NCBI GenBank assembly: GCA_944384655.1
Contig: CALWUF010000033.1
Span: 1-64,000, forward strand
DNA length: 64,000 bases
Direction: 5' to 3'
Source: an uncultured Butyricicoccus sp.
GTDB lineage: Bacteria; Bacillota; Clostridia; Oscillospirales; Butyricicoccaceae
The notes under the pieces are model-generated. The model was not told where the DNA came from and searched no databases. It worked only from the letters and a program-made list of their open reading frames with translations. Below are positions 1 through 64,000 of this stretch, one piece after another. Made by a program: the position numbers and the translations under genes. How positions within the stretch are numbered: position 1 is the stretch's first letter; the number at the start of each line of letters is the position of its first letter.

Positions 1-837
1 GTTTTCTTCGGTGCTCAGTTCATAATAATCCGGGCGGAAGACTTCCATCGTGATAAAACCGTTTTCAAAGTCATAGCCGATCTTGCGCAGGGTGTCAGCA
101 TAGCGCTTGTGATCCAGGCAGCCGCGCGGATCAGACGGCCACAGACGTTTGGCGTCGGTGTTGTAAGCGGCGCCGCACGGCAGATCTTCCATGTCATTCA
201 AATGCCATACAAAGATCTTCTTGCCGTCAGCAGCTTCCAGGGCATCCCAAGTGGAAGCCATTGCATGGAAATGATACTGATCGAGCGTAACACCTACCAG
301 CGGGGAATCAACCAGCTTGACGATTTCATATGCATCGTCGAACGTGTTGATGGACATGGTCGGAGCGCCACAGAACTCCAGAGACAGCTTCAAACCGGTT
401 GGCTCGCACTTTTTAACCATTTCCTTCAGAACTGCAACGGCATCGTCACGGATTTCCTGACGGGTTGCATGGATGTTTTTCTCTGCGAGGTCGCAGGAAG
501 GAACAACAACAACCATGTGGCAATCAAGAGCTGCGCACTTTGCGATGATATCGTCCAATTCATCCATAACAGCTTTCTTCTCTTCTTCTGTCTGCTTCAT
601 GTTAAAGAAGCAGAGTGCATTGTAAGACAGTGGAACGATGTCATTTTCCTTCATATATGCGTTGAGCGCTTCCAGTGTACCGCCCTCTTCGAGGTACTTT
701 GCCAGGCAGTCAAAACGGATGTCAATGCCCTTGAAACCGTACTTGACGCAATTTTCCAGATCCTTCATCAGGGACTGATCTGCACAGCCTCTGTTGCCGT
801 CCCAAGTACAACCTTCGTTAAAACCCATCTTAAGCAT
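1..837 (-). CDS. iolI: 2-keto-myo-inositol isomerase (IolI-like), 3' end outside window
   Basis: A TIM-barrel sugar isomerase/epimerase of the AP-endonuclease-2 fold. IolI interconverts 2-keto-myo-inositol and 1-keto-D-chiro-inositol in the cytoplasm. The product resembles Bacillus IolI from memory: FNEG near the start, LDQYHFHAM in the middle, ADGKKIFVWH, and MEVFRPDYYELSTEEN close to the window edge. About 279 residues are visible and the gene runs off the left end. The ATG at 837 follows a good AAGGAG site and lies 42 bases after the iolG stop, so the two are probably one transcript. A different keto-sugar isomerase is possible, but the iolG partner favours IolI. Confidence 0.8.
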   Translation of the reverse strand, partial: MLKMGFNEGCTWDGNRGCADQSLMKDLENCVKYGFKGIDIRFDCLAKYLEEGGTLEALNAYMKENDIVPLSYNALCFFNMKQTEEEKKAVMDELDDIIAKCAALDCHMVVVVPSCDLAEKNIHATRQEIRDDAVAVLKEMVKKCEPTGLKLSLEFCGAPTMSINTFDDAYEIVKLVDSPLVGVTLDQYHFHAMASTWDALEAADGKKIFVWHLNDMEDLPCGAAYNTDAKRLWPSDPRGCLDHKRYADTLRKIGYDFENGFITMEVFRPDYYELSTEEN

Positions 838-879
838 GGTTATATTCTCCTTATCTGAATTACCGTATGTATCAAATGC

Positions 880-1896
880 TTATTTCTTATAGAAGTCCGG
901 GGTACCGCCAGTGACAACCTTCTCAGCTACACCGGAAGTCTGAGACTTCACCAGAGCGTCAGCCGTGATAGAAGCAACATAGCCATCCCACGCAGAGGAA
1001 CCGCCGGTTTCGCCCTTGAGTGCATGGTCAACCCAGTCCTGAATCTCAACATCATAGGAATCCATGAAGCGCAGGATCCAGTTGTCTTCAATCTTGGTGG
1101 AAACGTTGTTGGCATAGCGGACAGTTGGGAAGGACGGGCACGGCAGGTTGATCACGCCGTTTTCGCAGACAACCTCACAGTTGATGTCGTAACCGAAACC
1201 ACAGTTTACGTTAACTTCCAGAATGGTAACGATACCAGTCTTGGTTTTCATGATCATAACCTGAGGATCTTTCAGACCTTCATGCGCCTTGGAAGAGGTC
1301 TTCGGCATGATGCATTGTACCTCATCCCATTCGTCATCGATCAGCCACGGCAGAACGTCAATTTCATGGATTGCAGTATCCGTAACAGCCATAGCAGTCG
1401 TATAGCTCGGATCAACGCCATCAGCGCGATGGGTGCACTTCAGGACCATCGGAGCGCCAAATTTACCTTCGTCAATCAGTTCCTTGACCTGCTTATAGCC
1501 GCGGTCATAACGGCGCATGAAACCAACCTGTACCAGGTGCTTGCCGCTTGCCATCTCAGCGTCAACGATTTCCTTGCACTCTGCAGCAGTGTTCGTCAGC
1601 GGCTTTTCTGTAAATACCGGCTTGCCGGCAGCGATTGCCTGAAGGATCGGATTCTTGTGGAAAGCGCCCGGAGTGGTAACAACAACTGCATTGACGTCAG
1701 GATCGTTGATTGCAGCTGCGGAATCGGTATAAATCTTGGTGCCTTCGCCAGCGATTTCAGCACCCTTCTTTGCGCCAGCCTCAAAAACGTCGCATACAGC
1801 GACAACCTTTGCGTTCTTGATTCTGTTCTGAATGCGGTCAATGTGCTGCTGACCGATCATACCACAGCCGATCAGGGCAATTCTCAGTTCATCCAT
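880..1896 (-). CDS. iolG: myo-inositol 2-dehydrogenase (IolG-like, Gfo/Idh/MocA family)
   Basis: NAD-dependent oxidation of myo-inositol (or D-chiro-inositol) to the keto-inositol, the first catabolic step. The 338 residues start with a Rossmann fold (GCGMIG, residues 10-15). They carry EKPL (97-100), GFMRRYD (125-131) and a D173-x3-H177 pair, matching the Lys-Asp-His triad of Bacillus IolG with a one-residue offset. The ATG at 1896 is chosen over an upstream in-frame ATG at 1989 because it has GGAGG eight bases upstream and gives the usual family length. It is the first gene of an iolG-iolI unit, with a 7-bp-arm inverted repeat at 2021-2036 in its upstream region. Confidence 0.88.
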   Translation of the reverse strand: MDELRIALIGCGMIGQQHIDRIQNRIKNAKVVAVCDVFEAGAKKGAEIAGEGTKIYTDSAAAINDPDVNAVVVTTPGAFHKNPILQAIAAGKPVFTEKPLTNTAAECKEIVDAEMASGKHLVQVGFMRRYDRGYKQVKELIDEGKFGAPMVLKCTHRADGVDPSYTTAMAVTDTAIHEIDVLPWLIDDEWDEVQCIMPKTSSKAHEGLKDPQVMIMKTKTGIVTILEVNVNCGFGYDINCEVVCENGVINLPCPSFPTVRYANNVSTKIEDNWILRFMDSYDVEIQDWVDHALKGETGGSSAWDGYVASITADALVKSQTSGVAEKVVTGGTPDFYKK

Positions 1897-2020
1897 GTCA
1901 AAAACCTCCAAATCATAATAGCGTGAAACCATTCCAACTCTGGTTTCCTGTGTTATTTCGGTTTTAGTATAGCGCAGAATATTGTGCAAATCAATGCATA
2001 TTTTTTATAAAAAACAATTT

Positions 2021-2036
2021 TATTTGTACACAAATA
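2021..2036. promoter_or_regulatory. candidate operator upstream of iolG
   Basis: TATTTGT and ACAAATA form perfect 7-bp inverted arms around a 2-bp spacer. The size and symmetry suit a dimeric regulator. The adjacent LacI-type protein is an obvious candidate, although LacI-family sites usually have a central CG, which is absent here. Confidence 0.35.
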
Positions 2037-2210
2037 CCAGACAACTGCGGTTTTTTGGACTATTTGACATGCAAAACGGGAAAGAAGTCGTGAAAATTGA
2101 AGAAAATACAACTTTTTCGCGATTAAAAAAATATTTTTTAATCGCGTTCACGTGAACGCGACGATAATATTTTGATGAAATTTATGGTATGCGCAGCACA
2201 TGGAGATGTA

Positions 2211-2257
2211 AAAAAATCCGCACGGTTTCCAGATATTGCCTGGAAAACAGTGCGGAT
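2211..2257 (-). terminator. intrinsic terminator after the LacI-type gene
   Basis: ATCCGCAC pairs with GTGCGGAT and GTTTCCAG with CTGGAAAAC in an extended hairpin. On the minus strand it is followed by a run of six T (A-run at 2211-2216). It lies directly after the stop of the regulator gene. Confidence 0.7.
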
Positions 2258-2261
2258 ATGA

Positions 2262-3287
2262 TCAGACATTGTATTTGTTTTTTATGGCGATATCGGTGAA
2301 AAAATACTTGTTTTCCGGTATTGTACCGGCAAACAGATAATCAAAAAGGATCATAATCGGTTGATATCCCTGGGTATGAGCATCCTGGTCAATTAAGAAG
2401 TCTATACGATTGTCAAGTAGATTTTTGATGTTGTTGGGGAACAGGTCATAACAGATGACACGCACACTTCCAGTATATCCCAGCCGTGCCAAACCACGGC
2501 AAACACCGGCTTGTCCGCCGGCAGCAACATAAATACCGGCGAGATCAGGGTGTTCCCGCAAGGTCTGTTCTGTGAGTTGTTGGGTAAGCGCGTCGTCGTC
2601 CTGACAAAAGACAGGGGGCAGGATCGTAACCTGTGAAAAGCAGCGTTCCATTTCGCTGCAAAAGCCACTGACGCGCAACGTATGTGAGTGGTTGGATTGA
2701 TGTCCTGAGATTGGAAGTACCAGACCTGTGTTGCCGATGATGGCGCTCATAAGAGATGCGCAAGCGCGTCCAGCCAGTTCGCTGTCCTGACCGACAAAAC
2801 ATAACCGGCGAGTCCCGTCGATGTCGGCATTGAATGTCACCACAGGGATGCCATTGTCGGTCAGTTCGTTGATCCGATTGCGCAGGCGGTCATCATCTGC
2901 CGGGGTGATGGCGAGACCATTGATATTTTCCGCAACCAGTCCGTCAATCAGCTGGAGCTGCTGTTCTGCGTCCAGACCCATCATGGAGCGGATGAGTACT
3001 TCTGCGCCGAAGTTGGAAACTTCTTTGCGTGCATCCTCGACGCCGGACAACAGAAGGTGCATGAATGGCGTTTCCGTTGCCTGTGCAATGACACCAATTT
3101 TGATTGGATGTTTTGCCATTGCGAGCGCCTTACCTGCGCGGTTGGGCTGGTATCCCAGTTCTTTGGCAATGGTACGGATGCGCTCGGCAACTTCGGGATT
3201 GATGCGTCCGCGGTTATACAGGGCACGATCTACCGTGCCGCGCGATACGCCTGCGAGCTCTGCGATCTGTTTGAGTGTAACAGCCAT
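2262..3287 (-). CDS. LacI-family transcriptional regulator
   Basis: A 341-residue repressor or activator. An N-terminal helix-turn-helix (residues 3-27, LKQIAELAGVSRGTVDRAL) precedes a periplasmic-binding-protein-like sugar sensor (about 60-340). ATG 3287 is preferred over an upstream in-frame start at 3374 because the HTH begins immediately and AGGGG lies upstream. It stands just upstream of iolG-iolI on the same strand, separated by a terminator, so local control of inositol or methyl-inositol use is a reasonable inference. The effector is unknown. Confidence 0.85.
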   Translation of the reverse strand: MAVTLKQIAELAGVSRGTVDRALYNRGRINPEVAERIRTIAKELGYQPNRAGKALAMAKHPIKIGVIAQATETPFMHLLLSGVEDARKEVSNFGAEVLIRSMMGLDAEQQLQLIDGLVAENINGLAITPADDDRLRNRINELTDNGIPVVTFNADIDGTRRLCFVGQDSELAGRACASLMSAIIGNTGLVLPISGHQSNHSHTLRVSGFCSEMERCFSQVTILPPVFCQDDDALTQQLTEQTLREHPDLAGIYVAAGGQAGVCRGLARLGYTGSVRVICYDLFPNNIKNLLDNRIDFLIDQDAHTQGYQPIMILFDYLFAGTIPENKYFFTDIAIKNKYNV

Positions 3288-3417
3288 TTGAGAAACCCCT
3301 CTGTTTTGGTCTGATTTATTATAACATAGATGCGTGCAAAATGCACACATTTTTCTCAAAGGCACGCTGTACACATAGGCGTATCAATTCAGATGGGGAA
3401 ACAAAACAGCCTGTCCG

Positions 3418-4269
3418 TTATCCGAGGGGCATATCTCGGAATTTGCGGGGGGAGATGCCAATTTTTTCAGTGAATGCACCAGTAAAACTGGTTTCTGTGC
3501 CATAACCGACTTCTGTGGCGATGATCTTGATTGGCAAGTTTGTAGTTTTCAGCAGATATTTTGCCCGATCCATGCGGCAGCGGATGATATATTCATGCGG
3601 TGAATAGTGCAGCTCTGCGCGGAATAAGCGGATCAAATGCGATGGGCTGAGATGTACTTCCGCAGCAAGCCGTTTTAAGCTTAAATCGCCATCCAAATGC
3701 CCGTGAATGTACTGTACAGCCTGTTGTATCGGTGTATTTTCCAGCAGATTGCCTGTATCCCGACTGCTTGGAATCAGATAACACAGCGAGTTATAGATCA
3801 GGCGCGATTGTTCTGCATCGCTGATGATCTGTTCGGTTGCAAACTGGCGGATGAGTGCACGAACCTGCGCAGCCGCTTTTTTGGTATTCGGCATGCGGAA
3901 GAGAGGGCCGTTGTGCATACGTGTCAGATGAGTGTACAGTTCAAAGCTGTTTGCCCCGGCAAAATGCATCCAATAAAACTCTGCATAGGGATCGGCGGTA
4001 TATCGCTGTGGATAGGCGCAGTCGATCAGGACGATATCACCTGTTCCGGCGGAAAATTCTTTTTCATGATAGGTGAATTTCATTGCACCTTTTTCGACCA
4101 GAATCAAAAGAAGGCTGTCATAGTATTGGCGGTCGATGACATATTGGTTGTCACAATAGTAATGTCCACACAGACTGATGTAATAAAACAGGTTGCTGAT
4201 ATGTGGAGCGATTGTATTAAAAAAGAATTCAGAACCCGATAATACGCCGGCTTCATTTTGGCGGAGCAT
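3418..4269 (-). CDS. AraC-family transcriptional regulator with cupin-like sensor
   Basis: 283 residues. The N-terminal part (about 20-150) looks like the AraC sugar-binding cupin domain. The C-terminal 100 residues hold two helix-turn-helix units (LKRLAAEVHLSPSHLIRLFR, then IKIIATEVGYGTETSFTGAF). ATG 4269 has GGAGG at the right distance; an earlier in-frame start lacks one. It is divergent from the URO-D gene at 4722 across a 452-base control region, the usual arrangement for an AraC activator of the neighbouring catabolic genes. Confidence 0.85.
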   Translation of the reverse strand: MLRQNEAGVLSGSEFFFNTIAPHISNLFYYISLCGHYYCDNQYVIDRQYYDSLLLILVEKGAMKFTYHEKEFSAGTGDIVLIDCAYPQRYTADPYAEFYWMHFAGANSFELYTHLTRMHNGPLFRMPNTKKAAAQVRALIRQFATEQIISDAEQSRLIYNSLCYLIPSSRDTGNLLENTPIQQAVQYIHGHLDGDLSLKRLAAEVHLSPSHLIRLFRAELHYSPHEYIIRCRMDRAKYLLKTTNLPIKIIATEVGYGTETSFTGAFTEKIGISPRKFRDMPLG

Positions 4270-4721
4270 GAAAATTCCTCCTGTGTTTATGATAACTAAA
4301 AATTTTAACATATTTATACGATATCTACAATACGCATGAGGGGGAAAAACCTTTGAAAACTTATCATATTTTTCTACGAAAAAAATCTGTCGTTTGCGGC
4401 ATGCATTGGTTCCAATTCAATCATGTGTATTTTTCAAAGGATTTTTTGGCGAAATAGACATCACACAAATAAATCACAAAAACAACCGATGTAATTTGGG
4501 CAAATGATACAATAAAATTGGATTATTTTGCAATGGACAAACTGCACAATGGAGGCTTTTGGAGAATTTTGCACTGGTTGAAAAGAAAATTTTTCTGTGA
4601 TAAGATACAGGCATGAAATGGAAAGGCTGTTTCAAATGAAAAATAGTCGAAAAAACTTCCTGAAATGAACCATTGATTGACAGGGATAAACGATAAAAAA
4701 GAGTTGAAAGGAGCCGGTTGT
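4270..4721. other. divergent control region between araC-type and URO-D genes
   Basis: A 452-base AT-rich region without a gene. It contains a candidate promoter TTGAAA (4578-4583), 17 bases, TAAGAT (4601-4606) reading toward the URO-D gene. Two direct CAATGGA copies at 4531 and 4547 lie just upstream of it and could be AraC half-sites. Nothing else stands out. Confidence 0.5.
4578..4606 (+). promoter_or_regulatory. candidate promoter of the URO-D/corrinoid cluster
   Basis: TTGAAA and TAAGAT are separated by 17 bases and lie about 115 bases before the start of the first cluster gene. Confidence 0.5.
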
Positions 4722-6041
4722 ATGAGATTCGACCAGTGTACCAACGGGAATATTTTTATGCATGGCTGGACCAGAGAACAGGCAGTTATGAGCGAGCATG
4801 ATAAGGCAATTCTTCAGGAATTGGCAAAGAAAATGCGTTCCTATGCGGAAAAGCCGGAACAGGAAGAATTGATGCAATTGTGGCGCGACCACAATGATCT
4901 CAAGGAAACCCGTCCGCTGATCTATCTGGATTTGGAAAATGGTTGGAATGAGCTGTTGCCGCAGGAATTTACCTGTGTGTGTGAGGGTGAGATGGCTCAG
5001 GAATGGGAGATGTGGCTGCACAAAGAGATCATCTATGCAGAGAAGGTCAAATGTGATAAGCCAATCGAGGCAAAGTTTTATCTCCCTTATCAGGCAATAG
5101 ATACCAAATGGGGTATTGATAAAAAAGTTGTCGGTGATTTTTACGGTGGCGAGGCATATACCTGGGAAAGCCCGATCACCGAGGAGATGATGGAAGATGA
5201 TTTCAACGTTTCCGATCTCATTCAAATTCCTCAAATTACCATTGATTGGGAAGCGACAGATGCATTTACAGCCATTGCTCATGATGTGTTTGACGGGATT
5301 CTCGAAGTGGAACGCCGTCATTGGTGGTGGTGGGGATTGGAACTGACACATCCCTATGTTGATCTGCGCGGATTTGAGAGCATGCTGATGGACTTTTATG
5401 ATTATCCGGAGAAAATGCACGAAATTCTCGGTCGTTTCACCGAGGGATATCTGGCAAAGATTGATTTCCTGGAAAAAAACAAGCTGTTCACCCCGAATAC
5501 GGGAAACTGTTATGTTGGTTCCGGCGGATTGGGCATTTCCGGCAGCTTGAATCCAAAGGCAGAAGTTCCGGTGAGTGCAATGGATCTGTGGGGGTTTCAT
5601 GAGAGCCAGGAGACCGGTGAAGTTTCCCCGGATATGTTTGCAGAATTTGTCTTGCCATATCAGATCAAACTGGCAGAGCGTTTTGGTCTGAATTATTATG
5701 GCTGCTGTGAAGGTCTTGACCGCCGGTGGGAGTATGTCAGGCAGATTCCACGTCTGCGTCGCGTGTCAGTGTCTCAATGGGCAGATATCCCGAAAATGAG
5801 TGAGATGCTCGGCGGGGACTATGTCTTCTGCCACAAGGTCAGACCGACAGATATCGCTGTTCCGGAAATTGATGAGGATCATATCCGTACCCGTCTGCAT
5901 CAGGTATTGATTGATTGCAAACGTTGCGGCAATCATGTGGAACTGATTATGAAGGACAATCATACCATTGCCAATACCCCCAAAAATGTCTATCGTTGGG
6001 TAGAAATTGCACGTGAGGAAGTTGCAAAGGTTTATGGTTGA
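4722..6041 (+). CDS. uroporphyrinogen decarboxylase-family protein, probable corrinoid methyltransferase component
   Basis: 439 residues with a URO-D-type TIM barrel in the C-terminal two thirds. The neighbours (a corrinoid protein, a second URO-D methyltransferase, a corrinoid activator) argue for a methyltransferase rather than heme synthesis. Residues C328-C329-E330 lie in YYGCCEGLD, a motif I associate with the long URO-D-like group in anaerobes. The His-x-Cys zinc site seen in the second paralog is absent. It may be methyltransferase I, which moves methyl from an O- or N-methyl donor to the corrinoid protein, but the donor is unknown. ATG 4722 is used because AAAGGAG precedes it; the frame is open further upstream without a better site. 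Confidence 0.7.
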   Translation: MRFDQCTNGNIFMHGWTREQAVMSEHDKAILQELAKKMRSYAEKPEQEELMQLWRDHNDLKETRPLIYLDLENGWNELLPQEFTCVCEGEMAQEWEMWLHKEIIYAEKVKCDKPIEAKFYLPYQAIDTKWGIDKKVVGDFYGGEAYTWESPITEEMMEDDFNVSDLIQIPQITIDWEATDAFTAIAHDVFDGILEVERRHWWWWGLELTHPYVDLRGFESMLMDFYDYPEKMHEILGRFTEGYLAKIDFLEKNKLFTPNTGNCYVGSGGLGISGSLNPKAEVPVSAMDLWGFHESQETGEVSPDMFAEFVLPYQIKLAERFGLNYYGCCEGLDRRWEYVRQIPRLRRVSVSQWADIPKMSEMLGGDYVFCHKVRPTDIAVPEIDEDHIRTRLHQVLIDCKRCGNHVELIMKDNHTIANTPKNVYRWVEIAREEVAKVYG

Positions 6042-6120
6042 TTCTATTTGAGCAATTTCGGCGTCAAATGGCAGGCGTTGGTTTGTATTTGGCACAGGAC
6101 TGTATGAGGAAGTGATTTGG

Positions 6121-7287
6121 ATGGAGTTTCAACAGCAGGCAGTGCGGGTTTGTGAAAATATCAGAACCATAACCGGCGTATATTGCACGCTGCTGGACAT
6201 GCAGACAAAGCGCTTTTGTAAATTGCCGTTCCGCCAGAGCTGTACGTTGGAAAATGGGGTTTGCAGCGCAAATACGGCGCACCATGCCGGTTGTGCAGAG
6301 GCGTCGCGGTGGAATGGGCGATATATGTACCGCTGTCCATGTGGTTATATGTTTGTGGCAGTATCGCTGCGGCAGTTGCGTCAGGCGGAATATGGACTGA
6401 TTGTCGGTCCATTTATTCTTTCAAACAGCCGCACATCCCATTCGATACAAATGGAAAGCGAACCGATTCCATGTCTGACGATGGAACAAGCGCGTGCATT
6501 GGGCGAAACGGTACAGGCCGTTTGTGCGCATCTTGCCGGCAGCAGACAAATGTCCGTCAGTGATTCCGATGTACAGCAGGAAGCGCTGTATACGATGTGT
6601 TCCATGACACAGCGGCAGGAACGCATCAGTTATCCAATTGAAGAGGAACGCCGTTTGCAACAGCTCATCCGTTCCGGCGAGAAAAACAAAGCGCAACAAC
6701 TGCTCAATGATTTGTTGTTGGAGCTGTACCTCGCAGGAGGCAATGACCTGCTCATGCTCAAACTGCGCATTCGTGATTTGATTACATTGATGTCACGCGC
6801 TGCGACAGACAGCGGGGCAGATGTCGCTGAAGTATTGGCACTGTGTGACCGCAGTGTGATTGAAATTGACCGTATGCGCGATTTTGATTCACTGGATGCG
6901 TGGCTTGGCGCAATGCTGCACCATTTCTTTGACCTGGTATTTGATTTCAACGACGCCAAACATCAAACGGTCATCCGGCAGGTATCGGCTTACATTCAGG
7001 AACGCTTATCTGAAAAGCTGACACTGGAACAGGTTGCCGGAGAAGTACATTTATCCAAGTCCTATCTGTGCCGCATTTTGAAAGAGGAGCTGGGCTGTAC
7101 GTTTACGGAATATACCAATCGTCTGCGCATTGAACGCAGCAAAACATATTTGCACCGCAGTGCCATGTCGCTTTCAGAAATTGCCTGTGCGGTTGGATTT
7201 GATGACCAGAGTTATTTTACCCGTATTTTTAAACGCATCGTCGGCATGCCGCCCGGGAAATACCGTGCCAACAATTTAAGTGCATAG
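6121..7287 (+). CDS. PocR-domain AraC-family regulator
   Basis: 388 residues. The N-terminal half looks like a PocR sensory domain (about 1-150), with a cysteine-rich segment (CSANTAHHAGC, then YRCPCGYMFVAV) and YGLIVGPFIL. A linker precedes a C-terminal AraC-type double HTH (about 290-388, LTLEQVAGEVHLSKSYLCRIL). PocR domains are linked to sensing small organic substrates. Its place between the two URO-D genes suggests it senses the methylated substrate or a product. ATG 6121 has AGGA ten bases upstream; a GTG at 6112 is too close to that site. Confidence 0.82.
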   Translation: MEFQQQAVRVCENIRTITGVYCTLLDMQTKRFCKLPFRQSCTLENGVCSANTAHHAGCAEASRWNGRYMYRCPCGYMFVAVSLRQLRQAEYGLIVGPFILSNSRTSHSIQMESEPIPCLTMEQARALGETVQAVCAHLAGSRQMSVSDSDVQQEALYTMCSMTQRQERISYPIEEERRLQQLIRSGEKNKAQQLLNDLLLELYLAGGNDLLMLKLRIRDLITLMSRAATDSGADVAEVLALCDRSVIEIDRMRDFDSLDAWLGAMLHHFFDLVFDFNDAKHQTVIRQVSAYIQERLSEKLTLEQVAGEVHLSKSYLCRILKEELGCTFTEYTNRLRIERSKTYLHRSAMSLSEIACAVGFDDQSYFTRIFKRIVGMPPGKYRANNLSA

Positions 7288-7334
7288 CCATAAGGAACGA
7301 TTGGTTTGCGCATCAATAAGGAGAAATTTATATT

Positions 7335-8369
7335 ATGAAAATGAATATGGAACAATGGACAAAGGAACTGTTAGAAGCTCCGGTCAAAAAGGCAATTCCC
7401 GTGTTATCCTTTCCATCCATTCAGTTGTTGAATATCTCGGTTAAGGATTTGATTTCTGACAGCACGCTTCAGGCAAAGGGAATGAAAGCGGTGGCGGATC
7501 GCACGCCAAAAGCGGGCGGTTCCGTCAGTTTGATGGATTTGTCTGTAGAAGCAGAATGTTTTGGCGCATCCATCCGTGTGGAAGAAGATGAAGTTCCAAC
7601 CGTTGTTGGTTCGGTTTTGGACACAGAGATCGATGAAGACGAACGAATGGCGCAGGCGGAAGCGATGCAGGTTCCGGAAATCGGCGCAGGACGCACACAG
7701 ATTTACATTGATGCCATTGAAAAAGCGATGGATATGATTGTTGACCGACCGGTATTCGCTGGCGTCATCGGTCCGTTCTCGTTGGCAGGACGTCTGATGG
7801 ATGTCACATCGTCTATGATTTATTGCTATGATGAACCGGATATGGTCCATATCGTGCTCGAAAAGGCGACGGAATTTATCATCAATTATATCAATGCATA
7901 TAAGGCGATCGGTGCAAATGGTGTTGTCATGGCGGAACCATTGGCTGGTCTGCTTTCCCCGATGCTGGCGCAGGAATTTTCCGGAGATTATTGTAAGAAG
8001 ATTGTAGACGCAGTGCGTGATGAGAATTTTGCATTTATTTATCACAATTGCGGTAATACTGCAAATGTGACATTGGATTCCATCCTGTCCTGCGGAGCAA
8101 ATGCCTATCATTTTGGCAATGCAGTGGACATGGCGGAGATCCTGTCCAAAGTTCCGGCCGATACCATTTGCATGGGCAATATTGATCCGGCAGGTGAATT
8201 CCGCAATGGCACGCCGGAATCCATTCGCAAGGCAACGTTGGACGTTATGAGGACATGCTGTTCCTACCCGAATTTCGTCATTTCTTCGGGCTGTGATATT
8301 CCGCCGATGTCCAGTTGGGAGAATATCGATGCATTCTTTGCAGCAGTGGATGAATATTACACAAAATAA
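7335..8369 (+). CDS. MtaA/MtbA-like zinc methyltransferase (URO-D family)
   Basis: 344 residues, close to the length of MtaA/MtbA corrinoid-protein:acceptor methyltransferases. The family's zinc ligands are visible as H237-N-C239 (HNCGN) and C320 (SSGCD). In methanogens the acceptor is coenzyme M; in Clostridia tetrahydrofolate or another acceptor is more likely. It may therefore be methyltransferase II, taking the methyl from the corrinoid protein at 8565. An ATAAGGAG site lies before the ATG. A terminator follows at 8381-8410, so the corrinoid gene may have its own promoter. Confidence 0.8.
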   Translation: MKMNMEQWTKELLEAPVKKAIPVLSFPSIQLLNISVKDLISDSTLQAKGMKAVADRTPKAGGSVSLMDLSVEAECFGASIRVEEDEVPTVVGSVLDTEIDEDERMAQAEAMQVPEIGAGRTQIYIDAIEKAMDMIVDRPVFAGVIGPFSLAGRLMDVTSSMIYCYDEPDMVHIVLEKATEFIINYINAYKAIGANGVVMAEPLAGLLSPMLAQEFSGDYCKKIVDAVRDENFAFIYHNCGNTANVTLDSILSCGANAYHFGNAVDMAEILSKVPADTICMGNIDPAGEFRNGTPESIRKATLDVMRTCCSYPNFVISSGCDIPPMSSWENIDAFFAAVDEYYTK

Positions 8370-8380
8370 TCAGATGATCA

Positions 8381-8410
8381 AAAGGTACGTCGTCCAGGCG
8401 TACCTTTTTT
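8381..8410 (+). terminator. intrinsic terminator after the MtaA-like gene
   Basis: AAAGGTACG and CGTACCTTT form a 9-bp stem around a 9-base loop, followed by a run of T. Confidence 0.8.
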
Positions 8411-8564
8411 CGTCTAAAACCGGTCCAGCCAGGCACTTCAAATATTTAAATATAAGTGGGCAAACCTGTACCAAAAACTGCAATACAGTACAAGATAAAA
8501 TACCGACGGCATGGTATCATAAGAACAACAGGAATACTTGGGATTGTTGAGAGGAGAAGATACA

Positions 8565-9197
8565 ATGAGTACATTAAACGAAATCAGTGAATGGCTGCAA
8601 AAAGGTCGCGCACCAAAAGTAAAAGCATTTGTACAGCAGGCGCTGGATGAAGGCATTCCGGCAAATGAAATCCTTCAGGATGGTCTGCTGGACGGTATGA
8701 ACATCATTGGTCAGAAGTTCAAGAACAACGAAGTGTTTGTACCAGAAGTTCTGGTGGCAGCGCGTGCGATGAACCGAGGCATTGAGGTTTTGCGCCCATA
8801 CCTGGTAGCCAACGGCGTAGAAGAAAAGGGCACGGTTATTCTCGGTACGGTTAAGGGTGATATGCACGATATCGGTAAAAATCTCGTCCGCATGATGATG
8901 GAAGGCAAGGGATTGAAGGTCATCGATCTGGGCGTTGATGTACCGGTTGAGAAATTTTTGGATGCAGCGCGTGAGAACGATGCAAAGGTTATTTGTTGTT
9001 CTGCGCTGCTGACCACCACGATGGGTGAGATGCGCAACGTTGTCGAAGCAGTTGAAGCTTCTGAAATGAAGGGCAAGGTTAAAGTCATGATCGGCGGCGC
9101 ACCCATTACTCAGACGTTCTGTGAGCAGATCGGTGCGGACTGCTATACCGCAGATGCAACCAGTGCGGCGGAAGCAGCTCTGTCATATTTTAAATAA
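8565..9197 (+). CDS. corrinoid (B12-binding) methyl-carrier protein
   Basis: 210 residues of the MtbC/MttC type. A helical cap (about 1-85) precedes a cobalamin-binding Rossmann domain with GDMHDIG at 98-104, where H101 is the expected lower cobalt ligand. A GG motif near 168 (IGGAP) completes the signature. It carries the methyl group between the two methyltransferases. AGAGGAG lies before the ATG. Flanking terminators suggest a separate transcript, which would let the carrier be made at its own level. Confidence 0.9.
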   Translation: MSTLNEISEWLQKGRAPKVKAFVQQALDEGIPANEILQDGLLDGMNIIGQKFKNNEVFVPEVLVAARAMNRGIEVLRPYLVANGVEEKGTVILGTVKGDMHDIGKNLVRMMMEGKGLKVIDLGVDVPVEKFLDAARENDAKVICCSALLTTTMGEMRNVVEAVEASEMKGKVKVMIGGAPITQTFCEQIGADCYTADATSAAEAALSYFK

Positions 9198-9209
9198 TTT
9201 GGCATTCAA

Positions 9210-9240
9210 AAAAACCTGTGCAACGATCGCACAGGTTTTT
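9210..9240. terminator. bidirectional terminator between convergent genes
   Basis: AAAAACCTGTGC and GCACAGGTTTTT form a hairpin with A and T runs on both sides. It lies between the ends of the corrinoid gene (+) and the activator gene (-). Confidence 0.85.
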
Positions 9241-9260
9241 TTGTGTCTGTTTTATTTTGT

Positions 9261-10772
9261 TTAAAACTCCATAAACGCCATGCAATCGACATAGGACTCC
9301 ATGAATCTTGCGCTGGTAGACAGGGACAGTTCGATGGCATTTTGTGCGAGTTGTTCGGTCTGTTCGCGAAGGTTGCGGTTCATCAGCAGCATACTTGCGC
9401 CACCGAGCGCCCCGTTTCCGATGAAAGAAACCTTGTCGCGCAATCCCGCGGGGAACAGACCAATTTCAACGGCGGAATCGGGATTGATTGTATTGCCAAA
9501 TCCTCCTGCGATAACAAAACGGGAGACATCGTTGACGGACAGATCTTCGTGTTCGAGCAGTGTCATCAATCCGGCACAGATGGCTGATTTTGCCAGTTGG
9601 ATCTGACGCACATCCCGTTGGGTAATCACAACACCGCTATCACCGATTTCCCAAACGTCATCCGCTTCCCTGTCCGCGTTTTCCAGATAGCCGGAATCAT
9701 CAATGATTTGAGTTTTCAGCATAACGGACAGTGCGTCCAGAATGCCTGAACCGCAAATGCCGCAGGCGGATTTTTTTCCGACTGTTTCATATGTAACAAT
9801 ATCGTCTTTTTTTGTCACTGTGCGGATTGCCCCGGGGATGGCGGGCATGCCGCAGCTCAATCCAGCGCCTTCAAAGGCAGGTCCGGCCGCTGTTGCGCAG
9901 CACAACAGGTTTCCCTCCCGTGCCAGTGCCATTTCACCGTTTGTCCCGATGTCAGTCAGAAGCTGGATGTCGCCGCGCATCAGATCAGCAGCGAGCATGG
10001 CACAGGTGATATCTGCGCCGACATAAGCACCGACACAGCGCGGTATATAAACCGGTCCGCCTGCAAGTGTGCGTCGGCTGTAACAGCCGAAATAGGATTG
10101 CACATCGAACGGAACAACCGCAAGAGAAGCCGGGTCAAGTCCTTCATACAGATGAAGCATGGTAGAATTTCCTGTGACAACGGATTCTTCTATATAAGAA
10201 ATACCGGCTTCGTGTAGGCATTGCTGTGCCATCGCTTCGATTTGTCCCGCAATGAGGTCGGATAATACGTCAAGACCGACTGTTTTGCACGCTTCAATTC
10301 GTGAGATAACATCTGCGCCATAACCGCGCTGAGTATTTTCTGCAAGGCGTTCCGCCAACACAGCGCCGCTTTTGCGGTCTATCAGTTGTACGGCAACGGT
10401 TGTTGTGCCAATGTCAACGGCAAAGCCACAACCTGTCTCGGTTCGTTCAAAGGTCGGCAATTGATACCATGCAACAATTTTAGACGTGCCTTCGTCGTGC
10501 AGGGTCACTGTCGCATTGCCCTGTATGCGGCAGGCGCATGCCAGGCGGATACCTTGTGCAAGTGCCTGTGCGCCGAGCAGCCGCGCTTCACTCTGTCCGA
10601 CGGGTTCCACGGCGCCTTCGACATGGATGCGGCATTTGCCACAGGTGTGATTTCCGGCGCAGGGCAGCGAAAACGATGGAATATATTGTTGGAGCAGATC
10701 GCTCACAAGCTGTCCAGCTTGCGCTGGGACAGTGCGGCGGCGTCCTCCTGTACAAATGGTCAGTTCAAACAT
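9261..10772 (-). CDS. reductive activator of corrinoid protein (RACE/RamA-like, 2Fe-2S and ASKHA domains)
   Basis: 503 residues. The N-terminal plant-type ferredoxin domain has C38, C44 and C47, with C79 or C81 as the fourth ligand. A large ASKHA-type ATPase domain follows (VDIGTTTVAVQLID near 130). Such proteins use ATP and a low-potential electron to return inactive Co(II) corrinoid to Co(I). This completes the methyl-transfer set. ATG 10772 begins the ferredoxin domain and has AAGGAG upstream; a long upstream extension of the frame is ignored. Confidence 0.88.
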   Translation of the reverse strand: MFELTICTGGRRRTVPAQAGQLVSDLLQQYIPSFSLPCAGNHTCGKCRIHVEGAVEPVGQSEARLLGAQALAQGIRLACACRIQGNATVTLHDEGTSKIVAWYQLPTFERTETGCGFAVDIGTTTVAVQLIDRKSGAVLAERLAENTQRGYGADVISRIEACKTVGLDVLSDLIAGQIEAMAQQCLHEAGISYIEESVVTGNSTMLHLYEGLDPASLAVVPFDVQSYFGCYSRRTLAGGPVYIPRCVGAYVGADITCAMLAADLMRGDIQLLTDIGTNGEMALAREGNLLCCATAAGPAFEGAGLSCGMPAIPGAIRTVTKKDDIVTYETVGKKSACGICGSGILDALSVMLKTQIIDDSGYLENADREADDVWEIGDSGVVITQRDVRQIQLAKSAICAGLMTLLEHEDLSVNDVSRFVIAGGFGNTINPDSAVEIGLFPAGLRDKVSFIGNGALGGASMLLMNRNLREQTEQLAQNAIELSLSTSARFMESYVDCMAFMEF

Positions 10773-11013
10773 GTGGATTCTCCTTGTCATCGATGCTGAG
10801 GTTGGTGCTTGCCGATTCCGGCAAATCGATCGTAACGATGTGATTGATTGTATTATATCGTGCTTCCCTTCCGCCTGTATAGAACGATTGTCAATCAGTT
10901 TATGACAAAATTGACCGATTTTCAAACGATCTTGTCCAATGCGTGGAAAACGCTTGCAGCATATGAAACATGGAGGTATACTTGCGATAACGAAGAAAAT
11001 GGAGGAGAAATGG

Positions 11014-11778
11014 ATGAGGATTGCGTTGATCGGATGCATGGTTATGAATCGGGAAATCAGCAGGCTGGCAGCGGAGAGCAGCCATGTGATACGAGTGTGG
11101 TGGCTGCGGCAGGGGCTGCATGATACGCCGGATATTTTGCGCACGGAACTGCAAAAAATGATCGATTCTGTGGAACGTGAAAATGAAATACTGCGGGAAA
11201 ATCTGCGGTTTCATGCCATTGTACTGGCTTATGGATTGTGTTCCAACGGTGTGCTCGGATTGCGCAGCCGGACACTGCCGATTATTGTACCGCGTTGTGA
11301 CGACTGTATTTCGTTGTTCCTGGGTTCGGCAGAGCGGTATCGCAAGCTGTTTCACAGTATGCCGGGCGCATATTGGTATAACCGCGGCTGGATTGAACAG
11401 GCGTTTACCCCATCTGAGGAAAATTATCGCCTGCAACGCGCACAATATGTGGAGGAATATGGGGAAGAGAATGCGGATTACCTGATGGAATGTACGAATC
11501 ATTGGATGACAAATTATACCTATTGCGGCTATATCACTTGTCCGTATGGCGATTGTCCGGAACATGAAGTATATGCGCGGCAGGCAGCGGAGAATTTTGG
11601 CTGGAAATTCAAAAAGGTAGATGGGAGTATGGAATATTTTGATGCGCTGGTAAACGGTCCGTGGGATGATGTACGCTTTTTGACTTGCCCGCCGCACAGC
11701 CGAATAGAAGCGGATTATACCGATCGCAAATTCCGCAGTGTCCCCTGTGAAATCGATGATTGGGAGGGATATGCATGA
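11014..11778 (+). CDS. DUF1638-like protein
   Basis: 254 residues, resembling the DUF1638 family that I recall near corrinoid methyltransferases. It has conserved-looking cysteines (YGLCSNGV, VPRCDDC, TCPYGDCP). The function is unproven; a role in corrinoid or metal handling is a guess. ATG 11014 follows GGAGGAG. The stop overlaps the next ATG (ATGA at 11775-11778), so it is translationally coupled to moaC. It is divergent from the activator gene. Confidence 0.65.
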   Translation: MRIALIGCMVMNREISRLAAESSHVIRVWWLRQGLHDTPDILRTELQKMIDSVERENEILRENLRFHAIVLAYGLCSNGVLGLRSRTLPIIVPRCDDCISLFLGSAERYRKLFHSMPGAYWYNRGWIEQAFTPSEENYRLQRAQYVEEYGEENADYLMECTNHWMTNYTYCGYITCPYGDCPEHEVYARQAAENFGWKFKKVDGSMEYFDALVNGPWDDVRFLTCPPHSRIEADYTDRKFRSVPCEIDDWEGYA

Positions 11779-12263
11779 AATTGACACATATCAACGAACG
11801 CGGCGATGCGTATATGGTAGATGTTGGGCAAAAGGGGATCACACGGCGTGAAGCGCAGGCGCAGGCAATTGTAACCATGCAACCGGAAACCATGCGTATG
11901 ATTTTGTCCGATCAGACCAAAAAAGGAGATGTACTTGGCTGCGCACGCATCGCAGGGATTATGGCGGCAAAGCGCACAGCGGAACTGATCCCGATGTGCC
12001 ATTCCATTCCGATTGACAATGTTATGGTGGAGATTGAACCGCAAAATGACACACAACTGCGCATCGTCGTGACGGCGCGGTGCACCTGGAAGACGGGGAT
12101 TGAAATGGAAGCGCTTACAGCCGCTTCAACTGCCGCGCTCACGGTTTACGACATGTGTAAGGCGGTTGACCGGAGTATGCGCATAGACGGCATTTTGTTG
12201 CTCCGCAAGACCGGCGGAAAGTCAGGGGACTTCCGTCAGGAATCCGACGCGCCCATGAAATAG
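11775..12263 (+). CDS. moaC: cyclic pyranopterin monophosphate synthase MoaC
   Basis: 162 residues. MoaC forms cyclic pyranopterin monophosphate in molybdenum cofactor synthesis. Family signatures are visible: DVGQKGITRREA near the start, IPMCHSIPI around 75-83, and GIEMEALTAASTAALTVYDMCKA. No other moa or moe gene is in the window. The coupling to the DUF1638-like gene is unusual and may mean either convenience or an unknown partnership. Confidence 0.92.
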   Translation: MKLTHINERGDAYMVDVGQKGITRREAQAQAIVTMQPETMRMILSDQTKKGDVLGCARIAGIMAAKRTAELIPMCHSIPIDNVMVEIEPQNDTQLRIVVTARCTWKTGIEMEALTAASTAALTVYDMCKAVDRSMRIDGILLLRKTGGKSGDFRQESDAPMK

Positions 12264-12313
12264 AAATTGTTCGGGCGGTTTGCAGGTAAATGGAGGTTTT
12301 TGCTGGAAACTGT

Positions 12314-12342
12314 TTGCAATCTGTACCGCAATCATGTATGAT
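12314..12342 (+). promoter_or_regulatory. candidate pyrH promoter
   Basis: TTGCAA and TATGAT are separated by 17 bases, 74 bases before pyrH. Confidence 0.5.
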
Positions 12343-12415
12343 ATAAAATGAAAAACAATACAGGACTTTACTTTGCAGTCTGACCCAAACAAATTGCATA
12401 TGGAGGAGATAGTTT

Positions 12416-13132
12416 ATGGATACACCGAAGTATAAACGTGTTTTGATTAAAATCAGTGGCGAAGCGCTGGCCGGCGACAAAAAGTTCGGTTTGAATTTTG
12501 ATGTCATCGGACCGGTGTGTGATGTCATTCAGAAATGCGTTGAAATCGGTACACAGGTCGGCATTGTTGTCGGTGGCGGCAATTTCTGGCGCGGCGTCAA
12601 GGATGGCGGCGGAAAAATGGAGCGCTCCCGTGCAGACCATATGGGCATGCTGGCCACCACCATCAACTCGTTGGCGCTGGCAGACGCCCTGGAACAGCGT
12701 GGCGTCGATGTGCGCGTACAGACCGCGATTGAAATGCGCCAGATTGCAGAGCCATATATCCGCAGCAAGGCAACCCGTCATCTGGAAAAGGGGCGTGTTG
12801 TGATCTTTGGTTGCGGCACTGGCAACCCATATTTCTCCACGGATACAGCCGCAGCATTGCGCGCAGCGGAAATCAATGCCGATATCATCCTGCTGGCGAA
12901 GAACATCGACGGTGTATATGATTCCGATCCGGCAGTCAATCCGGCTGCAAAGAAATACGATCAGTTATCCTATATGGATGTGCTGAAGGAGCGCCTCGGC
13001 GTCATGGATACCACGGCAACCAGCCTGTCGATGGACAACAGCATCCCGGTTCTGGTATTCGCACTGAAAGATCCGGAGAATATTTATCGCGCTGTTTTGG
13101 GCGAGGATATTGGCACACTGGTAAAGGTGTAA
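12416..13132 (+). CDS. pyrH: UMP kinase
   Basis: 238 residues of the amino-acid-kinase fold; it phosphorylates UMP to UDP. KISGEAL near the N-terminus, VGGGNFWRG (about 46-54) and [16 protein letters not shown] are family signatures. GGAGGAG precedes the ATG. It is the first gene of the pyrH-frr-uppS-cdsA-dxr-rseP-ispG-polC block, an order typical of Firmicutes. Confidence 0.96.
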
Positions 13133-13165
13133 CGTTATTTCAATCAGAGAGAGGAGTTTGACGAT

Positions 13166-13720
13166 ATGAAACCCGAAATGAAACCGTTTGAAAGCAAGAT
13201 GCAGAAGACATTGGATGTATTGGATTCCAACCTGGCAGGAATCCGCGCAGGCAGAGCCAATGCAGGCGTACTCAATAAGATCAGCGTAGATTATTATGGC
13301 GCATCCAGCCCGATTTCCCAGGTTGCTGCGATTTCTTCCCCGGATCCGCGCACGCTGACCATTCAGCCATGGGATGCATCGCTGCTGAAGGAAATCACCA
13401 AGGCGATTCAGACTTCTGATATCGGGATCAATCCGCAGAACGATGGCAAAGTCATTCGATTGACGTTCCCGCCGCTGACGGAGGAGCGCCGTAAAGAGCT
13501 TATCAAGCAGGTTGCCAAGGAGGGCGAGACGTCCAAGGTTGCGATCCGCAATATCCGCCGCGATGCGATGGATAAGTGGAAGGCAGCCAAAAAGAAGTCT
13601 GAAATGACGGAGGATGAGTTGAAGGATGCCGAGAAGGAGATGCAGAAGCTGACCGATAAATATATCAAGCAGATCGATACCACGACGGCAAAGAAGTCGG
13701 AAGAGTTGAAATCTGTCTGA
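13166..13720 (+). CDS. frr: ribosome recycling factor
   Basis: 184 residues, the standard length. The protein splits post-termination ribosomes together with EF-G. LAGIRAGRANAGVL, the DPRTLTIQPWD region and ERRKELIKQV are visible. GAGGAG precedes the ATG. A strong hairpin follows at 13738-13776. Confidence 0.96.
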   Translation: MKPEMKPFESKMQKTLDVLDSNLAGIRAGRANAGVLNKISVDYYGASSPISQVAAISSPDPRTLTIQPWDASLLKEITKAIQTSDIGINPQNDGKVIRLTFPPLTEERRKELIKQVAKEGETSKVAIRNIRRDAMDKWKAAKKKSEMTEDELKDAEKEMQKLTDKYIKQIDTTTAKKSEELKSV

Positions 13721-13737
13721 CGGGCATTGAGTACACG

Positions 13738-13776
13738 TTCGGACATATGGGCGGCTGAGGACAAGCCGCCCATGTC
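13738..13776 (+). other. hairpin between frr and uppS
   Basis: A GC-rich inverted repeat (TGGGCGGCT pairing with AGCCGCCCA, extended by GACAT/ATGTC) has no T-run. It could be an RNA-stability or processing element. Terminator function is doubtful because the downstream genes appear to belong to the same block. Confidence 0.5.
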
Positions 13777-13827
13777 GCGTATTCAGCGGATTGACGCCCA
13801 AAAAGGAAAGGTCGGTGTTATAGTACT

Positions 13828-14577
13828 GTGGCGTTGTTCAATATACTGAAAAAAGGTGCGAAGCAACCGGAGGAACGTCCAGTTCCGCAGCACATTGCTG
13901 TGATTATGGATGGCAACGGTCGGTGGGCGAAAAAGCGTGGATTGCCGCGTACGGCGGGGCATAAGGTTGGTGCAGAGACGTTCCGCACCATTGCGACCTA
14001 TTGTAAGGATATTGGCGTCAAATATTTTACCGTGTATGCGTTTTCCACGGAAAATTGGAAGCGTCCGGCGGAGGAAGTGGAAACGCTGATGAATCTGTTC
14101 CGCCGTTATCTCAGAGAAGCGATTGATACGATGGCAGAAAAAAACGTTGCGGTACAGGTGTTGGGAGATCTGTCCGTGCTGCCGGAGGATATCCGCGCAC
14201 TCATTGATGCGTGCAACACAGCGGCAGCTGAACTGGAGCATCCGGCGATTGCGAGCTTGTGCATCAATTATGGCGGTCGTGATGAGATCAAAAATGCTGT
14301 GCGGGCAATTGCAAAGCGTGTGCAGAAAGGCGAACTTGTGCCGGAGGACATCACAGAAGATACGGTTTCTGAAAATATGTACACAGCACATATGCCCGAT
14401 CCGGATCTGATTATCCGTCCGAGCGGTGAAATCCGTATTTCCAATTTCCTGTTGTGGCAGGCGGCATATGCGGAATTTTATTTCACTGACGTTTTGTGGC
14501 CGGATTTCAAGCCGGAACACCTGGAACAGGCGATTGAAAGCTATAATGGAAGACAGAGACGGTTCGGAGGGGTTTAA
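13828..14577 (+). CDS. uppS: isoprenyl transferase (undecaprenyl diphosphate synthase)
   Basis: 249 residues; it makes the C55 carrier lipid precursor for cell wall synthesis. AVIMDGNGRWA (about 26-36), FSTENWKRP and RPSGEIRISNFLLWQ are family signatures. The start is a GTG with a poorly placed Shine-Dalgarno site, so the exact N-terminus is uncertain by a few residues. It overlaps nothing and is followed six bases later by cdsA. Confidence 0.94.
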   Translation: MALFNILKKGAKQPEERPVPQHIAVIMDGNGRWAKKRGLPRTAGHKVGAETFRTIATYCKDIGVKYFTVYAFSTENWKRPAEEVETLMNLFRRYLREAIDTMAEKNVAVQVLGDLSVLPEDIRALIDACNTAAAELEHPAIASLCINYGGRDEIKNAVRAIAKRVQKGELVPEDITEDTVSENMYTAHMPDPDLIIRPSGEIRISNFLLWQAAYAEFYFTDVLWPDFKPEHLEQAIESYNGRQRRFGGV

Positions 14578-14582
14578 AAGAT

Positions 14583-15407
14583 ATGAAAACTCGAGTCCTA
14601 TTTGGCGTGGGCGGTGCGATCGTTGTTGTTGTCGTGCTGTTTTTCTGCCCGCCCATTGTCGCACAATTGTGTATGATGGCATTGTCTGTGATCGCAGCGC
14701 AGGAATTTACGGCAGCGGTTGCAGGCAAGGGCAGGCGGAATCTGCAAATTGTGGCGATGCTGTTGGCGCTTGGCACATCCATGGCGAGTGCGCGAAATAG
14801 TTATACGGAATACTGGCTGCGCGCCATGCTGCTGATCGGTGTAATTGTATTGTTTGCCATGTTGCTGCGCTGTCACAAAAAGATCGGATTTACTGAAATT
14901 GCAGGCGCGTATTTTGGCGGTATTATCATTCCATATATGTTGATGAGCCTGATTCGCATGTTCACAATGACTGAGGCGAATGGCAAAGTATATATTCTCA
15001 TCCCATTGCTGGCGGCATGGGGATCGGATACCTTTGCGTTGTTTGCAGGCATGGCATTCGGCAGACATAAGCTCGCACCAGTCATCTCTCCGAAGAAGAC
15101 CATTGAAGGTTCAATCGGCGGTGTCGCGGGCGCTGTGGCGCTCATGGTTGTGTACGGTATTGTGGCCAATTTGCTGGCGGATGCAGGGATGTCCTTTGCG
15201 TTGTGTATTGCCATCGGTCTGTTCGGCGCAGTGCTCGGTCAGATGGGTGATCTGTCATTTTCCATTGTCAAGCGCAAGGTTGGCATCAAGGATTATGGCA
15301 AAATCTTTCCGGGACATGGCGGCGTGCTCGACCGCTTTGACAGCGTGATCTTTGTTGCACCGGCAGTCGAGTTGCTGTTGCATTTGTTTACGACTTTGGG
15401 GATATAA
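14583..15407 (+). CDS. cdsA: phosphatidate cytidylyltransferase
   Basis: 274 residues, membrane protein with many hydrophobic segments. It makes CDP-diacylglycerol for phospholipid synthesis. The C-terminal CDP-alcohol signature is present: SPKKTIEGSIGG, then GDLSFSIVKRKVGIKDYGK and PGHGGVLDRFDS. The ATG follows the uppS stop by a few bases. Confidence 0.94.
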   Translation: MKTRVLFGVGGAIVVVVVLFFCPPIVAQLCMMALSVIAAQEFTAAVAGKGRRNLQIVAMLLALGTSMASARNSYTEYWLRAMLLIGVIVLFAMLLRCHKKIGFTEIAGAYFGGIIIPYMLMSLIRMFTMTEANGKVYILIPLLAAWGSDTFALFAGMAFGRHKLAPVISPKKTIEGSIGGVAGAVALMVVYGIVANLLADAGMSFALCIAIGLFGAVLGQMGDLSFSIVKRKVGIKDYGKIFPGHGGVLDRFDSVIFVAPAVELLLHLFTTLGI

Positions 15408-15409
15408 TC

Positions 15410-16552
15410 ATGAAGAACATTGTTATTCTTGGTTCCACTGGTTCGATTGGCACGCAGACGGTCGATATTCTCGATTCCATCGATGCGCGTGTGTGCGCCA
15501 TTTCGGTGAATACCAATATTGCGCGTGCAGAGGAACAGGCGCGCTTGCTGCGCCCGTCGCTGGTTGCAGTGTATGATGCAGGCAAAGCCGCAGAGTTGGC
15601 GCAAAAACTGGCGGATACAGATATCCGTGTCGTGTCCGGCAGGGAGGGGCTGATTGAGGCTGCGACACTGCCGGAAGTGGATGTTGTTGTCACCGCTGTT
15701 GTGGGTATGGTCGGTCTGTTGCCGACGCTCGCTGCGATTGATGCGGGCAAGGATATTGCGCTTGCAAATAAGGAGACGCTGGTTTGCGCCGGACAGATTG
15801 TCATGCAGCGCGCGCGGGAAAAAGGCGTTGCCATTTTACCGGTTGATTCGGAGCACTCGGCAATTTTTCAGTGTTTGCAGGGTGCCGCGGGCAATCGCCT
15901 CCGTCGTATTTTGCTGACGGCGTCGGGCGGTCCATTCTTTGGCATGAGTGCGCAGCAGTTGCGCTATGTTACCAAGGCGCAGGCATTGCGTCATCCGAAC
16001 TGGAACATGGGTGCAAAAATTACCATTGATTCGGCAAGTATGATGAACAAAGGTCTTGAATTGATCGAAGCCATGTGGCTATACGACGTCGAGCCCGATG
16101 ACATTGACATTGTCGTGCACCGGGAAAGCATCGTGCACTCGGCGGTGGAATTTGAAGACGGTTCTGTCATCGCACAGATGGGCAATCCGGATATGCGTTT
16201 GCCGATTCAGTATGCATTGACCTACCCGCAGCGCATGCCTTGTAAAGTGCCGCCGCTCGACCTGCCGCGCCGGCACAATTTGACATTTTTTGCGCCGGAT
16301 GAAGAGGCATTCCCAGCCATTGGGCTGGCGCGCCGTGCAGCGACAGCCCGTGGCAATTTGGGTGCAGTCATGAATGGTGCAAATGAAGCTGCGGTTGATC
16401 TGTTTTTGCAGGATCGAATTCCATTTTATCGCATTCCTGAGTTGGTGCGTGGGGCGATGGATGCGGTGGAATATCTGCCGGAGATCACGGTGGATGATGT
16501 ACTTGAAAGTGACCGCGCAGCGCGTGAGATCGTTTATTCCCACGCAGAGTAA
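15410..16552 (+). CDS. dxr: 1-deoxy-D-xylulose-5-phosphate reductoisomerase
   Basis: 380 residues; NADPH-dependent second step of the MEP isoprenoid pathway. GSTGSIGTQTVDIL at the N-terminus binds the cofactor. ANKETLVCAG, PVDSEHSAIFQ and SASMMNKGLELIEA carry the metal- and substrate-binding residues. It starts two bases after the cdsA stop. With uppS and ispG it forms an isoprenoid-rich block. Confidence 0.96.
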   Translation: MKNIVILGSTGSIGTQTVDILDSIDARVCAISVNTNIARAEEQARLLRPSLVAVYDAGKAAELAQKLADTDIRVVSGREGLIEAATLPEVDVVVTAVVGMVGLLPTLAAIDAGKDIALANKETLVCAGQIVMQRAREKGVAILPVDSEHSAIFQCLQGAAGNRLRRILLTASGGPFFGMSAQQLRYVTKAQALRHPNWNMGAKITIDSASMMNKGLELIEAMWLYDVEPDDIDIVVHRESIVHSAVEFEDGSVIAQMGNPDMRLPIQYALTYPQRMPCKVPPLDLPRRHNLTFFAPDEEAFPAIGLARRAATARGNLGAVMNGANEAAVDLFLQDRIPFYRIPELVRGAMDAVEYLPEITVDDVLESDRAAREIVYSHAE

Positions 16553-16566
16553 TAAGAGGTGTTTTT

Positions 16567-17589
16567 TTGACCATAGCAACTGTAATTCTGGCCATTCTTG
16601 CGTTTGGATTTCTCATCATTGTGCATGAATTCGGTCATTTCATGGCAGCAAAGGCAGCCGGTGTACGCGTTTTGGAATTTTGGGTGGGCATGGGTCCTGC
16701 GATCCTGCACCATACATTCGGTGAGACGGAGTTCAAATTGTGTGTGTTGCCATTTGGCGGCGCTTGCGTCATGGATGGAGAGGACTCAGAAGATGAATCG
16801 CCAGGGACATTGTCTGGTGCATCCATCGGCTGGCGTGCACTCATTCTTGCCGCCGGTGCATTGATGAATTTTCTCATTGGCTTTCTCATCGTCCTGGTGT
16901 TGATGCTGCCGCAGAAACAGGCGGCAATTCCTGTGATTGAATCGTTTGCAGACGGCTTCCCGTCGCAGGGTGAGACCATGTTGATGGAAGGCGACCGTAT
17001 TGTCAGCATTGACGGATTCCGTATTCTGCTCTCTTCCGATATTTCAACCGGATTGAGCCGTGGAGACGATACAAACTATGAAATTGTCGTGGAGCGCAAT
17101 GGCGAAACGTTGACATTGACAGATGTGCCATTGGAACCGGCAGAATACGACGACGGTTGGCGATATGGTTTGAATTTTGAAGTGACAGAACTGGGATTTG
17201 TCGATAAGGTACAACAGGCGCTCTATAAATCGATCGATTTTGCGCGGCTGGTATGGATTAGCTTGGGAGATCTCGTCACCGGCAAGGTCGGTATGGATCA
17301 GATGTCCGGTCCGGTTGGCGTGACGGATGTGCTTGCACAGACTGCACAGAGCAGTATGCAGAGTTTTTTCCTGCTGGTTGCGTTTATTTCCATCAACCTC
17401 GGCGTCATGAACCTGTTGCCCATCCCAGCGTTGGACGGCGGTCGGCTGTTGTTTGTGCTCATTGAACTGATTGCACGGCGTCCGGTTCCGCGCAAATATG
17501 AAGGCTATATTCATTTGGGTGGATTTGCTGTTCTCATGCTGTTTATGTTGTATGTCACTTGTCAGGATATCCTGCGCATGGTGGGCTGA
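16567..17589 (+). CDS. rseP: RIP (site-2) membrane metalloprotease RseP/RasP
   Basis: 340 residues. The zinc motif HEFGH is at residues 20-24 in the first membrane helix. A PDZ-like domain lies near 110-200, and the third zinc ligand is in PALDGGRLL near 290. It cleaves membrane-anchored regulatory proteins or remnants of signal peptides. The start is TTG at 16567 preceded by AAGAGGTG. Its place after dxr is conserved in Firmicutes. Confidence 0.94.
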   Translation: MTIATVILAILAFGFLIIVHEFGHFMAAKAAGVRVLEFWVGMGPAILHHTFGETEFKLCVLPFGGACVMDGEDSEDESPGTLSGASIGWRALILAAGALMNFLIGFLIVLVLMLPQKQAAIPVIESFADGFPSQGETMLMEGDRIVSIDGFRILLSSDISTGLSRGDDTNYEIVVERNGETLTLTDVPLEPAEYDDGWRYGLNFEVTELGFVDKVQQALYKSIDFARLVWISLGDLVTGKVGMDQMSGPVGVTDVLAQTAQSSMQSFFLLVAFISINLGVMNLLPIPALDGGRLLFVLIELIARRPVPRKYEGYIHLGGFAVLMLFMLYVTCQDILRMVG

Positions 17590-17625
17590 ATGGCGTGAAA
17601 ACAGGTAAAAACAAGGAGACAGCAT

Positions 17626-18681
17626 ATGAATACAAAACAGATTCTGGTGGGAAATGTTCCAATTGGCGGCGGGGCGCCCATTGCTGTGCAGTCGATGACG
17701 AACACGGATACGCGTGACGCAGCGGCGACGCTGGCGCAGATTGAACGTCTGGCGTCAGCGGGCTGTCATATCGTCCGCTGTACCGTGCCGGATCAGGAAG
17801 CGGCGCAAGCGATGAAAATCATCTGTGCAAAATCACCCATCCCGGTGGTGGCGGACATCCATTTTGATTATCGGCTTGCATTGGCGTCTGTTGAAGCGGG
17901 CGTGAGCGCCATCCGCATCAATCCGGGCAATATCGGCGCGGATGAACGTGTGAAGGCGGTCGCGGAGGCGTGCAAGGCAAAGCATATTCCCATCCGCATT
18001 GGCGTCAATTCCGGCTCGATTGAAAAGGAGATTTTGAAAAAATATGGCTCGCCGACGCCGGAGGCGATGGTGGAGAGCGCTTTGTATCATATTTCATTGC
18101 TCAATCGATATGGTTTTGATGACATTTGTATTTCCCTCAAGTCGTCCAGCGTGCCGATTACCATGCGTGCATATCAATTGATGCACGAACAAACCAATTA
18201 TCCCCTCCATCTCGGCGTGACTGAGGCCGGGACAGAATATATGGGCACGATCAAGTCGGCAGCAGGCATTGGCGGTCTGCTTGCACTCGGTATCGGCGAT
18301 ACCATCCGCGTTTCATTGACGGCCGATCCGGTACATGAAATTACGGCGGCTTATGCGATTTTAAAGGCGGTTGGTTTGAATGATTCAGGCGTAAATATTG
18401 TCTCATGTCCGACCTGTGGGCGGACAAAAATCAATCTGATTGAAATCGCAAATGAAGTGGAACAGCGTGTAGCAGGGCTGGATGCAAAGTTGAACGTTGC
18501 TGTCATGGGCTGTGCGGTCAACGGACCGGGCGAAGCACGCGAAGCGGATATCGGCATCGCGGGTGGCGACGGCGAAGGTTTGATTTTCAGAAAAGGTCAG
18601 ATTTTGCGCAAAGTGCCGCAGGAACAACTGGTAGATGAACTGATGAAGGAAATTCATGCGATGATAAAGGAGCGCAGATAA
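17626..18681 (+). CDS. ispG: 4-hydroxy-3-methylbut-2-enyl-diphosphate synthase
   Basis: 351 residues; the iron-sulfur enzyme of the MEP pathway. QSMTNTDTRD near the start, RINPGNIG, and the C-terminal cluster ligands CPTCGR and VMGCAVNGPGEA are present. AAGGAG precedes the ATG. polC starts three bases after its stop. Confidence 0.96.
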   Translation: MNTKQILVGNVPIGGGAPIAVQSMTNTDTRDAAATLAQIERLASAGCHIVRCTVPDQEAAQAMKIICAKSPIPVVADIHFDYRLALASVEAGVSAIRINPGNIGADERVKAVAEACKAKHIPIRIGVNSGSIEKEILKKYGSPTPEAMVESALYHISLLNRYGFDDICISLKSSSVPITMRAYQLMHEQTNYPLHLGVTEAGTEYMGTIKSAAGIGGLLALGIGDTIRVSLTADPVHEITAAYAILKAVGLNDSGVNIVSCPTCGRTKINLIEIANEVEQRVAGLDAKLNVAVMGCAVNGPGEAREADIGIAGGDGEGLIFRKGQILRKVPQEQLVDELMKEIHAMIKERR

Positions 18682-18684
18682 CCC

Positions 18685-21600
18685 TTGACAACATTGGGAG
18701 ACCTGTTTGAACGATACGATGACCAGGATCATGGAGCATACCTTTCCGGCGGGGAGGTATGCTCTGTTGCGGTCAGCCACGACAAAAAAGCAGTCATCTG
18801 TAAGGTACATTTTGACGAAATTGTGCCGAGAAAGGCGCTGTTTGATATGGAGAAGGGCATCCGTTCTGTATATGGATTTTCTCGGGTCCGCATCGCGCCG
18901 CGTTATGATCTGACAAGCCTGACCGAACCATATATTCAGAGCCTGCGCGAGTATCTCGTGCTGCGCAAGCCATCCGCACAGGGCTATCTGGCAGACAGCC
19001 ATTGGCAGATGACAGAAGATGGTCTTTCTGTTTCCATGTTGTCTACCGGCGCAGAATATTTATCTGTTGACCTGCGCCAGTTGCCGGAGATCATCCGCAC
19101 GGAAACCGGATTGGAATGCCCCGTGACGATGGTACATGCCGATGAGGAGGTTGAACGGCAATTTGATCGGAAGACAGCGGAAAAACGTGCGCAGCGTTTG
19201 AAAAAAGCAGCGGAAGCTGTACCTGTCCAGGATATGCCCAAAAAAGACGACGTGCGCCCGGCAAAGAAGGAAAAGAACCATCGCCCGCGCAAAGCATTTG
19301 CGGTGAAAAAGAATGAAAACGTGCTGTTTGGCAGATTGTTTGACCAGCCGGTTGTATCGATTCAGGATGCAATCGGTTCGGTGGACAGCGCGACCATACG
19401 CGGTGAAGTGTTTTTTGTGGAACAGCGTGAAATCAAAAGCAAAAATACCGGCAGAGATTGGGTTAAGATCGGCTTTGATATCACCGACTGGACAAGCTCC
19501 ATGCGTGTGAGCAAATTTATGGCGAAGGAAGCTGCCGGAGAGTTGGCGGATGTCATCAAAACCGGCATGTATCTGACGGTACAGGGCAAGGTGAGTTATG
19601 ATACGTATGACAAGGAGACCATTCTTGAACCGACGGGCATCGTATTGAGCCAAAAGAAGGAACGCAAGGACACTGCGGAGAAAAAACGTGTCGAACTGCA
19701 TTTGCATACAAATATGTCTACAATGGACGGCATTTCTCCGATGAAAAACCTGATGAAACGCGCAAAATCATGGGGGCATACGGCAATTGCCGTGACAGAC
19801 CACGGTGTTGCACAGGCGTTTCCGGACGCGATGCACGCCATTGAGCGCAATGGCATCGATTTAAAGGTGTTATATGGCGTAGAAGCATATTATGTCGATG
19901 ATTCCGGGGGTGTTTCTGTTGTCAAAGGGACGTATGATGCACCATTGGACGAGACCTTCATTTGTTTTGACACGGAAACGACAGGTCTGAAACCGGAATT
20001 TGAAGAAATCACGGAAATTGCGGCGGTCAAAGTGCGCGGCGGTGACGTGTTGGAAGAATTCCAAACGTATGTCAACCCGCATAAGCCGATCCCCGCAAAC
20101 ATCACAGAATTGACAGGTATTTCGGATGAAACGGTAGCGGATGCACCCGATTTATCCGAAGCATTGCCCGCATTTTTGCGGTTTGCGGGTGATCTGCCGC
20201 TTGTCGCTCACAATGCAGGATTTGACATGGCGTTTGTGAACAAGGGCTGTGAACGATTGGGCATTCAGCGCAGGTTTACATCCATCGATACCGTGGAAAT
20301 GTCCAGAATCCTGTTTCCCGATCTGGCACGTCATCGGTTGGACAATATGGCAAAAGTGCTCAAAGTCGGTCCATTTGACCATCACCGCGCCAGTGAGGAT
20401 GCGGCTGTACTCGGGCGCATTTTTATGAAATTGATCGAAAAGATGCGCACGGAGCTGCACGCGGAAAAAATTTCCGACATCAATCCATTGTTGGCAGGAT
20501 TGAAGGCAAAGACAGGCAGCTTAAAAAATCTGCGCCGGTATCATTTCATTATCCTGGCAAAAAATCAGGTGGGATTGAAAAATCTCTATAAGTTAATTTC
20601 GTATTCGCATTTAAAATATTATAACAAAAAGCCGATCATGCCGCGCAGTGAACTGATCCGCCACCGTGAGGGGCTGATTTTCGGTTCGGCATGCGAAGCG
20701 GGCGAATTGTTTTCTGCGCTCATCCATGGCGCATCGCGTGAAGAATTGCTGCGTATCGCAGAATTTTATGATTATTTGGAGATCCAACCGATTGGGAACA
20801 ACCAGTTTTTGATTGCAAATGGTACAGCGCGTGATGAGGAAGATCTGCGCAATTATAACCGTCAGATCCTATCTCTTGCGGATGAACTGGGTAAGCCATG
20901 TGTCGCTACCGGTGATGTGCACTTCCTTGAACCGGAAGATGAGGCCTTCCGCCGCATCCTCATGGCGGGCATGGGCTTTAAGGACGCCGACAATCAGGCG
21001 CCGTTATATTTCAAGACGACAGATGAAATGCTGGAGGAATTTTCCTATCTCGGGCAGGACCGTGCGATGGAAGTTGTCGTCACCAATACAAATCTGATTG
21101 CGGATTGGTGCGACACGCTGCGTCCCGTTCCACGCGAAAATTATCCGCCTAAGATGGAAAATTCAGCCGAAGAATTGGAACACATGTGTTATGAAAAGGC
21201 AAAACGCATGTACGGCGATCCGCTGCCGGAAAAGGTGCAGGCGCGTCTGGCGCGTGAACTGGGTTCAATCATTGGCAATGGCTATGACGTCATGTATATG
21301 ATCGCACAAAAATTGGTTGCCAAATCGTTGGAAGATGGGTATCTGGTCGGTTCACGCGGTTCCGTCGGCTCTTCACTCGCTGCATTTATGTCGGATATCA
21401 CGGAGGTAAATTCACTTGCACCGCATTATCTGTGCCCCAATTGTCATTATGTTGAGTGGCATGAAAATGAAGGGTATGGCTGCGGTGTGGACTTACCGGA
21501 TAAGAACTGCCCGGATTGTGGTACCCCGTTGCGACGCGAAGGATTTTCCATCCCATTTGAAACATTTCTCGGTTTCAATGGGGACAAAGTGCCGGATATC

Positions 21601-23028
21601 GACCTGAATTTTTCCGGTGAATATCAGCCGAAAATCCATTGGTATACCGGTGAATTGTTTGGGCATGACCATGTATTTCGCGCGGGAACCATTGGTACAG
21701 TCGCAGAAAAGACTGCCTATGGCTATGTAAAAAAGTATATGGATGAGCGCGGTATACAGGCTGGACGTGCAGAAGAAAACCGTTTAACTGCCGGCTGTAC
21801 GGGTATCAAGCGCACCACAGGACAGCATCCGGGCGGCATCGTTGTTGTTCCGAAAGAGGTCGATATCTATGATTTCTGTCCGGTACAGCATCCGGCGGAT
21901 GATCCCAATTCTGATATTATTACGACTCATTTTGAATATCATTCCATCGATGAGAACCTGCTTAAGCTGGATGAGTTGGGACACGACGATCCGACGATCA
22001 TCAAACATCTGGAGGAGTTAACCGGCGTCAATGCGCGTGAAATCCCGCTCAATGATCCGGACGTCATGAGTCTGTTTACTTCAAACAAAGCACTGCACTA
22101 TGTTTCCGATGAGGAAGATCCGATTTTGGGTGATCTCGGCTGTCTTGCTGTGCCGGAGTTCGGTACAAAATTTGTCCGCGGCATGGTGCGTGACACCAAA
22201 CCCACGTCGTTTGACGAATTGTTGTGTATTTCCGGTCTGTCCCATGGCACAGATGTCTGGTTGGGAAATGCACAGACATTGGTCGAACAGGGCGTTCCAT
22301 TGAAGGAATGCATCTGCTGCCGAGATGACATTATGAATTATCTGTTGGGGAAGGGCGTTGAACCCAAGCTGAGTTTCCAGACGATGGAATCTGTGCGAAA
22401 GGGAAAAGGTCTCAAGCCGGAGATGGAAGAAGCCATGAAGGCACAAGACGTGCCGGACTGGTACATCGATTCTTGCAAAAAGATCAAGTACATGTTCCCC
22501 AAAGCACATGCCGTTGCGTATGTTATCATGGCGTTCCGCATTGCGTGGTTTAAGGTACACAAGCCGCTCGCATTTTATTCGGCATATTTCTCCATCCGTG
22601 CGAAAGGATTTGATGCGTCATGCATGATCCGCGGCGACAAAATCTGTATGGAAAAAATCCGTGAATTGCAGCAGAAAATACGGGATAAGACAATTTCTGC
22701 CGCAGAAAATGACATGATGACGACGTTAGAGGTTGTGCATGAATTTTACCGGCGCGGTTTTGAATTCAAACCCATGGATATCTATCAATCGGATGCGACG
22801 ACTTTTCTGGTCACAGAAAACGGGCTGATCCCACCCTTTACATCCATGCCAGGCATTGGCGAGCAGGCGGCGCTCTCCATCGTGGAGGAACGCAAAAACG
22901 GTGAATTCCTCTCTCAGGAAGAAGTGGTTATCCGTTGCCCAAAAGTGTCGAAAGGTGTTGTTGAACTGCTCGGACAGATTGGTGCACTCGCAGACATGCC
23001 CGAAAGCACACAAGTCTCGCTGTTTTAA
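18685..23028 (+). CDS. polC: DNA polymerase III alpha subunit, Gram-positive PolC type
   Basis: 1447 residues. Order: N-terminal domains, OB fold (about 215-325), first part of the PHP domain (HLHTN near 338), inserted DEDD proofreading exonuclease (FDTETTGL near 428), rest of PHP, a cysteine cluster (CPNCH...CPDCG around 915-945) and the polymerase active site PDIDLNF near 970. It is the main replicative polymerase. The start is TTG at 18685, supported by AAAGGAG inside the ispG end. No clear terminator is visible downstream. Confidence 0.97.
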   Translation: MTTLGDLFERYDDQDHGAYLSGGEVCSVAVSHDKKAVICKVHFDEIVPRKALFDMEKGIRSVYGFSRVRIAPRYDLTSLTEPYIQSLREYLVLRKPSAQGYLADSHWQMTEDGLSVSMLSTGAEYLSVDLRQLPEIIRTETGLECPVTMVHADEEVERQFDRKTAEKRAQRLKKAAEAVPVQDMPKKDDVRPAKKEKNHRPRKAFAVKKNENVLFGRLFDQPVVSIQDAIGSVDSATIRGEVFFVEQREIKSKNTGRDWVKIGFDITDWTSSMRVSKFMAKEAAGELADVIKTGMYLTVQGKVSYDTYDKETILEPTGIVLSQKKERKDTAEKKRVELHLHTNMSTMDGISPMKNLMKRAKSWGHTAIAVTDHGVAQAFPDAMHAIERNGIDLKVLYGVEAYYVDDSGGVSVVKGTYDAPLDETFICFDTETTGLKPEFEEITEIAAVKVRGGDVLEEFQTYVNPHKPIPANITELTGISDETVADAPDLSEALPAFLRFAGDLPLVAHNAGFDMAFVNKGCERLGIQRRFTSIDTVEMSRILFPDLARHRLDNMAKVLKVGPFDHHRASEDAAVLGRIFMKLIEKMRTELHAEKISDINPLLAGLKAKTGSLKNLRRYHFIILAKNQVGLKNLYKLISYSHLKYYNKKPIMPRSELIRHREGLIFGSACEAGELFSALIHGASREELLRIAEFYDYLEIQPIGNNQFLIANGTARDEEDLRNYNRQILSLADELGKPCVATGDVHFLEPEDEAFRRILMAGMGFKDADNQAPLYFKTTDEMLEEFSYLGQDRAMEVVVTNTNLIADWCDTLRPVPRENYPPKMENSAEELEHMCYEKAKRMYGDPLPEKVQARLARELGSIIGNGYDVMYMIAQKLVAKSLEDGYLVGSRGSVGSSLAAFMSDITEVNSLAPHYLCPNCHYVEWHENEGYGCGVDLPDKNCPDCGTPLRREGFSIPFETFLGFNGDKVPDIDLNFSGEYQPKIHWYTGELFGHDHVFRAGTIGTVAEKTAYGYVKKYMDERGIQAGRAEENRLTAGCTGIKRTTGQHPGGIVVVPKEVDIYDFCPVQHPADDPNSDIITTHFEYHSIDENLLKLDELGHDDPTIIKHLEELTGVNAREIPLNDPDVMSLFTSNKALHYVSDEEDPILGDLGCLAVPEFGTKFVRGMVRDTKPTSFDELLCISGLSHGTDVWLGNAQTLVEQGVPLKECICCRDDIMNYLLGKGVEPKLSFQTMESVRKGKGLKPEMEEAMKAQDVPDWYIDSCKKIKYMFPKAHAVAYVIMAFRIAWFKVHKPLAFYSAYFSIRAKGFDASCMIRGDKICMEKIRELQQKIRDKTISAAENDMMTTLEVVHEFYRRGFEFKPMDIYQSDATTFLVTENGLIPPFTSMPGIGEQAALSIVEERKNGEFLSQEEVVIRCPKVSKGVVELLGQIGALADMPESTQVSLF

Positions 23029-23128
23029 TGTTTGGATGGTTTGCACAATGTTACGCGTGTGCGATTGGCATGAATTGAACTATCTTTTTGCATTTTTTGT
23101 TTATTTGGCGTAAAATACCAAAGAATGC

Positions 23129-23157
23129 TTGACAGCAAATTGCATAAATGATATTAT
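23129..23157 (+). promoter_or_regulatory. promoter of the his operon
   Basis: A near-consensus promoter: TTGACA (23129-23134), 17 bases, TATTAT (23152-23157), 53 bases before hisZ. Confidence 0.8.
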
Positions 23158-23158
23158 G

Positions 23159-23170
23159 TTAGCGTGCTAA
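23159..23170 (+). promoter_or_regulatory. candidate his operator
   Basis: TTAGC-GT-GCTAA lies immediately after the -10 box, across the expected transcription start. The same core TAGC-NT-GCTA occurs in the promoter of the distant hisB (56848-56857). A TrpR-like histidine repressor (HisR/YerC type) is one candidate binder; that link is inference. Confidence 0.55.
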
Positions 23171-23209
23171 AGTGATAAAATAATAAAAAGTATAGGGGTG
23201 CGAAACACG

Positions 23210-24394
23210 ATGAATCAATATGCGATCTCTACGCCGGAAGGCAGCCGTGACCGGTTGTTTGCAGCGACACGGCTGTTTCGGCAAAATGAGAAAAGAATCC
23301 GCAATCTACTCGAAGCGCGTGGGTATGATGAGATCATTACCCCGTCGTTGGAATATTATGATGTATTTGTACAGGCAGGTTCGTCCATTGGGCAGGAGAA
23401 GATGTATAAGTTGACAGACCGCAATGGTCGCTTGCTTGTGCTGCGCCCGGATAACACAACGCCGATTGCGCGTGTTGTCACCACCAAGTTGAACGACGAT
23501 GTGTTGCCGCTGCGTCTGTATTATGTACAGAAAGTACATCGCGCCAGTTCCTTCCATCGAGGGCATTCCACTGAAGTCATGCAGGCGGGGGCGGAGTTGC
23601 TCGGCGCAAAGGGCATGATGGCGGACTTGGACATTTTGACAGCCGCATTTGAGGCGCTCGCAGCGGTGAAGGGTGAGACATTCCGCATTGAGTTGAGTCA
23701 TGCAGCGATTTATAAAGCGCTCATTGCCTCGTTGGATGTCGACGTGGAGACGGAAGAGATCATCCGTTCGCATATTGAAAACAAATCCTATGCGGCGCTG
23801 GGCGATGTACTTGAGCCGTTTCAGGATCGGGAAGCCTATCAGGCGCTCAAAGCGATGCCCACCCTGTTTGGCGGCGGCGAGGTACTGGAAGAAGTTGCCC
23901 GCTTGACTGACAACAGTGATGTTTTGCGTGCCGTTGAATATTTGCGCGATTTGATTGATGCCATTACGACCGCAGGCTTTGGTGAAAATGTGATGATTGA
24001 CCTCGGCCTGGTACAGGAAATTGATTATTATACCGGCATGATGTTCCGCGGTTATATGGGCGGCGCAGGCGCGCCTGTTCTGGTCGGCGGACGATATGAC
24101 AGCCTGTGTGAAAAGTTTGGCAAGGATATCCCGGCAACTGGATTTGCGATTGATATCGACGCATTGTCCGATTCCGTTGAATTGAAACAGGAACAGACTG
24201 CCGAAGAATTGGTTTTCTGCGGTGCAGGATATCTCAAGCTGGCGTTGGATTATATCCATGTCAGCGGAAAAATGGCAGAGCTTGCGCCGTGCGATACGCT
24301 GGATCAAGCCATGGAAATGGCAAGGAAAAAGGGGTATCGCATATTGGTAACGTTTGATAAAAATGGGATTCAGAAGACGGAGGTGCAGGCATGA
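23210..24394 (+). CDS. hisZ: ATP phosphoribosyltransferase regulatory subunit
   Basis: 394 residues resembling class II histidyl-tRNA synthetase but acting as the regulatory partner of short HisG. LRPDNTTPIARV and DLGLVQEIDYYTGMMFRGY are visible. It senses histidine for feedback inhibition. ATG 23210 is preferred over a GTG at 23198 that overlaps the AGGGG site. It is the first gene of hisZGDCHAFIE, and its TGA overlaps the hisG ATG. Confidence 0.92.
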   Translation: MNQYAISTPEGSRDRLFAATRLFRQNEKRIRNLLEARGYDEIITPSLEYYDVFVQAGSSIGQEKMYKLTDRNGRLLVLRPDNTTPIARVVTTKLNDDVLPLRLYYVQKVHRASSFHRGHSTEVMQAGAELLGAKGMMADLDILTAAFEALAAVKGETFRIELSHAAIYKALIASLDVDVETEEIIRSHIENKSYAALGDVLEPFQDREAYQALKAMPTLFGGGEVLEEVARLTDNSDVLRAVEYLRDLIDAITTAGFGENVMIDLGLVQEIDYYTGMMFRGYMGGAGAPVLVGGRYDSLCEKFGKDIPATGFAIDIDALSDSVELKQEQTAEELVFCGAGYLKLALDYIHVSGKMAELAPCDTLDQAMEMARKKGYRILVTFDKNGIQKTEVQA

Positions 24395-25038
24395 CGCCGG
24401 AAAATACAATCCGTATCGCCCTGACCAAGGGCAGACTGGAAAAGAAAACACTATCTTTGCTGGAGCATTCGGGTTATGATGTCAGCGAATTGCGTTCCGG
24501 CTCTCGCAAGCTGATTTTTACATTGCCGGATTCCAATGTTGAATTGGTCCTCGCCAAGGCGGCGGATGTCATTACGTATGTGGAGCACGGCGTATGTGAT
24601 ATGGGCGTTGTCGGCAAGGACACCATTATGGAAAAAGGCGGCGCTTTTTATGAGACATTGGATCTCGGGTTTGGCAAGTGCCGGTTCTGCCTGTGCGGCA
24701 AGAAGGGCGAGGATTTTTATGCAGGGTATCACACCCGCACAATTGCAAGTAAATATCCCGAAGTGACGCGTGCATTCTTCTCGAAGAAGAACATGGACGT
24801 CAATATCATTAAAATTGAGGGCAGCGTTGAACTTGCCCCGCTGCTCGGTCTCGCAGATGCCATTGTCGATATCGTGGAAACAGGAACCACGCTGAAGGAA
24901 AACGGGCTTGAGCCGTATGAAACGGTTGCGCCGATCAGCGCACGTGTGATCGTGAATCTGGCGAGCATGAAGATGAAAAAACAGCAGATCCAACAGCTTA
25001 CCCAGCAGCTACAGGATGGTCTGGAGGCAGACACATGA
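24391..25038 (+). CDS. hisG: ATP phosphoribosyltransferase, short form
   Basis: 215 residues, the short form that needs HisZ. It condenses ATP and PRPP in the first step of histidine synthesis. ALTKGRLEK at the start and the PRPP-binding DIVETGTTLKENGLEP segment are visible. Both ends overlap neighbours by ATGA, indicating coupled translation. Confidence 0.95.
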   Translation: MTPENTIRIALTKGRLEKKTLSLLEHSGYDVSELRSGSRKLIFTLPDSNVELVLAKAADVITYVEHGVCDMGVVGKDTIMEKGGAFYETLDLGFGKCRFCLCGKKGEDFYAGYHTRTIASKYPEVTRAFFSKKNMDVNIIKIEGSVELAPLLGLADAIVDIVETGTTLKENGLEPYETVAPISARVIVNLASMKMKKQQIQQLTQQLQDGLEADT

Positions 25039-26324
25039 GTTTCTTGAAAGTAATTCGCGCCGACGGTCAGACAGAACAGCGTCAGATTGCGGAGATGAAG
25101 GCGCGTGCAGCGGACACTGCCGCTGATATTGACCGCAAAGTTGCGGCGATTATGGAAGATGTGCGCAAAAACGGCATGGAAGCGGTTGAGCGTTATTCTG
25201 TACAGTTTGACAAAAATAAGCCCTATATCGTTTCGCAGGAACGCATACAGCAGGCGTATGATACATGCCCGCGTGAATTGCGCGACGCATTGGAACTGAG
25301 CGCAAAAAATATTGCAGACTACCATGAAAAAATGATGGTAAAGACATGGGAATATGAGCGCGCACCGGGTGCAAAGCTCGGACAGGTTGTGCGCGGTCTG
25401 TCTCGTGTCGGAATCTATGTGCCGGGTGGCACAGCCGCTTATCCGTCTACCGTGTTGATGAATGCCGTCACGGCGAAGGTTGCGGGCGTCGGACAGATCA
25501 TCATGGTGACGCCGCCAACGGAGAATTTGAGTGACGCTGTACTGGCAGCGGCAAAGATTGCGGGCGTGGATCAGGTCATTGCCTGCGGAGGCGTACAGGC
25601 GGTTGCTGCATTGACCTATGGCGCCGGGTTTATTCCGGCAGTTGATAAAATTGTTGGACCCGGCAATGCGTTTGTTGCGGCGGCAAAAAAACAGGCGTTC
25701 GGCAAGGTGGATATCGATATGATTGCAGGTCCATCGGAAGTTCTGGTCATTGCGGATGAGACCGCAGATCCGGTCTATGTGGCGGCTGACCTGCTGTCAC
25801 AGGCAGAACATGACCGCATGGCTTCTGCCGTCCTGCTGACAGACAGTGAGCAATTGGCAAAGAGGATTTCTGAAGAAATGGATCGCCAGTCGGCGCAGAT
25901 GCCCCGCCGGGATATCATCGAGGAATCGGTCAAAAACTATGGCATTGCATTGGTATTTGACAATCTGGAAGACGCTTGTGTGATGGCGGATGAGGTTGCA
26001 CCGGAGCATCTGGAAATTGTGACGAAAGAACCGCGCGCGTTGCTGCCTAACCTGCACAACGCAGGTGCGATTTTCCTCGGCGCATATTCGCCGGAACCGC
26101 TCGGCGATTATATGGCAGGTCCCTGCCATGTCCTGCCCACATCGGGTACAGCGCGGTTTTTCTCGCCGTTGTCTACAGATACGTTCCTCAAAAAGACCAG
26201 CATCATCGAATATTCAGAGGATGAGCTGCTGAAAGTCGCTGATGGCATCATTGCCATGGCGGAGAGCGAAAAGCTGACGGCACATGCCAATTCTGTCCGC
26301 CGGAGAAAGGAGGCGCGTGCATGA
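25035..26324 (+). CDS. hisD: histidinol dehydrogenase
   Basis: 429 residues; zinc- and NAD-dependent oxidation of histidinol to histidine, the last two steps. [10 protein letters not shown]-type and [12 protein letters not shown] segments, plus the AEHD metal-site motif (SQAEHD), are present. ATGA overlaps occur on both sides. Confidence 0.96.
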
Positions 26325-27388
26325 TTACATTACCGGAAAAGCTGTCCCGCATGACGCCATATGACCCGTGCGAGGACATCTATCAGATTAAACTGGATGC
26401 AAATGAGAGCTTTTTCTCCTTGCCGGACGACCTGCGCGACGCGATTGCAGCGGGGATTGATACCATTGATTTCAATCGTTATCCCGATCCGTCCGTAGAA
26501 GGTCTGCGCCATCTGGCGGGACGGGAATTCCGCGTAGCTCCGGGCAATATTGTCGTGGGCAATGGCTCAGATGAGCTGATTTCACTGATTATGAACACCT
26601 TTGCGCCGCGTGGCGGCAAAGTTATGGTGTTATCGCCTGACTTCTCCATGTATCAGTTTTATGCGGAGGTTGCAGAGCTGGAAGTTGTCAACATGCTCAA
26701 GGATGATGAATTCATGTTGACGGAACAGAACGTCATTGAACGTGCGCAGACGGAGAAACCCGATATTTTGATTTTCTCCAATCCGTGCAATCCGGGCGGG
26801 CAGGGGTTTACACATGCGGAAACCGTCCGCATCTGCCATGCATTGGAAGATATGCTGGTTGTCGTAGACGAGGCATATATGGATTTCTGGGATCAGAGCA
26901 TTTTGGATGTGTCTACCGCGTTGGAAAATGTGCTCGTCATGAAGACGTTATCCAAGGCATATGGCTGTGCTGCATTGCGCTGTGGGTTTGTCATCGGGTA
27001 TTCTGAATTGATCGATCAGCTCAATAAAACGCGTTCGCCATATAATGTGGGTTCATTGGTACAGATGGCAGCGTCCATTGTGCTGGAGGATACCTCCTGG
27101 CAGAAGGAACAGTGTGCGGCGATTGTCGCACGCAAACAGGAACTGGAACGTTCTTGTACCAAGCTCGCAGAGGAGTACGGTGTATTCACTGTTCTGCCGA
27201 CGCACACCAATTTTGTTGTGTTGCGCACGCCGCAGTGTGGTGAAATTTTTGAAGAGTTGAAAAATCGCAGCATTTGTGTGCGTTGTTTCCCAAACTATCA
27301 GATGTTGCGCATCACAACCGGTAGTGCAGTGGAAAATGCACAATTGCTGGAAGAACTGAAGGATATCTGTGCGGGCATGCAGGGTTGA
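26321..27388 (+). CDS. hisC: histidinol-phosphate aminotransferase
   Basis: 355 residues, PLP-dependent class II-like aminotransferase. The PLP lysine is in TLSKAYGCAALRCGF. LDANES near residue 22 and NPCNPGG are family features. It follows hisD with an ATGA overlap; its end is 31 bases before hisH. Confidence 0.95.
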   Translation: MITLPEKLSRMTPYDPCEDIYQIKLDANESFFSLPDDLRDAIAAGIDTIDFNRYPDPSVEGLRHLAGREFRVAPGNIVVGNGSDELISLIMNTFAPRGGKVMVLSPDFSMYQFYAEVAELEVVNMLKDDEFMLTEQNVIERAQTEKPDILIFSNPCNPGGQGFTHAETVRICHALEDMLVVVDEAYMDFWDQSILDVSTALENVLVMKTLSKAYGCAALRCGFVIGYSELIDQLNKTRSPYNVGSLVQMAASIVLEDTSWQKEQCAAIVARKQELERSCTKLAEEYGVFTVLPTHTNFVVLRTPQCGEIFEELKNRSICVRCFPNYQMLRITTGSAVENAQLLEELKDICAGMQG

Positions 27389-27419
27389 GTGCATCTCGCA
27401 GACAAAGGAGTATCGACGA

Positions 27420-28037
27420 ATGGGCTACATAGGAATTGTAGATTACGGCGCAGGAAATTTGATGAGTGTATCCAAAGCGCTGGATTTCCTTGGGCTGGAA
27501 AATAAAATTGTCACCACGTCAGATCTGATGGATCGGGCGTCCGGCATTATTCTGCCCGGGGTCGGCGCGTTTCCCGATGCGATGCAGGCGTTGGCGGAAT
27601 CCGGTCTGACGCAGTCGCTCATCCATGCGGCAAAGACACGTCCATTTTTGGGCATTTGCCTGGGGGCGCAGATGTTGTTTGAAGAGAGCGATGAGATGCA
27701 TCTGACAAAAGGTCTCGGTCTGTTGCCTGGACGCGTCCAGCGCATTGATACGGATCTCAAGTTGCCGCAAATCGGTTGGAACAGTTTGGAATATCACAAA
27801 AATGATCCGCTGTTGGCAGGTGTGCCGGAAGGCGCTTATGTGTATTTTGTACATACGTTTAAAATGTGTCCGACAGATCACAATGATCTGATTGCGACAT
27901 GTGATTACAATGACAGCGTCACGGCATTGGTCGGACGTGGGCGGCTGTATGGCAGCCAGTTCCATCCGGAAAAGAGCGGTGAGGTCGGTATGACCATCCT
28001 GCGCAATTTCGGAACTATGGTAGGAGGGGCACAATGA
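27420..28037 (+). CDS. hisH: imidazole glycerol phosphate synthase, glutaminase subunit
   Basis: 205 residues, class I glutaminase. The nucleophile is in GICLGAQMLF, and the catalytic His-x-Glu is in SQFHPEKSG. It supplies ammonia to HisF. ATG 27420 has AAAGGAG upstream, so the longer upstream extension of the frame into hisC is not used. It overlaps hisA by ATGA. Confidence 0.95.
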   Translation: MGYIGIVDYGAGNLMSVSKALDFLGLENKIVTTSDLMDRASGIILPGVGAFPDAMQALAESGLTQSLIHAAKTRPFLGICLGAQMLFEESDEMHLTKGLGLLPGRVQRIDTDLKLPQIGWNSLEYHKNDPLLAGVPEGAYVYFVHTFKMCPTDHNDLIATCDYNDSVTALVGRGRLYGSQFHPEKSGEVGMTILRNFGTMVGGAQ

Positions 28038-28753
28038 GAATTTTACCTGCAATCGACCTGCACGATCAGATGTGCGTGCGTCTGGTAAAAGGTGATTATG
28101 CAACTGCGCACAAGGTTGCGGAGGATGCAGTAGATACCGCCAAGTCGTTTCTTGCGGCAGGTGCGGAATTGATTCATATGGTTGACCTGGACGGTGCGAA
28201 GGACGGTACACATCCCAATTATCCGGTTGTGCGCCGTGTCATTGAGGAAACGGGTGCATCCGTCGAGCTGGGCGGCGGCATTCGCTGCATGGATGATGTC
28301 GCACGTGTGCTGGATCTGGGTGTCAAGCGCGTTATCATCGGGTCGGCAGCGGTCAAAAATCCACTGTTTGTCAAACAGGCCTGTGAGATGTATGGGGATA
28401 AAATTGCTGTCGGTATTGACGCACGCGGCGGTACGGTGCGCACAGAGGGCTGGATCAAAGACAGCGGCATGGAGTATATCGAGTTTGCAAAGTTGATGGA
28501 GTCCTATGGCGTAAAGACCATTATTTTCACTGATATCGATAAGGATGGCATGCTATCCGGCCCCAATTTTGCACAGCTTCAGGCATTGCGTGACGCCGTT
28601 TCCTGTGGGATTGTCGCATCAGGCGGCGTTTCCACACTGGAAGATATCGCAAAGCTGCGCGATATGGGTATTGAAGAAGCCATTGCGGGCAAAGCGGTTT
28701 ATACTGGACAGCTCGATGTAAAACAAGCCATTGAAGTAGCAGGGGAGGCGTGA
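28034..28753 (+). CDS. hisA: ProFAR isomerase
   Basis: 239 residues, (beta/alpha)8 barrel. [18 protein letters not shown] at the start and VELGGGIR, then [11 protein letters not shown] with the second phosphate site, are typical. It catalyses the fourth step of histidine synthesis. It precedes hisF by four bases. Confidence 0.95.
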
Positions 28754-28757
28754 CGAT

Positions 28758-29531
28758 ATGTTGGCGAAACGAATCATTCCCTGTCTGGATGTCAATGATG
28801 GACGCGTTGTCAAAGGCGTCAATTTTGTCAATTTGCGCGATGCAGGCGATCCGGTTGAGCTGGCGAAATTTTATTCCCAGCAAGGCGCGGATGAAGTGGT
28901 TTTTCTGGATATCACTGCAACATATGAAAAGCGCAGTACCATTATTGACGTTGTGCGGCGCACAGCGCAGCAGGTATTTGTCCCGCTGACGGTCGGCGGC
29001 GGCATTCGCACCAGTGACGACTTCAAAGATTTGTTGCGTGCAGGTGCAGACAAAATTTCTGTCAATTCTGCGGCAGTGAAAAACAAACAGTTGATTGCGG
29101 ATGCAGCAAAGAAATTCGGCAGCCAGTGTGTTGTGGTTGCGATCGATGCACGAAGCTGTGACGATTTGGAAAAATGTCCGAGTGGTTATGAAGTTTATGT
29201 CGCGGGCGGACGCAAACCGGTCGGTTTGGACGCCGTTGCATGGGCGAAGGAAGTCTATGAACTGGGCGCCGGTGAGATTTTGCTGACCTCCATGGATAAA
29301 GACGGTACAAAATCCGGCTTCGAGCTGAATCTGACCCGGATGGTTGCCAATTCAGTCGGTATCCCGGTGATTGCTTCGGGCGGTTGTGGTACACTGGAGC
29401 ATTTCTCTGATGTCTTTGAGCAGACCGGTGCAGATGCTGCGCTCGCCGCATCGCTGTTCCATTATGGCGAGCTGACCGTGCCGCAGGTCAAAGAATATCT
29501 GCACGGGAAACATATCCCGGTCAGACTGTGA
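28758..29531 (+). CDS. hisF: imidazole glycerol phosphate synthase, cyclase subunit
   Basis: 257 residues, (beta/alpha)8 barrel homologous to His[20 protein letters not shown] at the start, LTVGGGIRT and [14 protein letters not shown] are signature segments. It joins HisH to make imidazole glycerol phosphate and AICAR. Confidence 0.96.
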
Positions 29532-29542
29532 GGAAAGTACAT

Positions 29543-29875
29543 ATGAATCTGGATAAATTTTTTCAAAAGAGTGAACTCATCCCTGTCATTTGTCAGGATG
29601 AGCGCACCAATGAAGTATTGATGCTGGGTTATGTCAACAAGCAGGCGCTTCAAAATACAATGGACACAGGAACTGCATGGTTTTTCTCACGCAGCCGTCA
29701 AAAGCTGTGGAATAAGGGGGAGACTTCCGGCAATTTTATCTTTGTCAATGAAATCTTGACGGACTGTGACGATGATACGCTGATTTACCGCGGCATTCCC
29801 AAAGGACCGACTTGTCACACAGGAAACCGCACTTGTTTTTATCAGCCGCCAATCTGGCAAAAAACAGATAAATAA
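29543..29875 (+). CDS. hisI: phosphoribosyl-AMP cyclohydrolase
   Basis: 110 residues, zinc enzyme for the third step. It has WFFSRSRQKLWNKGETSG, the metal-binding DCDDDT and the cysteine pair in PTCHTGNRTCF. It is separate from hisE rather than fused. ATG 29543 follows GAGGAAAG; the frame is open to 29528 but without a better start. Confidence 0.95.
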   Translation: MNLDKFFQKSELIPVICQDERTNEVLMLGYVNKQALQNTMDTGTAWFFSRSRQKLWNKGETSGNFIFVNEILTDCDDDTLIYRGIPKGPTCHTGNRTCFYQPPIWQKTDK

Positions 29876-29908
29876 TTGCAATTTTTGTGTATAGAGGAGT
29901 AAAATACA

Positions 29909-30235
29909 ATGTCAAAAGCATTTGAAAGTATGGAGTATGTCATTCAGCAGCGCCGTGAACAGCCGATGGAGAAGTCTTATACCTGTTATCTGTTTGACAA
30001 GGGTATGGACAAAATCCTGAAGAAGATCGGAGAGGAAACGGCTGAAACCATCATCGCAGCAAAAAATGGCGATCATGACAATTTGGTCGAAGAAATCAAC
30101 GACCTGTTGTATCATTTGATGGTGATGATGAATGAGGCCGGTGTGACGCTGGCTGAGGTCGAAGCGGAAATGGACAAGCGCGCCGGTAAGATCGGCAATC
30201 TCAAGCAGTTCCATGTCAGCGACCATAATACATAA
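29909..30235 (+). CDS. hisE: phosphoribosyl-ATP pyrophosphatase
   Basis: 108 residues, all-alpha MazG-like fold. KKIGEETAETIIAAKN and EEINDLLYHLMVMM carry the acidic metal-binding residues. It performs the second step of the pathway. It is the last gene of the operon; a terminator follows at 30258-30295. Confidence 0.95.
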   Translation: MSKAFESMEYVIQQRREQPMEKSYTCYLFDKGMDKILKKIGEETAETIIAAKNGDHDNLVEEINDLLYHLMVMMNEAGVTLAEVEAEMDKRAGKIGNLKQFHVSDHNT

Positions 30236-30257
30236 TTGATATCAGTTGTTTAAGCAA

Positions 30258-30295
30258 AAAGGATGCAGTCCGCGGAGGACATGCATCCTTTGTTT
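30258..30295 (+). terminator. terminator of the his operon
   Basis: AAAGGATGCA plus GTCC pair with GGAC and TGCATCCTTT (one bulged A), followed by a T-rich tail. Confidence 0.85.
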
Positions 30296-30338
30296 CTGTA
30301 GGAACTGCGTGGCGTGCGTGAGATAGCCGGCAGTTGTA

Positions 30339-30367
30339 TTGAGATATTTTTTTGTGTGTGATACAAT
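30339..30367 (+). promoter_or_regulatory. candidate xth promoter
   Basis: TTGAGA and TACAAT are spaced by 17 bases, about 45 bases before the gene. Confidence 0.5.
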
Positions 30368-30409
30368 GGCGTCAGGAAATCAGACACAAACTGCCGGAGG
30401 AGAACTGCA

Positions 30410-31165
30410 ATGAAATTGATTTCATGGAATGTCAACGGTCTGCGCGCTTGCCTTGGAAAAGGCTTTCAGGATGTTTTTAACGCACAGAATGCAGATATAT
30501 TTTGTTTACAGGAGACCAAAATGCAGCCGGGACAGGCGCAGGTGGACTGTGAAGGGTATGAAGAATACTGGTACAGTGCGGAGAAAAAAGGATACAGTGG
30601 CACAGCGCTTTTTACAAAGAAAAAGCCATTGCATGTCGTCTGTGGTATGGGAATGGATGTACATGACCATGAAGGACGGCTGATTACAGCGGAATATGAC
30701 GATTTTTTTCTTGTCACGTGCTATACGCCCAATGCACAGAATGAACTCAAGCGGCTGTCGTACCGCATGCAATGGGAGGATGATTTCCGCGACTATGTGA
30801 ACGAGTTGGACGCCATAAAACCGGTGATTATCTGCGGTGACCTGAACGTGGCGCATGAGGAAATTGACCTCAAAAATCCAAAGACAAACCGGGGCAATGC
30901 AGGTTTCTCCGATGAAGAACGTGCCAAGATGACAGAGCTGCTTGCATCCGGTTTTACCGACAGCTTTCGCTATCTGTATCCCGATGCGACCGGGATATAC
31001 AGTTGGTGGTCCTATCGATTCAAAGCCAGACAGAACAACGCAGGATGGCGCATCGATTATTTTCTGGTGTCCAATCGCATTGCAGATAAAATCAAAAAAG
31101 CGGACATTTTGACGGATATTATGGGCAGCGATCATTGCCCGGTGGCGTTGGAAATTGATGTGTAA
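30410..31165 (+). CDS. xth: exodeoxyribonuclease III / AP endonuclease
   Basis: 251 residues, Mg-dependent repair nuclease of the EEP fold. MKLISWNVNGLRA at the start, LQETKMQPGQ with the metal-binding Glu, ICGDLNVAHEEIDL and GSDHCPVALEI at the end give the full set of active-site motifs. It sits alone with its own promoter. Confidence 0.94.
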   Translation: MKLISWNVNGLRACLGKGFQDVFNAQNADIFCLQETKMQPGQAQVDCEGYEEYWYSAEKKGYSGTALFTKKKPLHVVCGMGMDVHDHEGRLITAEYDDFFLVTCYTPNAQNELKRLSYRMQWEDDFRDYVNELDAIKPVIICGDLNVAHEEIDLKNPKTNRGNAGFSDEERAKMTELLASGFTDSFRYLYPDATGIYSWWSYRFKARQNNAGWRIDYFLVSNRIADKIKKADILTDIMGSDHCPVALEIDV

Positions 31166-31224
31166 GGATTGCATATCCATCCGGGATTTTGGAAAAACTG
31201 ACAGCGTGAAAGGAGCGATGTCAG

Positions 31225-31428
31225 ATGCAGCGTGATATGCGTCGGTATAGCTGTTCGGTGTGCGGTTATGTCTATGATCCAGTTCATGGCGAACCGAAGG
31301 AAGAAGTCGGGGCAGGCGTGCCGTGGTCTTATGTGGATGACGGGTTTTATTGCCCGGTTTGTGGACAGGGCAAAGCGGCATTTCCGCGCATCCGTACAAA
31401 GCAGTTTCCGGGCACGGCAAGCCTGTGA
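31225..31428 (+). CDS. rubredoxin-like protein
   Basis: 67 residues. CSVCGYVYDP (first Cys pair) and CPVCGQGKAAF (second pair) are the iron-binding knuckles of rubredoxin. It is a small electron carrier, often serving oxygen- or peroxide-scavenging enzymes in anaerobes. AAAGGAG precedes the ATG. Two short extensions at the ends are unusual. Confidence 0.88.
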   Translation: MQRDMRRYSCSVCGYVYDPVHGEPKEEVGAGVPWSYVDDGFYCPVCGQGKAAFPRIRTKQFPGTASL

Positions 31429-31440
31429 CAGCGTACAAAA

Positions 31441-31469
31441 ACAGCCGGACGGCAATTCCGTCCGGCTGT
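31441..31469. terminator. hairpin terminator between rubredoxin and AEC genes
   Basis: A 12-bp perfect stem (ACAGCCGGACGG) with a 5-base loop. A T-run follows on the minus strand, so it mainly ends the AEC transcript. Confidence 0.8.
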
Positions 31470-31491
31470 TGTGCGCTGAGGAGAAACGAGG

Positions 31492-32427
31492 TCATCCGAC
31501 CACGAGCTGATAGAGGCTGAGCATGATTGGCATGGTGATGGCAGAAAGCAGCGTAGAAAACGCAATAATCCGGCTGGAATACCGGTAATTTGTGCCGAAC
31601 ATTTGTGCAAACATCGAAGCGGCAACTGCACATGGCATAGAGACGCTGATAATCAGTACGGCGGAAACGCTGCGGTCAAATGGCAGAAACAGGAGCAATA
31701 CAATCGTGACAAGCGGGACAACGACCAAACGGAACAGGGAAACAATGTACATGGAACGATCCCGGATGATTTCTTTGAGATTGGACTGCGCCAGATATAC
31801 GCCGAGGACGATCATAGCCAGCGGGGTGTTCAGATCAGCGAGGAAGGAGATCGGGCTGGCGATCACCTCCGGGAGCTGGAATGAGGTGAGAAAAATCGCA
31901 AGACCGATAAAAAAGCCGAGTGTACCCGGATTGAACAGGATTTTTTTCCAGCTTACGCCGCCGTTGGAAGCTCGTCCACTCGCACGCATGAGCAACCATA
32001 CGCCATACGTCCAGATGAGGATATTTGTAGCGACGATGTTGATCGAGCCGATGAATATGCCGTCGTCGCCGTACAGTGCCTGTAACAGCGGCAGCGCCAT
32101 AAAGCCATTGTTGGAAAAAATGACACACATCCGTTTGTCCGCATAATCTGATGTACCTTTGCGGAAAACCAATGTAACAAGGACAATGGTGACCACGAGC
32201 AGCAGAACAGACAAGACAAAGGAGAGGATCAGTTTATCCAGCATCGCGGGGTCAAATTCACGGCGGAATGAATCGATGATGACACAGGGCAGGACAAAGG
32301 TCATGATGAGAGAAGACATCTGTCCCGAACCTTCATCGGTAATCATGCCGCGTTTGTAGCAGATGGCACCCACGCCCATCAGCAGGAACATAACAACGAT
32401 TTGTGTGTACAGGGCTGAAATATCCAA
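31492..32427 (-). CDS. AEC-family transporter (auxin efflux carrier type)
   Basis: 311 residues with about ten hydrophobic segments in two halves. PCVIIDSFR and NNGFMALPLLQALYG, then TPLAMIVLGVYLA, fit the AEC/Mae family of secondary carriers for organic acids or similar small molecules. The start is taken as TTG 32427 with AAGGA upstream; the open frame continues to 32520 without a site. The substrate cannot be told. Confidence 0.8.
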   Translation of the reverse strand: MDISALYTQIVVMFLLMGVGAICYKRGMITDEGSGQMSSLIMTFVLPCVIIDSFRREFDPAMLDKLILSFVLSVLLLVVTIVLVTLVFRKGTSDYADKRMCVIFSNNGFMALPLLQALYGDDGIFIGSINIVATNILIWTYGVWLLMRASGRASNGGVSWKKILFNPGTLGFFIGLAIFLTSFQLPEVIASPISFLADLNTPLAMIVLGVYLAQSNLKEIIRDRSMYIVSLFRLVVVPLVTIVLLLFLPFDRSVSAVLIISVSMPCAVAASMFAQMFGTNYRYSSRIIAFSTLLSAITMPIMLSLYQLVVG

Positions 32428-32541
32428 AATAACAGCGTTCCTTTCTTTGACAAAAATTGAGATTGTTAAAAAACTGTTAGCAATTGATATTATGATACCA
32501 TTTGGACTGCTGAATGTCAAAGTATAAACAAAGAACGGTCA

Positions 32542-32571
32542 TTGACAGTTTGCACCGCGCAACGGTATACT
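32542..32571 (+). promoter_or_regulatory. candidate thi operon promoter
   Basis: TTGACA and TATACT are spaced by 18 bases, 20 bases before the first possible start of thiM. There is no room for a TPP riboswitch between promoter and gene. Confidence 0.6.
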
Positions 32572-32591
32572 GTTAGGGCAGAGAATCGTAA

Positions 32592-33443
32592 TTGATTGAA
32601 GAAGGGATGAAGAAACCTGTGTTTGAACAAATTTTGAACAATGTGCGTCAGCAAGCCCCGCTGATCCACTGCATTACCAATTATATTACAACGAATGATT
32701 GTGCCAATATTGTATTGGCATGCGGCGCGTCGCCAACGATGGCAGAGGCGGAACAGGAAGCTGCTGAAATTGCATCTGTGGCAGGCGCTGTCGATATCAA
32801 CATCGGAAATCTCAATGCAATGACTGTGCATGCGATGCATCAGGCGATTGCCGCAGCCAATCGGACCGGTGTGCCGGTGGTACTCGATCCGGTCGGAGCA
32901 GGTGCGTCGGCGTATCGTATGGATACATTGCGTGATTTTTTTTCGTCATATCGGTTTGCCGTTGTGCGCGGCAATGTCTCTGAATTGCTGGCAGTTGGCG
33001 GTGCAGCATCCAATACAAAAGGTGTGGATGCCGGTGCGGCAGATGCTGTGACCGAAGAAAATTTAGAAGCACATGTGGCGTTTTTCAAGCAGTTGAGTGC
33101 AACACTTGGCGCAGTGGTGTCGGTCAGCGGTGCGATTGATATCATTGCATCGCCGGAGCGCGCCTACATCTGCCGCAATGGGCATCCGATGATGTCCAGG
33201 GTAACGGGTACTGGTTGTATGCTTTCTGCGCTTACAGCGGCGTTCTGCGGCGCGAATCATGACAATATTTTGCAGGCTGCCGCTGCTGCGACGGCAGTGA
33301 TGGGCGTGGCGGGTGATATCGCTTATAAAAAGACCATGGAAATGGGTGGAGGAACCGGTACATTCCGCGTCTGCCTGATGGATGCAGTCAGCTTGATGGA
33401 TGCACAGACATTACAGGGAGGAATGAACGTTGAAATTCGATAG
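32592..33443 (+). CDS. thiM: hydroxyethylthiazole kinase
   Basis: 283 residues by the longest start; thiamine thiazole salvage. LIHCITNYIT, LDPVGAGAS and the anion-hole VTGTGCMLSA are present, the last holding the catalytic Cys. The start is uncertain: TTG 32592, ATG 32607 or GTG 32619 are all possible, and none has an ideal ribosome site. It overlaps thiE by 14 bases. Confidence 0.92.
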   Translation: MIEEGMKKPVFEQILNNVRQQAPLIHCITNYITTNDCANIVLACGASPTMAEAEQEAAEIASVAGAVDINIGNLNAMTVHAMHQAIAAANRTGVPVVLDPVGAGASAYRMDTLRDFFSSYRFAVVRGNVSELLAVGGAASNTKGVDAGAADAVTEENLEAHVAFFKQLSATLGAVVSVSGAIDIIASPERAYICRNGHPMMSRVTGTGCMLSALTAAFCGANHDNILQAAAAATAVMGVAGDIAYKKTMEMGGGTGTFRVCLMDAVSLMDAQTLQGGMNVEIR

Positions 33444-34083
33444 AGAACAGGTAACACATGCCATGTTGTTATATGCCGTCACTGACCGCGCATGGACAGG
33501 AGACAGCACGTTATATCAACAGGTTGAACAGTGCCTGAAGGGCGGCGCGACATTGGTACAGATCCGTGAAAAGGGACTTGCTCACGAAGCGTTTGTTGCA
33601 GAAGCAAAGGAGATTGTACAGTTATGCCACAGGTATGGCGTATGGTGTGTCATCAATGACGATGTACAAGCGTGTCTGGAGAGCGGCGCGGATGGTGTAC
33701 ATGTCGGTCAGGACGACATGGAAGCAGGGGATGTGCGTGCGCTGTTGGGAGAGGGCAAACTCATCGGCGTGTCGGCACATTCTGTTGCGGAGGCACAGGC
33801 GGCGCAGCAACGCGGTGCAGATTATCTGGGTGTCGGCGCCGTGCACAGCACGGGAACCAAGACAGATGCCGCGCCGCTGACGCATCAGGAAATTTGTGAT
33901 ATTTGCGCAAGCGTTTCCATTCCCTGTGTCGCCATCGGCGGGATTAAGCTGGACAATATGATGGAACTTGCAGGGACAGGCGTTGCGGGTGTGGCGATTG
34001 TCTCCGGCATTTTCGCTGCAAAGGATATCCAGTCAGCGACAGCGGCATTGCGTGCACGTGCAGAGGAGATGGTACAGGCATGA
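33430..34083 (+). CDS. thiE: thiamine-phosphate synthase
   Basis: 217 residues, TIM barrel joining thiazole phosphate and HMP-PP. LVQIREKG, GVHVGQDD and GVGAVHSTGTKTDA are signature segments. The start is TTG 33430 with GGGAGG seven bases upstream. Its TGA overlaps the next ATG. Confidence 0.94.
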   Translation: MKFDREQVTHAMLLYAVTDRAWTGDSTLYQQVEQCLKGGATLVQIREKGLAHEAFVAEAKEIVQLCHRYGVWCVINDDVQACLESGADGVHVGQDDMEAGDVRALLGEGKLIGVSAHSVAEAQAAQQRGADYLGVGAVHSTGTKTDAAPLTHQEICDICASVSIPCVAIGGIKLDNMMELAGTGVAGVAIVSGIFAAKDIQSATAALRARAEEMVQA

Positions 34084-34724
34084 AAGTACAGGGCGCAATT
34101 TTTGATCTGGATGGAACATTGTTGGATTCCATGCCGTTTTGGGAGACGGTTGGCTCCCGATATTTGGAAGAACGCAATATTCCAATTCCGGATGATCTGC
34201 CGCTGCGGCTGAAAACGATGACATTGACGGAGGCGGCAGAATATTATCGCGGGATCTTTGGCATCACGGAACCGGTAGACACCATCTGCCGTCAGATCAG
34301 TGACATGATTGCCGAGGATTATCGCAGCCGTGCGCCGCTCAAAGCGGGCGTGCGCACGATGTTGGACAACCTGAGGGAAAAAGGTATCCCCATGTGCATT
34401 GCGACTGCCACAGGTCGCGAGCTGGTCGAAATGGCGCTTGACAGGCTGGAGATCGGAGACTATTTTTCGTTCCTGCTCACTTGTGGTGATTTGAACACGA
34501 GCAAAAACCAGCCGTACATCTTTGATGAATGCGCACGCAGGCTGGGTACACCCAAAGCGCAGACGGTTATTTTTGAGGATAGCCTGCATTGCATTGAGAC
34601 TGCAACCCGCGCGGGATATCCTGTTGTTGGCGTGTATGATAACTCTGCGCGCAGTGAGGTTGATATGATCCGTCCGTTGTGCCGCCAGTATATTATGGAT
34701 TGGGAGGATTTTTGTTATGAATAA
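34080..34724 (+). CDS. HAD-family phosphatase in the thi operon
   Basis: 214 residues. The nucleophile motif DLDGTLLDS is at residues 9-17, followed by a helical cap, CIATATG (motif II) and IFEDSLHCIETATRAGY (motif IV). It is most like the beta-phosphoglucomutase/phosphoglycolate group. Its place between thiE and thiD, overlapping both, suggests dephosphorylation of a thiamine intermediate, but the substrate is not shown. Confidence 0.88.
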   Translation: MKVQGAIFDLDGTLLDSMPFWETVGSRYLEERNIPIPDDLPLRLKTMTLTEAAEYYRGIFGITEPVDTICRQISDMIAEDYRSRAPLKAGVRTMLDNLREKGIPMCIATATGRELVEMALDRLEIGDYFSFLLTCGDLNTSKNQPYIFDECARRLGTPKAQTVIFEDSLHCIETATRAGYPVVGVYDNSARSEVDMIRPLCRQYIMDWEDFCYE

Positions 34725-35496
34725 GATACTTACCATTGCAGGATCGGATTGCAGCGGAGGCGCAGGGATTCAGGCGGATATCAAGACGATCACAGCGCAT
34801 CGCATGTATGCCATGAGTGCAATCACAGCGCTGACCGCACAGAACACCACCGGCGTATATGGCGTGTATGAGGCATCGGCCGATGCGCTGGCACAGCAAT
34901 TGGATTGCATTTTTACAGATATTGTGCCGGATGCCGTAAAAATCGGCATGGTTTCCTCGGCGGAACTGATTTCAGTGATTGCGGATAAACTTCGGCAATA
35001 CCATGCAAAGAATGTGGTGTTGGATACCGTCATGGTTTCTACCTCGGGGCATTCGCTGCTGCGGACAGAAGCGGTGGAAGCCCTGTGCACGCAGCTCATG
35101 CCGCTGGCACAGATCATTACGCCCAACATCCCGGAAGCCGAAGTGCTGTCGGAAGGTCGGATTGAAACCAAAGAACAGATGGAACAAGCCGGTGGTTCCA
35201 TCGCAGCACAGATTGGCGGCGCAGTGCTCATCAAGGGCGGACATCTTACAGAGAGCGCAGACGACGTACTCGTTTGGAATGGACAGACGTTCTGGTTTGA
35301 GGGTGCGCGCATTGACAATCCGAACACCCACGGCACAGGATGCACATTGTCCTCTGCCATTGCCTGCGCACTCGCGGCGGGCGCCGATATTCCCGATGCT
35401 GTGCGACAGGCAAAGACCTATTTGACCGGCGCGCTGCGCGACGGGCTGGATCTGGGAGCCGGCAGCGGACCGGTTAACCACTGCTGGAACCTGTGA
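34717..35496 (+). CDS. thiD: hydroxymethylpyrimidine/phosphomethylpyrimidine kinase
   Basis: 259 residues, ribokinase fold. TIAGSDCSGGAGIQADIKT at the start and the anion-hole THGTGCTLSSAIA at the end are typical. It makes HMP-PP for ThiE. It overlaps the HAD gene by eight bases and is followed by a 30-bp palindrome. Confidence 0.94.
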   Translation: MNKILTIAGSDCSGGAGIQADIKTITAHRMYAMSAITALTAQNTTGVYGVYEASADALAQQLDCIFTDIVPDAVKIGMVSSAELISVIADKLRQYHAKNVVLDTVMVSTSGHSLLRTEAVEALCTQLMPLAQIITPNIPEAEVLSEGRIETKEQMEQAGGSIAAQIGGAVLIKGGHLTESADDVLVWNGQTFWFEGARIDNPNTHGTGCTLSSAIACALAAGADIPDAVRQAKTYLTGALRDGLDLGAGSGPVNHCWNL

Positions 35497-35502
35497 CAGC
35501 GA

Positions 35503-35532
35503 CTCATGACCACAATATATTGTGGTCATGAG
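35503..35532. repeat. 30-bp perfect palindrome sharing an NrdR-box core
   Basis: Every base from 35503 to 35532 pairs with its partner across the centre. The middle 14 bases, CACAATATATTGTG, are identical to the core of the NrdR box at 35866-35881. It may be a terminator-like hairpin for thiD, but no T-run follows, or a distant NrdR site. Confidence 0.75.
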
Positions 35533-35812
35533 AGAGGGGGACAACAAAATCAAAAATTTTTTTAAAGTTCGTTTTATGATTTGACCGATCCGGCGCTTCT
35601 GACCGGGGCTGTTCTCCCAGGAGCGGAAGATTTGTTTGTAAAATGCGGCTTCTCTGCCTGCCTGCCCCGGGTTTGTCAGCAAAATCGTTCCTGCTCCTGC
35701 ACGCGGTTGGTATCGCTGCGGCGGGTTGGGAAAAACGGGCACGCTGGTCAAAAATCAAGAAATAGGAATGATTCCTATCAGTTTGGGAGCACCACAAGAG
35801 GGGGTTGCGCCC

Positions 35813-35841
35813 TTGACAGATGCGCCTCGGCGTACTAAAAT
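35813..35841 (+). promoter_or_regulatory. nrd operon promoter
   Basis: TTGACA (35813-35818), 17 bases, TAAAAT (35836-35841), about 130 bases before nrdD. Confidence 0.7.
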
Positions 35842-35865
35842 ATAAAACAGTTCCGGATACACAGA

Positions 35866-35913
35866 ACACAATATATTGTGTTATTGTGTATAAAAAGTGT
35901 GCATATTTTGTAT
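35866..35913 (+). promoter_or_regulatory. tandem NrdR boxes
   Basis: Box 1 (35866-35881) is ACACAATATATTGTGT, a perfect palindrome matching the NrdR consensus. Box 2 (35898-35913, TGTGCATATTTTGTAT) is a weaker match. The repeat distance is 32 bp, three helical turns, as is usual for paired NrdR boxes. They lie just downstream of the promoter, fitting repression of the reductase by NrdR. Confidence 0.8.
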
Positions 35914-35969
35914 TGCGTGCACAGTGGTCGGAACTTATTTTATTAGAATAACCAGAGGAGCAGCAATAG

Positions 35970-38279
35970 ATGATTCAGCAGATTGAGAAGAGAGACGGCA
36001 GATGCGTGTTTTTTGATATAACAAAAATCGCCAATGCCATCTACAAGGCCGCAGAAGCGTCCGGCGGTCATGATTACCAGATGTCGATGCGGCTGGCTTT
36101 GGATGTGGCGGACTATGTGGAGGAGCACAGCCCGACTGGGACGCCGACCGTAGAGTACGTACAGGACGCGGTGGAAAAGATTCTCGTCGAGAGAGGTCAT
36201 GCAAAAACGGCAAAGGCCTATATCCTGTATCGCAATGAACGTTCGCGCCAGCGCGAGATGAATACCGGGCTGATGAAGATCTATGAAGATTTGACGTTCC
36301 AGTCCGCCATTGAGAACGACATCAAACGCGAAAATGCCAACATTGACGGCGATACGGCGATGGGTACGATGTTGAAATACGGTTCGGAGGGCGCGAAGCA
36401 GTTCAATGAGATGTTCCTGCTCGAACCGTATATTGCCAAAGCGCACCGCGAGGGCGATATCCATATTCACGACTTTGATTTCTATACCCTGACCACGACC
36501 TGCACACAGATTGATCTGCTGAAACTGTTTGACGGCGGGTTTTCCACAGGACATGGTTTTCTGCGTGAGCCGAATGATATCATGAGCTATTCGGCGCTGG
36601 CGTGTATTGCCATCCAGTCCAATCAGAATGATCAGCATGGTGGTCAGAGCGTGCCAAACTTTGATTACAGTATGGCGCCAGGTGTACGCAAGACCTATTG
36701 GCACAAATACCGTGATAATCTTGCGAAAGCATTGGAAGCATACGGCGTCGAAGATGATGGATTGGAGACCGCAAAAGCACTGGTTGAGGCATGTGATCAG
36801 AAGCCTGTGCTCGCCGATAACAATGGAGCGTCTGAATATATCCGCAGCCGCCTGCTTGAGCGCTTGGATGCGGACACAGTCGATCGAATTCTTGCCTTTA
36901 CGGTCAAGTATGCGCGCCGCGAGACGGAACGCGCAACGTATCAGGCAATGGAAGCGTTGGTACATAATCTCAATACCATGCATTCCCGCGCAGGTGCACA
37001 AATCCCGTTCTCGTCCCTGAACTACGGTACGGATACCTCGCCGGAAGCTCGACTTGTTATGAAGAGCTTGTTGTTGGCAACGGAGGCGGGGTTGGGCAAC
37101 GGCGAAACATCCATTTTCCCAATCCATATTTTCAAGGTGAAGGAAGGCGTCAATTACAATCCGGAAGACCCGAACTATGACCTGTTCAAGCTGGCCATGC
37201 GTGTTTCCGCAAAGCGTCTGTTCCCGAATTTCTCGTTCCTCGACGCGCCGTTCAATGCGCAGTATTACAAGCCGGGTTATCCGGAAACTGAGGCGGCGTA
37301 TATGGGCTGCCGCACCCGTGTCATTGCCAACAATTTCGATCCATCCCGACAGATTGTCAACGGACGCGGCAACCTGAGTTTTACATCGATCAACCTGCCG
37401 CGCATTGCCATCAAGTCAAACGGCGATGCAGAGTGTTTCTTCCGGGAACTCGATGAAAAGCTCGATCTGGTCATCAACCAGCTCAAAGCGCGTTTTAAGA
37501 TTCAGAGCGAGAAACGTGTACGCAATTATCCGTTCCTGATGGGTCAGGGCGTTTGGATCGATTCCGACAAGCTCGGTCCGGATGATAAGGTCGGAAAAGT
37601 GCTCAAGCACGGTTCTCTGACCGTAGGCTTCATCGGTCTTGCCGAGTGCCTCAAAGCGCTTATGGGCAAGCATCACGGTGAATCGGAACAGGCACAGCGC
37701 ATGGGTCTGACCATTGTGACCCGGATGCGTGAACGCATGGATCGTGAGAGCCGTGAAACCGGTATGAATTTCACCGTCATTGCGACACCGGCAGAGGGGC
37801 TGTCCGGGCGGTTTACCCGTCTGGATCGCAAGCTCTATGGTTTGATTCCGGGTGTCACGGATCGGGATTATTACACCAATTCGTTCCATGTACCCGTTTA
37901 TTATCCGATTTCAGCATTCAAAAAAATTCAGATTGAAGCGCCATATCATCAACTCACCAATGGCGGACATATCAGCTATGTCGAGCTGGATGGTGATCCG
38001 ACACAGAATCTGGATGCCTTTGAAGCAGTCATCCGTTATATGAAGGAAAGCGGGATTGGTTATGGTTCCATCAATCATCCGGTCGATCGCGATCCCATCT
38101 GCGGTTATACTGGAATTATCGATGAGGTGTGTCCGCGTTGCGGTCGCCGCGAAGGGGAAGCTGTCAGCGTAGAAAAATTGCGTCAGTTAGGCGTCTATAA
38201 GAATTATAACAGTGATACCATCGGATATCACGGGGATCCGAATGAAGAACGGGATCGCCGTCCGAATCCGCTCCGTTAA
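35970..38279 (+). CDS. nrdD: anaerobic (class III) ribonucleotide reductase, catalytic chain lacking the glycyl-radical tail
   Basis: 769 residues. An ATP-cone domain (about 3-95, IEKRDGRCVFFDITKIANAI) precedes the ten-stranded barrel. Cysteines for the C-terminal metal site are in ICGYTGIIDEVCPRCG. The chain ends at NPLR, without the RxxGY glycyl-radical segment that normally closes NrdD. That segment is encoded by the next gene, in another frame and with its own strong ribosome site. Functional NrdD would therefore be a two-chain enzyme activated by NrdG. AGAGGAG precedes the ATG. Confidence 0.93.
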   Translation: MIQQIEKRDGRCVFFDITKIANAIYKAAEASGGHDYQMSMRLALDVADYVEEHSPTGTPTVEYVQDAVEKILVERGHAKTAKAYILYRNERSRQREMNTGLMKIYEDLTFQSAIENDIKRENANIDGDTAMGTMLKYGSEGAKQFNEMFLLEPYIAKAHREGDIHIHDFDFYTLTTTCTQIDLLKLFDGGFSTGHGFLREPNDIMSYSALACIAIQSNQNDQHGGQSVPNFDYSMAPGVRKTYWHKYRDNLAKALEAYGVEDDGLETAKALVEACDQKPVLADNNGASEYIRSRLLERLDADTVDRILAFTVKYARRETERATYQAMEALVHNLNTMHSRAGAQIPFSSLNYGTDTSPEARLVMKSLLLATEAGLGNGETSIFPIHIFKVKEGVNYNPEDPNYDLFKLAMRVSAKRLFPNFSFLDAPFNAQYYKPGYPETEAAYMGCRTRVIANNFDPSRQIVNGRGNLSFTSINLPRIAIKSNGDAECFFRELDEKLDLVINQLKARFKIQSEKRVRNYPFLMGQGVWIDSDKLGPDDKVGKVLKHGSLTVGFIGLAECLKALMGKHHGESEQAQRMGLTIVTRMRERMDRESRETGMNFTVIATPAEGLSGRFTRLDRKLYGLIPGVTDRDYYTNSFHVPVYYPISAFKKIQIEAPYHQLTNGGHISYVELDGDPTQNLDAFEAVIRYMKESGIGYGSINHPVDRDPICGYTGIIDEVCPRCGRREGEAVSVEKLRQLGVYKNYNSDTIGYHGDPNEERDRRPNPLR

Positions 38280-38313
38280 TCCATATACAGGTCTATTTGA
38301 GGAGGTATTTATT

Positions 38314-38541
38314 ATGACTCATTTCAATCATATCACATACAATGAAAATGGTGAGGAAATGGTAGGCGAAGGCGTTGGATTTGAGCGCATCCGCCGCATC
38401 ACCGGCTATCTGGTCGGTACATTGGATCGTTTTAACAATGCGAAGCGGGCCGAAGAGCATGATCGTGTCAAGCATGACATCTATCGCAAGGTAGAAAATG
38501 AGGCGGACTGTGTGTGCCACGACATCCGTCACAGTGCATAA
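38314..38541 (+). CDS. separate glycyl-radical domain of class III ribonucleotide reductase
   Basis: 75 residues. IRRITGYLVGTLDRFNNAKR matches the glycyl-radical loop of NrdD, with G31 as the expected radical site, followed by RVKH, the usual NrdD end. A further 20 residues include two cysteines (CVC). A perfect GAGGAGG site lies before the ATG. It begins 34 bases after nrdD in a different frame, so it is an independent gene and not a simple nonsense break. It should complement the truncated NrdD in trans. Confidence 0.87.
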   Translation: MTHFNHITYNENGEEMVGEGVGFERIRRITGYLVGTLDRFNNAKRAEEHDRVKHDIYRKVENEADCVCHDIRHSA

Positions 38542-38545
38542 GCCG

Positions 38546-39061
38546 ATGGTCGATCAAATGCTTCGAATTGCCGGAGTCATCGATGAATCCATTGTCGATG
38601 GCCCCGGCATACGCTTTGTTATTTTCACACAGGGTTGTCCGCATCACTGTCCGGGCTGCCACAATCCGCAGACACACGATTTTTCAGGCGGACAAGAGGT
38701 CAAAATTTCCCGCCTGCTGGCTGATGTTCAGGCAAATCCGCTCGTTGGTGGTGTGACATTGTCCGGCGGTGAGCCGTTTTGTCAGCCCAAACCGTTGGCG
38801 GAACTGGCGCGTATGCTGCGTTTGAATGGCAAGCATATTATGGCGTATACCGGCTATACATGGGAACAGCTTTTGGAAATGAAAGATCCGGATGTGCTTG
38901 CGTTGTTGCAGCAGTGTGATGTGTTGGTAGATGGTCCGTTTCTCATGGAACAGCGTGATTTGTCGCTGCGTTTTCGCGGCAGCCGAAATCAACGCCTGAT
39001 TGATGTGCCCCAATCGCTCGAACAGGGCTGCGTTGTCACAACTTCCTGTTCACATCTGTGA
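38546..39061 (+). CDS. nrdG: anaerobic ribonucleotide reductase activating protein
   Basis: 171 residues, radical SAM enzyme. The cluster motif C31-x3-C35-x2-C38 (CPHHCPGC) and LSGGEPFCQ are present. It makes the glycyl radical, here presumably on the small separate chain. ATG 38546 lies four bases after the small gene's stop; ATG 38558 is an alternative and neither has a clear ribosome site, suggesting coupling to the upstream gene. Confidence 0.93.
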   Translation: MVDQMLRIAGVIDESIVDGPGIRFVIFTQGCPHHCPGCHNPQTHDFSGGQEVKISRLLADVQANPLVGGVTLSGGEPFCQPKPLAELARMLRLNGKHIMAYTGYTWEQLLEMKDPDVLALLQQCDVLVDGPFLMEQRDLSLRFRGSRNQRLIDVPQSLEQGCVVTTSCSHL

Positions 39062-39133
39062 TTTGGAAAATATATCCAAATTTATTGTGCGAATATATTA
39101 AATTCGTTTGCGCCATATTGAGTAAAAATATTA

Positions 39134-39161
39134 TTGACAATTACCTGTGAGTTGATATAAT
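39134..39161 (+). promoter_or_regulatory. promoter of the structured RNA
   Basis: TTGACA (39134-39139), 16 bases, TATAAT (39156-39161). Confidence 0.7.
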
Positions 39162-39167
39162 TAAATC

Positions 39168-39396
39168 ATAAAGTACACATTTTCGGCGGATGAGGGCGAA
39201 GGTATGCCGTGTGCAGGAAGGGGAAAGACTGCGGGCGGCACTTGTTTTGTCCATCCACACCGGGATCGGGCGCAGAATCTCCGGGTATACAGATTCGGAA
39301 TCCACATGCGCGGATCCGGTTCAGAAAATTATGTAAGACGGTACTTTGTAACCAGCGGAAGGGCTGTTCTGTAGGAGAGCGGAACAGCCCTTTTTC
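39168..39396 (+). ncRNA. candidate structured RNA or riboswitch leader upstream of modA
   Basis: The expected transcript start coincides with a long-range closing stem: 39168-39176 pairs with 39341-39349 (nine pairs, one G-U). Inside are TGCCG/CGGCA with GCAG/CTGC (about 39204-39238), ACCG-GATC against GATCCGGT, GCGC/GCGC and GAATC/GATTC helices. An intrinsic terminator (GGGCTGTTC ... GGAACAGCCC plus T-run, 39359-39396) follows. This arrangement resembles an aptamer plus attenuator before molybdate transport genes. I cannot match it to the Moco riboswitch or another family from memory. Confidence 0.55.
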
Positions 39397-39439
39397 ATTT
39401 TGTCAAAACGCGAAAGAGGAATAAAAATTTTTTGAGACA

Positions 39440-39467
39440 TTGACAAATTTTGCATATACGTTATACT
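39440..39467 (+). promoter_or_regulatory. second promoter before modA
   Basis: TTGACA (39440-39445), 16 bases, TATACT (39462-39467), 35 bases before the modA ATG and downstream of the terminator. Confidence 0.65.
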
Positions 39468-39501
39468 TAAGTGAGAATAACGCGCTGGGAGGGAATTCCA
39501 T

Positions 39502-40329
39502 ATGAAAATGAAAAAGTGGGTTGTAACAATTTTGGCTGCGCTATTGTCTGTAGGCATCTTGACGGGGTGCGGGTCCGGCGGCAGCACAGATACAGATACT
39601 GGCAGCGCAGTTGATATGGGTAATACCGGCGCTCTGAGCGGTGAAGTGACTGTATTTGCAGCAAAGAGCATGACCGACTGTCTGGATGAATTGATTGCGG
39701 CGTACAATGAAGAGAATCCGGATGTCGAAATTACTGCGAATTATGCGGGTTCAGGTGACCTTCAGAGCCAGATTGAAAACGGCGCACCGTGTGATGTATT
39801 CCTGTCTGCGGCACAGAAGCAGATGGATGCGCTATGCGACCAGGGGTTGATGGCGGAAGATACGCGCAGCGATCTGTTGACCAATGAGGCTGTTCTGGTT
39901 GTGCCAAAGGATTCGGATGGTATCACATCGTTTGAGGAGCTCGCTTCGGATTCGGTGGAAAAGGTAGCCATTGGTAATCCGGACAGTGTGCCGGTCGGTC
40001 AGTATGCACAGGAGATTTTGACCACTTTGGGCATTTGGGATGTGGTCAACGCCAAGGCGGTTCTCGGCTCCGATGTTCGTCAGGTACTTGCCTGGTGTGA
40101 AACCGGCGAGGTAGATGCTGGTATTGTATATGCAACGGATGCAGCAGTGACGGACAATGTTACCGTTGTCTGTGCAGCACCGGAGGATAGTTGTTCCCCG
40201 GTTGTCTATCCCGTTGCACTCACCTAAGATGGCGCGCAAAACGAAGCTGCACAGGACTTTCTAAAATTTATCCAGAGCGATGATGCAGCGAAGGTGTTCG
40301 AGGAATACGGCTTCGGCATTGCGGCGTAA
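39502..40329 (+). pseudogene. modA: molybdate-binding lipoprotein ModA with an in-frame stop
   Basis: A lipoprotein signal ends at C23 (ILTGC). The periplasmic-binding-protein body starts with VTVFAAKSMTDCLDEL and continues through YAGSGDLQSQIENGAPCDVF. Residue 242 is a TAA stop (40225-40227), directly after VYPVALT. The same frame then continues for 33 codons with a normal ModA ending (AAQDFLKFIQSDDAAKVFEEYGFGIAA) to a second stop at 40327-40329. A single A-to-T change in a lysine codon would explain it. It may be a recent null, a read-through case or a sequencing error. Confidence 0.85.
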
Positions 40330-40359
40330 ACAGAAGGACAAACCACAGGAGAATGCAAA

Positions 40360-41040
40360 ATGGACATATCGCCCCTCTTTTTGACCCTGAAAATTGCATT
40401 GACAGCGACAGCATGTTCAGTCGTGCTCGGCATTGGCGCGGCGTGGCTTGTGCTGCGCCTGCGCCGCGGGCAGGGGCTGGTGGATGGTATACTCACACTG
40501 CCCATGGTGTTGCCGCCGACCGTGGTTGGCTTTGGCCTGTTGTTGCTGCTCGGAAAAAATGGACCGCTTGGCGCAGTGTTGCAGGCAGTGGATATTTCTG
40601 TTATTTTTACACCGGCGGCGGGCGTGATTGCGTCCACCGTCGTTGCATTTCCGCTGATGTACCGCACCGTGCGCGGTGCGATGGAACAGTTGGATCCGGA
40701 TTTGGCGGCAGCAGGACGCACATTGGGCATGAGTGAATGGAAAATTTTTGTGCACATCACGTTGCCCGGTTGTACGCCCGGCATTGCCGCAGGCACGGTG
40801 TTGGCATTTGCACGTGCGCTTGGCGAATTTGGTGCGACCATCATGATTGCAGGCAACATTCCAGGCAAGACACAGACGATGTCCGTGGCCATTTATTCCG
40901 CCGTGCAGGCGGGAAAAGCGCATTATGGAGAAGCGGCGTTATGGGCGGGCACAATCTGTGTGTTGTCGTTTGCCGGTATGATTGCAGTCAATCTCTGGAA
41001 CAGCCGCTATGTACGGCGAAAGGAGGGGAAACCCCGGTGA
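40360..41040 (+). CDS. modB: molybdate ABC transporter permease
   Basis: 226 residues with about five or six membrane helices. The EAA loop that contacts ModC reads AAAGRTLGMSEWKIFVHITLPGC. LPPTVVGFGLL is typical of ModB. AGGAG lies upstream of the ATG. The frame is intact despite the stop in modA, so the loss there is either recent or not real. Confidence 0.93.
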   Translation: MDISPLFLTLKIALTATACSVVLGIGAAWLVLRLRRGQGLVDGILTLPMVLPPTVVGFGLLLLLGKNGPLGAVLQAVDISVIFTPAAGVIASTVVAFPLMYRTVRGAMEQLDPDLAAAGRTLGMSEWKIFVHITLPGCTPGIAAGTVLAFARALGEFGATIMIAGNIPGKTQTMSVAIYSAVQAGKAHYGEAALWAGTICVLSFAGMIAVNLWNSRYVRRKEGKPR

Positions 41041-42035
41041 GTCTGTGTGTGGATATTCACAAAAAGCTGGGTGTATTTTCGCTCGATATGCAGGCGGAAT
41101 TTCCTGATGCGCCGACCGCGATTATTGGGGCGTCCGGCAGTGGAAAAAGCCTGCTGCTGCGATGCATTGCGGGAATTGCCGTACCGGACACGGGATGTAT
41201 TGCACTGGGGGAAAAAATATGGTATGACAGCACAAAGCATATCAGTGTGCCGCCGCAGCGCCGTCATGCCGGATATCTGTTCCAACAATATGCGCTGTTT
41301 GAAAATAAGACAGTGGCAGGGAACATCATGACAGGCATGCGCGGCACAAAACAGGAAAAACAACAGGCGTGCACCGAATTGATGCAGCGCTTCCAGCTCA
41401 CTGCACTAGCCAAACATCGTCCGGCTCAGCTTTCCGGGGGACAGAAGCAGCGCACGGCACTTGCGCGTATGTTGGGGGCGCAGCCGGAGGTGTTGTTGCT
41501 TGACGAGCCGTTTTCTGCGCTGGATACATACCTGCGCAGTGAGGTGCGTCAGCAGATGGCGGAAGTGCTCGCAAGCCATGTGAGCGTATCGTTGCTTGTC
41601 ACACATGATTTTTCCGAAGCCATGCAGCTTTGTCCATGTGCGGCTGTCGTATCAGATGGGCGAATTGTCGAGCAGGGCAAATGCATGGACCTGTGGCACA
41701 ATCCGAAAACGCGCGCCTGTGCCGAATTGACCGGGATGCGCAATTTTTTTCCGCTGCCGGATGACTTGCAGACGGAGAAACATGGCAAGTATTGCCTGGG
41801 TATTCGTCCTGAAGATTTCCGCCCGGCACGGGAAGGGGATGCAGTCACATTTTCGGGAATGGTACAGCGCATTCTGCCCGGCATTCATACGGATCAGGTA
41901 GTCATACAAACACCACAGGGTATGCTGATCTGGACAATTGCACATGATACAGATCATTTGCCCCGGATAGGAAACTGTATCGCGCTTTCCGCGGATACAC
42001 ATCGATTCCATATCCTGAAAATCGATAAAACCTGA
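41037..42035 (+). CDS. modC: molybdate ABC transporter ATP-binding protein
   Basis: 332 residues. Walker A GASGSGKS is at 31-38, the signature LSGGQKQR and Walker B VLLLDEPFSALD follow, and H-loop VTHD is present. The C-terminal part (about 240-332) holds a molybdate-binding-like domain. The start is GTG 41037, overlapping the modB stop and preceded by AAAGGAGG. Confidence 0.92.
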   Translation: MSLCVDIHKKLGVFSLDMQAEFPDAPTAIIGASGSGKSLLLRCIAGIAVPDTGCIALGEKIWYDSTKHISVPPQRRHAGYLFQQYALFENKTVAGNIMTGMRGTKQEKQQACTELMQRFQLTALAKHRPAQLSGGQKQRTALARMLGAQPEVLLLDEPFSALDTYLRSEVRQQMAEVLASHVSVSLLVTHDFSEAMQLCPCAAVVSDGRIVEQGKCMDLWHNPKTRACAELTGMRNFFPLPDDLQTEKHGKYCLGIRPEDFRPAREGDAVTFSGMVQRILPGIHTDQVVIQTPQGMLIWTIAHDTDHLPRIGNCIALSADTHRFHILKIDKT

Positions 42036-42128
42036 CAGATTCTGTCATCAGATACTTGAAAGCGCATTTGGAATGTGATACCATACAAACATTCAATTAC
42101 ATCACAGAATGGAAAGGATGCGTATGGT

Positions 42129-42707
42129 ATGGAGCTTCTGGAGCAATATATTCGTGAAAAAGGCGTCGTGAAGGAGGGAAATGTCCTCAAGGTAGACAGT
42201 TTCCTCAACCATCAGATGGATGTACATCTTTTTTCTGAAATGGGGCGGGAATGGAGACGTTTGTTTGCGGATGTACCGATCAATAAAATTCTCACCATCG
42301 AAGCCTCTGGCATCGGCATTGCATGTATTGCGGCACAGATGTTTGAGGTTCCGGTGGTTTTTGCAAAAAAAGCACAGTCGATCAACATCGACGGAGAGGT
42401 TTATGCCTCCAAAGTTCAGTCATTTACGCACAAACGTGTATATGACGTGATTGTATCCAAAAAATTTCTTTCACCGGAAGACCATATTCTTGTCATCGAC
42501 GATTTTCTTGCAAACGGCTGCGCGGTCAACGGATTGATTGATATCATTGAGGCGTCTGGCGCAACGCTGGAGGGTGTCGGCATCGCCGTAGAAAAGGGGT
42601 TTCAGGACGGCGGCAAGTTGCTGCGTGAGCGCGGCGTCCGTTTGGAATCGCTCGCGATTGTGGATGCGATGGATGCAAAGACCGGTACGCTCACGTTCCG
42701 TCATTGA
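42129..42707 (+). CDS. xpt: xanthine phosphoribosyltransferase
   Basis: 192 residues; xanthine salvage to [14 protein letters not shown] at the start, [10 protein letters not shown] and the PRPP-binding VIDDFLANG are characteristic. ATG 42129 has AAAGGATG upstream. No purine riboswitch is visible in the short leader, unlike the Bacillus gene. A terminator follows. Confidence 0.93.
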
Positions 42708-42732
42708 ATTTCTTTCCCAAAATAGAAAACAC

Positions 42733-42763
42733 AACGCCGACGGTCTGTGCCGTCGGCGTTTTA
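42733..42763 (+). terminator. terminator after xpt
   Basis: AACGCCGACGG and CCGTCGGCGTT form an 11-bp stem with a 6-base loop and a short T tail. It also lies at the end of the convergent CoA-transferase gene. Confidence 0.8.
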
Positions 42764-42782
42764 TGCGGTGTGGGATTTGGTT

Positions 42783-44126
42783 TTATCTGCGGTTAGATGT
42801 TCTCCAAATCTTGAGTTTTTCTGCTTGCTGGATGAGCTCTTCGCGGAACTGCGGATGTGCGACGGAGATAATTGCCTCTGCGCGTTCCCACGTGGACAGA
42901 CCCTTCAGGCATACCTTGCCGTACTCGGTGACGAGGTAATGGGTGTTGGTGCGGGTATCCGTGACGGTAGAACCCGGATTGAGTGTAGGTACGATACGGC
43001 TTTTCAGCTCACCGCTGCGGGTCGTGAAAGTGGAAGAACAGCAGATGAAGCTCTTGCCGCCGTTGGACAAATAGGCGCCCAGCACAAAATCCAACTGTCC
43101 GCCTGCACCGCTGATGTGCTTGACACCTGCGGATTCGGCATTGATCTGACCGGTGAGGTCGAGGTCAACCGCATTGTTGATCGAGATGAAATTGTCGATT
43201 TGTGCGATGGTACGGGAATCGTTGGTATAGCTGACCGGCACGCTCATCAGAGCCGGATTGTTGTCCATGTAGTCGTACATCTTTTGAGTACCTGCACCGA
43301 AGGCATAAACCTGACGACCCTTGTCGATATTTTTCCTGTTACCGGTAATCTTACCGGCCGCTGCGATGTCAACAAAGCCATCGACATACATTTCTGTATG
43401 TACACCCAGGTCTTTCAGATCGGACTGTGCGATCAGCGAGCCAACTGCATTGGGCATACCGCCAATGCCAAGCTGGAGGCAGGCGCCATTTGGGATTTCC
43501 TCGACAATCAGCTTTGCAACGGTCTCATCAATTTCAGTTGCAGCGCCGCCGCCACCCATCTGACCGATCGGAGGATTGTTGCCTTCGACGATCATATCAA
43601 CTTTGCTGATATGTACGCCTTCTTCAAAACCACCCAAACAACGCGGCATATTCTGGTTTACTTCAACGATAATGACTTTTGCGGTTTCACAGACAGCGGC
43701 GAGATGAGACGCATTCGGACCAAAGTTGAAATAACCGTGCTTGTCCATTGGTGCGACCTGAATCATGACGACGTCCGGCTTGGCGATGTTCTCTCGATAC
43801 CAGCGCGGCAGCTCAGAATAGCGCAACGGTGCATAATATGCGATGCCATCGTTTATCATGTGGCGCTCGATGCCGCTCATATGCCAGGAATTCCAGGAGA
43901 AATGCTTATTTGCTTCGGGGACTTGTGCAATTGCGAGTGGCCACAACAGAATACCGCCGCGAATGTTGACGTCATACAATTCATCCGCGCGCGCGGCGAG
44001 TGCTTTGTCCAGTTCAACAGGGGTACCGGTGCACCAGCCAAAATCCAGCCAATCGCCGCTTTTAACAACTTTAACCGCTTGCTCTGCGGTTGTGAGTTTA
44101 CTCTGATAGAGCGCCTGATAATCCAT
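42783..44126 (-). CDS. butyryl-CoA:acetate CoA-transferase-like enzyme
   Basis: 447 residues of the acetyl-CoA hydrolase/transferase family. [21 protein letters not shown] and the GIGGMPNAV loop resemble the butyrate-forming But enzymes of gut Clostridia; 4-hydroxybutyrate CoA-transferase is a close alternative. It would make butyrate from butyryl-CoA while regenerating acetyl-CoA. ATG 44126 has GGAGG ten bases upstream, so the ATG at 44147 is not used. Confidence 0.82.
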
Positions 44127-44344
44127 ACGTAAAGATCCTCCGTTCATGTAATATACTCAAAAAGAGATAAAAATCAGTGCAAAACACACAAAAACACGGG
44201 AGTTTTACACGATTTATTGTACCAGTGAGAGAGGGTTTCGTCAAGCAGGCTGACGAAAATTGCGCACAATTGGGTTGTTGTATTTGGCAGGGGTATGTTG
44301 TACCATAAATAAGATAAAAAATAAATCAGTAGGAGAAACAAACG

Positions 44345-45259
44345 ATGAATGCGATGAAAACAAGTGGAATCTTTTTCCCAGCGTTGCTGTGTACACTGCT
44401 TTGGGGCAGTGCATTCCCCGCCGTTAAGACAGGGTATACCTTATTTGGCATTGGGGATGACATATACAGCAAGTTGTTTTTTGCGGGCTGGCGGTTTATG
44501 CTGGCGGGTGTTGCCGTGCTTGCTATTTCCATTGTGCGCAATAAAAAGTTGATTTTTCCCAAGCGTTCACTTTGGAAGGGCATTTTGTTGCTGGGTTTTG
44601 TACAGACTACCTTGCAATATGTGTTTTTTTACATCGGTCTGTCGCATACAACCGGCGTCAAAGGTTCTGTCATCACAGCGATGTCCACCTTTTTGGCAGT
44701 CGGTGCGTCACATTTTCTGTTTCCTGATGACCGTCTGACCACGCCGAAAACAGTTGGATGTGCCATTGGATTTGTCGGTGTTGTGATGATTAGCCTCAGT
44801 TCAGTTGATGCGCTTGGCGGAGGTTTTTCATTGACTGGAGAGGGGTTTATGCTGTTGTCAACCGTGGCATCCGGTGCAGGTGCAGTTATCAGTAAATTTG
44901 TTGCAAAAGGGGAATCCCCGATGATGATTACCGGCTGGCAATTGTTTTTTGGCGGTGCAGTGCTGTTGGTTGCAGGTGTGTTTGGCGGAGGGCATTTTTC
45001 GACTGTCACCCCGAAAGCGATTGCACTGTTGGCATATCTGATTTTTCTGTCGGCGGCAGCGTTCAGTATCTGGACCTGGCTGCTCAAGAAGTATCCGGTG
45101 GGAAAAGTCACGGTATATAATTTTCTCGTGCCGGTATTTGGCACGCTGATGTCCGGCATTATTTTGAATGAGACCATATTTACGGTACGCAATATGCTGT
45201 CGCTGCTATTCGTGTGCATCGGCATTGTGCTGGTGAATCGAACAAAAGAAGACCATTAG
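44345..45259 (+). CDS. DMT-superfamily (EamA) transporter
   Basis: 304 residues with ten predicted membrane helices in two EamA repeats. WGSAFPAVKTGY in helix one is the usual motif. The substrate cannot be told; amino-acid or metabolite export is common in this group. AGGAG precedes the ATG. A strong terminator follows at 45276-45302. Confidence 0.86.
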   Translation: MNAMKTSGIFFPALLCTLLWGSAFPAVKTGYTLFGIGDDIYSKLFFAGWRFMLAGVAVLAISIVRNKKLIFPKRSLWKGILLLGFVQTTLQYVFFYIGLSHTTGVKGSVITAMSTFLAVGASHFLFPDDRLTTPKTVGCAIGFVGVVMISLSSVDALGGGFSLTGEGFMLLSTVASGAGAVISKFVAKGESPMMITGWQLFFGGAVLLVAGVFGGGHFSTVTPKAIALLAYLIFLSAAAFSIWTWLLKKYPVGKVTVYNFLVPVFGTLMSGIILNETIFTVRNMLSLLFVCIGIVLVNRTKEDH

Positions 45260-45275
45260 ATTGCATGGATAAAAG

Positions 45276-45302
45276 AACCAGCCCGGTTTGGGCTGGTTTT
45301 TT
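45276..45302 (+). terminator. terminator after the DMT transporter
   Basis: AACCAGCCC and GGGCTGGTT around a 5-base loop, followed by a T-run. Confidence 0.85.
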
Positions 45303-45313
45303 GTATGCAGATA

Positions 45314-46669
45314 TCAAGGGTTTAACTTTCGATAGACCGTCCGGTACATCGTTGTAAAGCATGCCACGCCGCCGAGCAGATTGGAAATCGGTTCAGCGAG
45401 GAAGACGCCATATACACCCAATCCGGCTACATGTGGCAGCAACAGCGTCAGCGGGATAACAACAATACCCTTCCGAAAAATGGAAAAGAAAATCGCATGG
45501 TGTGATTTACCCAGTGCAGTAAATACGGATTGTCCGGAAAATTGCAGCGCCATCAGGAAGAATCCGAAGAAGTATACATGCATCGCAGGTATGCCTGCGG
45601 CAGTTAAGGCGGGATCGGTGTTGAAAATATGGATAAAAAAGCGTGGGAATAGGGAAATCACACCCCAAACGGCAAGGGAATAGACAATCAGTGCGATCGA
45701 CATGAACCGGATCGCCTGCCGCACACGAATGTGCAATGCCGCGCCATAATTAAAGCTGATAACTGGCTGCGCGCTGCCGGAAATGCCATTGATGGGCAGC
45801 ATGATAATTTCCCGCACAGAGTTGAGTACAGTCATAACACCCACATATAGATCCCCGCCAAAATATTGCAGGGAACTGTTGCACGCGACCTGTACGAGAC
45901 TATTGGTCACGCTCATGGTAAAGCCTGCAAGCCCCAGCGTCAGAATACGCTTGACGCGCGTTGCCTGCAATATCAGATGTTTCCGTCGCAGGCGCAGCAG
46001 CGTGCGTGAGCTGGTCAGAAATCGCATGGTCCACAACGCTGCGACAAATTGGGAGAGTACGGTCGCGCAAGCTGCGCCGCGTACACCCATATCCAGAACA
46101 AAAATAAAAATTGGATCCAGGATCAGGTTGAGAACAGCGCCGATCAGTACCGTCAGCATGCCCGTGCGTCCGAATCCTTGCGCATTGATAAACTGGTTCA
46201 TGCCGAGCGACAACATGACAAATACATTGCCCAATAGATAAATGGTGATATAAGACATGGCATAAGGAAGGGTGACACTGCTTGCGCCCAGTGCGAGCAA
46301 CAGAGGACGTCGTACCAGCAGACCCACGACTGTCAATCCCAGACCGAAACACAACAACAATGTCAGACAGTTTCCCATAATGCCCTCAGCTTCTTTTTCC
46401 GCACCAGAGCCGCGCTGTATAGAGAACAGCGGTGCACCGCCCATGCCGATCAGATTTGCAAAGGCAACGACAATGGTAATGATAGGGAAACATACCCCTA
46501 AGCCGGTGAGCGCATTGGTTGCATCTGCGCCGATGCGACCGATATAAATTCGATCGACGATATTATATAGTATGTTGACCAATTGTGCCAATGTCATGGG
46601 TACTGCAAGACGGATGATATTGGACGAAATACTTCCGGTTGAGAAATCAGTTCTTGGCTGTATATTCAC
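45314..46669 (-). CDS. MATE-family efflux transporter
   Basis: 451 residues with about twelve membrane helices. The two MATE halves are recognisable (PMTLAQLVNILYNIVDRIYIG and GLAGFTMSVTNSLVQVACN). Members export drugs or metabolites using Na or H gradients. The start is placed at GTG 46669, which gives the family length; no good ribosome site is visible, so the N-terminus is uncertain. Confidence 0.86.
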   Translation of the reverse strand: MNIQPRTDFSTGSISSNIIRLAVPMTLAQLVNILYNIVDRIYIGRIGADATNALTGLGVCFPIITIVVAFANLIGMGGAPLFSIQRGSGAEKEAEGIMGNCLTLLLCFGLGLTVVGLLVRRPLLLALGASSVTLPYAMSYITIYLLGNVFVMLSLGMNQFINAQGFGRTGMLTVLIGAVLNLILDPIFIFVLDMGVRGAACATVLSQFVAALWTMRFLTSSRTLLRLRRKHLILQATRVKRILTLGLAGFTMSVTNSLVQVACNSSLQYFGGDLYVGVMTVLNSVREIIMLPINGISGSAQPVISFNYGAALHIRVRQAIRFMSIALIVYSLAVWGVISLFPRFFIHIFNTDPALTAAGIPAMHVYFFGFFLMALQFSGQSVFTALGKSHHAIFFSIFRKGIVVIPLTLLLPHVAGLGVYGVFLAEPISNLLGGVACFTTMYRTVYRKLNP

Positions 46670-46947
46670 GATAAAACACAGGCTTTCTGTTGAGATGGTA
46701 CTGTTATTATAACATTGCCGGACGAAGCATGCAAAAAAAGAGAAGCTGTCCTGTGATGATGGCAATCAAACAGAAAAAAAGCACAAAATTGATGTAAAAA
46801 ACGAACGTGTCTTTGACAAGAATTGAGAAGTTTTATGACATAACAAAAGAATGAAAAAATGTGATTGACTTTTATCTGAAACTGGAATATTCTCTCTGTT
46901 GGATATTTCGTTTACGTTTATCGGCAGGGAAATTGTGGAGGTATGGA

Positions 46948-48171
46948 ATGGAACAAAAGAGGTCGTTTTTTCATTCGATTGGCAAAGACAATCGGTATAT
47001 TGTCGGAAACCTGTTTTACGCTTATTTTGCGCAGGGGTTTGCGCTGATCATGTTGGGTGCGATTTTGCCGGTGCTCAAGGCGGATTATGCGCTCAATTAT
47101 CAAATCGGCGGTATGCTGCTGTCTGTACAGTCCGTCGGTTATGCAGTTGCCGGTCTGGGTGCAGGGTTTCTGCCGTTGTATTTTGGTCTGAAACGTTCCT
47201 TTATCCTGTTGACATCCGGCGTTGCCATCGGTATGGGCATGTTGTTGGTGAGTGGCAATCCTGTGTGGCTGTTGATTGCGATGGGGCTCATCGGTATCAG
47301 CAAAGGTGCAGTTACCAATTATAATAATCAGATCATGAGTGATCTCGCGCGCGGCAATGCAGGTCCGCTCAACATGCTGCATGCATTTTTTGCCATTGGC
47401 GCATGTATTGCGCCGTTTGTGGTACTGCTCTGCTCCAAAGTAGATGCATCGGGTTGGCGGTTGGCGGCTGCCATTGCAACGGTAGTTGCCGTATTCGGTC
47501 TGTTTGCTATGTCCCGCATGAAACTGGAGAACACCCGCGCTTCCGGCAATCAGGGAGAAAAAGCTACTGTTTCATTTGGTTTCTTTAAAGAACGGATTTT
47601 TTGGGTCACTGTACTGATGGTCTTTTTCTATCAGTGCATAGAAGCGTCCATGATGGGGTGGCTGACATCGTTTTTTGTTGATTCAGGTGTTATGACCAAT
47701 GATTTTGCGCAGGTTGTCACGTCTGCACTGTGGATTGCACTGTTGGCCGGTCGATTTTTATGTTCCGGGCTTGCGCTGCGTTTCCGTCCATATCAGATGA
47801 TTTTGGTTATGGCAGCAGGACAGCTTGGTTTCCTGTATCTGCTCATTCACAGTCACAGCTTTGCTATGATGATGGTAGCGACCATTGGTCTTGGGTTGAG
47901 TATGTCCGGCATGTATGGTACCTCGGTATCCAATGCGGGCGATCTGTTTGCACGGTATCCGGTTTGTATGGGCTTTTTTGTCCTGCTGACCAGTATGGGC
48001 GCAGTTGTCGCACCGTCTGCTGTCGGCATGTTGGCAAATGTCGCAGGTATGCGCAATGGTCTTGCTGTGCTGTTGGTTGCGGCAGTTGCACTCATTGTCA
48101 TGGCGATCTATAACGCAGCCGTTGTGTGTGGTCGTGCGTTTACAAAGCATACCATCCATCATCACGTGTAA
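46948..48171 (+). CDS. MFS transporter
   Basis: 407 residues, twelve membrane helices. It has a typical MFS middle loop and motif-like LYFGLKRS. NYNNQIMSDLARGNAGPLNMLHAFFAIGA resembles fucose/sugar-type MFS carriers, but the substrate is unknown. ATG 46948 follows GTGGAGG. It is divergent from the MATE gene and ends in a strong terminator. Confidence 0.85.
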   Translation: MEQKRSFFHSIGKDNRYIVGNLFYAYFAQGFALIMLGAILPVLKADYALNYQIGGMLLSVQSVGYAVAGLGAGFLPLYFGLKRSFILLTSGVAIGMGMLLVSGNPVWLLIAMGLIGISKGAVTNYNNQIMSDLARGNAGPLNMLHAFFAIGACIAPFVVLLCSKVDASGWRLAAAIATVVAVFGLFAMSRMKLENTRASGNQGEKATVSFGFFKERIFWVTVLMVFFYQCIEASMMGWLTSFFVDSGVMTNDFAQVVTSALWIALLAGRFLCSGLALRFRPYQMILVMAAGQLGFLYLLIHSHSFAMMMVATIGLGLSMSGMYGTSVSNAGDLFARYPVCMGFFVLLTSMGAVVAPSAVGMLANVAGMRNGLAVLLVAAVALIVMAIYNAAVVCGRAFTKHTIHHHV

Positions 48172-48200
48172 AACATAGCATCTGTTTGTAAGCAAGAGGG

Positions 48201-48236
48201 AACACCCGCGATTTTTCATAAATCGCGGGTGTTTTT
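48201..48236. terminator. terminator between MFS and hydrogenase genes
   Basis: AACACCCGCGATTT pairs with AAATCGCGGGTGTT and is followed by a T-run. It serves two convergent genes. Confidence 0.85.
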
Positions 48237-48248
48237 GTACATGTGCAA

Positions 48249-50039
48249 TCAGGTTTCGCCAAAATGAATGGTAGTATCTTCTGTATTCTGCATTTGCAGA
48301 CGCAGGCTGAGCGGCATTGTCCAACTGTTGTGGTCAGTATGCAGCAACTCCTCCGCACGTTCGGAGAGTGGTTCGCCGAGATACTCATGATACAACGTCT
48401 TGATTTCCGGATTTTCGTGGGAATAGCGTAGCGGGCTCAGGCGATCGAGCTTATAGAGCAGTTCTCCGCGGATTTCTGCCTGTTCGGTTTGTTCAAATGG
48501 AATCGGCTGTCCGCCGCCGCCCACACAGCCGCCTGGACATGCCATGATTTCCACGAAATCGTAATGTACCTGCCCGGCGAGAACAGCTTCGATCAGATGG
48601 CGTGCGTTGGCAAGACCGCTCGCAACCGCACAGCGCACAACAACGCCATTCATATTGAATTCGGCTTCGCGCCAGCCTTCCTGACCGCGTACTGTGCGGA
48701 AAGCATCCGGGGAGGGGTTTGTACCGGTAACTGAATGATAAGCGGTGCGCAAGGCAGCTTCCATAACACCGCCAGTCGCACCGAAAATCACGCCTGCACC
48801 CGAACCGACGCCGAGTGGGGAATCAAATTCTGCTTCCGGCAGACTGGAGACATTGATGTTTTCAGAGCGGATCAGGCGATCCATTTCACGTGTTGTGAGC
48901 GCAATGTCTACATCTTGAATGCTGTTGGTCTGTTTGACATACATATGACCATTTTTTTCCGCTTTTTTTGCCAAACACGGCATGATAGAGACACAACAGA
49001 TTTTATCCGGCGAAACACCGAGCTGTTCGGCGAAATAGCTCTTTGTGACAGCGCCAAACATCTGTTGAGGGCTTTTCGCAGTGGACAGATATGGGACGAG
49101 CTGCGGATATTGGGACTTGAGAAAGCGCACCCAGCCCGGACAGCAGGAGGTAAACATCGGATACTCGTTTAGTTCTCCGGAGGAGAATCGTTTGAGGAAC
49201 TCTGCGGCTTCTTCCATGATGGTCAAGTCAGCAGAGAAGGTGGTGTCAAAAATATAATCAAAGCCCATGGAACGCAGGGCAGCGGCAAGACGGCGGACGG
49301 TTGCCAACTCGCGCGGCAAACCGAGCGATTCGCCCCAGGCGGCACGGACTGCCGGTGCGATCTGGACAACTGTGATTTTGTCCGGATCAGCAAGTGCATC
49401 GAGCACTTCACTTGTGTCGTCCCGCTCACGCAGAGCACCGACGGGACAGTGTGTGATGCACTGTCCACACAGGGCACAATCCGCCTCTTTGATGCGGCGG
49501 TTATAGGTGACGTCGATGGTCGCCCGGCTTCCCGAACCAGTCATTTCCCAGATGCCGAGGGACTGGATTTTTTCACAGTACTGCACACAGCGCATACATT
49601 TGATACACTTTTTGGGATCGCGGAACAGAGGAAATGTGGTTGTCCACAGACCTTTTGGCAGATCCTGAGGGTATGGATTGCGCAGGATTCCGAGATCATT
49701 TGCCACATGCTGCAACTTACAGTTGCCTGAACGCACACAAGTGGCACAGGTACTGTCGTGTTGAGACAGCAGAAGTTCGACATTGATGCGGCGCGCTTGA
49801 CGTGCGCGCGGTGAATTGGTATATACGACCATGCCTTCATAGACGAGGTTGTTGCATGAGGAAACCAGACGGCTTTCCCCCTCAATCTCGACGCAGCAAA
49901 CGCGGCAGGCGCCAATTTCATTGATTTCCTTGAGATAGCACAGGGAGGGGATGGTGATACCAGCTTTTGCAGCGGCTTCCATGATGGTCGTGCCCTCCGG
50001 CACACGCACGGCAATGCCGTTGATTGTTACATTTACCAT
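48249..50039 (-). CDS. [FeFe] hydrogenase catalytic subunit
   Basis: 596 residues. Order: 2Fe-2S domain (C34, C45, C48, C62), His-ligated 4Fe-4S (H94, C98, C101, C107), two 4Fe-4S clusters (C145-C155 and C188-C198), then the H-cluster domain. Its motifs are TSCCPGW at 297-303, MPCLAKKAE at 353-361 and MACPGGCVGGGGQP at 499-512. It reduces protons to hydrogen. The ATG at 50039 overlaps the end of the upstream gene by seven bases. The domain set matches NAD(P)H-linked or bifurcating enzymes. Confidence 0.94.
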   Translation of the reverse strand: MVNVTINGIAVRVPEGTTIMEAAAKAGITIPSLCYLKEINEIGACRVCCVEIEGESRLVSSCNNLVYEGMVVYTNSPRARQARRINVELLLSQHDSTCATCVRSGNCKLQHVANDLGILRNPYPQDLPKGLWTTTFPLFRDPKKCIKCMRCVQYCEKIQSLGIWEMTGSGSRATIDVTYNRRIKEADCALCGQCITHCPVGALRERDDTSEVLDALADPDKITVVQIAPAVRAAWGESLGLPRELATVRRLAAALRSMGFDYIFDTTFSADLTIMEEAAEFLKRFSSGELNEYPMFTSCCPGWVRFLKSQYPQLVPYLSTAKSPQQMFGAVTKSYFAEQLGVSPDKICCVSIMPCLAKKAEKNGHMYVKQTNSIQDVDIALTTREMDRLIRSENINVSSLPEAEFDSPLGVGSGAGVIFGATGGVMEAALRTAYHSVTGTNPSPDAFRTVRGQEGWREAEFNMNGVVVRCAVASGLANARHLIEAVLAGQVHYDFVEIMACPGGCVGGGGQPIPFEQTEQAEIRGELLYKLDRLSPLRYSHENPEIKTLYHEYLGEPLSERAEELLHTDHNSWTMPLSLRLQMQNTEDTTIHFGET

Positions 50040-51871
50040 TGTCTCATTCGTCCTCCTCTGAAGTTGCCATAGCCATAATGGTCGCAGCGAAGGCAACGGG
50101 ATGCTTCCTGCAAGACCTCATCCTCGGTCATTGGCTCTTTGATATCGTCAAAGTTGGTGACGCATTCGCAGGCAGGGCGTGTGCGCAGATTGACACGACC
50201 GCAGGCCGGAGCAGGAGACAGGGATGCTTCTGGAATGTCCTGAACGGCTGCATGAATGACATGGTTATAACCGAGGAAATTGTCGATATTGGCTGCGGCG
50301 ACCTTGCCCGCAGCAATTGCGCGGATGACAGTGGATGGACCGGTGACGGCGTCACCGCCGGCAAAGACCTTTGGACTGCCCTCGACAAAGCTGTCCGGCA
50401 GGGCGGAAATACGGTCCCGGTTGGTAGCAACGCCTGCGGCGTTGAACGGCTTGGAGTCGATACCCTGACCGATGGCGACAATCACGATGTCGCAGGGGAT
50501 AGCCTGTTCCGGTTTGTTGGCGGAGATCGGCTTCGGACGTCCATCGCGTCCGACGGGACCGATCTGTTGCGGCTGTGTGATAAGGGCGGAAACATGTCCG
50601 TCTTCATTGCACTCGATGCGCACCGGAGCCTGTAATGGCAGGATGGTTGCACCTTCTGCGGCAGCCTCTTCAATTTCTTCAGACAGCGCGGTCATATCAT
50701 CGATACGGCGGCGGTATACCGTTGTGACGCTGGCTGCGCCCAGGCGCAGTGCCGTGCGCGTAGCATCCATGGAGACATTGCCGCCGCCGATGACACAGAC
50801 GCGTTTGCCAGTAAAATCGGGCGGATTGCCCTCGCCGATGTCGCGCAGCATTTCAACGGCGGAAACGACGCCGATGCTGCTCTCTCCCGGAATGCCGATT
50901 TTACGATCGATGTGTGCGCCGATGCAGAGGAATACGGCGTCATATTGCTCTTCAATTTCGCGGAATGGGATATCACGTCCGACAGAGACGTCGGTATGTA
51001 CTTCAACACCTGTGCTGAGGATCACATCAATGTCGTTGTTCAGCATGTCCTCCGGCAGACGATAGCGCGGGATGCCATAGCGCAGCATACCGCCGAGCTG
51101 TGGGCGCTGTTCATAGACGACAGTATGATGTCCCATCAGCTGCAAATAAAATGCACACGACAGACCGCCCGGACCACCGCCGATGATGGCAATGCGCTTG
51201 CCGGTAGACGGCTGATTGGCAACGGGTGCGACGTGCAGCGCATGTGTGACGGCGAAATGCTTGATGCCGCAGATATTGACCGCGTCATCGACCATATTGC
51301 GTCGGCAGCGCGCTTCACACGGATGTTCGCAGACAAAAGCGCATGCGGTTGGGAACGGATTGTCTTTGCGGATTAACTTGACGGCATCCTCATACCGTCC
51401 GGCGCGGACGAGGGAAATATAACCCGGTACATCCACATGTGCAGGACACAATGCAACACAGGGAACCGGTTGGGTCAGACCACTGGTACAACGGTTGTTG
51501 GTAACATGTTCCACATAATCGTCGCGGAAGCCCTGGACACCGCGCAGGACCATATTTGCAGCTTCATAGCCGATGGCGCAATCCGCAGTGTCTACAATGG
51601 TTTTTGCCGTTTTTTCAATTCGATCGATGGTATCCAGCGTTGCCCGTTCACTGAGGATGTCATCCATCAGGCGGGCCAACTGACCGAGACCGATGCGGCA
51701 AGGGGAACATTTGCCGCAGGTCTGTGCATGGCACAGCTTCAAAAAACCGAGGGAAATGTCAACGGGACATAGTCCCGGAGGGCTGGCGGCAATGCGCCGT
51801 TCCAGATCCTTGTACAGGCTTTCGACAACGGTCTGTGCCTGATTCGGGGTTTCCAAACTTAATCTGCTCAA
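50033..51871 (-). CDS. NuoF-tail/GltD-like flavoprotein, hydrogenase partner
   Basis: 612 residues. An N-terminal 4Fe-4S segment like the end of NuoF (C52, C55, C58, TCGKCSPCR) is joined to a GltD-type module. That module has a cysteine-rich region (about 130-200), an FAD site IAIIGGGPGGLS near 230, an NAD(P) site VCVIGGGNVSMDATR near 370 and a final CLRC. It lacks the FMN domain of NuoF. Overlap with hydA indicates a complex passing electrons between NAD(P)H and the hydrogenase. The start is TTG with GGAG ten bases upstream. Confidence 0.85.
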   Translation of the reverse strand: MSRLSLETPNQAQTVVESLYKDLERRIAASPPGLCPVDISLGFLKLCHAQTCGKCSPCRIGLGQLARLMDDILSERATLDTIDRIEKTAKTIVDTADCAIGYEAANMVLRGVQGFRDDYVEHVTNNRCTSGLTQPVPCVALCPAHVDVPGYISLVRAGRYEDAVKLIRKDNPFPTACAFVCEHPCEARCRRNMVDDAVNICGIKHFAVTHALHVAPVANQPSTGKRIAIIGGGPGGLSCAFYLQLMGHHTVVYEQRPQLGGMLRYGIPRYRLPEDMLNNDIDVILSTGVEVHTDVSVGRDIPFREIEEQYDAVFLCIGAHIDRKIGIPGESSIGVVSAVEMLRDIGEGNPPDFTGKRVCVIGGGNVSMDATRTALRLGAASVTTVYRRRIDDMTALSEEIEEAAAEGATILPLQAPVRIECNEDGHVSALITQPQQIGPVGRDGRPKPISANKPEQAIPCDIVIVAIGQGIDSKPFNAAGVATNRDRISALPDSFVEGSPKVFAGGDAVTGPSTVIRAIAAGKVAAANIDNFLGYNHVIHAAVQDIPEASLSPAPACGRVNLRTRPACECVTNFDDIKEPMTEDEVLQEASRCLRCDHYGYGNFRGGRMRQW

Positions 51872-52122
51872 TGTTGTTTCACTCCAAAAGATTTTCTTTT
51901 TGTTGGGTAGATTTTTTGGTCAAAAAGCACACAGAATTGCTCATAAAATCATCATAAAAAAGCAAAACTGTTTCTCTTCCATTTTACGCTTTTTGGGAAA
52001 AAAATCAATCAATTTCCGGGAATTCTTTTGATTTTTTTGCAAAAGTAGCTGAATTTGAAGGAATTCAGTCAAAAAAGTGCCCAAAGTCAGAAATTTGTCT
52101 TTGGGCACGTGAACGCGATCAC
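51872..52122. other. 250-base region between hydG and the flavoprotein gene
   Basis: AT-rich, with the hydG terminator at its right end. No gene is seen. It probably carries a promoter for the flavoprotein-hydrogenase pair. Confidence 0.5.
52071..52108 (-). terminator. terminator after hydG
   Basis: GTGCCCAAAG and CTTTGGGCAC form a 10-bp stem with a 12-base loop; the A-run at 52071-52076 gives a T-run on the minus strand. Confidence 0.85.
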
Positions 52123-53541
52123 TCAGAAACGGAAGTCGCGCTGTCCTTCGTGGATAGTTTGGATGTATTCCGTTGCTTTTTTGCGGACGATCTGGTTGGG
52201 GATGGTTTGCAGTTCTGTAGCAATCAACGTTTCGCCGATAGCCTTGGTTTCGGGAGAAGCGTAGTCTTCCAGATATTCTTTGAGTGTCATCAATGCATTC
52301 GGATGGCAGCAGTTGACGATTTGTCTGCTTTTGAGCAGTGACATGAAACGGTCTCCCGTACGCCCTTCCCGGTAACAGGCGGTGCAGAAGCTCGGGACAT
52401 AGCCGAGATCCATGAGCCAGTGAACGACCTCATCGAGTGTACGGCGGTCGCTGATATCGAATTGAGCGGAATTTTCTTCTTCGGGTTCTTCCTCGGCATA
52501 GCCGCCGACACTGGTGCGTGAGCCGCCGCTGATCTGCGAGATGCCCAACTCAAGTACGCGTTCACGGCTTTGCTGGCTCTCCCGTGTGGAGACAATCATG
52601 CCGGTGTAGGGCACGGCGATGCGGATACAGGCGACAATTTTTGCAAAAATGTCGTCAGAAATGCCGTTGTCAAAGACATCCGGATCGATATCATCTGCAC
52701 GGCGTACGCGCGGTACACTGATGGTGTGCGGACCCACGCCTTTATATGCTTCCAGATGTTCCGCGTGCATGATGATACCGGTAAAGTCATAGCGATAATT
52801 GTTCAAACCGAACAGGACGCCCAGACCTACATCATCAATACCACCGTCCATGGCGCGATCCATGGCTTCCGTATGATACGCATAGTTGTGTTTGGGTCCT
52901 GTGGGGTGTAGTTTTTCATAAGATTGTTTGTGATACGTTTCCTGGAACAGGATATAGGTGCCGATACCTGCCTCTTTGAGCTTGCGATAGTTTTCAACGG
53001 TTGTCGCGGCAATGTTCACGTTGACGCGGCGGATGGCGCCGTTTTTGTGTTTGATGCTGTAAATCGTCTGAATAGATTCCAGGATGTATTCAATCGGGTT
53101 ATTGACCGGATCTTCGCCGGACTCGATGGCAAGACGCTTGTGCCCCATATCCTGTAAGGCGGTGACCTCTGCAATAATTTCTTCCTGTGTCAGTTTTTTG
53201 CGTGCGATATGTTTGTTTTTGAGGTGATAGGGACAGTATTCACAGCCGTTGATACAGTAGTTGGACAGATACAGCGGCGCGAACATGACGATGCGGTTAC
53301 CGTAAAATTCCTCCTTGATCTTGCGGGCGAGCGCATAGATTTCCTCATTTTTGTCGTCCAAATCACAGTCGAGCAGGACAAGTGCTTCGCGGTGTGAAAG
53401 ACCTTTCATGTTTCGTGCCTTTTCGAGAATCTGGTCGATCAATTCACGATTGTGTTTGTTCTTTTCTGCGTAGTCAAGGCAGTCGCGGATTTCCTGATCG
53501 CTGATAAATTCTTCTGCCTTGGGTGACATCATGTTGTACAT
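52123..53541 (-). CDS. hydG: [FeFe] hydrogenase maturase HydG
   Basis: 472 residues, radical SAM enzyme that splits tyrosine to supply CO and cyanide ligands of the H-cluster. The radical SAM motif is C96-x3-C100-x2-C103 (CINGCEYC). The C-terminal CX2CX22C (CTAC ... NCC) holds the auxiliary cluster. GGAGG precedes ATG 53541. hydE and hydF are not in the window. Confidence 0.94.
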   Translation of the reverse strand: MYNMMSPKAEEFISDQEIRDCLDYAEKNKHNRELIDQILEKARNMKGLSHREALVLLDCDLDDKNEEIYALARKIKEEFYGNRIVMFAPLYLSNYCINGCEYCPYHLKNKHIARKKLTQEEIIAEVTALQDMGHKRLAIESGEDPVNNPIEYILESIQTIYSIKHKNGAIRRVNVNIAATTVENYRKLKEAGIGTYILFQETYHKQSYEKLHPTGPKHNYAYHTEAMDRAMDGGIDDVGLGVLFGLNNYRYDFTGIIMHAEHLEAYKGVGPHTISVPRVRRADDIDPDVFDNGISDDIFAKIVACIRIAVPYTGMIVSTRESQQSRERVLELGISQISGGSRTSVGGYAEEEPEEENSAQFDISDRRTLDEVVHWLMDLGYVPSFCTACYREGRTGDRFMSLLKSRQIVNCCHPNALMTLKEYLEDYASPETKAIGETLIATELQTIPNQIVRKKATEYIQTIHEGQRDFRF

Positions 53542-53569
53542 TGCCGTACCTCCTGAAATGTGGGTATAG

Positions 53570-53818
53570 TTAGAATTTGGAGTAGACTGCTTTGGCGGTA
53601 ATGCCGTCCAGCATGCCGAGCTTGCCAGACATAGCGCTGATGATACCGGTCGGAGCATCCACGGCGACGCTGATCAGTGAAATGCCGCGTTTTTCATATG
53701 GGATGCCCATACGACCGATGATATACTGCCTGTACTGATGTAAAATCTGATTCAGTTGTTCGGTGTTCGTGGAAGTCTCCACGACAATGGCTATAATTGC
53801 AACTCTTGTCTGTTCCAT
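53570..53818 (-). CDS. TM1266-type iron-only hydrogenase system regulator
   Basis: 82 residues, ferredoxin-like ACT/NikR-type fold. RVAIIAIVVE at the start and GIPYEKRGISLISVAVDAP match the small regulator-like protein usually found beside hydEFG. ATG 53818 follows GAAAGGAACG. It is followed 28 bases later by hydG. Confidence 0.85.
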   Translation of the reverse strand: MEQTRVAIIAIVVETSTNTEQLNQILHQYRQYIIGRMGIPYEKRGISLISVAVDAPTGIISAMSGKLGMLDGITAKAVYSKF

Positions 53819-53843
53819 GCGAAGCGTTCCTTTCTGGGAAAAT

Positions 53844-54027
53844 GAAAAAGCGCCCTTGTGCCGCAGCACAAGGGCGCTGTATAAACGGATCATTGCCGCA
53901 AAGCGGCGGTTCGATGGCATGAAATGGTTGCATGTCTTCTCCGTCAGGCGTTTCTCCTTGTGGGTCGGTACATTTGCAGTATACATGGTTTGCAGTGGGA
54001 ACGAAGTTCTTTCTGCTCACCTGAATT
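53844..54027 (-). ncRNA. candidate structured leader with terminator upstream of the hydrogenase maturation genes
   Basis: The expected start (near 54027) lies after a promoter. A closing stem pairs 54018-54024 with 53944-53950 (seven pairs, one G-U), enclosing about 80 bases with a GCAG ... CTGC hairpin. A 13-bp perfect stem (53849-53861 with 53866-53878) followed by a T-run forms a terminator 30 bases before the regulator gene. The layout suits a riboswitch or attenuator; I do not recognise the class. Confidence 0.5.
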
Positions 54028-54033
54028 TCTGTT

Positions 54034-54062
54034 ATTATACCACACCTGTGAAAAAACTACAA
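54034..54062 (-). promoter_or_regulatory. promoter of the hyd leader
   Basis: On the minus strand TTGTAG and TATAAT are separated by 17 bases. Confidence 0.6.
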
Positions 54063-54080
54063 CGGATGATTGTGGTTGTA

Positions 54081-54905
54081 TTATGGTAAGATCGTGACTT
54101 TTGTACCCACTTTGCAGTACTTCCAGAGGATATCCATGACCTTGTTGTTGACGGCGACACATCCGGTTGTCCAATCGGTTTGTCCGCCGAGATTGCCCTT
54201 TTGACCATGGATCATGATCTGTCCGCCCAAAGACGTGTACCAATCGGGCTGTTCGCCGGCATCAAGGGAGGCTATGATATCGTCATACTGTGCCTGCGTA
54301 ATCAGACCGGATTCCAAACCGCGCGCAGCATCGTTTGCGTTCGGATAGGACAGACCGAGCGAGAGATAGAACTTGCTCTGGTTGTTGAGTACACAAATAT
54401 AATATTCACCTTCCGGTGTACGTTTGTCGCCTTGTTTTTCTTTTGCACCTTCTGCGGATGCGCTGCCGAGACCGACAGAATACTGTGCAATTACACTCTC
54501 GCCGTTATATACCGTGAGCAGATGGTCGGATTTGTGCACGACAATCGAAACATCCTGCGCCTGTTCGGGCGTCAACGATGGCTCCACAATTGGCAGTTCC
54601 TGATGCACAGTAAACGTTGCGCCATCGATTTCCTGTATCTGTGTCTGCTTTGCTTTTTCAGCGGCGGCTGCCTGAGCGGCTTTTTGTTGTTCGGCTTCTT
54701 CCTGTTTTTCCACTTCAGCAAAGGCATCGGTCAAATCCACAGCTTCTCCTATCTGTTGTTCGCCGAAAACAGCGTCCGTGGTTTGGTCATCTTCCGTGAG
54801 GGAAGTGGCCTGGCTGAACACTGCTGCTGAAGTTACTGTAATGGCGCAAATGGCGGTGAGCAGTGCAAATCTGAACTTTGAAACATAGTTTTTTCGATTC
54901 TTCAT
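54081..54905 (-). CDS. L,D-transpeptidase (YkuD domain), secreted
   Basis: 274 residues. A signal-anchor (residues 10-30) precedes an Ala/Glu/Lys-rich helical linker (about 60-90, possible coiled coil) and a YkuD domain. The domain has the active-site stretch IMIHGQ ... TTGCVAVNN, containing the catalytic Cys. It probably cross-links peptidoglycan on the cell surface. ATG 54905 is favoured; TTG 54923 is possible. Confidence 0.88.
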   Translation of the reverse strand: MKNRKNYVSKFRFALLTAICAITVTSAAVFSQATSLTEDDQTTDAVFGEQQIGEAVDLTDAFAEVEKQEEAEQQKAAQAAAAEKAKQTQIQEIDGATFTVHQELPIVEPSLTPEQAQDVSIVVHKSDHLLTVYNGESVIAQYSVGLGSASAEGAKEKQGDKRTPEGEYYICVLNNQSKFYLSLGLSYPNANDAARGLESGLITQAQYDDIIASLDAGEQPDWYTSLGGQIMIHGQKGNLGGQTDWTTGCVAVNNKVMDILWKYCKVGTKVTILP

Positions 54906-55007
54906 TGTAAATTGATTCTCCAATCATAAATATGAGAAAGCCCACATGTTATTTATTATAAATGTAAAGAATCAGAACGTCAATGCTATAGCTGCATGAT
55001 AATGCAC

Positions 55008-55040
55008 AAAAAAAGACGCTGATTTGCAAAAATCAGCGTC
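55008..55040 (-). terminator. terminator after the Spo0A-like gene
   Basis: GACGCTGATTT and AAATCAGCGTC around GCAA, with a T-run on the minus strand. Confidence 0.85.
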
Positions 55041-55062
55041 AAAATGTGCAAAATTCATGTCG

Positions 55063-55848
55063 TCAAAGGAAAACATCGCTGTGTGGAGAGGGAACATCTG
55101 CGCATAGATCGAGATGCAACTCATAGCGGATTCGATCAGCGAGTGTGAGGATAAACTCACGATTTGCCGGGCGGCGGGAGAAATTACAGCCGGGGAATGA
55201 GTCACCGCAGCGTTTCCACGCAATGGATACTGCGTTGCGCATATCGCGTTCGACACTTGTCCAAGTGGTGCTGTATTTCTTGGCGATGGCAGGATATAGA
55301 AGTTTGGTTACAGAGTCAGCAACGGCTGGATCTTCAATTGTCATCAGAATACCGTCGCGGAGATAGCGGTATCCCATGACATGTGCCGGGAATTGGAGAT
55401 TATTGAGCAGATGCCGTATCTGAAGAACAATATCATATTGTGTAGGTGTTTTACTATGAGATAAAGACAAGCGCGCCGCTGTGCCATAGTGCGACAGGAT
55501 ATCCACGAGAGAAGAAATTGAAACCGGCTTTCGCAGAAAGAAGTTGACGCCAAGTCGGTCACACTCCGCAGAAAGCTCTGCCGAAACAAAAGAAGACAGG
55601 GCGAAGATACAAGGACGCTGCCGTTCAGGACGTGTGTTCAGCTCGCGCAGGGCAGTAAATGCGTCCGGCAGCATGAGATCAAGCAAAAGGATGTCAGGGT
55701 TTGTATCCCGTACAACAGCTTCCAGACCGGTGGCAGTTTGATAGCTTCCGGAGACTGCAAAACCTTCGGTGGCGCGCAGTGCTCGACAGAGTAGATGTGT
55801 AAATTCTGTGTCACTGTCGGCGATCATGACCTGAGTAATATGCATCAT
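55063..55848 (-). CDS. Spo0A-like response regulator
   Basis: 261 residues. The receiver has D11, D13 and the phosphorylation Asp D57 (DILLLDLMLPD), plus FLRKP. The C-terminal domain matches the Spo0A DNA-binding fold (FPAHVMGYRYLRDGI, TKLLYPAIAKKYSTT, VERDMRNAVSIAWKR). The recognition helix differs from the usual RVERAIRHAIEVAW form, so this may be a divergent paralog rather than the main sporulation regulator. No spoIVB lies next to it. Confidence 0.8.
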   Translation of the reverse strand: MMHITQVMIADSDTEFTHLLCRALRATEGFAVSGSYQTATGLEAVVRDTNPDILLLDLMLPDAFTALRELNTRPERQRPCIFALSSFVSAELSAECDRLGVNFFLRKPVSISSLVDILSHYGTAARLSLSHSKTPTQYDIVLQIRHLLNNLQFPAHVMGYRYLRDGILMTIEDPAVADSVTKLLYPAIAKKYSTTWTSVERDMRNAVSIAWKRCGDSFPGCNFSRRPANREFILTLADRIRYELHLDLCADVPSPHSDVFL

Positions 55849-56529
55849 TGGCGTTTCCCTTTCTATTTTGATTTTGTGTATAGATGATATGCTATTTGAT
55901 ATACTTTGCCTATAATTATCGCGATATTATATCTTAAAGCTATGAATAGTATACAATAAGACAGGGCGGTTCACAATTCGGAAAATTCACAAAATCAAAA
56001 AGGAAAAGTCCCATAAAAATGAAAATTCGACAAAGTTCAACGCCGTGAGTCGAAAAATGCCATACAGTTTGGACTATAAAAAAGGAAAATACAGCAAAAA
56101 TTGAGGAAAATTTGACACAGAATGATCGGAAACGACACATTTGTGTAAGACTACAGTCAAAAAATTCGCAAATATTCGACAATGGGCGTAAAGATATGTA
56201 GAAAACAGATTTTTGTACGATGCAGTATTCAGATTAAAAATATACCGATGTGAAATGAAACTGCAATCGGTTGCAAATTTTGCGGAAAGATTTTGATAAA
56301 TTGTTTACAAATAATTGGTTGACGAACCAGTTGGAAAAAAGTATGATAGATTTAGAATTATATGTAGAGGGATATTCGTTTTTAACGAACGGGCAAAGCT
56401 GGGGAAATTATGGGAATGTGTTGGTGGTTCTTGTGAATTACATAGAATTATATGTGTTGAAAAAAGGGACTGCCGGGGCGAGGAATCAAACACAAACAAC
56501 TCCCTGTTGCATTGAAGGAGTGATCAAGA
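55849..56529. other. 680-base AT-rich region between the Spo0A-like gene and a small unknown gene
   Basis: No confident gene. Two Spo0A-box-like sites (TTTGTCGAA at 56026-56034 and ATTGTCGAA at 56175-56183, both read on the minus strand) lie upstream of the Spo0A-like gene. A promoter at 56319-56347 reads rightward, and TAGAATTATATGT occurs twice (56353 and 56443) in its leader. Confidence 0.55.
56319..56347 (+). promoter_or_regulatory. promoter of the small gene before hisB
   Basis: TTGACG and TATGAT, 17-base spacer, leaving a leader of about 175 bases. Confidence 0.6.
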
Positions 56530-56823
56530 TTGAAACAGGAAAGATATCGTATTTTCTTTGATAGCCCGACTGGTTTGCTGCCGGGGTCGCTGGATCTGTG
56601 TGAGACAGATCGCGGAGTTTCCGGACATATCACAATTATGGGTCGCGGTTCGACGATCACCGGTGGGTCGATGGATGGCGACCTGCGTGATTTTGCTGGA
56701 ACAATCTGGTTCCGACAGCAGGAGATGCCATTCCACGCGAACGGTGAGATTTCCGACGGTGTGCTGGATCTTGATATGACAGTGGGTTCAGAGGTTTTTC
56801 CACTGACCGGGTTTCCGGTCTGA
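56530..56823 (+). CDS. conserved-looking small protein of unknown function
   Basis: 97 residues, mostly predicted beta strands with many Gly and Asp (GSLDLCETDRGVSGHITIMG). No signal peptide or membrane helix. The start is TTG 56530 with AAGGAG ten bases upstream. It ends 74 bases before hisB, which has its own promoter. I do not recognise the family; a lipocalin-like or beta-barrel fold is a guess from the pattern only. Confidence 0.65.
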   Translation: MKQERYRIFFDSPTGLLPGSLDLCETDRGVSGHITIMGRGSTITGGSMDGDLRDFAGTIWFRQQEMPFHANGEISDGVLDLDMTVGSEVFPLTGFPV

Positions 56824-56832
56824 GATTCGCCA

Positions 56833-56861
56833 TTGCATGGTGTGCCGTAGCTTGCTATAAT
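56833..56861 (+). promoter_or_regulatory. hisB promoter with overlapping operator
   Basis: TTGCAT (56833-56838), 17 bases, TATAAT (56856-56861). The palindrome TAGC-TT-GCTA at 56848-56857 overlaps the -10 box and shares its core with the site at the hisZ promoter. Confidence 0.7.
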
Positions 56862-56897
56862 GGTATCAGTTGATCGCATTTAGGAGGGAAACTGGCT

Positions 56898-57485
56898 ATG
56901 GCACGAACCGGCAGCATTCAAAGAGATACAAATGAGACGAAGATCCAATTGGATCTGAATCTGGACGGCAGCGGAAAAGCAGACATTCACAGCGGCGTAG
57001 GTTTTTTTGACCATATGATGAACGGCTTTGCACGGCATGGACTTTTCGATGTTTATTTGCACGTGGATGGAGATTTGGAGGTTGACTGTCATCATACGAT
57101 TGAAGATACCGGCATTGTATTGGGCAATGCAATCCGCGAAGCAGTGGGTGACAAAAAGGGCATTCGCCGGTATGGTTCTTGTATGTTGCCGATGGATGAA
57201 GCGCTGGTGCTGTGCGCCGTAGATTTGTCCGGAAGACCATATCTTGTGTTTGATGCACAGTTTACCGCTGACCGTTGTGGTGACATGGACACCGAGATGG
57301 CACGTGAGTTTTTTTATGCAGTGTCCTATGCAGGGGCAATGAATCTGCACATGAAAGTGTTCCATGGTTCCAACAATCATCATATTATGGAGGCGATGTT
57401 TAAGGCATTCGCGAAGGCGCTGGATATGGCGACTATGTATGACGAGCGCATTACCGACGTCCTTTCCACCAAGGGAACGTTGTAA
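56898..57485 (+). CDS. hisB: imidazoleglycerol-phosphate dehydratase
   Basis: 195 residues, manganese enzyme of histidine synthesis. DIHSGVGFFDHMMNGFARHG, CHHTIEDTGI and NNHHIMEAMFKAFAKAL carry the metal-binding histidines. AGGAGGG lies before the ATG. It fills the only gap in the his operon 27 kb away. The gene stands alone between a small unknown gene and a terminator. Confidence 0.95.
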   Translation: MARTGSIQRDTNETKIQLDLNLDGSGKADIHSGVGFFDHMMNGFARHGLFDVYLHVDGDLEVDCHHTIEDTGIVLGNAIREAVGDKKGIRRYGSCMLPMDEALVLCAVDLSGRPYLVFDAQFTADRCGDMDTEMAREFFYAVSYAGAMNLHMKVFHGSNNHHIMEAMFKAFAKALDMATMYDERITDVLSTKGTL

Positions 57486-57508
57486 AATAGAAATAGACAG
57501 TATAATAA

Positions 57509-57546
57509 ATAAGAGGCATGTTCTGGATGTGAAACATGCCTCTTAT
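57509..57546 (+). terminator. hairpin terminator after hisB
   Basis: ATAAGAGGCATGTT pairs with AACATGCCTCTTAT around a 10-base loop; the tail is only weakly T-rich. Confidence 0.7.
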
Positions 57547-57579
57547 TATGTCTGTGGACAGAAAACAAGTTTTCGCAAA

Positions 57580-57759
57580 TTATCGGCGTGCTGCAAGGGA
57601 AATCATCGCCAGAGCGAGCTCTTCCTCGTGACGAATCGCCGGTTTGGCACTGCGAGAAGCCGGAAAGTCCGATGTATACATATTGTCCTTCAAAAAAGAC
57701 TTGAGCTGTTCGATAGAACCAGATTTTGAGACCTGATGGATTTCACGTAACATTCCCAT
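57580..57759 (-). CDS. small protein of unknown function
   Basis: 59 residues, with a basic and serine-rich middle and EEELALAMISLAARR at the end. AAGGAGG lies before ATG 57759, supporting translation. No family is recognised. It stands between hisB and the binding-protein gene on the opposite strand. Confidence 0.6.
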   Translation of the reverse strand: MGMLREIHQVSKSGSIEQLKSFLKDNMYTSDFPASRSAKPAIRHEEELALAMISLAARR

Positions 57760-58025
57760 GGAACACACCTCCTTGTTACAGATTGTACCTGGTTGCTCTG
57801 TGCTTATCATACGACTTTTTCAGGAAATTGTCATGTTATGAATTGTATAAAAAAACAAATGCTTTTGGCATGGCGTTGGATATCCTTTACATAAATATAT
57901 TTGGTTGCATGACCAAATACAGCAATATGACAATAAAACAGGAGGATTTGATGCGGAGAATTCACGAAACAGACAAACAATTTTTAAGAAAACGCGCTGA
58001 AATGAGAACAAACGTTCTTATTTTT

Positions 58026-58065
58026 CAAAAAAAAAGCGCATCCAGCGGAGCTGCCGGATGCACTT
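58026..58065 (-). terminator. terminator after the binding-protein gene
   Basis: GCATCC and GGATGC with GC inner pairs; an A-run at 58026-58034 gives a T-run on the minus strand. Confidence 0.75.
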
Positions 58066-58080
58066 TTGGTTGTTTGATTG

Positions 58081-58959
58081 TCAACTGTCGATATTCCAGT
58101 TGCGGATCAGCTCAGAGAGTGTGCCGTCCTGCGAGATTTTATCCAATGTTTCCTGTGCAAATGCGGCAAGTTCTGTATTTGCTTTTGCTGTCGCAATACC
58201 ATAATCCTGATATGCAAATTTATCGGGCAGGATTGTGGTTTTGTTGTCCACATAACCATACAGAATGCTGCGATCGACGGAAAACACATCGATGGTGCCG
58301 GCGTCCAACGCCTTTTTCAGAGCCGAGTAGCTGCCAAATTCCATGAATTGCGGCGTAATATCCAGACCATTGCGGTCGAGATAGGCGAGCAGATCTTGAC
58401 GTGTTGTCGTGTTGCGCGCAACGCCGATAATTTTTCCATCCAGTTTGCTGATTGACGTAATGGCGCTGGTTCCAAGGGAATTGGTATCTATTACAGCTTT
58501 TTTGACCATCAGACCGAGTGAATCGGTATAGTATGCCGAGGTGAAGTTCCATTGCTTTTCACGGTCATCCGTAATAGAAAATGTTGCAATCGTGAAATCT
58601 GCTTCACCCGTATTGAGCACCGTGCCGCGCTCATCGTAGGTCACACCGACGAAATTGACCAGACCATCCTTTTTTGCCTGATCCGGCTCAACCTCGAACA
58701 ATGCTGCGGCGAGTTCATAAGCGATGTCTATCTCCAGACCTTCAAAGCTGCCATCTTTATTTTGATAGCCAAAGTTGGGGACATCGGTTTTGACTGCAAC
58801 ATGGATGCAGCCGCGTTGTTTCAGATCATCCAACGTTGCCGTGGGTTCAGAGGAGGGGGCAACTGTACCGCTTCCATTCGCCGGGGCAGAAGCCGCGCAG
58901 CCAGCCAGTACACAGACTGACAACAGCAGTGCGCCCAGCAGAACAAAATATTTTTTCAA
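58081..58959 (-). CDS. amino-acid ABC transporter substrate-binding lipoprotein
   Basis: 292 residues. The lipobox ends at C21 (VLAGC). The body is a type 3 solute-binding protein: VAVKTDVPNFGYQNKDGSFEGLEIDIAYELA and ADFTIATFSITDDREKQWNFT. It captures polar or acidic amino acids outside the membrane. No permease or ATPase is adjacent, so its transporter must lie elsewhere. The start is TTG 58959 with AGGAGG upstream. Confidence 0.85.
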   Translation of the reverse strand: MKKYFVLLGALLLSVCVLAGCAASAPANGSGTVAPSSEPTATLDDLKQRGCIHVAVKTDVPNFGYQNKDGSFEGLEIDIAYELAAALFEVEPDQAKKDGLVNFVGVTYDERGTVLNTGEADFTIATFSITDDREKQWNFTSAYYTDSLGLMVKKAVIDTNSLGTSAITSISKLDGKIIGVARNTTTRQDLLAYLDRNGLDITPQFMEFGSYSALKKALDAGTIDVFSVDRSILYGYVDNKTTILPDKFAYQDYGIATAKANTELAAFAQETLDKISQDGTLSELIRNWNIDS

Positions 58960-58985
58960 TAGGAACACCTCCTGTAGGAGAGAAT

Positions 58986-59738
58986 TCAGAATGATTCGAT
59001 GATAGTTTTCAAAAACAGAAGAACCAAAACCACGATAATGATTGGTTTTACAATCCGGTTTCCATTTTTCATGACCAGACCAGCGCCCATATAATGCCCG
59101 ATGAAGCAGAACACTGCGCCTGCCAATCCGAGCGTGATGTTGACGGCGCCGCTGAACAGGAAAGTCACCAGCGCTGCGACATTGGATGACAAATTGATCA
59201 GTTTGACATTTCCTGAAGCTGTGCGCACATCCATACGGGCACATTTGGTCAATGCCAGCAATAAAAATGTGCCGGTACCTGGTCCATAAAAGCCGTCATA
59301 CATGCCGATCATCAGTGCGGCAATACAGGCGATTGCTATACGCCGGGAAGATGGGAATGCGGGGTCGGCATTGCCGCCGTTTTTGTCGAGAAAAACCACA
59401 ATTGCGACAATCGGCAGAACGCCAATCAATAGCCAGCGCAGATATCTATCATCGACGAGCAACACGAGCTTTGCGCCGAGCGTTGAACCTGCCAGCGCCA
59501 GAACAATGCTGGGAAGTGCAAGTTTGCTGTCAAAAAAACCATTTTTGCAGTAGCGCACGGTAGAAACAGTTGTGCCGACTGAGGAAGATAATTTATTTGT
59601 CGCAATGGCAGTGTGCATGGGCAGTCCGGCGAACAGAAAAGCTGGAAGTGAAATTAAACCGCCTCCGCCGGCAATTGAATCAACCAGGCCAGCCAGAAAG
59701 GTAAGAGGGCAGACGATGAGAAATGGAATGAATGTCAT
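58986..59738 (-). CDS. TSUP-family (TauE/SafE) anion exporter
   Basis: 250 residues with seven or eight membrane helices. VDSIAGGGGLISLPAFLFAGL at the start is the TSUP motif. Members move sulfite, sulfoacetate or other organosulfur or organic anions. AAGGAC precedes the ATG. It is 26 bases from the binding-protein gene and may share its transcript. Confidence 0.85.
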   Translation of the reverse strand: MTFIPFLIVCPLTFLAGLVDSIAGGGGLISLPAFLFAGLPMHTAIATNKLSSSVGTTVSTVRYCKNGFFDSKLALPSIVLALAGSTLGAKLVLLVDDRYLRWLLIGVLPIVAIVVFLDKNGGNADPAFPSSRRIAIACIAALMIGMYDGFYGPGTGTFLLLALTKCARMDVRTASGNVKLINLSSNVAALVTFLFSGAVNITLGLAGAVFCFIGHYMGAGLVMKNGNRIVKPIIIVVLVLLFLKTIIESF

Positions 59739-59768
59739 AATTGTCCTTCATAATTTATAGAATTTTTG

Positions 59769-61058
59769 TTATGTGATGTTGTCATCCGAACGAACGGAAG
59801 CGTAGAAACGATCCCGATCCAGCAGATTGTTCTGATGGGCGATAATGGTCGTGCAGACAGCATCGCCTGTGATGTTGACAGCGGTGCGTGTCATGTCCAA
59901 AATACGGTCAATACCCATAATCAGACCGATTGCTTCGACCGGAAGACCGACAGATGTGAATACCATAGACAGAGTGACCAGACCGACGCCCGGAACACCG
60001 GCAGTGCCAACAGAAGCGAGTGTTGCAGTGAGGATGACAGTCATATAGTCGCCGCCGGACAAATCAATACCATAGGCTTGTGCGGCAAAGACGACTGCAA
60101 CGCCCTGCATGATGGAAGTGCCGTCCATGTTGATGGTTGCACCCAGTGGGATGGTGAACGAGCTGATTTTGCGTGATACGCCCAGTTTGTTGTCCAGCGT
60201 TTCAATGGACAGCGGAATGGTTGCATTGGAAGTGGCTGTGGAGAAAGCAAAAGCCATGACCGGAAAGAATTTTTTGAGGAAGATCAATGGATTGAGTCCG
60301 CTCATAACTTTCAGCAGAATCTGATATACGCCGAAGCACTGTACAGCCAGGGCAATCAGGACAGCGATCATGTATTTGAGCAGCGGAAGGAATGCGCTGA
60401 AACCAATGCCGGAGAAGGTCTTTGCAATCAAACAGAAGACGCCGATGGGTGCGACGTACATGACGGCAGACGTCATTTCCATCATGATGTCATTGCATTG
60501 CGAGACGAAATTGCTGACAATCCCGGCGCGCTCGCCGAGTTTTGCCAGCAGGACGCCGACAAACAGTGCAAAAAAGATAATTTGCAGCATTGTGCCGTCT
60601 GCCAGTGAAGCCATCGGGTTTTCTGGGATAATGTTGAGCAGCGTATCCGCCACGCTGGTGGATTCTGCGACAGAGGTTTCCTGTGTTTGAAGAGATGAAG
60701 TATCCAGACCAATGCCCGGATTGATCAGATTTGCAATGCCAAGCGCAACCGAAATGGCCAATGCTGTAGTCAGCAGGTAAAAAACCAATGTTTTAATACC
60801 GATTTTTCCCAGGCTTTTGGTGTCGCCCATCGCCATACTGCCACAGATCAGGGAACAGAAGACCAACGGGACAACGAGCATTTTCATCAGACGAAGGAAA
60901 CCGTTGCCAATAACGTAAAATATGCCGTTGACAATGACGGTATCGCGTATATAACTTTCCGGCACAAAATAATGCAGAATGATGCCGCAGATACAGCCAA
61001 GGATCAATGAGATAAAAATTTTAGAAGTAAGACCGAGTTTTTTCTTTTCTTTTTTCAT
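59769..61058 (-). CDS. dicarboxylate/amino acid:cation symporter (DAACS)
   Basis: 429 residues, eight helices and two hairpins. ATSNATIPLS (hairpin 1 region), NMDGTSIMQGVAVVFAAQ (helix 7) and GVPGVGLVTLSMVF (hairpin 2) are typical of GltP/DctA-type carriers. It probably takes up glutamate, aspartate or a C4-dicarboxylate with Na or H. AGGAGG precedes the ATG. An RmlD-like gene lies just upstream. Confidence 0.9.
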   Translation of the reverse strand: MKKEKKKLGLTSKIFISLILGCICGIILHYFVPESYIRDTVIVNGIFYVIGNGFLRLMKMLVVPLVFCSLICGSMAMGDTKSLGKIGIKTLVFYLLTTALAISVALGIANLINPGIGLDTSSLQTQETSVAESTSVADTLLNIIPENPMASLADGTMLQIIFFALFVGVLLAKLGERAGIVSNFVSQCNDIMMEMTSAVMYVAPIGVFCLIAKTFSGIGFSAFLPLLKYMIAVLIALAVQCFGVYQILLKVMSGLNPLIFLKKFFPVMAFAFSTATSNATIPLSIETLDNKLGVSRKISSFTIPLGATINMDGTSIMQGVAVVFAAQAYGIDLSGGDYMTVILTATLASVGTAGVPGVGLVTLSMVFTSVGLPVEAIGLIMGIDRILDMTRTAVNITGDAVCTTIIAHQNNLLDRDRFYASVRSDDNIT

Positions 61059-61072
61059 AGAGACCTCCTAAC

Positions 61073-61921
61073 TCAAAGCGCAGGGTGAAAGCCGCATTCT
61101 ATCAGGAATTCGGAGAGAGCTTCTTTCCAGTCCTTAGGTTCCGGCATGCCGCTGATGCGCAGCATCATGTTGTCCAGGACGGAGAAAGTCGGACGTTCTG
61201 AGCCGTCGCTGAGGATTGGAATCAGATCAATGTCCTTACCGGTCAGCTTTTTGAGCATTTGTGCGTACTCATACCGTGTGACAGGACCACCCGTGCAAAC
61301 GGCATGATACGTGCCGTAATTGGAAGAGCCGAGCAGGGAAAGAATGACCTTTGCAAGTTCTTTTGCACTGGTGGGAACGGCAATTTCATTGTTGACAACT
61401 TTCAGTTCTTTATCTGCGCGCAGGAACGTGTCCACAAAATCAGAGCCGGTTCCATATACCCAGGAAGAACGAATGATGATATGACGTGCACACAGTTGGT
61501 TGACAAACTTTTCTCCTGCGAGTTTGGATTTACCATAGATCGAATTTGGCGCAGGGGTTGGATCGAATTCATTGTACGGTGTAGTACCTTGTCCGCCGAA
61601 GACATCATCCGTAGACATCTGGATCAGACAAGCACCGATGCGGTTGGCGGCAACAGCAAGATTGCGTGCGCCGAGTGCATTGACATTGTACGCTTGTTCA
61701 GGATTTTGCTCACACAGCGTCGGATTGGACAGCGCTGCACAGTTGATGATAGCCACTGGACGATTCATATCAGCATATAGCTGTACATCGGATGCATGTG
61801 TGACGTCAACATCGGTCTGATTGGTGCACAGCAGATGGTAGCCGTTGCCGGGCAGCAGCTTTTTGAGCGCAGAGCCGACATGTCCGTCCGCACCTGTGAT
61901 CCAAATCCAGTTTTTTGACAT
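61073..61921 (-). CDS. RmlD-like NAD(P)-dependent sugar oxidoreductase
   Basis: 282 residues, extended SDR fold. GADGHVG (residues 8-14) binds the cofactor and YGKSK holds the catalytic Tyr and Lys. It resembles dTDP-4-dehydrorhamnose reductase (RmlD) and the MAT2B group; no other rhamnose genes are near, so the true substrate is unclear. AGGAG precedes ATG 61921. The terminator at 61967-62014 lies directly upstream. Confidence 0.82.
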   Translation of the reverse strand: MSKNWIWITGADGHVGSALKKLLPGNGYHLLCTNQTDVDVTHASDVQLYADMNRPVAIINCAALSNPTLCEQNPEQAYNVNALGARNLAVAANRIGACLIQMSTDDVFGGQGTTPYNEFDPTPAPNSIYGKSKLAGEKFVNQLCARHIIIRSSWVYGTGSDFVDTFLRADKELKVVNNEIAVPTSAKELAKVILSLLGSSNYGTYHAVCTGGPVTRYEYAQMLKKLTGKDIDLIPILSDGSERPTFSVLDNMMLRISGMPEPKDWKEALSEFLIECGFHPAL

Positions 61922-62243
61922 GGGGGTTACTCCTTTCTCTGAGGGAAATTTTTGTAAATTGGCTGCAAAAAAGCGCCCGGCTTCCGTCAATTGACGTGTA
62001 TGGAACCGAGGCGCGTTTGCTTTTCTGTATAGTAAGTATAAAGAAAGAATACAAAAAAATACAAAAACCTACGCGGAAAACACAATCGGTAACATGTGCC
62101 TGATTTGGTATAACAAAAATACACAGGTCGCATATGGAGCAGGATAACGCCATATGCGGCTTCGGGGGAAACAGGTTTTGGATATAGCCGGTGTGAGTCC
62201 GCGAGGGAAACGCAGATGTTGCTATAAGGAAGGTACAAAAGAA
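61922..62243. other. 322-base region upstream of the RmlD-like gene
   Basis: It contains a terminator (61967-62014), a candidate minus-strand promoter (ATACAA/AGTATA, 62035-62064) and an 11-pair inverted repeat around GCATATGG/CCATATGC (62127-62160). No gene is seen. Confidence 0.5.
61967..62014 (-). terminator. terminator between the YcbB-type regulator and RmlD-like genes
   Basis: GCGCC-CGG pairs with CCG-GGCGC around an inner palindrome CGTCAATTGACG, followed by six T on the minus strand. Confidence 0.8.
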
Positions 62244-63110
62244 TTACATGGTGATACGGGACAGAATGCCTTCCATGAATTTCTTTGTGTTGATTTTTCC
62301 CTGCTCTTCATGTGGGCTGCGGATGTGTTTCATTTCCTGCTGCACCTGCCGGAAATCGAACAACAGCGCAGCATATTCGGTAAATACACTGTCATAGTAA
62401 TCTGCACAGCCAATTTGTGCGATCGTGGACAACGATTTCTGGATGGTACGGCGAATGCGCTGTTCGAGCGCGCGTTGTGCGGCATCGGTATCCTTGCCGC
62501 GTGATAGACACACAGTGCGATAGATTTGTTTGAGCTGGTATGGAGCAGGCGATTCACGTCGATGTGCGATAATTTTGAGCAATACAGCTTGAATATCTTC
62601 AATGCCTGCCGTTCCAATCAGACCGAGATCGCGAAAAATAGTGTTCAATTGAGTTTCAATGGACATGGATTGCAATGTTTCCGATTCATTCGGCATAGAA
62701 AGAACGGTGTTGCGAATGGTATTCATTGTCCGTTTGAGATGCACAAGTTCTATCGCAGAGCGAAGTATGCTGACCACTTCAACAGCATGGATTGGCTTGT
62801 TCAAAAAGAACAGGATACCGGATTCATAGGCGTGGGCGATCATCTGCCGATCGCTGACTTGAGATAACATGACACATTTGCCGGTAAAATTAGAAGAATT
62901 CAATTGATGTACGATGGTAATTCCGTCCATGACAGGCAGCGTCATGTCGAGCAAAACAACATCGGGCTGATAAAACAGCACCTCACCGGCTGCACTTTCC
63001 CCGCTGTGCAGGATACATACGACACGTCCCAGATTGTTGTTGTGGATGAGCTGTTTAAGCATGTTACATACCACGGGATCACTGTCGATAATCAGAAAAG
63101 TTTTATCCAT
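62244..63110 (-). CDS. response regulator with YcbB/GlnL-type C-terminal domain
   Basis: 288 residues. The receiver has D9, D11 and D55 (DVVLLDMTLPVMDG) and NKP. The C-terminal half resembles the YcbB domain of GlnL-type regulators, which act in glutamine or amino-acid responses. Next to it lie a dicarboxylate/amino-acid symporter and a riboswitch-controlled AGCS carrier, so amino-acid sensing is plausible. No histidine kinase is in the window. ATG 63110 is chosen; ATG 63131 is an alternative. Confidence 0.78.
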   Translation of the reverse strand: MDKTFLIIDSDPVVCNMLKQLIHNNNLGRVVCILHSGESAAGEVLFYQPDVVLLDMTLPVMDGITIVHQLNSSNFTGKCVMLSQVSDRQMIAHAYESGILFFLNKPIHAVEVVSILRSAIELVHLKRTMNTIRNTVLSMPNESETLQSMSIETQLNTIFRDLGLIGTAGIEDIQAVLLKIIAHRRESPAPYQLKQIYRTVCLSRGKDTDAAQRALEQRIRRTIQKSLSTIAQIGCADYYDSVFTEYAALLFDFRQVQQEMKHIRSPHEEQGKINTKKFMEGILSRITM

Positions 63111-63532
63111 GTGTTCGTACCCCTTTTTCACCCTGGTCGTAGATCCAAATGGAGGATTGCGGTTGACAGAAAAATTTTTTTCAGTGTATCATATTTTTAC
63201 AGTAAGGTAAACGGATTTAATTTTTGAAAATAAGGCGATTACAGGCGGAATATACAGAAAATATGGAAAGCTTATACAATTTATAGATTTGATGTTGTCA
63301 AAGGGATGGAACTGTGGTATTATTATAAACTGACAGCAGATAAAAATAAGTCTGCTGCTCTGGAGAGTTTCATGGAGAAATCTACTTTCTTCTGAACGCC
63401 GAAGGTGTAAGATGGCAATCGCTGTCGATCTCTCAGGCAAAAGGACAGAGCACAATATCTTTGTCTTTTCTCCAAGGTCGGAACTCATGTTTCGACTTTT
63501 TATTTTTTCAAAAAATGGAGGAATGAAATCAA
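63111..63532. other. region upstream of the AGCS gene
   Basis: It holds a glycine riboswitch with its expression platform. The left 200 bases are AT-rich without visible genes. Confidence 0.6.
63334..63508 (+). promoter_or_regulatory. glycine riboswitch with terminator
   Basis: One aptamer: P1 TGCTCT (63356-63361) with AGAGCA (63447-63452), GGAGAG, CGCCGAAGG and CTCTCAGGCAAAAGGAC are the conserved parts. An extra helix CAGCAGA/TCTGCTG (63334-63340 with 63351-63357) lies upstream, and its 3' arm overlaps P1. A terminator (63474-63508: AAGGTCG with CGACTTT, then T-run) precedes the symporter gene. Confidence 0.92.
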
Positions 63533-64000
63533 ATGTTTGCACAGATCAATGAAGGAATCAAAATCATTGACAACTGGGTGTGGGGACTTCCGCTGATTGT
63601 CCTCATTCTAACAACCGGCATTTATCTGACATGTCGTCTCGGGCTGCTCCAGATCCGGCATCTGCCGCGGGCATTGCGGTATATGGTGAAAAATGAAGAA
63701 GATGGAGAAGGCGAAGTTACGAGCTTTGGCGCACTGTGTACTGCGCTTTCTGCGACCATCGGTACGGGTAATATTGCAGGCGTGGCTACCGCATTGGTTA
63801 CAGGGGGACCGGGCGCACTGTTTTGGATGTGGATCGCAGCATTTTTTGGCATGGCGACCAAATATGCGGAAGGTTTGCTCGCGGTATATTATCGTACTGT
63901 CGATGAGAACGGTCATGCGCTTGGCGGTCCGTTCTATTATATCGAACGCGGTATGGGTAAAAAATGGAAGTGGCTTGCGTGCCTGTTTGCCTTTTTTGGC
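63533..64000 (+). CDS. AGCS-family alanine/glycine:cation symporter, 3' end outside window
   Basis: 156 residues visible. Membrane segments begin near residue 15. TALSATIGTGNIAGVATALVTGGPGALFWMW is split around the Na-binding signature of the family. The protein imports glycine or alanine with Na. AATGGAGGAATG gives the ribosome site. The upstream glycine riboswitch supports glycine as a substrate. Confidence 0.92.
   Translation, partial: MFAQINEGIKIIDNWVWGLPLIVLILTTGIYLTCRLGLLQIRHLPRALRYMVKNEEDGEGEVTSFGALCTALSATIGTGNIAGVATALVTGGPGALFWMWIAAFFGMATKYAEGLLAVYYRTVDENGHALGGPFYYIERGMGKKWKWLACLFAFFG

Follow-up and report, generated by a model that had tools for sequence, protein, structure and literature searches.

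Between nrdG and modA, on the forward strand of the window (the whole 64,000-nucleotide stretch of DNA analysed), lies a predicted gene for a structured small RNA, preceded by a strong promoter and closed by an intrinsic terminator. The features of the locus are as follows.

38498–39061, forward strand: nrdG, anaerobic ribonucleotide reductase activase (Pfam Fer4_12 and Radical_SAM), located 5′ of the RNA at 9/9 loci
39134–39161, forward strand: promoter of the sRNA, TTGACA-16-TATAAT, its −10 element preceded by TG; a 12/12 match
39168–39396, forward strand: structured small RNA of about 229 nt with predicted ends, based on fold, conservation and covariation
39168–39176, forward strand: 5′ strand of P1, AUAAAGUAC, pairing with 39341–39349; 98.8% of cells paired
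39179–39184, forward strand: 5′ strand of P1b, pairing with 39324–39329; 96% paired, with one pair changing from C-G to U-A
39186–39258, forward strand: P2 arm of the three-way junction (helices 3–5), with the invariant loop AAGGGGAAAG at 39218–39227
39259–39320, forward strand: P3 arm (helices 6–8), with a conserved apical hairpin at 39280–39299
39330–39340, forward strand: 11-nt 3′ bulge between P1b and P1, YAUGURAGACG, invariant save two Y/R positions in 9 sequences
39341–39349, forward strand: 3′ strand of P1, GUACUUUGU, pairing with 39168–39176
39357–39394, forward strand: intrinsic terminator hairpin, 16 pairs followed by T's, with the loop AGGAGA at 39373–39378
39440–39482, forward strand: separate modA promoter and palindrome CGTTATACTTAAGTGAGAATAACG, outside the RNA, kept in 5/5 modA-bearing loci

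A promoter scan found the 12/12 promoter, with an identical 16-nt spacer, at 9/9 homologous loci. In the window the predicted +1 lies at about 39168, 7 bases past the −10 element, and coincides with the first base of the 9-bp stem. The initial annotation had described a strong promoter, a nine-pair stem at +1, internal helices and a terminator before modA, and every one of these is present. The second promoter that it had placed after the terminator is also present (TTGACA-16-TATACT, 39440–39467), 3′ of the RNA terminator and ahead of the modA start at 39502.

Fold, covariation and distribution of the RNA

The segment 39168–39396 folds with a free energy of −92.1 kcal/mol, against an average of −68.5 for shuffled sequences (z = −5.5), and 0/200 shuffles were as stable. 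The consensus consists, in order, of P1, the 11-nt 3′ bulge, P1b, a three-way junction carrying the P2 and P3 arms, and the separate terminator hairpin. A first P1b pairing from RNAalifold (UUUC/GAGA) was dropped for AUUUCC/GGAAAU, which a trimmed alignment gave unprompted.

Alignment of the nine homologues provides a measure of how well this structure is kept. In the consensus structure 90.2% of cells are paired, and both sides have changed in 25/62 pairs, including 16 pairs of the P2 arm and 8 of the P3 arm. Paired fraction, both-side changes and covariation score all exceeded those of 500/500 shuffles, a count that is not a strict probability because the sequences are only nine and related; a control in which the structure was slid along the alignment agrees, with only 31–43% paired. 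P1 hardly varies (7/9 pairs are invariant) and is thus conserved but not tested by covariation. At the level of sequence comparison, covariation supports the predicted RNA structure. The most invariant sequence comprises P1 together with the exposed P2 loop, the bulge, the P3 apical hairpin and the terminator loop, the last of which differs in one of the 9 aligned sequences. Across the nine homologues, no small open reading frame keeps its position, frame and sequence.

Conservation forms an island. Mean pairwise identity among the 9 homologues is 0.71 in the core and 0.76 in the terminator, while in flanks of 60 nt it is 0.53 upstream of the −35 element and 0.50 downstream of the terminator, with shuffles giving 0.48–0.50; the RNA is kept and both flanks are near the random level.

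Homologues are present in 9/12 genomes of the genus, the window's own included, and all nine follow nrdG. The carriers are metagenome-assembled genomes, one of them Candidatus Butyricicoccus stercorigallinarum. Two good-quality members of the genus, G008 and G011, have no RNA after nrdG, and G003, the third genome in which it was not detected, has a completeness of only 65%. Among 60 relatives, a DNA search gave matches in nine genomes, all of one genus. A covariance model was built from the nine core sequences and run on family and order genomes; it recovered the same nine among 87 family genomes and found none outside the genus in 394 order genomes, a search with stricter filters that may miss weak homologues. 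Pattern scanning of an 84,980-species collection returned 11 matches, of which 7 were confirmed by the model, all in the genus, and 4 lacked a model match. None was found in viral contigs. Across these searches, the RNA family is restricted to one genus.

Neighbouring genes and control in cis

The initial annotation had read the RNA chiefly as a molybdenum or tungsten cofactor riboswitch for modA. Such an element would sense molybdate, Moco/Tuco or another ligand and control modA through transcription termination, and it would fit both the terminator that follows the structured RNA and the position of modA as the next gene 3′ of the RNA in 5/9 genomes. In the other four, however, the next gene is convergent or unrelated: a convergent CoA-transferase gene in 3/9 (L004, L008 and L010) and xpt in 1/9 (L007). 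Close modA orthologues (at least 70%) occur only in the five genomes in which modA follows the RNA, and the distant modA genes (41–45%) of G010 and G011 have upstream DNA without the RNA. No match to the Moco RNA model (RF01055) was obtained in the region at E≤10 or in 11 genomes of the genus, although controls were matched.

Control of modA appears to lie elsewhere. The palindrome CGTTATACTTAAGTGAGAATAACG at 39459–39482 spans the −10 element of the modA promoter and is kept in the five modA genomes; it resembles a ModE-type operator, so that modABC is probably controlled at the start of transcription. Complementarity between the 5′ arm of the terminator and the core was not above that of shuffles, which speaks against attenuator or antiterminator pairing, and the terminator stem forms with a probability of 0.97 in the window (range 0.87–1.00) when the core is present. 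The ordinary arm–core complementarity and the stable terminator stem together give no sign of a switch.

A Moco riboswitch was therefore rejected, on the grounds that modA is not a constant neighbour and has its own conserved promoter, that RF01055 has no match and that the distant modA genes of G010 and G011 lack the RNA; we regard cis control of modA by any ligand as scarcely credible. Of the initial annotation, the structured RNA thus stands and its main, riboswitch, reading does not. Its fallback guess of a stand-alone small RNA agrees with what was found: an RNA with its own promoter at 9/9 loci and a conserved terminator, a covarying fold without a reading frame, and no consistent 3′ gene. 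We hold with high confidence that this is a stand-alone RNA and not a modA riboswitch.

A different cis role could involve the upstream operon. The terminator hairpin of the RNA is the first terminator-like site downstream of nrdG, and the scanner called none on the same strand from nrdG up to the promoter of the RNA at 9/9 loci. With no earlier such site after nrdG, the RNA terminator probably also serves nrdDG, and a shared terminator would explain the fixed position of the RNA. One could go further and regard the whole element as part of a 3′ UTR, in which read-through nrdDG mRNA is terminated and stabilised by the structure and the internal promoter is secondary. The adjacency to nrdG at 9/9 loci is consistent with this, as are the genus members without the RNA, G008 and G011, where a hairpin followed by T's is seen by eye right behind nrdG; the scanner, however, called neither of these hairpins. 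Moreover, a terminator would need neither a 12/12 promoter at every locus nor a three-way junction with invariant loops, and we consider the 3′ UTR reading unlikely. At one locus from another genus of the family (L049), nrdG is followed by an ORF of about 30 codons for a small hydrophobic peptide and then by a hairpin; this ORF looks like a type I toxin–antitoxin peptide.

Candidate partners and the favoured reading

A stand-alone RNA with invariant exposed loops might act as an antisense regulator in trans, its purine-rich loops pairing imperfectly with pyrimidine-rich mRNAs, possibly with Hfq, and altering their translation or decay. Hfq is encoded in 9/11 genus genomes searched. It is present in 9/10 genomes other than the window's own draft assembly (G000), where it was not found, owing either to loss or to an assembly gap. 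Perfect complements of the P2 loop were no commoner than those of a reversed control, a comparison that bears on long perfect pairing and not on short seeds. At the shared complement sites that were examined, the match falls on the strand opposite a conserved coding frame, and no such site is common to homologous mRNAs. Likewise, in a search for perfect matches the complement of the bulge turned up in three genomes within the RNA alone, and it marked no shared target. In addition, the rigid multi-arm fold exceeds the needs of a seed. Antisense action is for us a possible but tentative alternative.

The bulge at 39330–39340 and its homologues contain an AUG followed directly by UGA (8 sequences) or UAA (1), with a AGGAAAUC-like sequence before it, a possible start–stop codon pair or a coincidence. 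An RNA directed at the ribosome might use this element together with the SD-like loops AAGGGG and AGGAGA, and the P2 loop is indeed invariant and purine-rich. The start–stop pair may, however, have arisen by chance in a bulge that is invariant, and the SD-like sequence before the AUG is weak in the window; to us this reading seems highly improbable. Loops bearing GGA also suggested a sponge for CsrA, but CsrA (PF02599) is absent from the genus (0/11 genomes; controls were matched), and this candidate was rejected.

Taken together, the comparisons favour, with about even confidence, a gene for a stand-alone, strongly promoted structured sRNA that binds a protein or ribonucleoprotein as its scaffold or decoy. 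The conserved promoter, the covarying structure and the independence from the downstream gene are evident from the aligned loci; that the RNA is expressed, where exactly it ends, that it acts in trans and that it has a protein partner are what we infer. RNA polymerase would start near 39168, make an RNA of about 229 nt and stop at the RNA's own hairpin. The invariant closing stem and the exposed parts (P2 loop, bulge, P3 apical hairpin and terminator loop) may then serve as docking surfaces. The RNA would play this part in trans rather than by cis control of a neighbouring gene, and such a role would involve no long perfect pairing with mRNA. As a side effect, its hairpin would be the first terminator-like structure reached by nrdDG transcription. 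A more specific proposal is an abundant, genus-specific regulator forming a new ribonucleoprotein or associated with the ribosome, whose invariant loops and bulge would hold a cellular machine in a manner analogous, though unrelated, to that of 6S RNA; we judge this quite improbable. The consensus promoter, kept without a mismatch in all nine genomes, points to an abundant RNA, and its partner should accordingly be easily fished out.

Comparison with known RNAs

Covariance searches for Moco RNA and other families, which the initial annotation had proposed, gave no match beyond chance level in the region. At gathering thresholds and at E≤10, Rfam returned only chance-level matches there, to BTnc049 (on the terminator) and GlsR10. 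Two outcomes had been named as counting against that annotation, and neither was encountered: no housekeeping RNA matched, and the structure is conserved in nine genomes of the genus. The sole gathering-level Rfam match in the window is a glycine riboswitch aptamer at 63350–63458. No description of the RNA was found in the open-access literature; as subscription papers and supplements lay outside that search, this speaks only weakly for novelty. The RNA is best read as a narrow new structured sRNA family, unmatched by Rfam 15.

Its description contributes a well-supported structured RNA family from bacteria related to the butyrate producers of the gut, in which sRNAs appear to be little studied. 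A tempting but incorrect riboswitch assignment is removed as well, and the case illustrates that a neighbouring operon can mislead.

Stand-alone structured bacterial RNAs such as 6S RNA (RF00013) share part of the layout: 6S RNA too is about 200 nt long, with its own strong promoter and terminator, a stable closed structure and no tie to a downstream gene. It is, however, a long bulged hairpin, whereas the RNA studied here branches at a three-way junction and is not matched by the 6S model. Identity with 6S RNA was rejected, as the genome's 6S match (57.5 bits) sits on another contig. CsrA sponges of the CsrB/RsmZ type likewise carry GGA in hairpin loops, but the present RNA has only two such loops, in a genus without CsrA.

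In other bacteria, the Moco RNA motif lies ahead of molybdate transporter genes as a multi-stem RNA, with an architecture of P1–P5 and a GNRA loop on P4 (PMC2408646). The present RNA is also multi-stem, but has neither this P1–P5/GNRA-P4 architecture (PMC2408646) nor a match to the RF01055 model, nor a constant Moco gene downstream. Searches of intergenic regions, as described in the main texts of two reports, have yielded covarying RNA motifs that occur in few lineages and in many cases have no known function (PMC8632094, PMC11109978). Those main texts name none of nrdG, nrdD, modA and Butyricicoccus (PMC8632094, PMC11109978). The RNA described here resembles the candidates set out in them in being both covarying and narrowly distributed (PMC8632094, PMC11109978).
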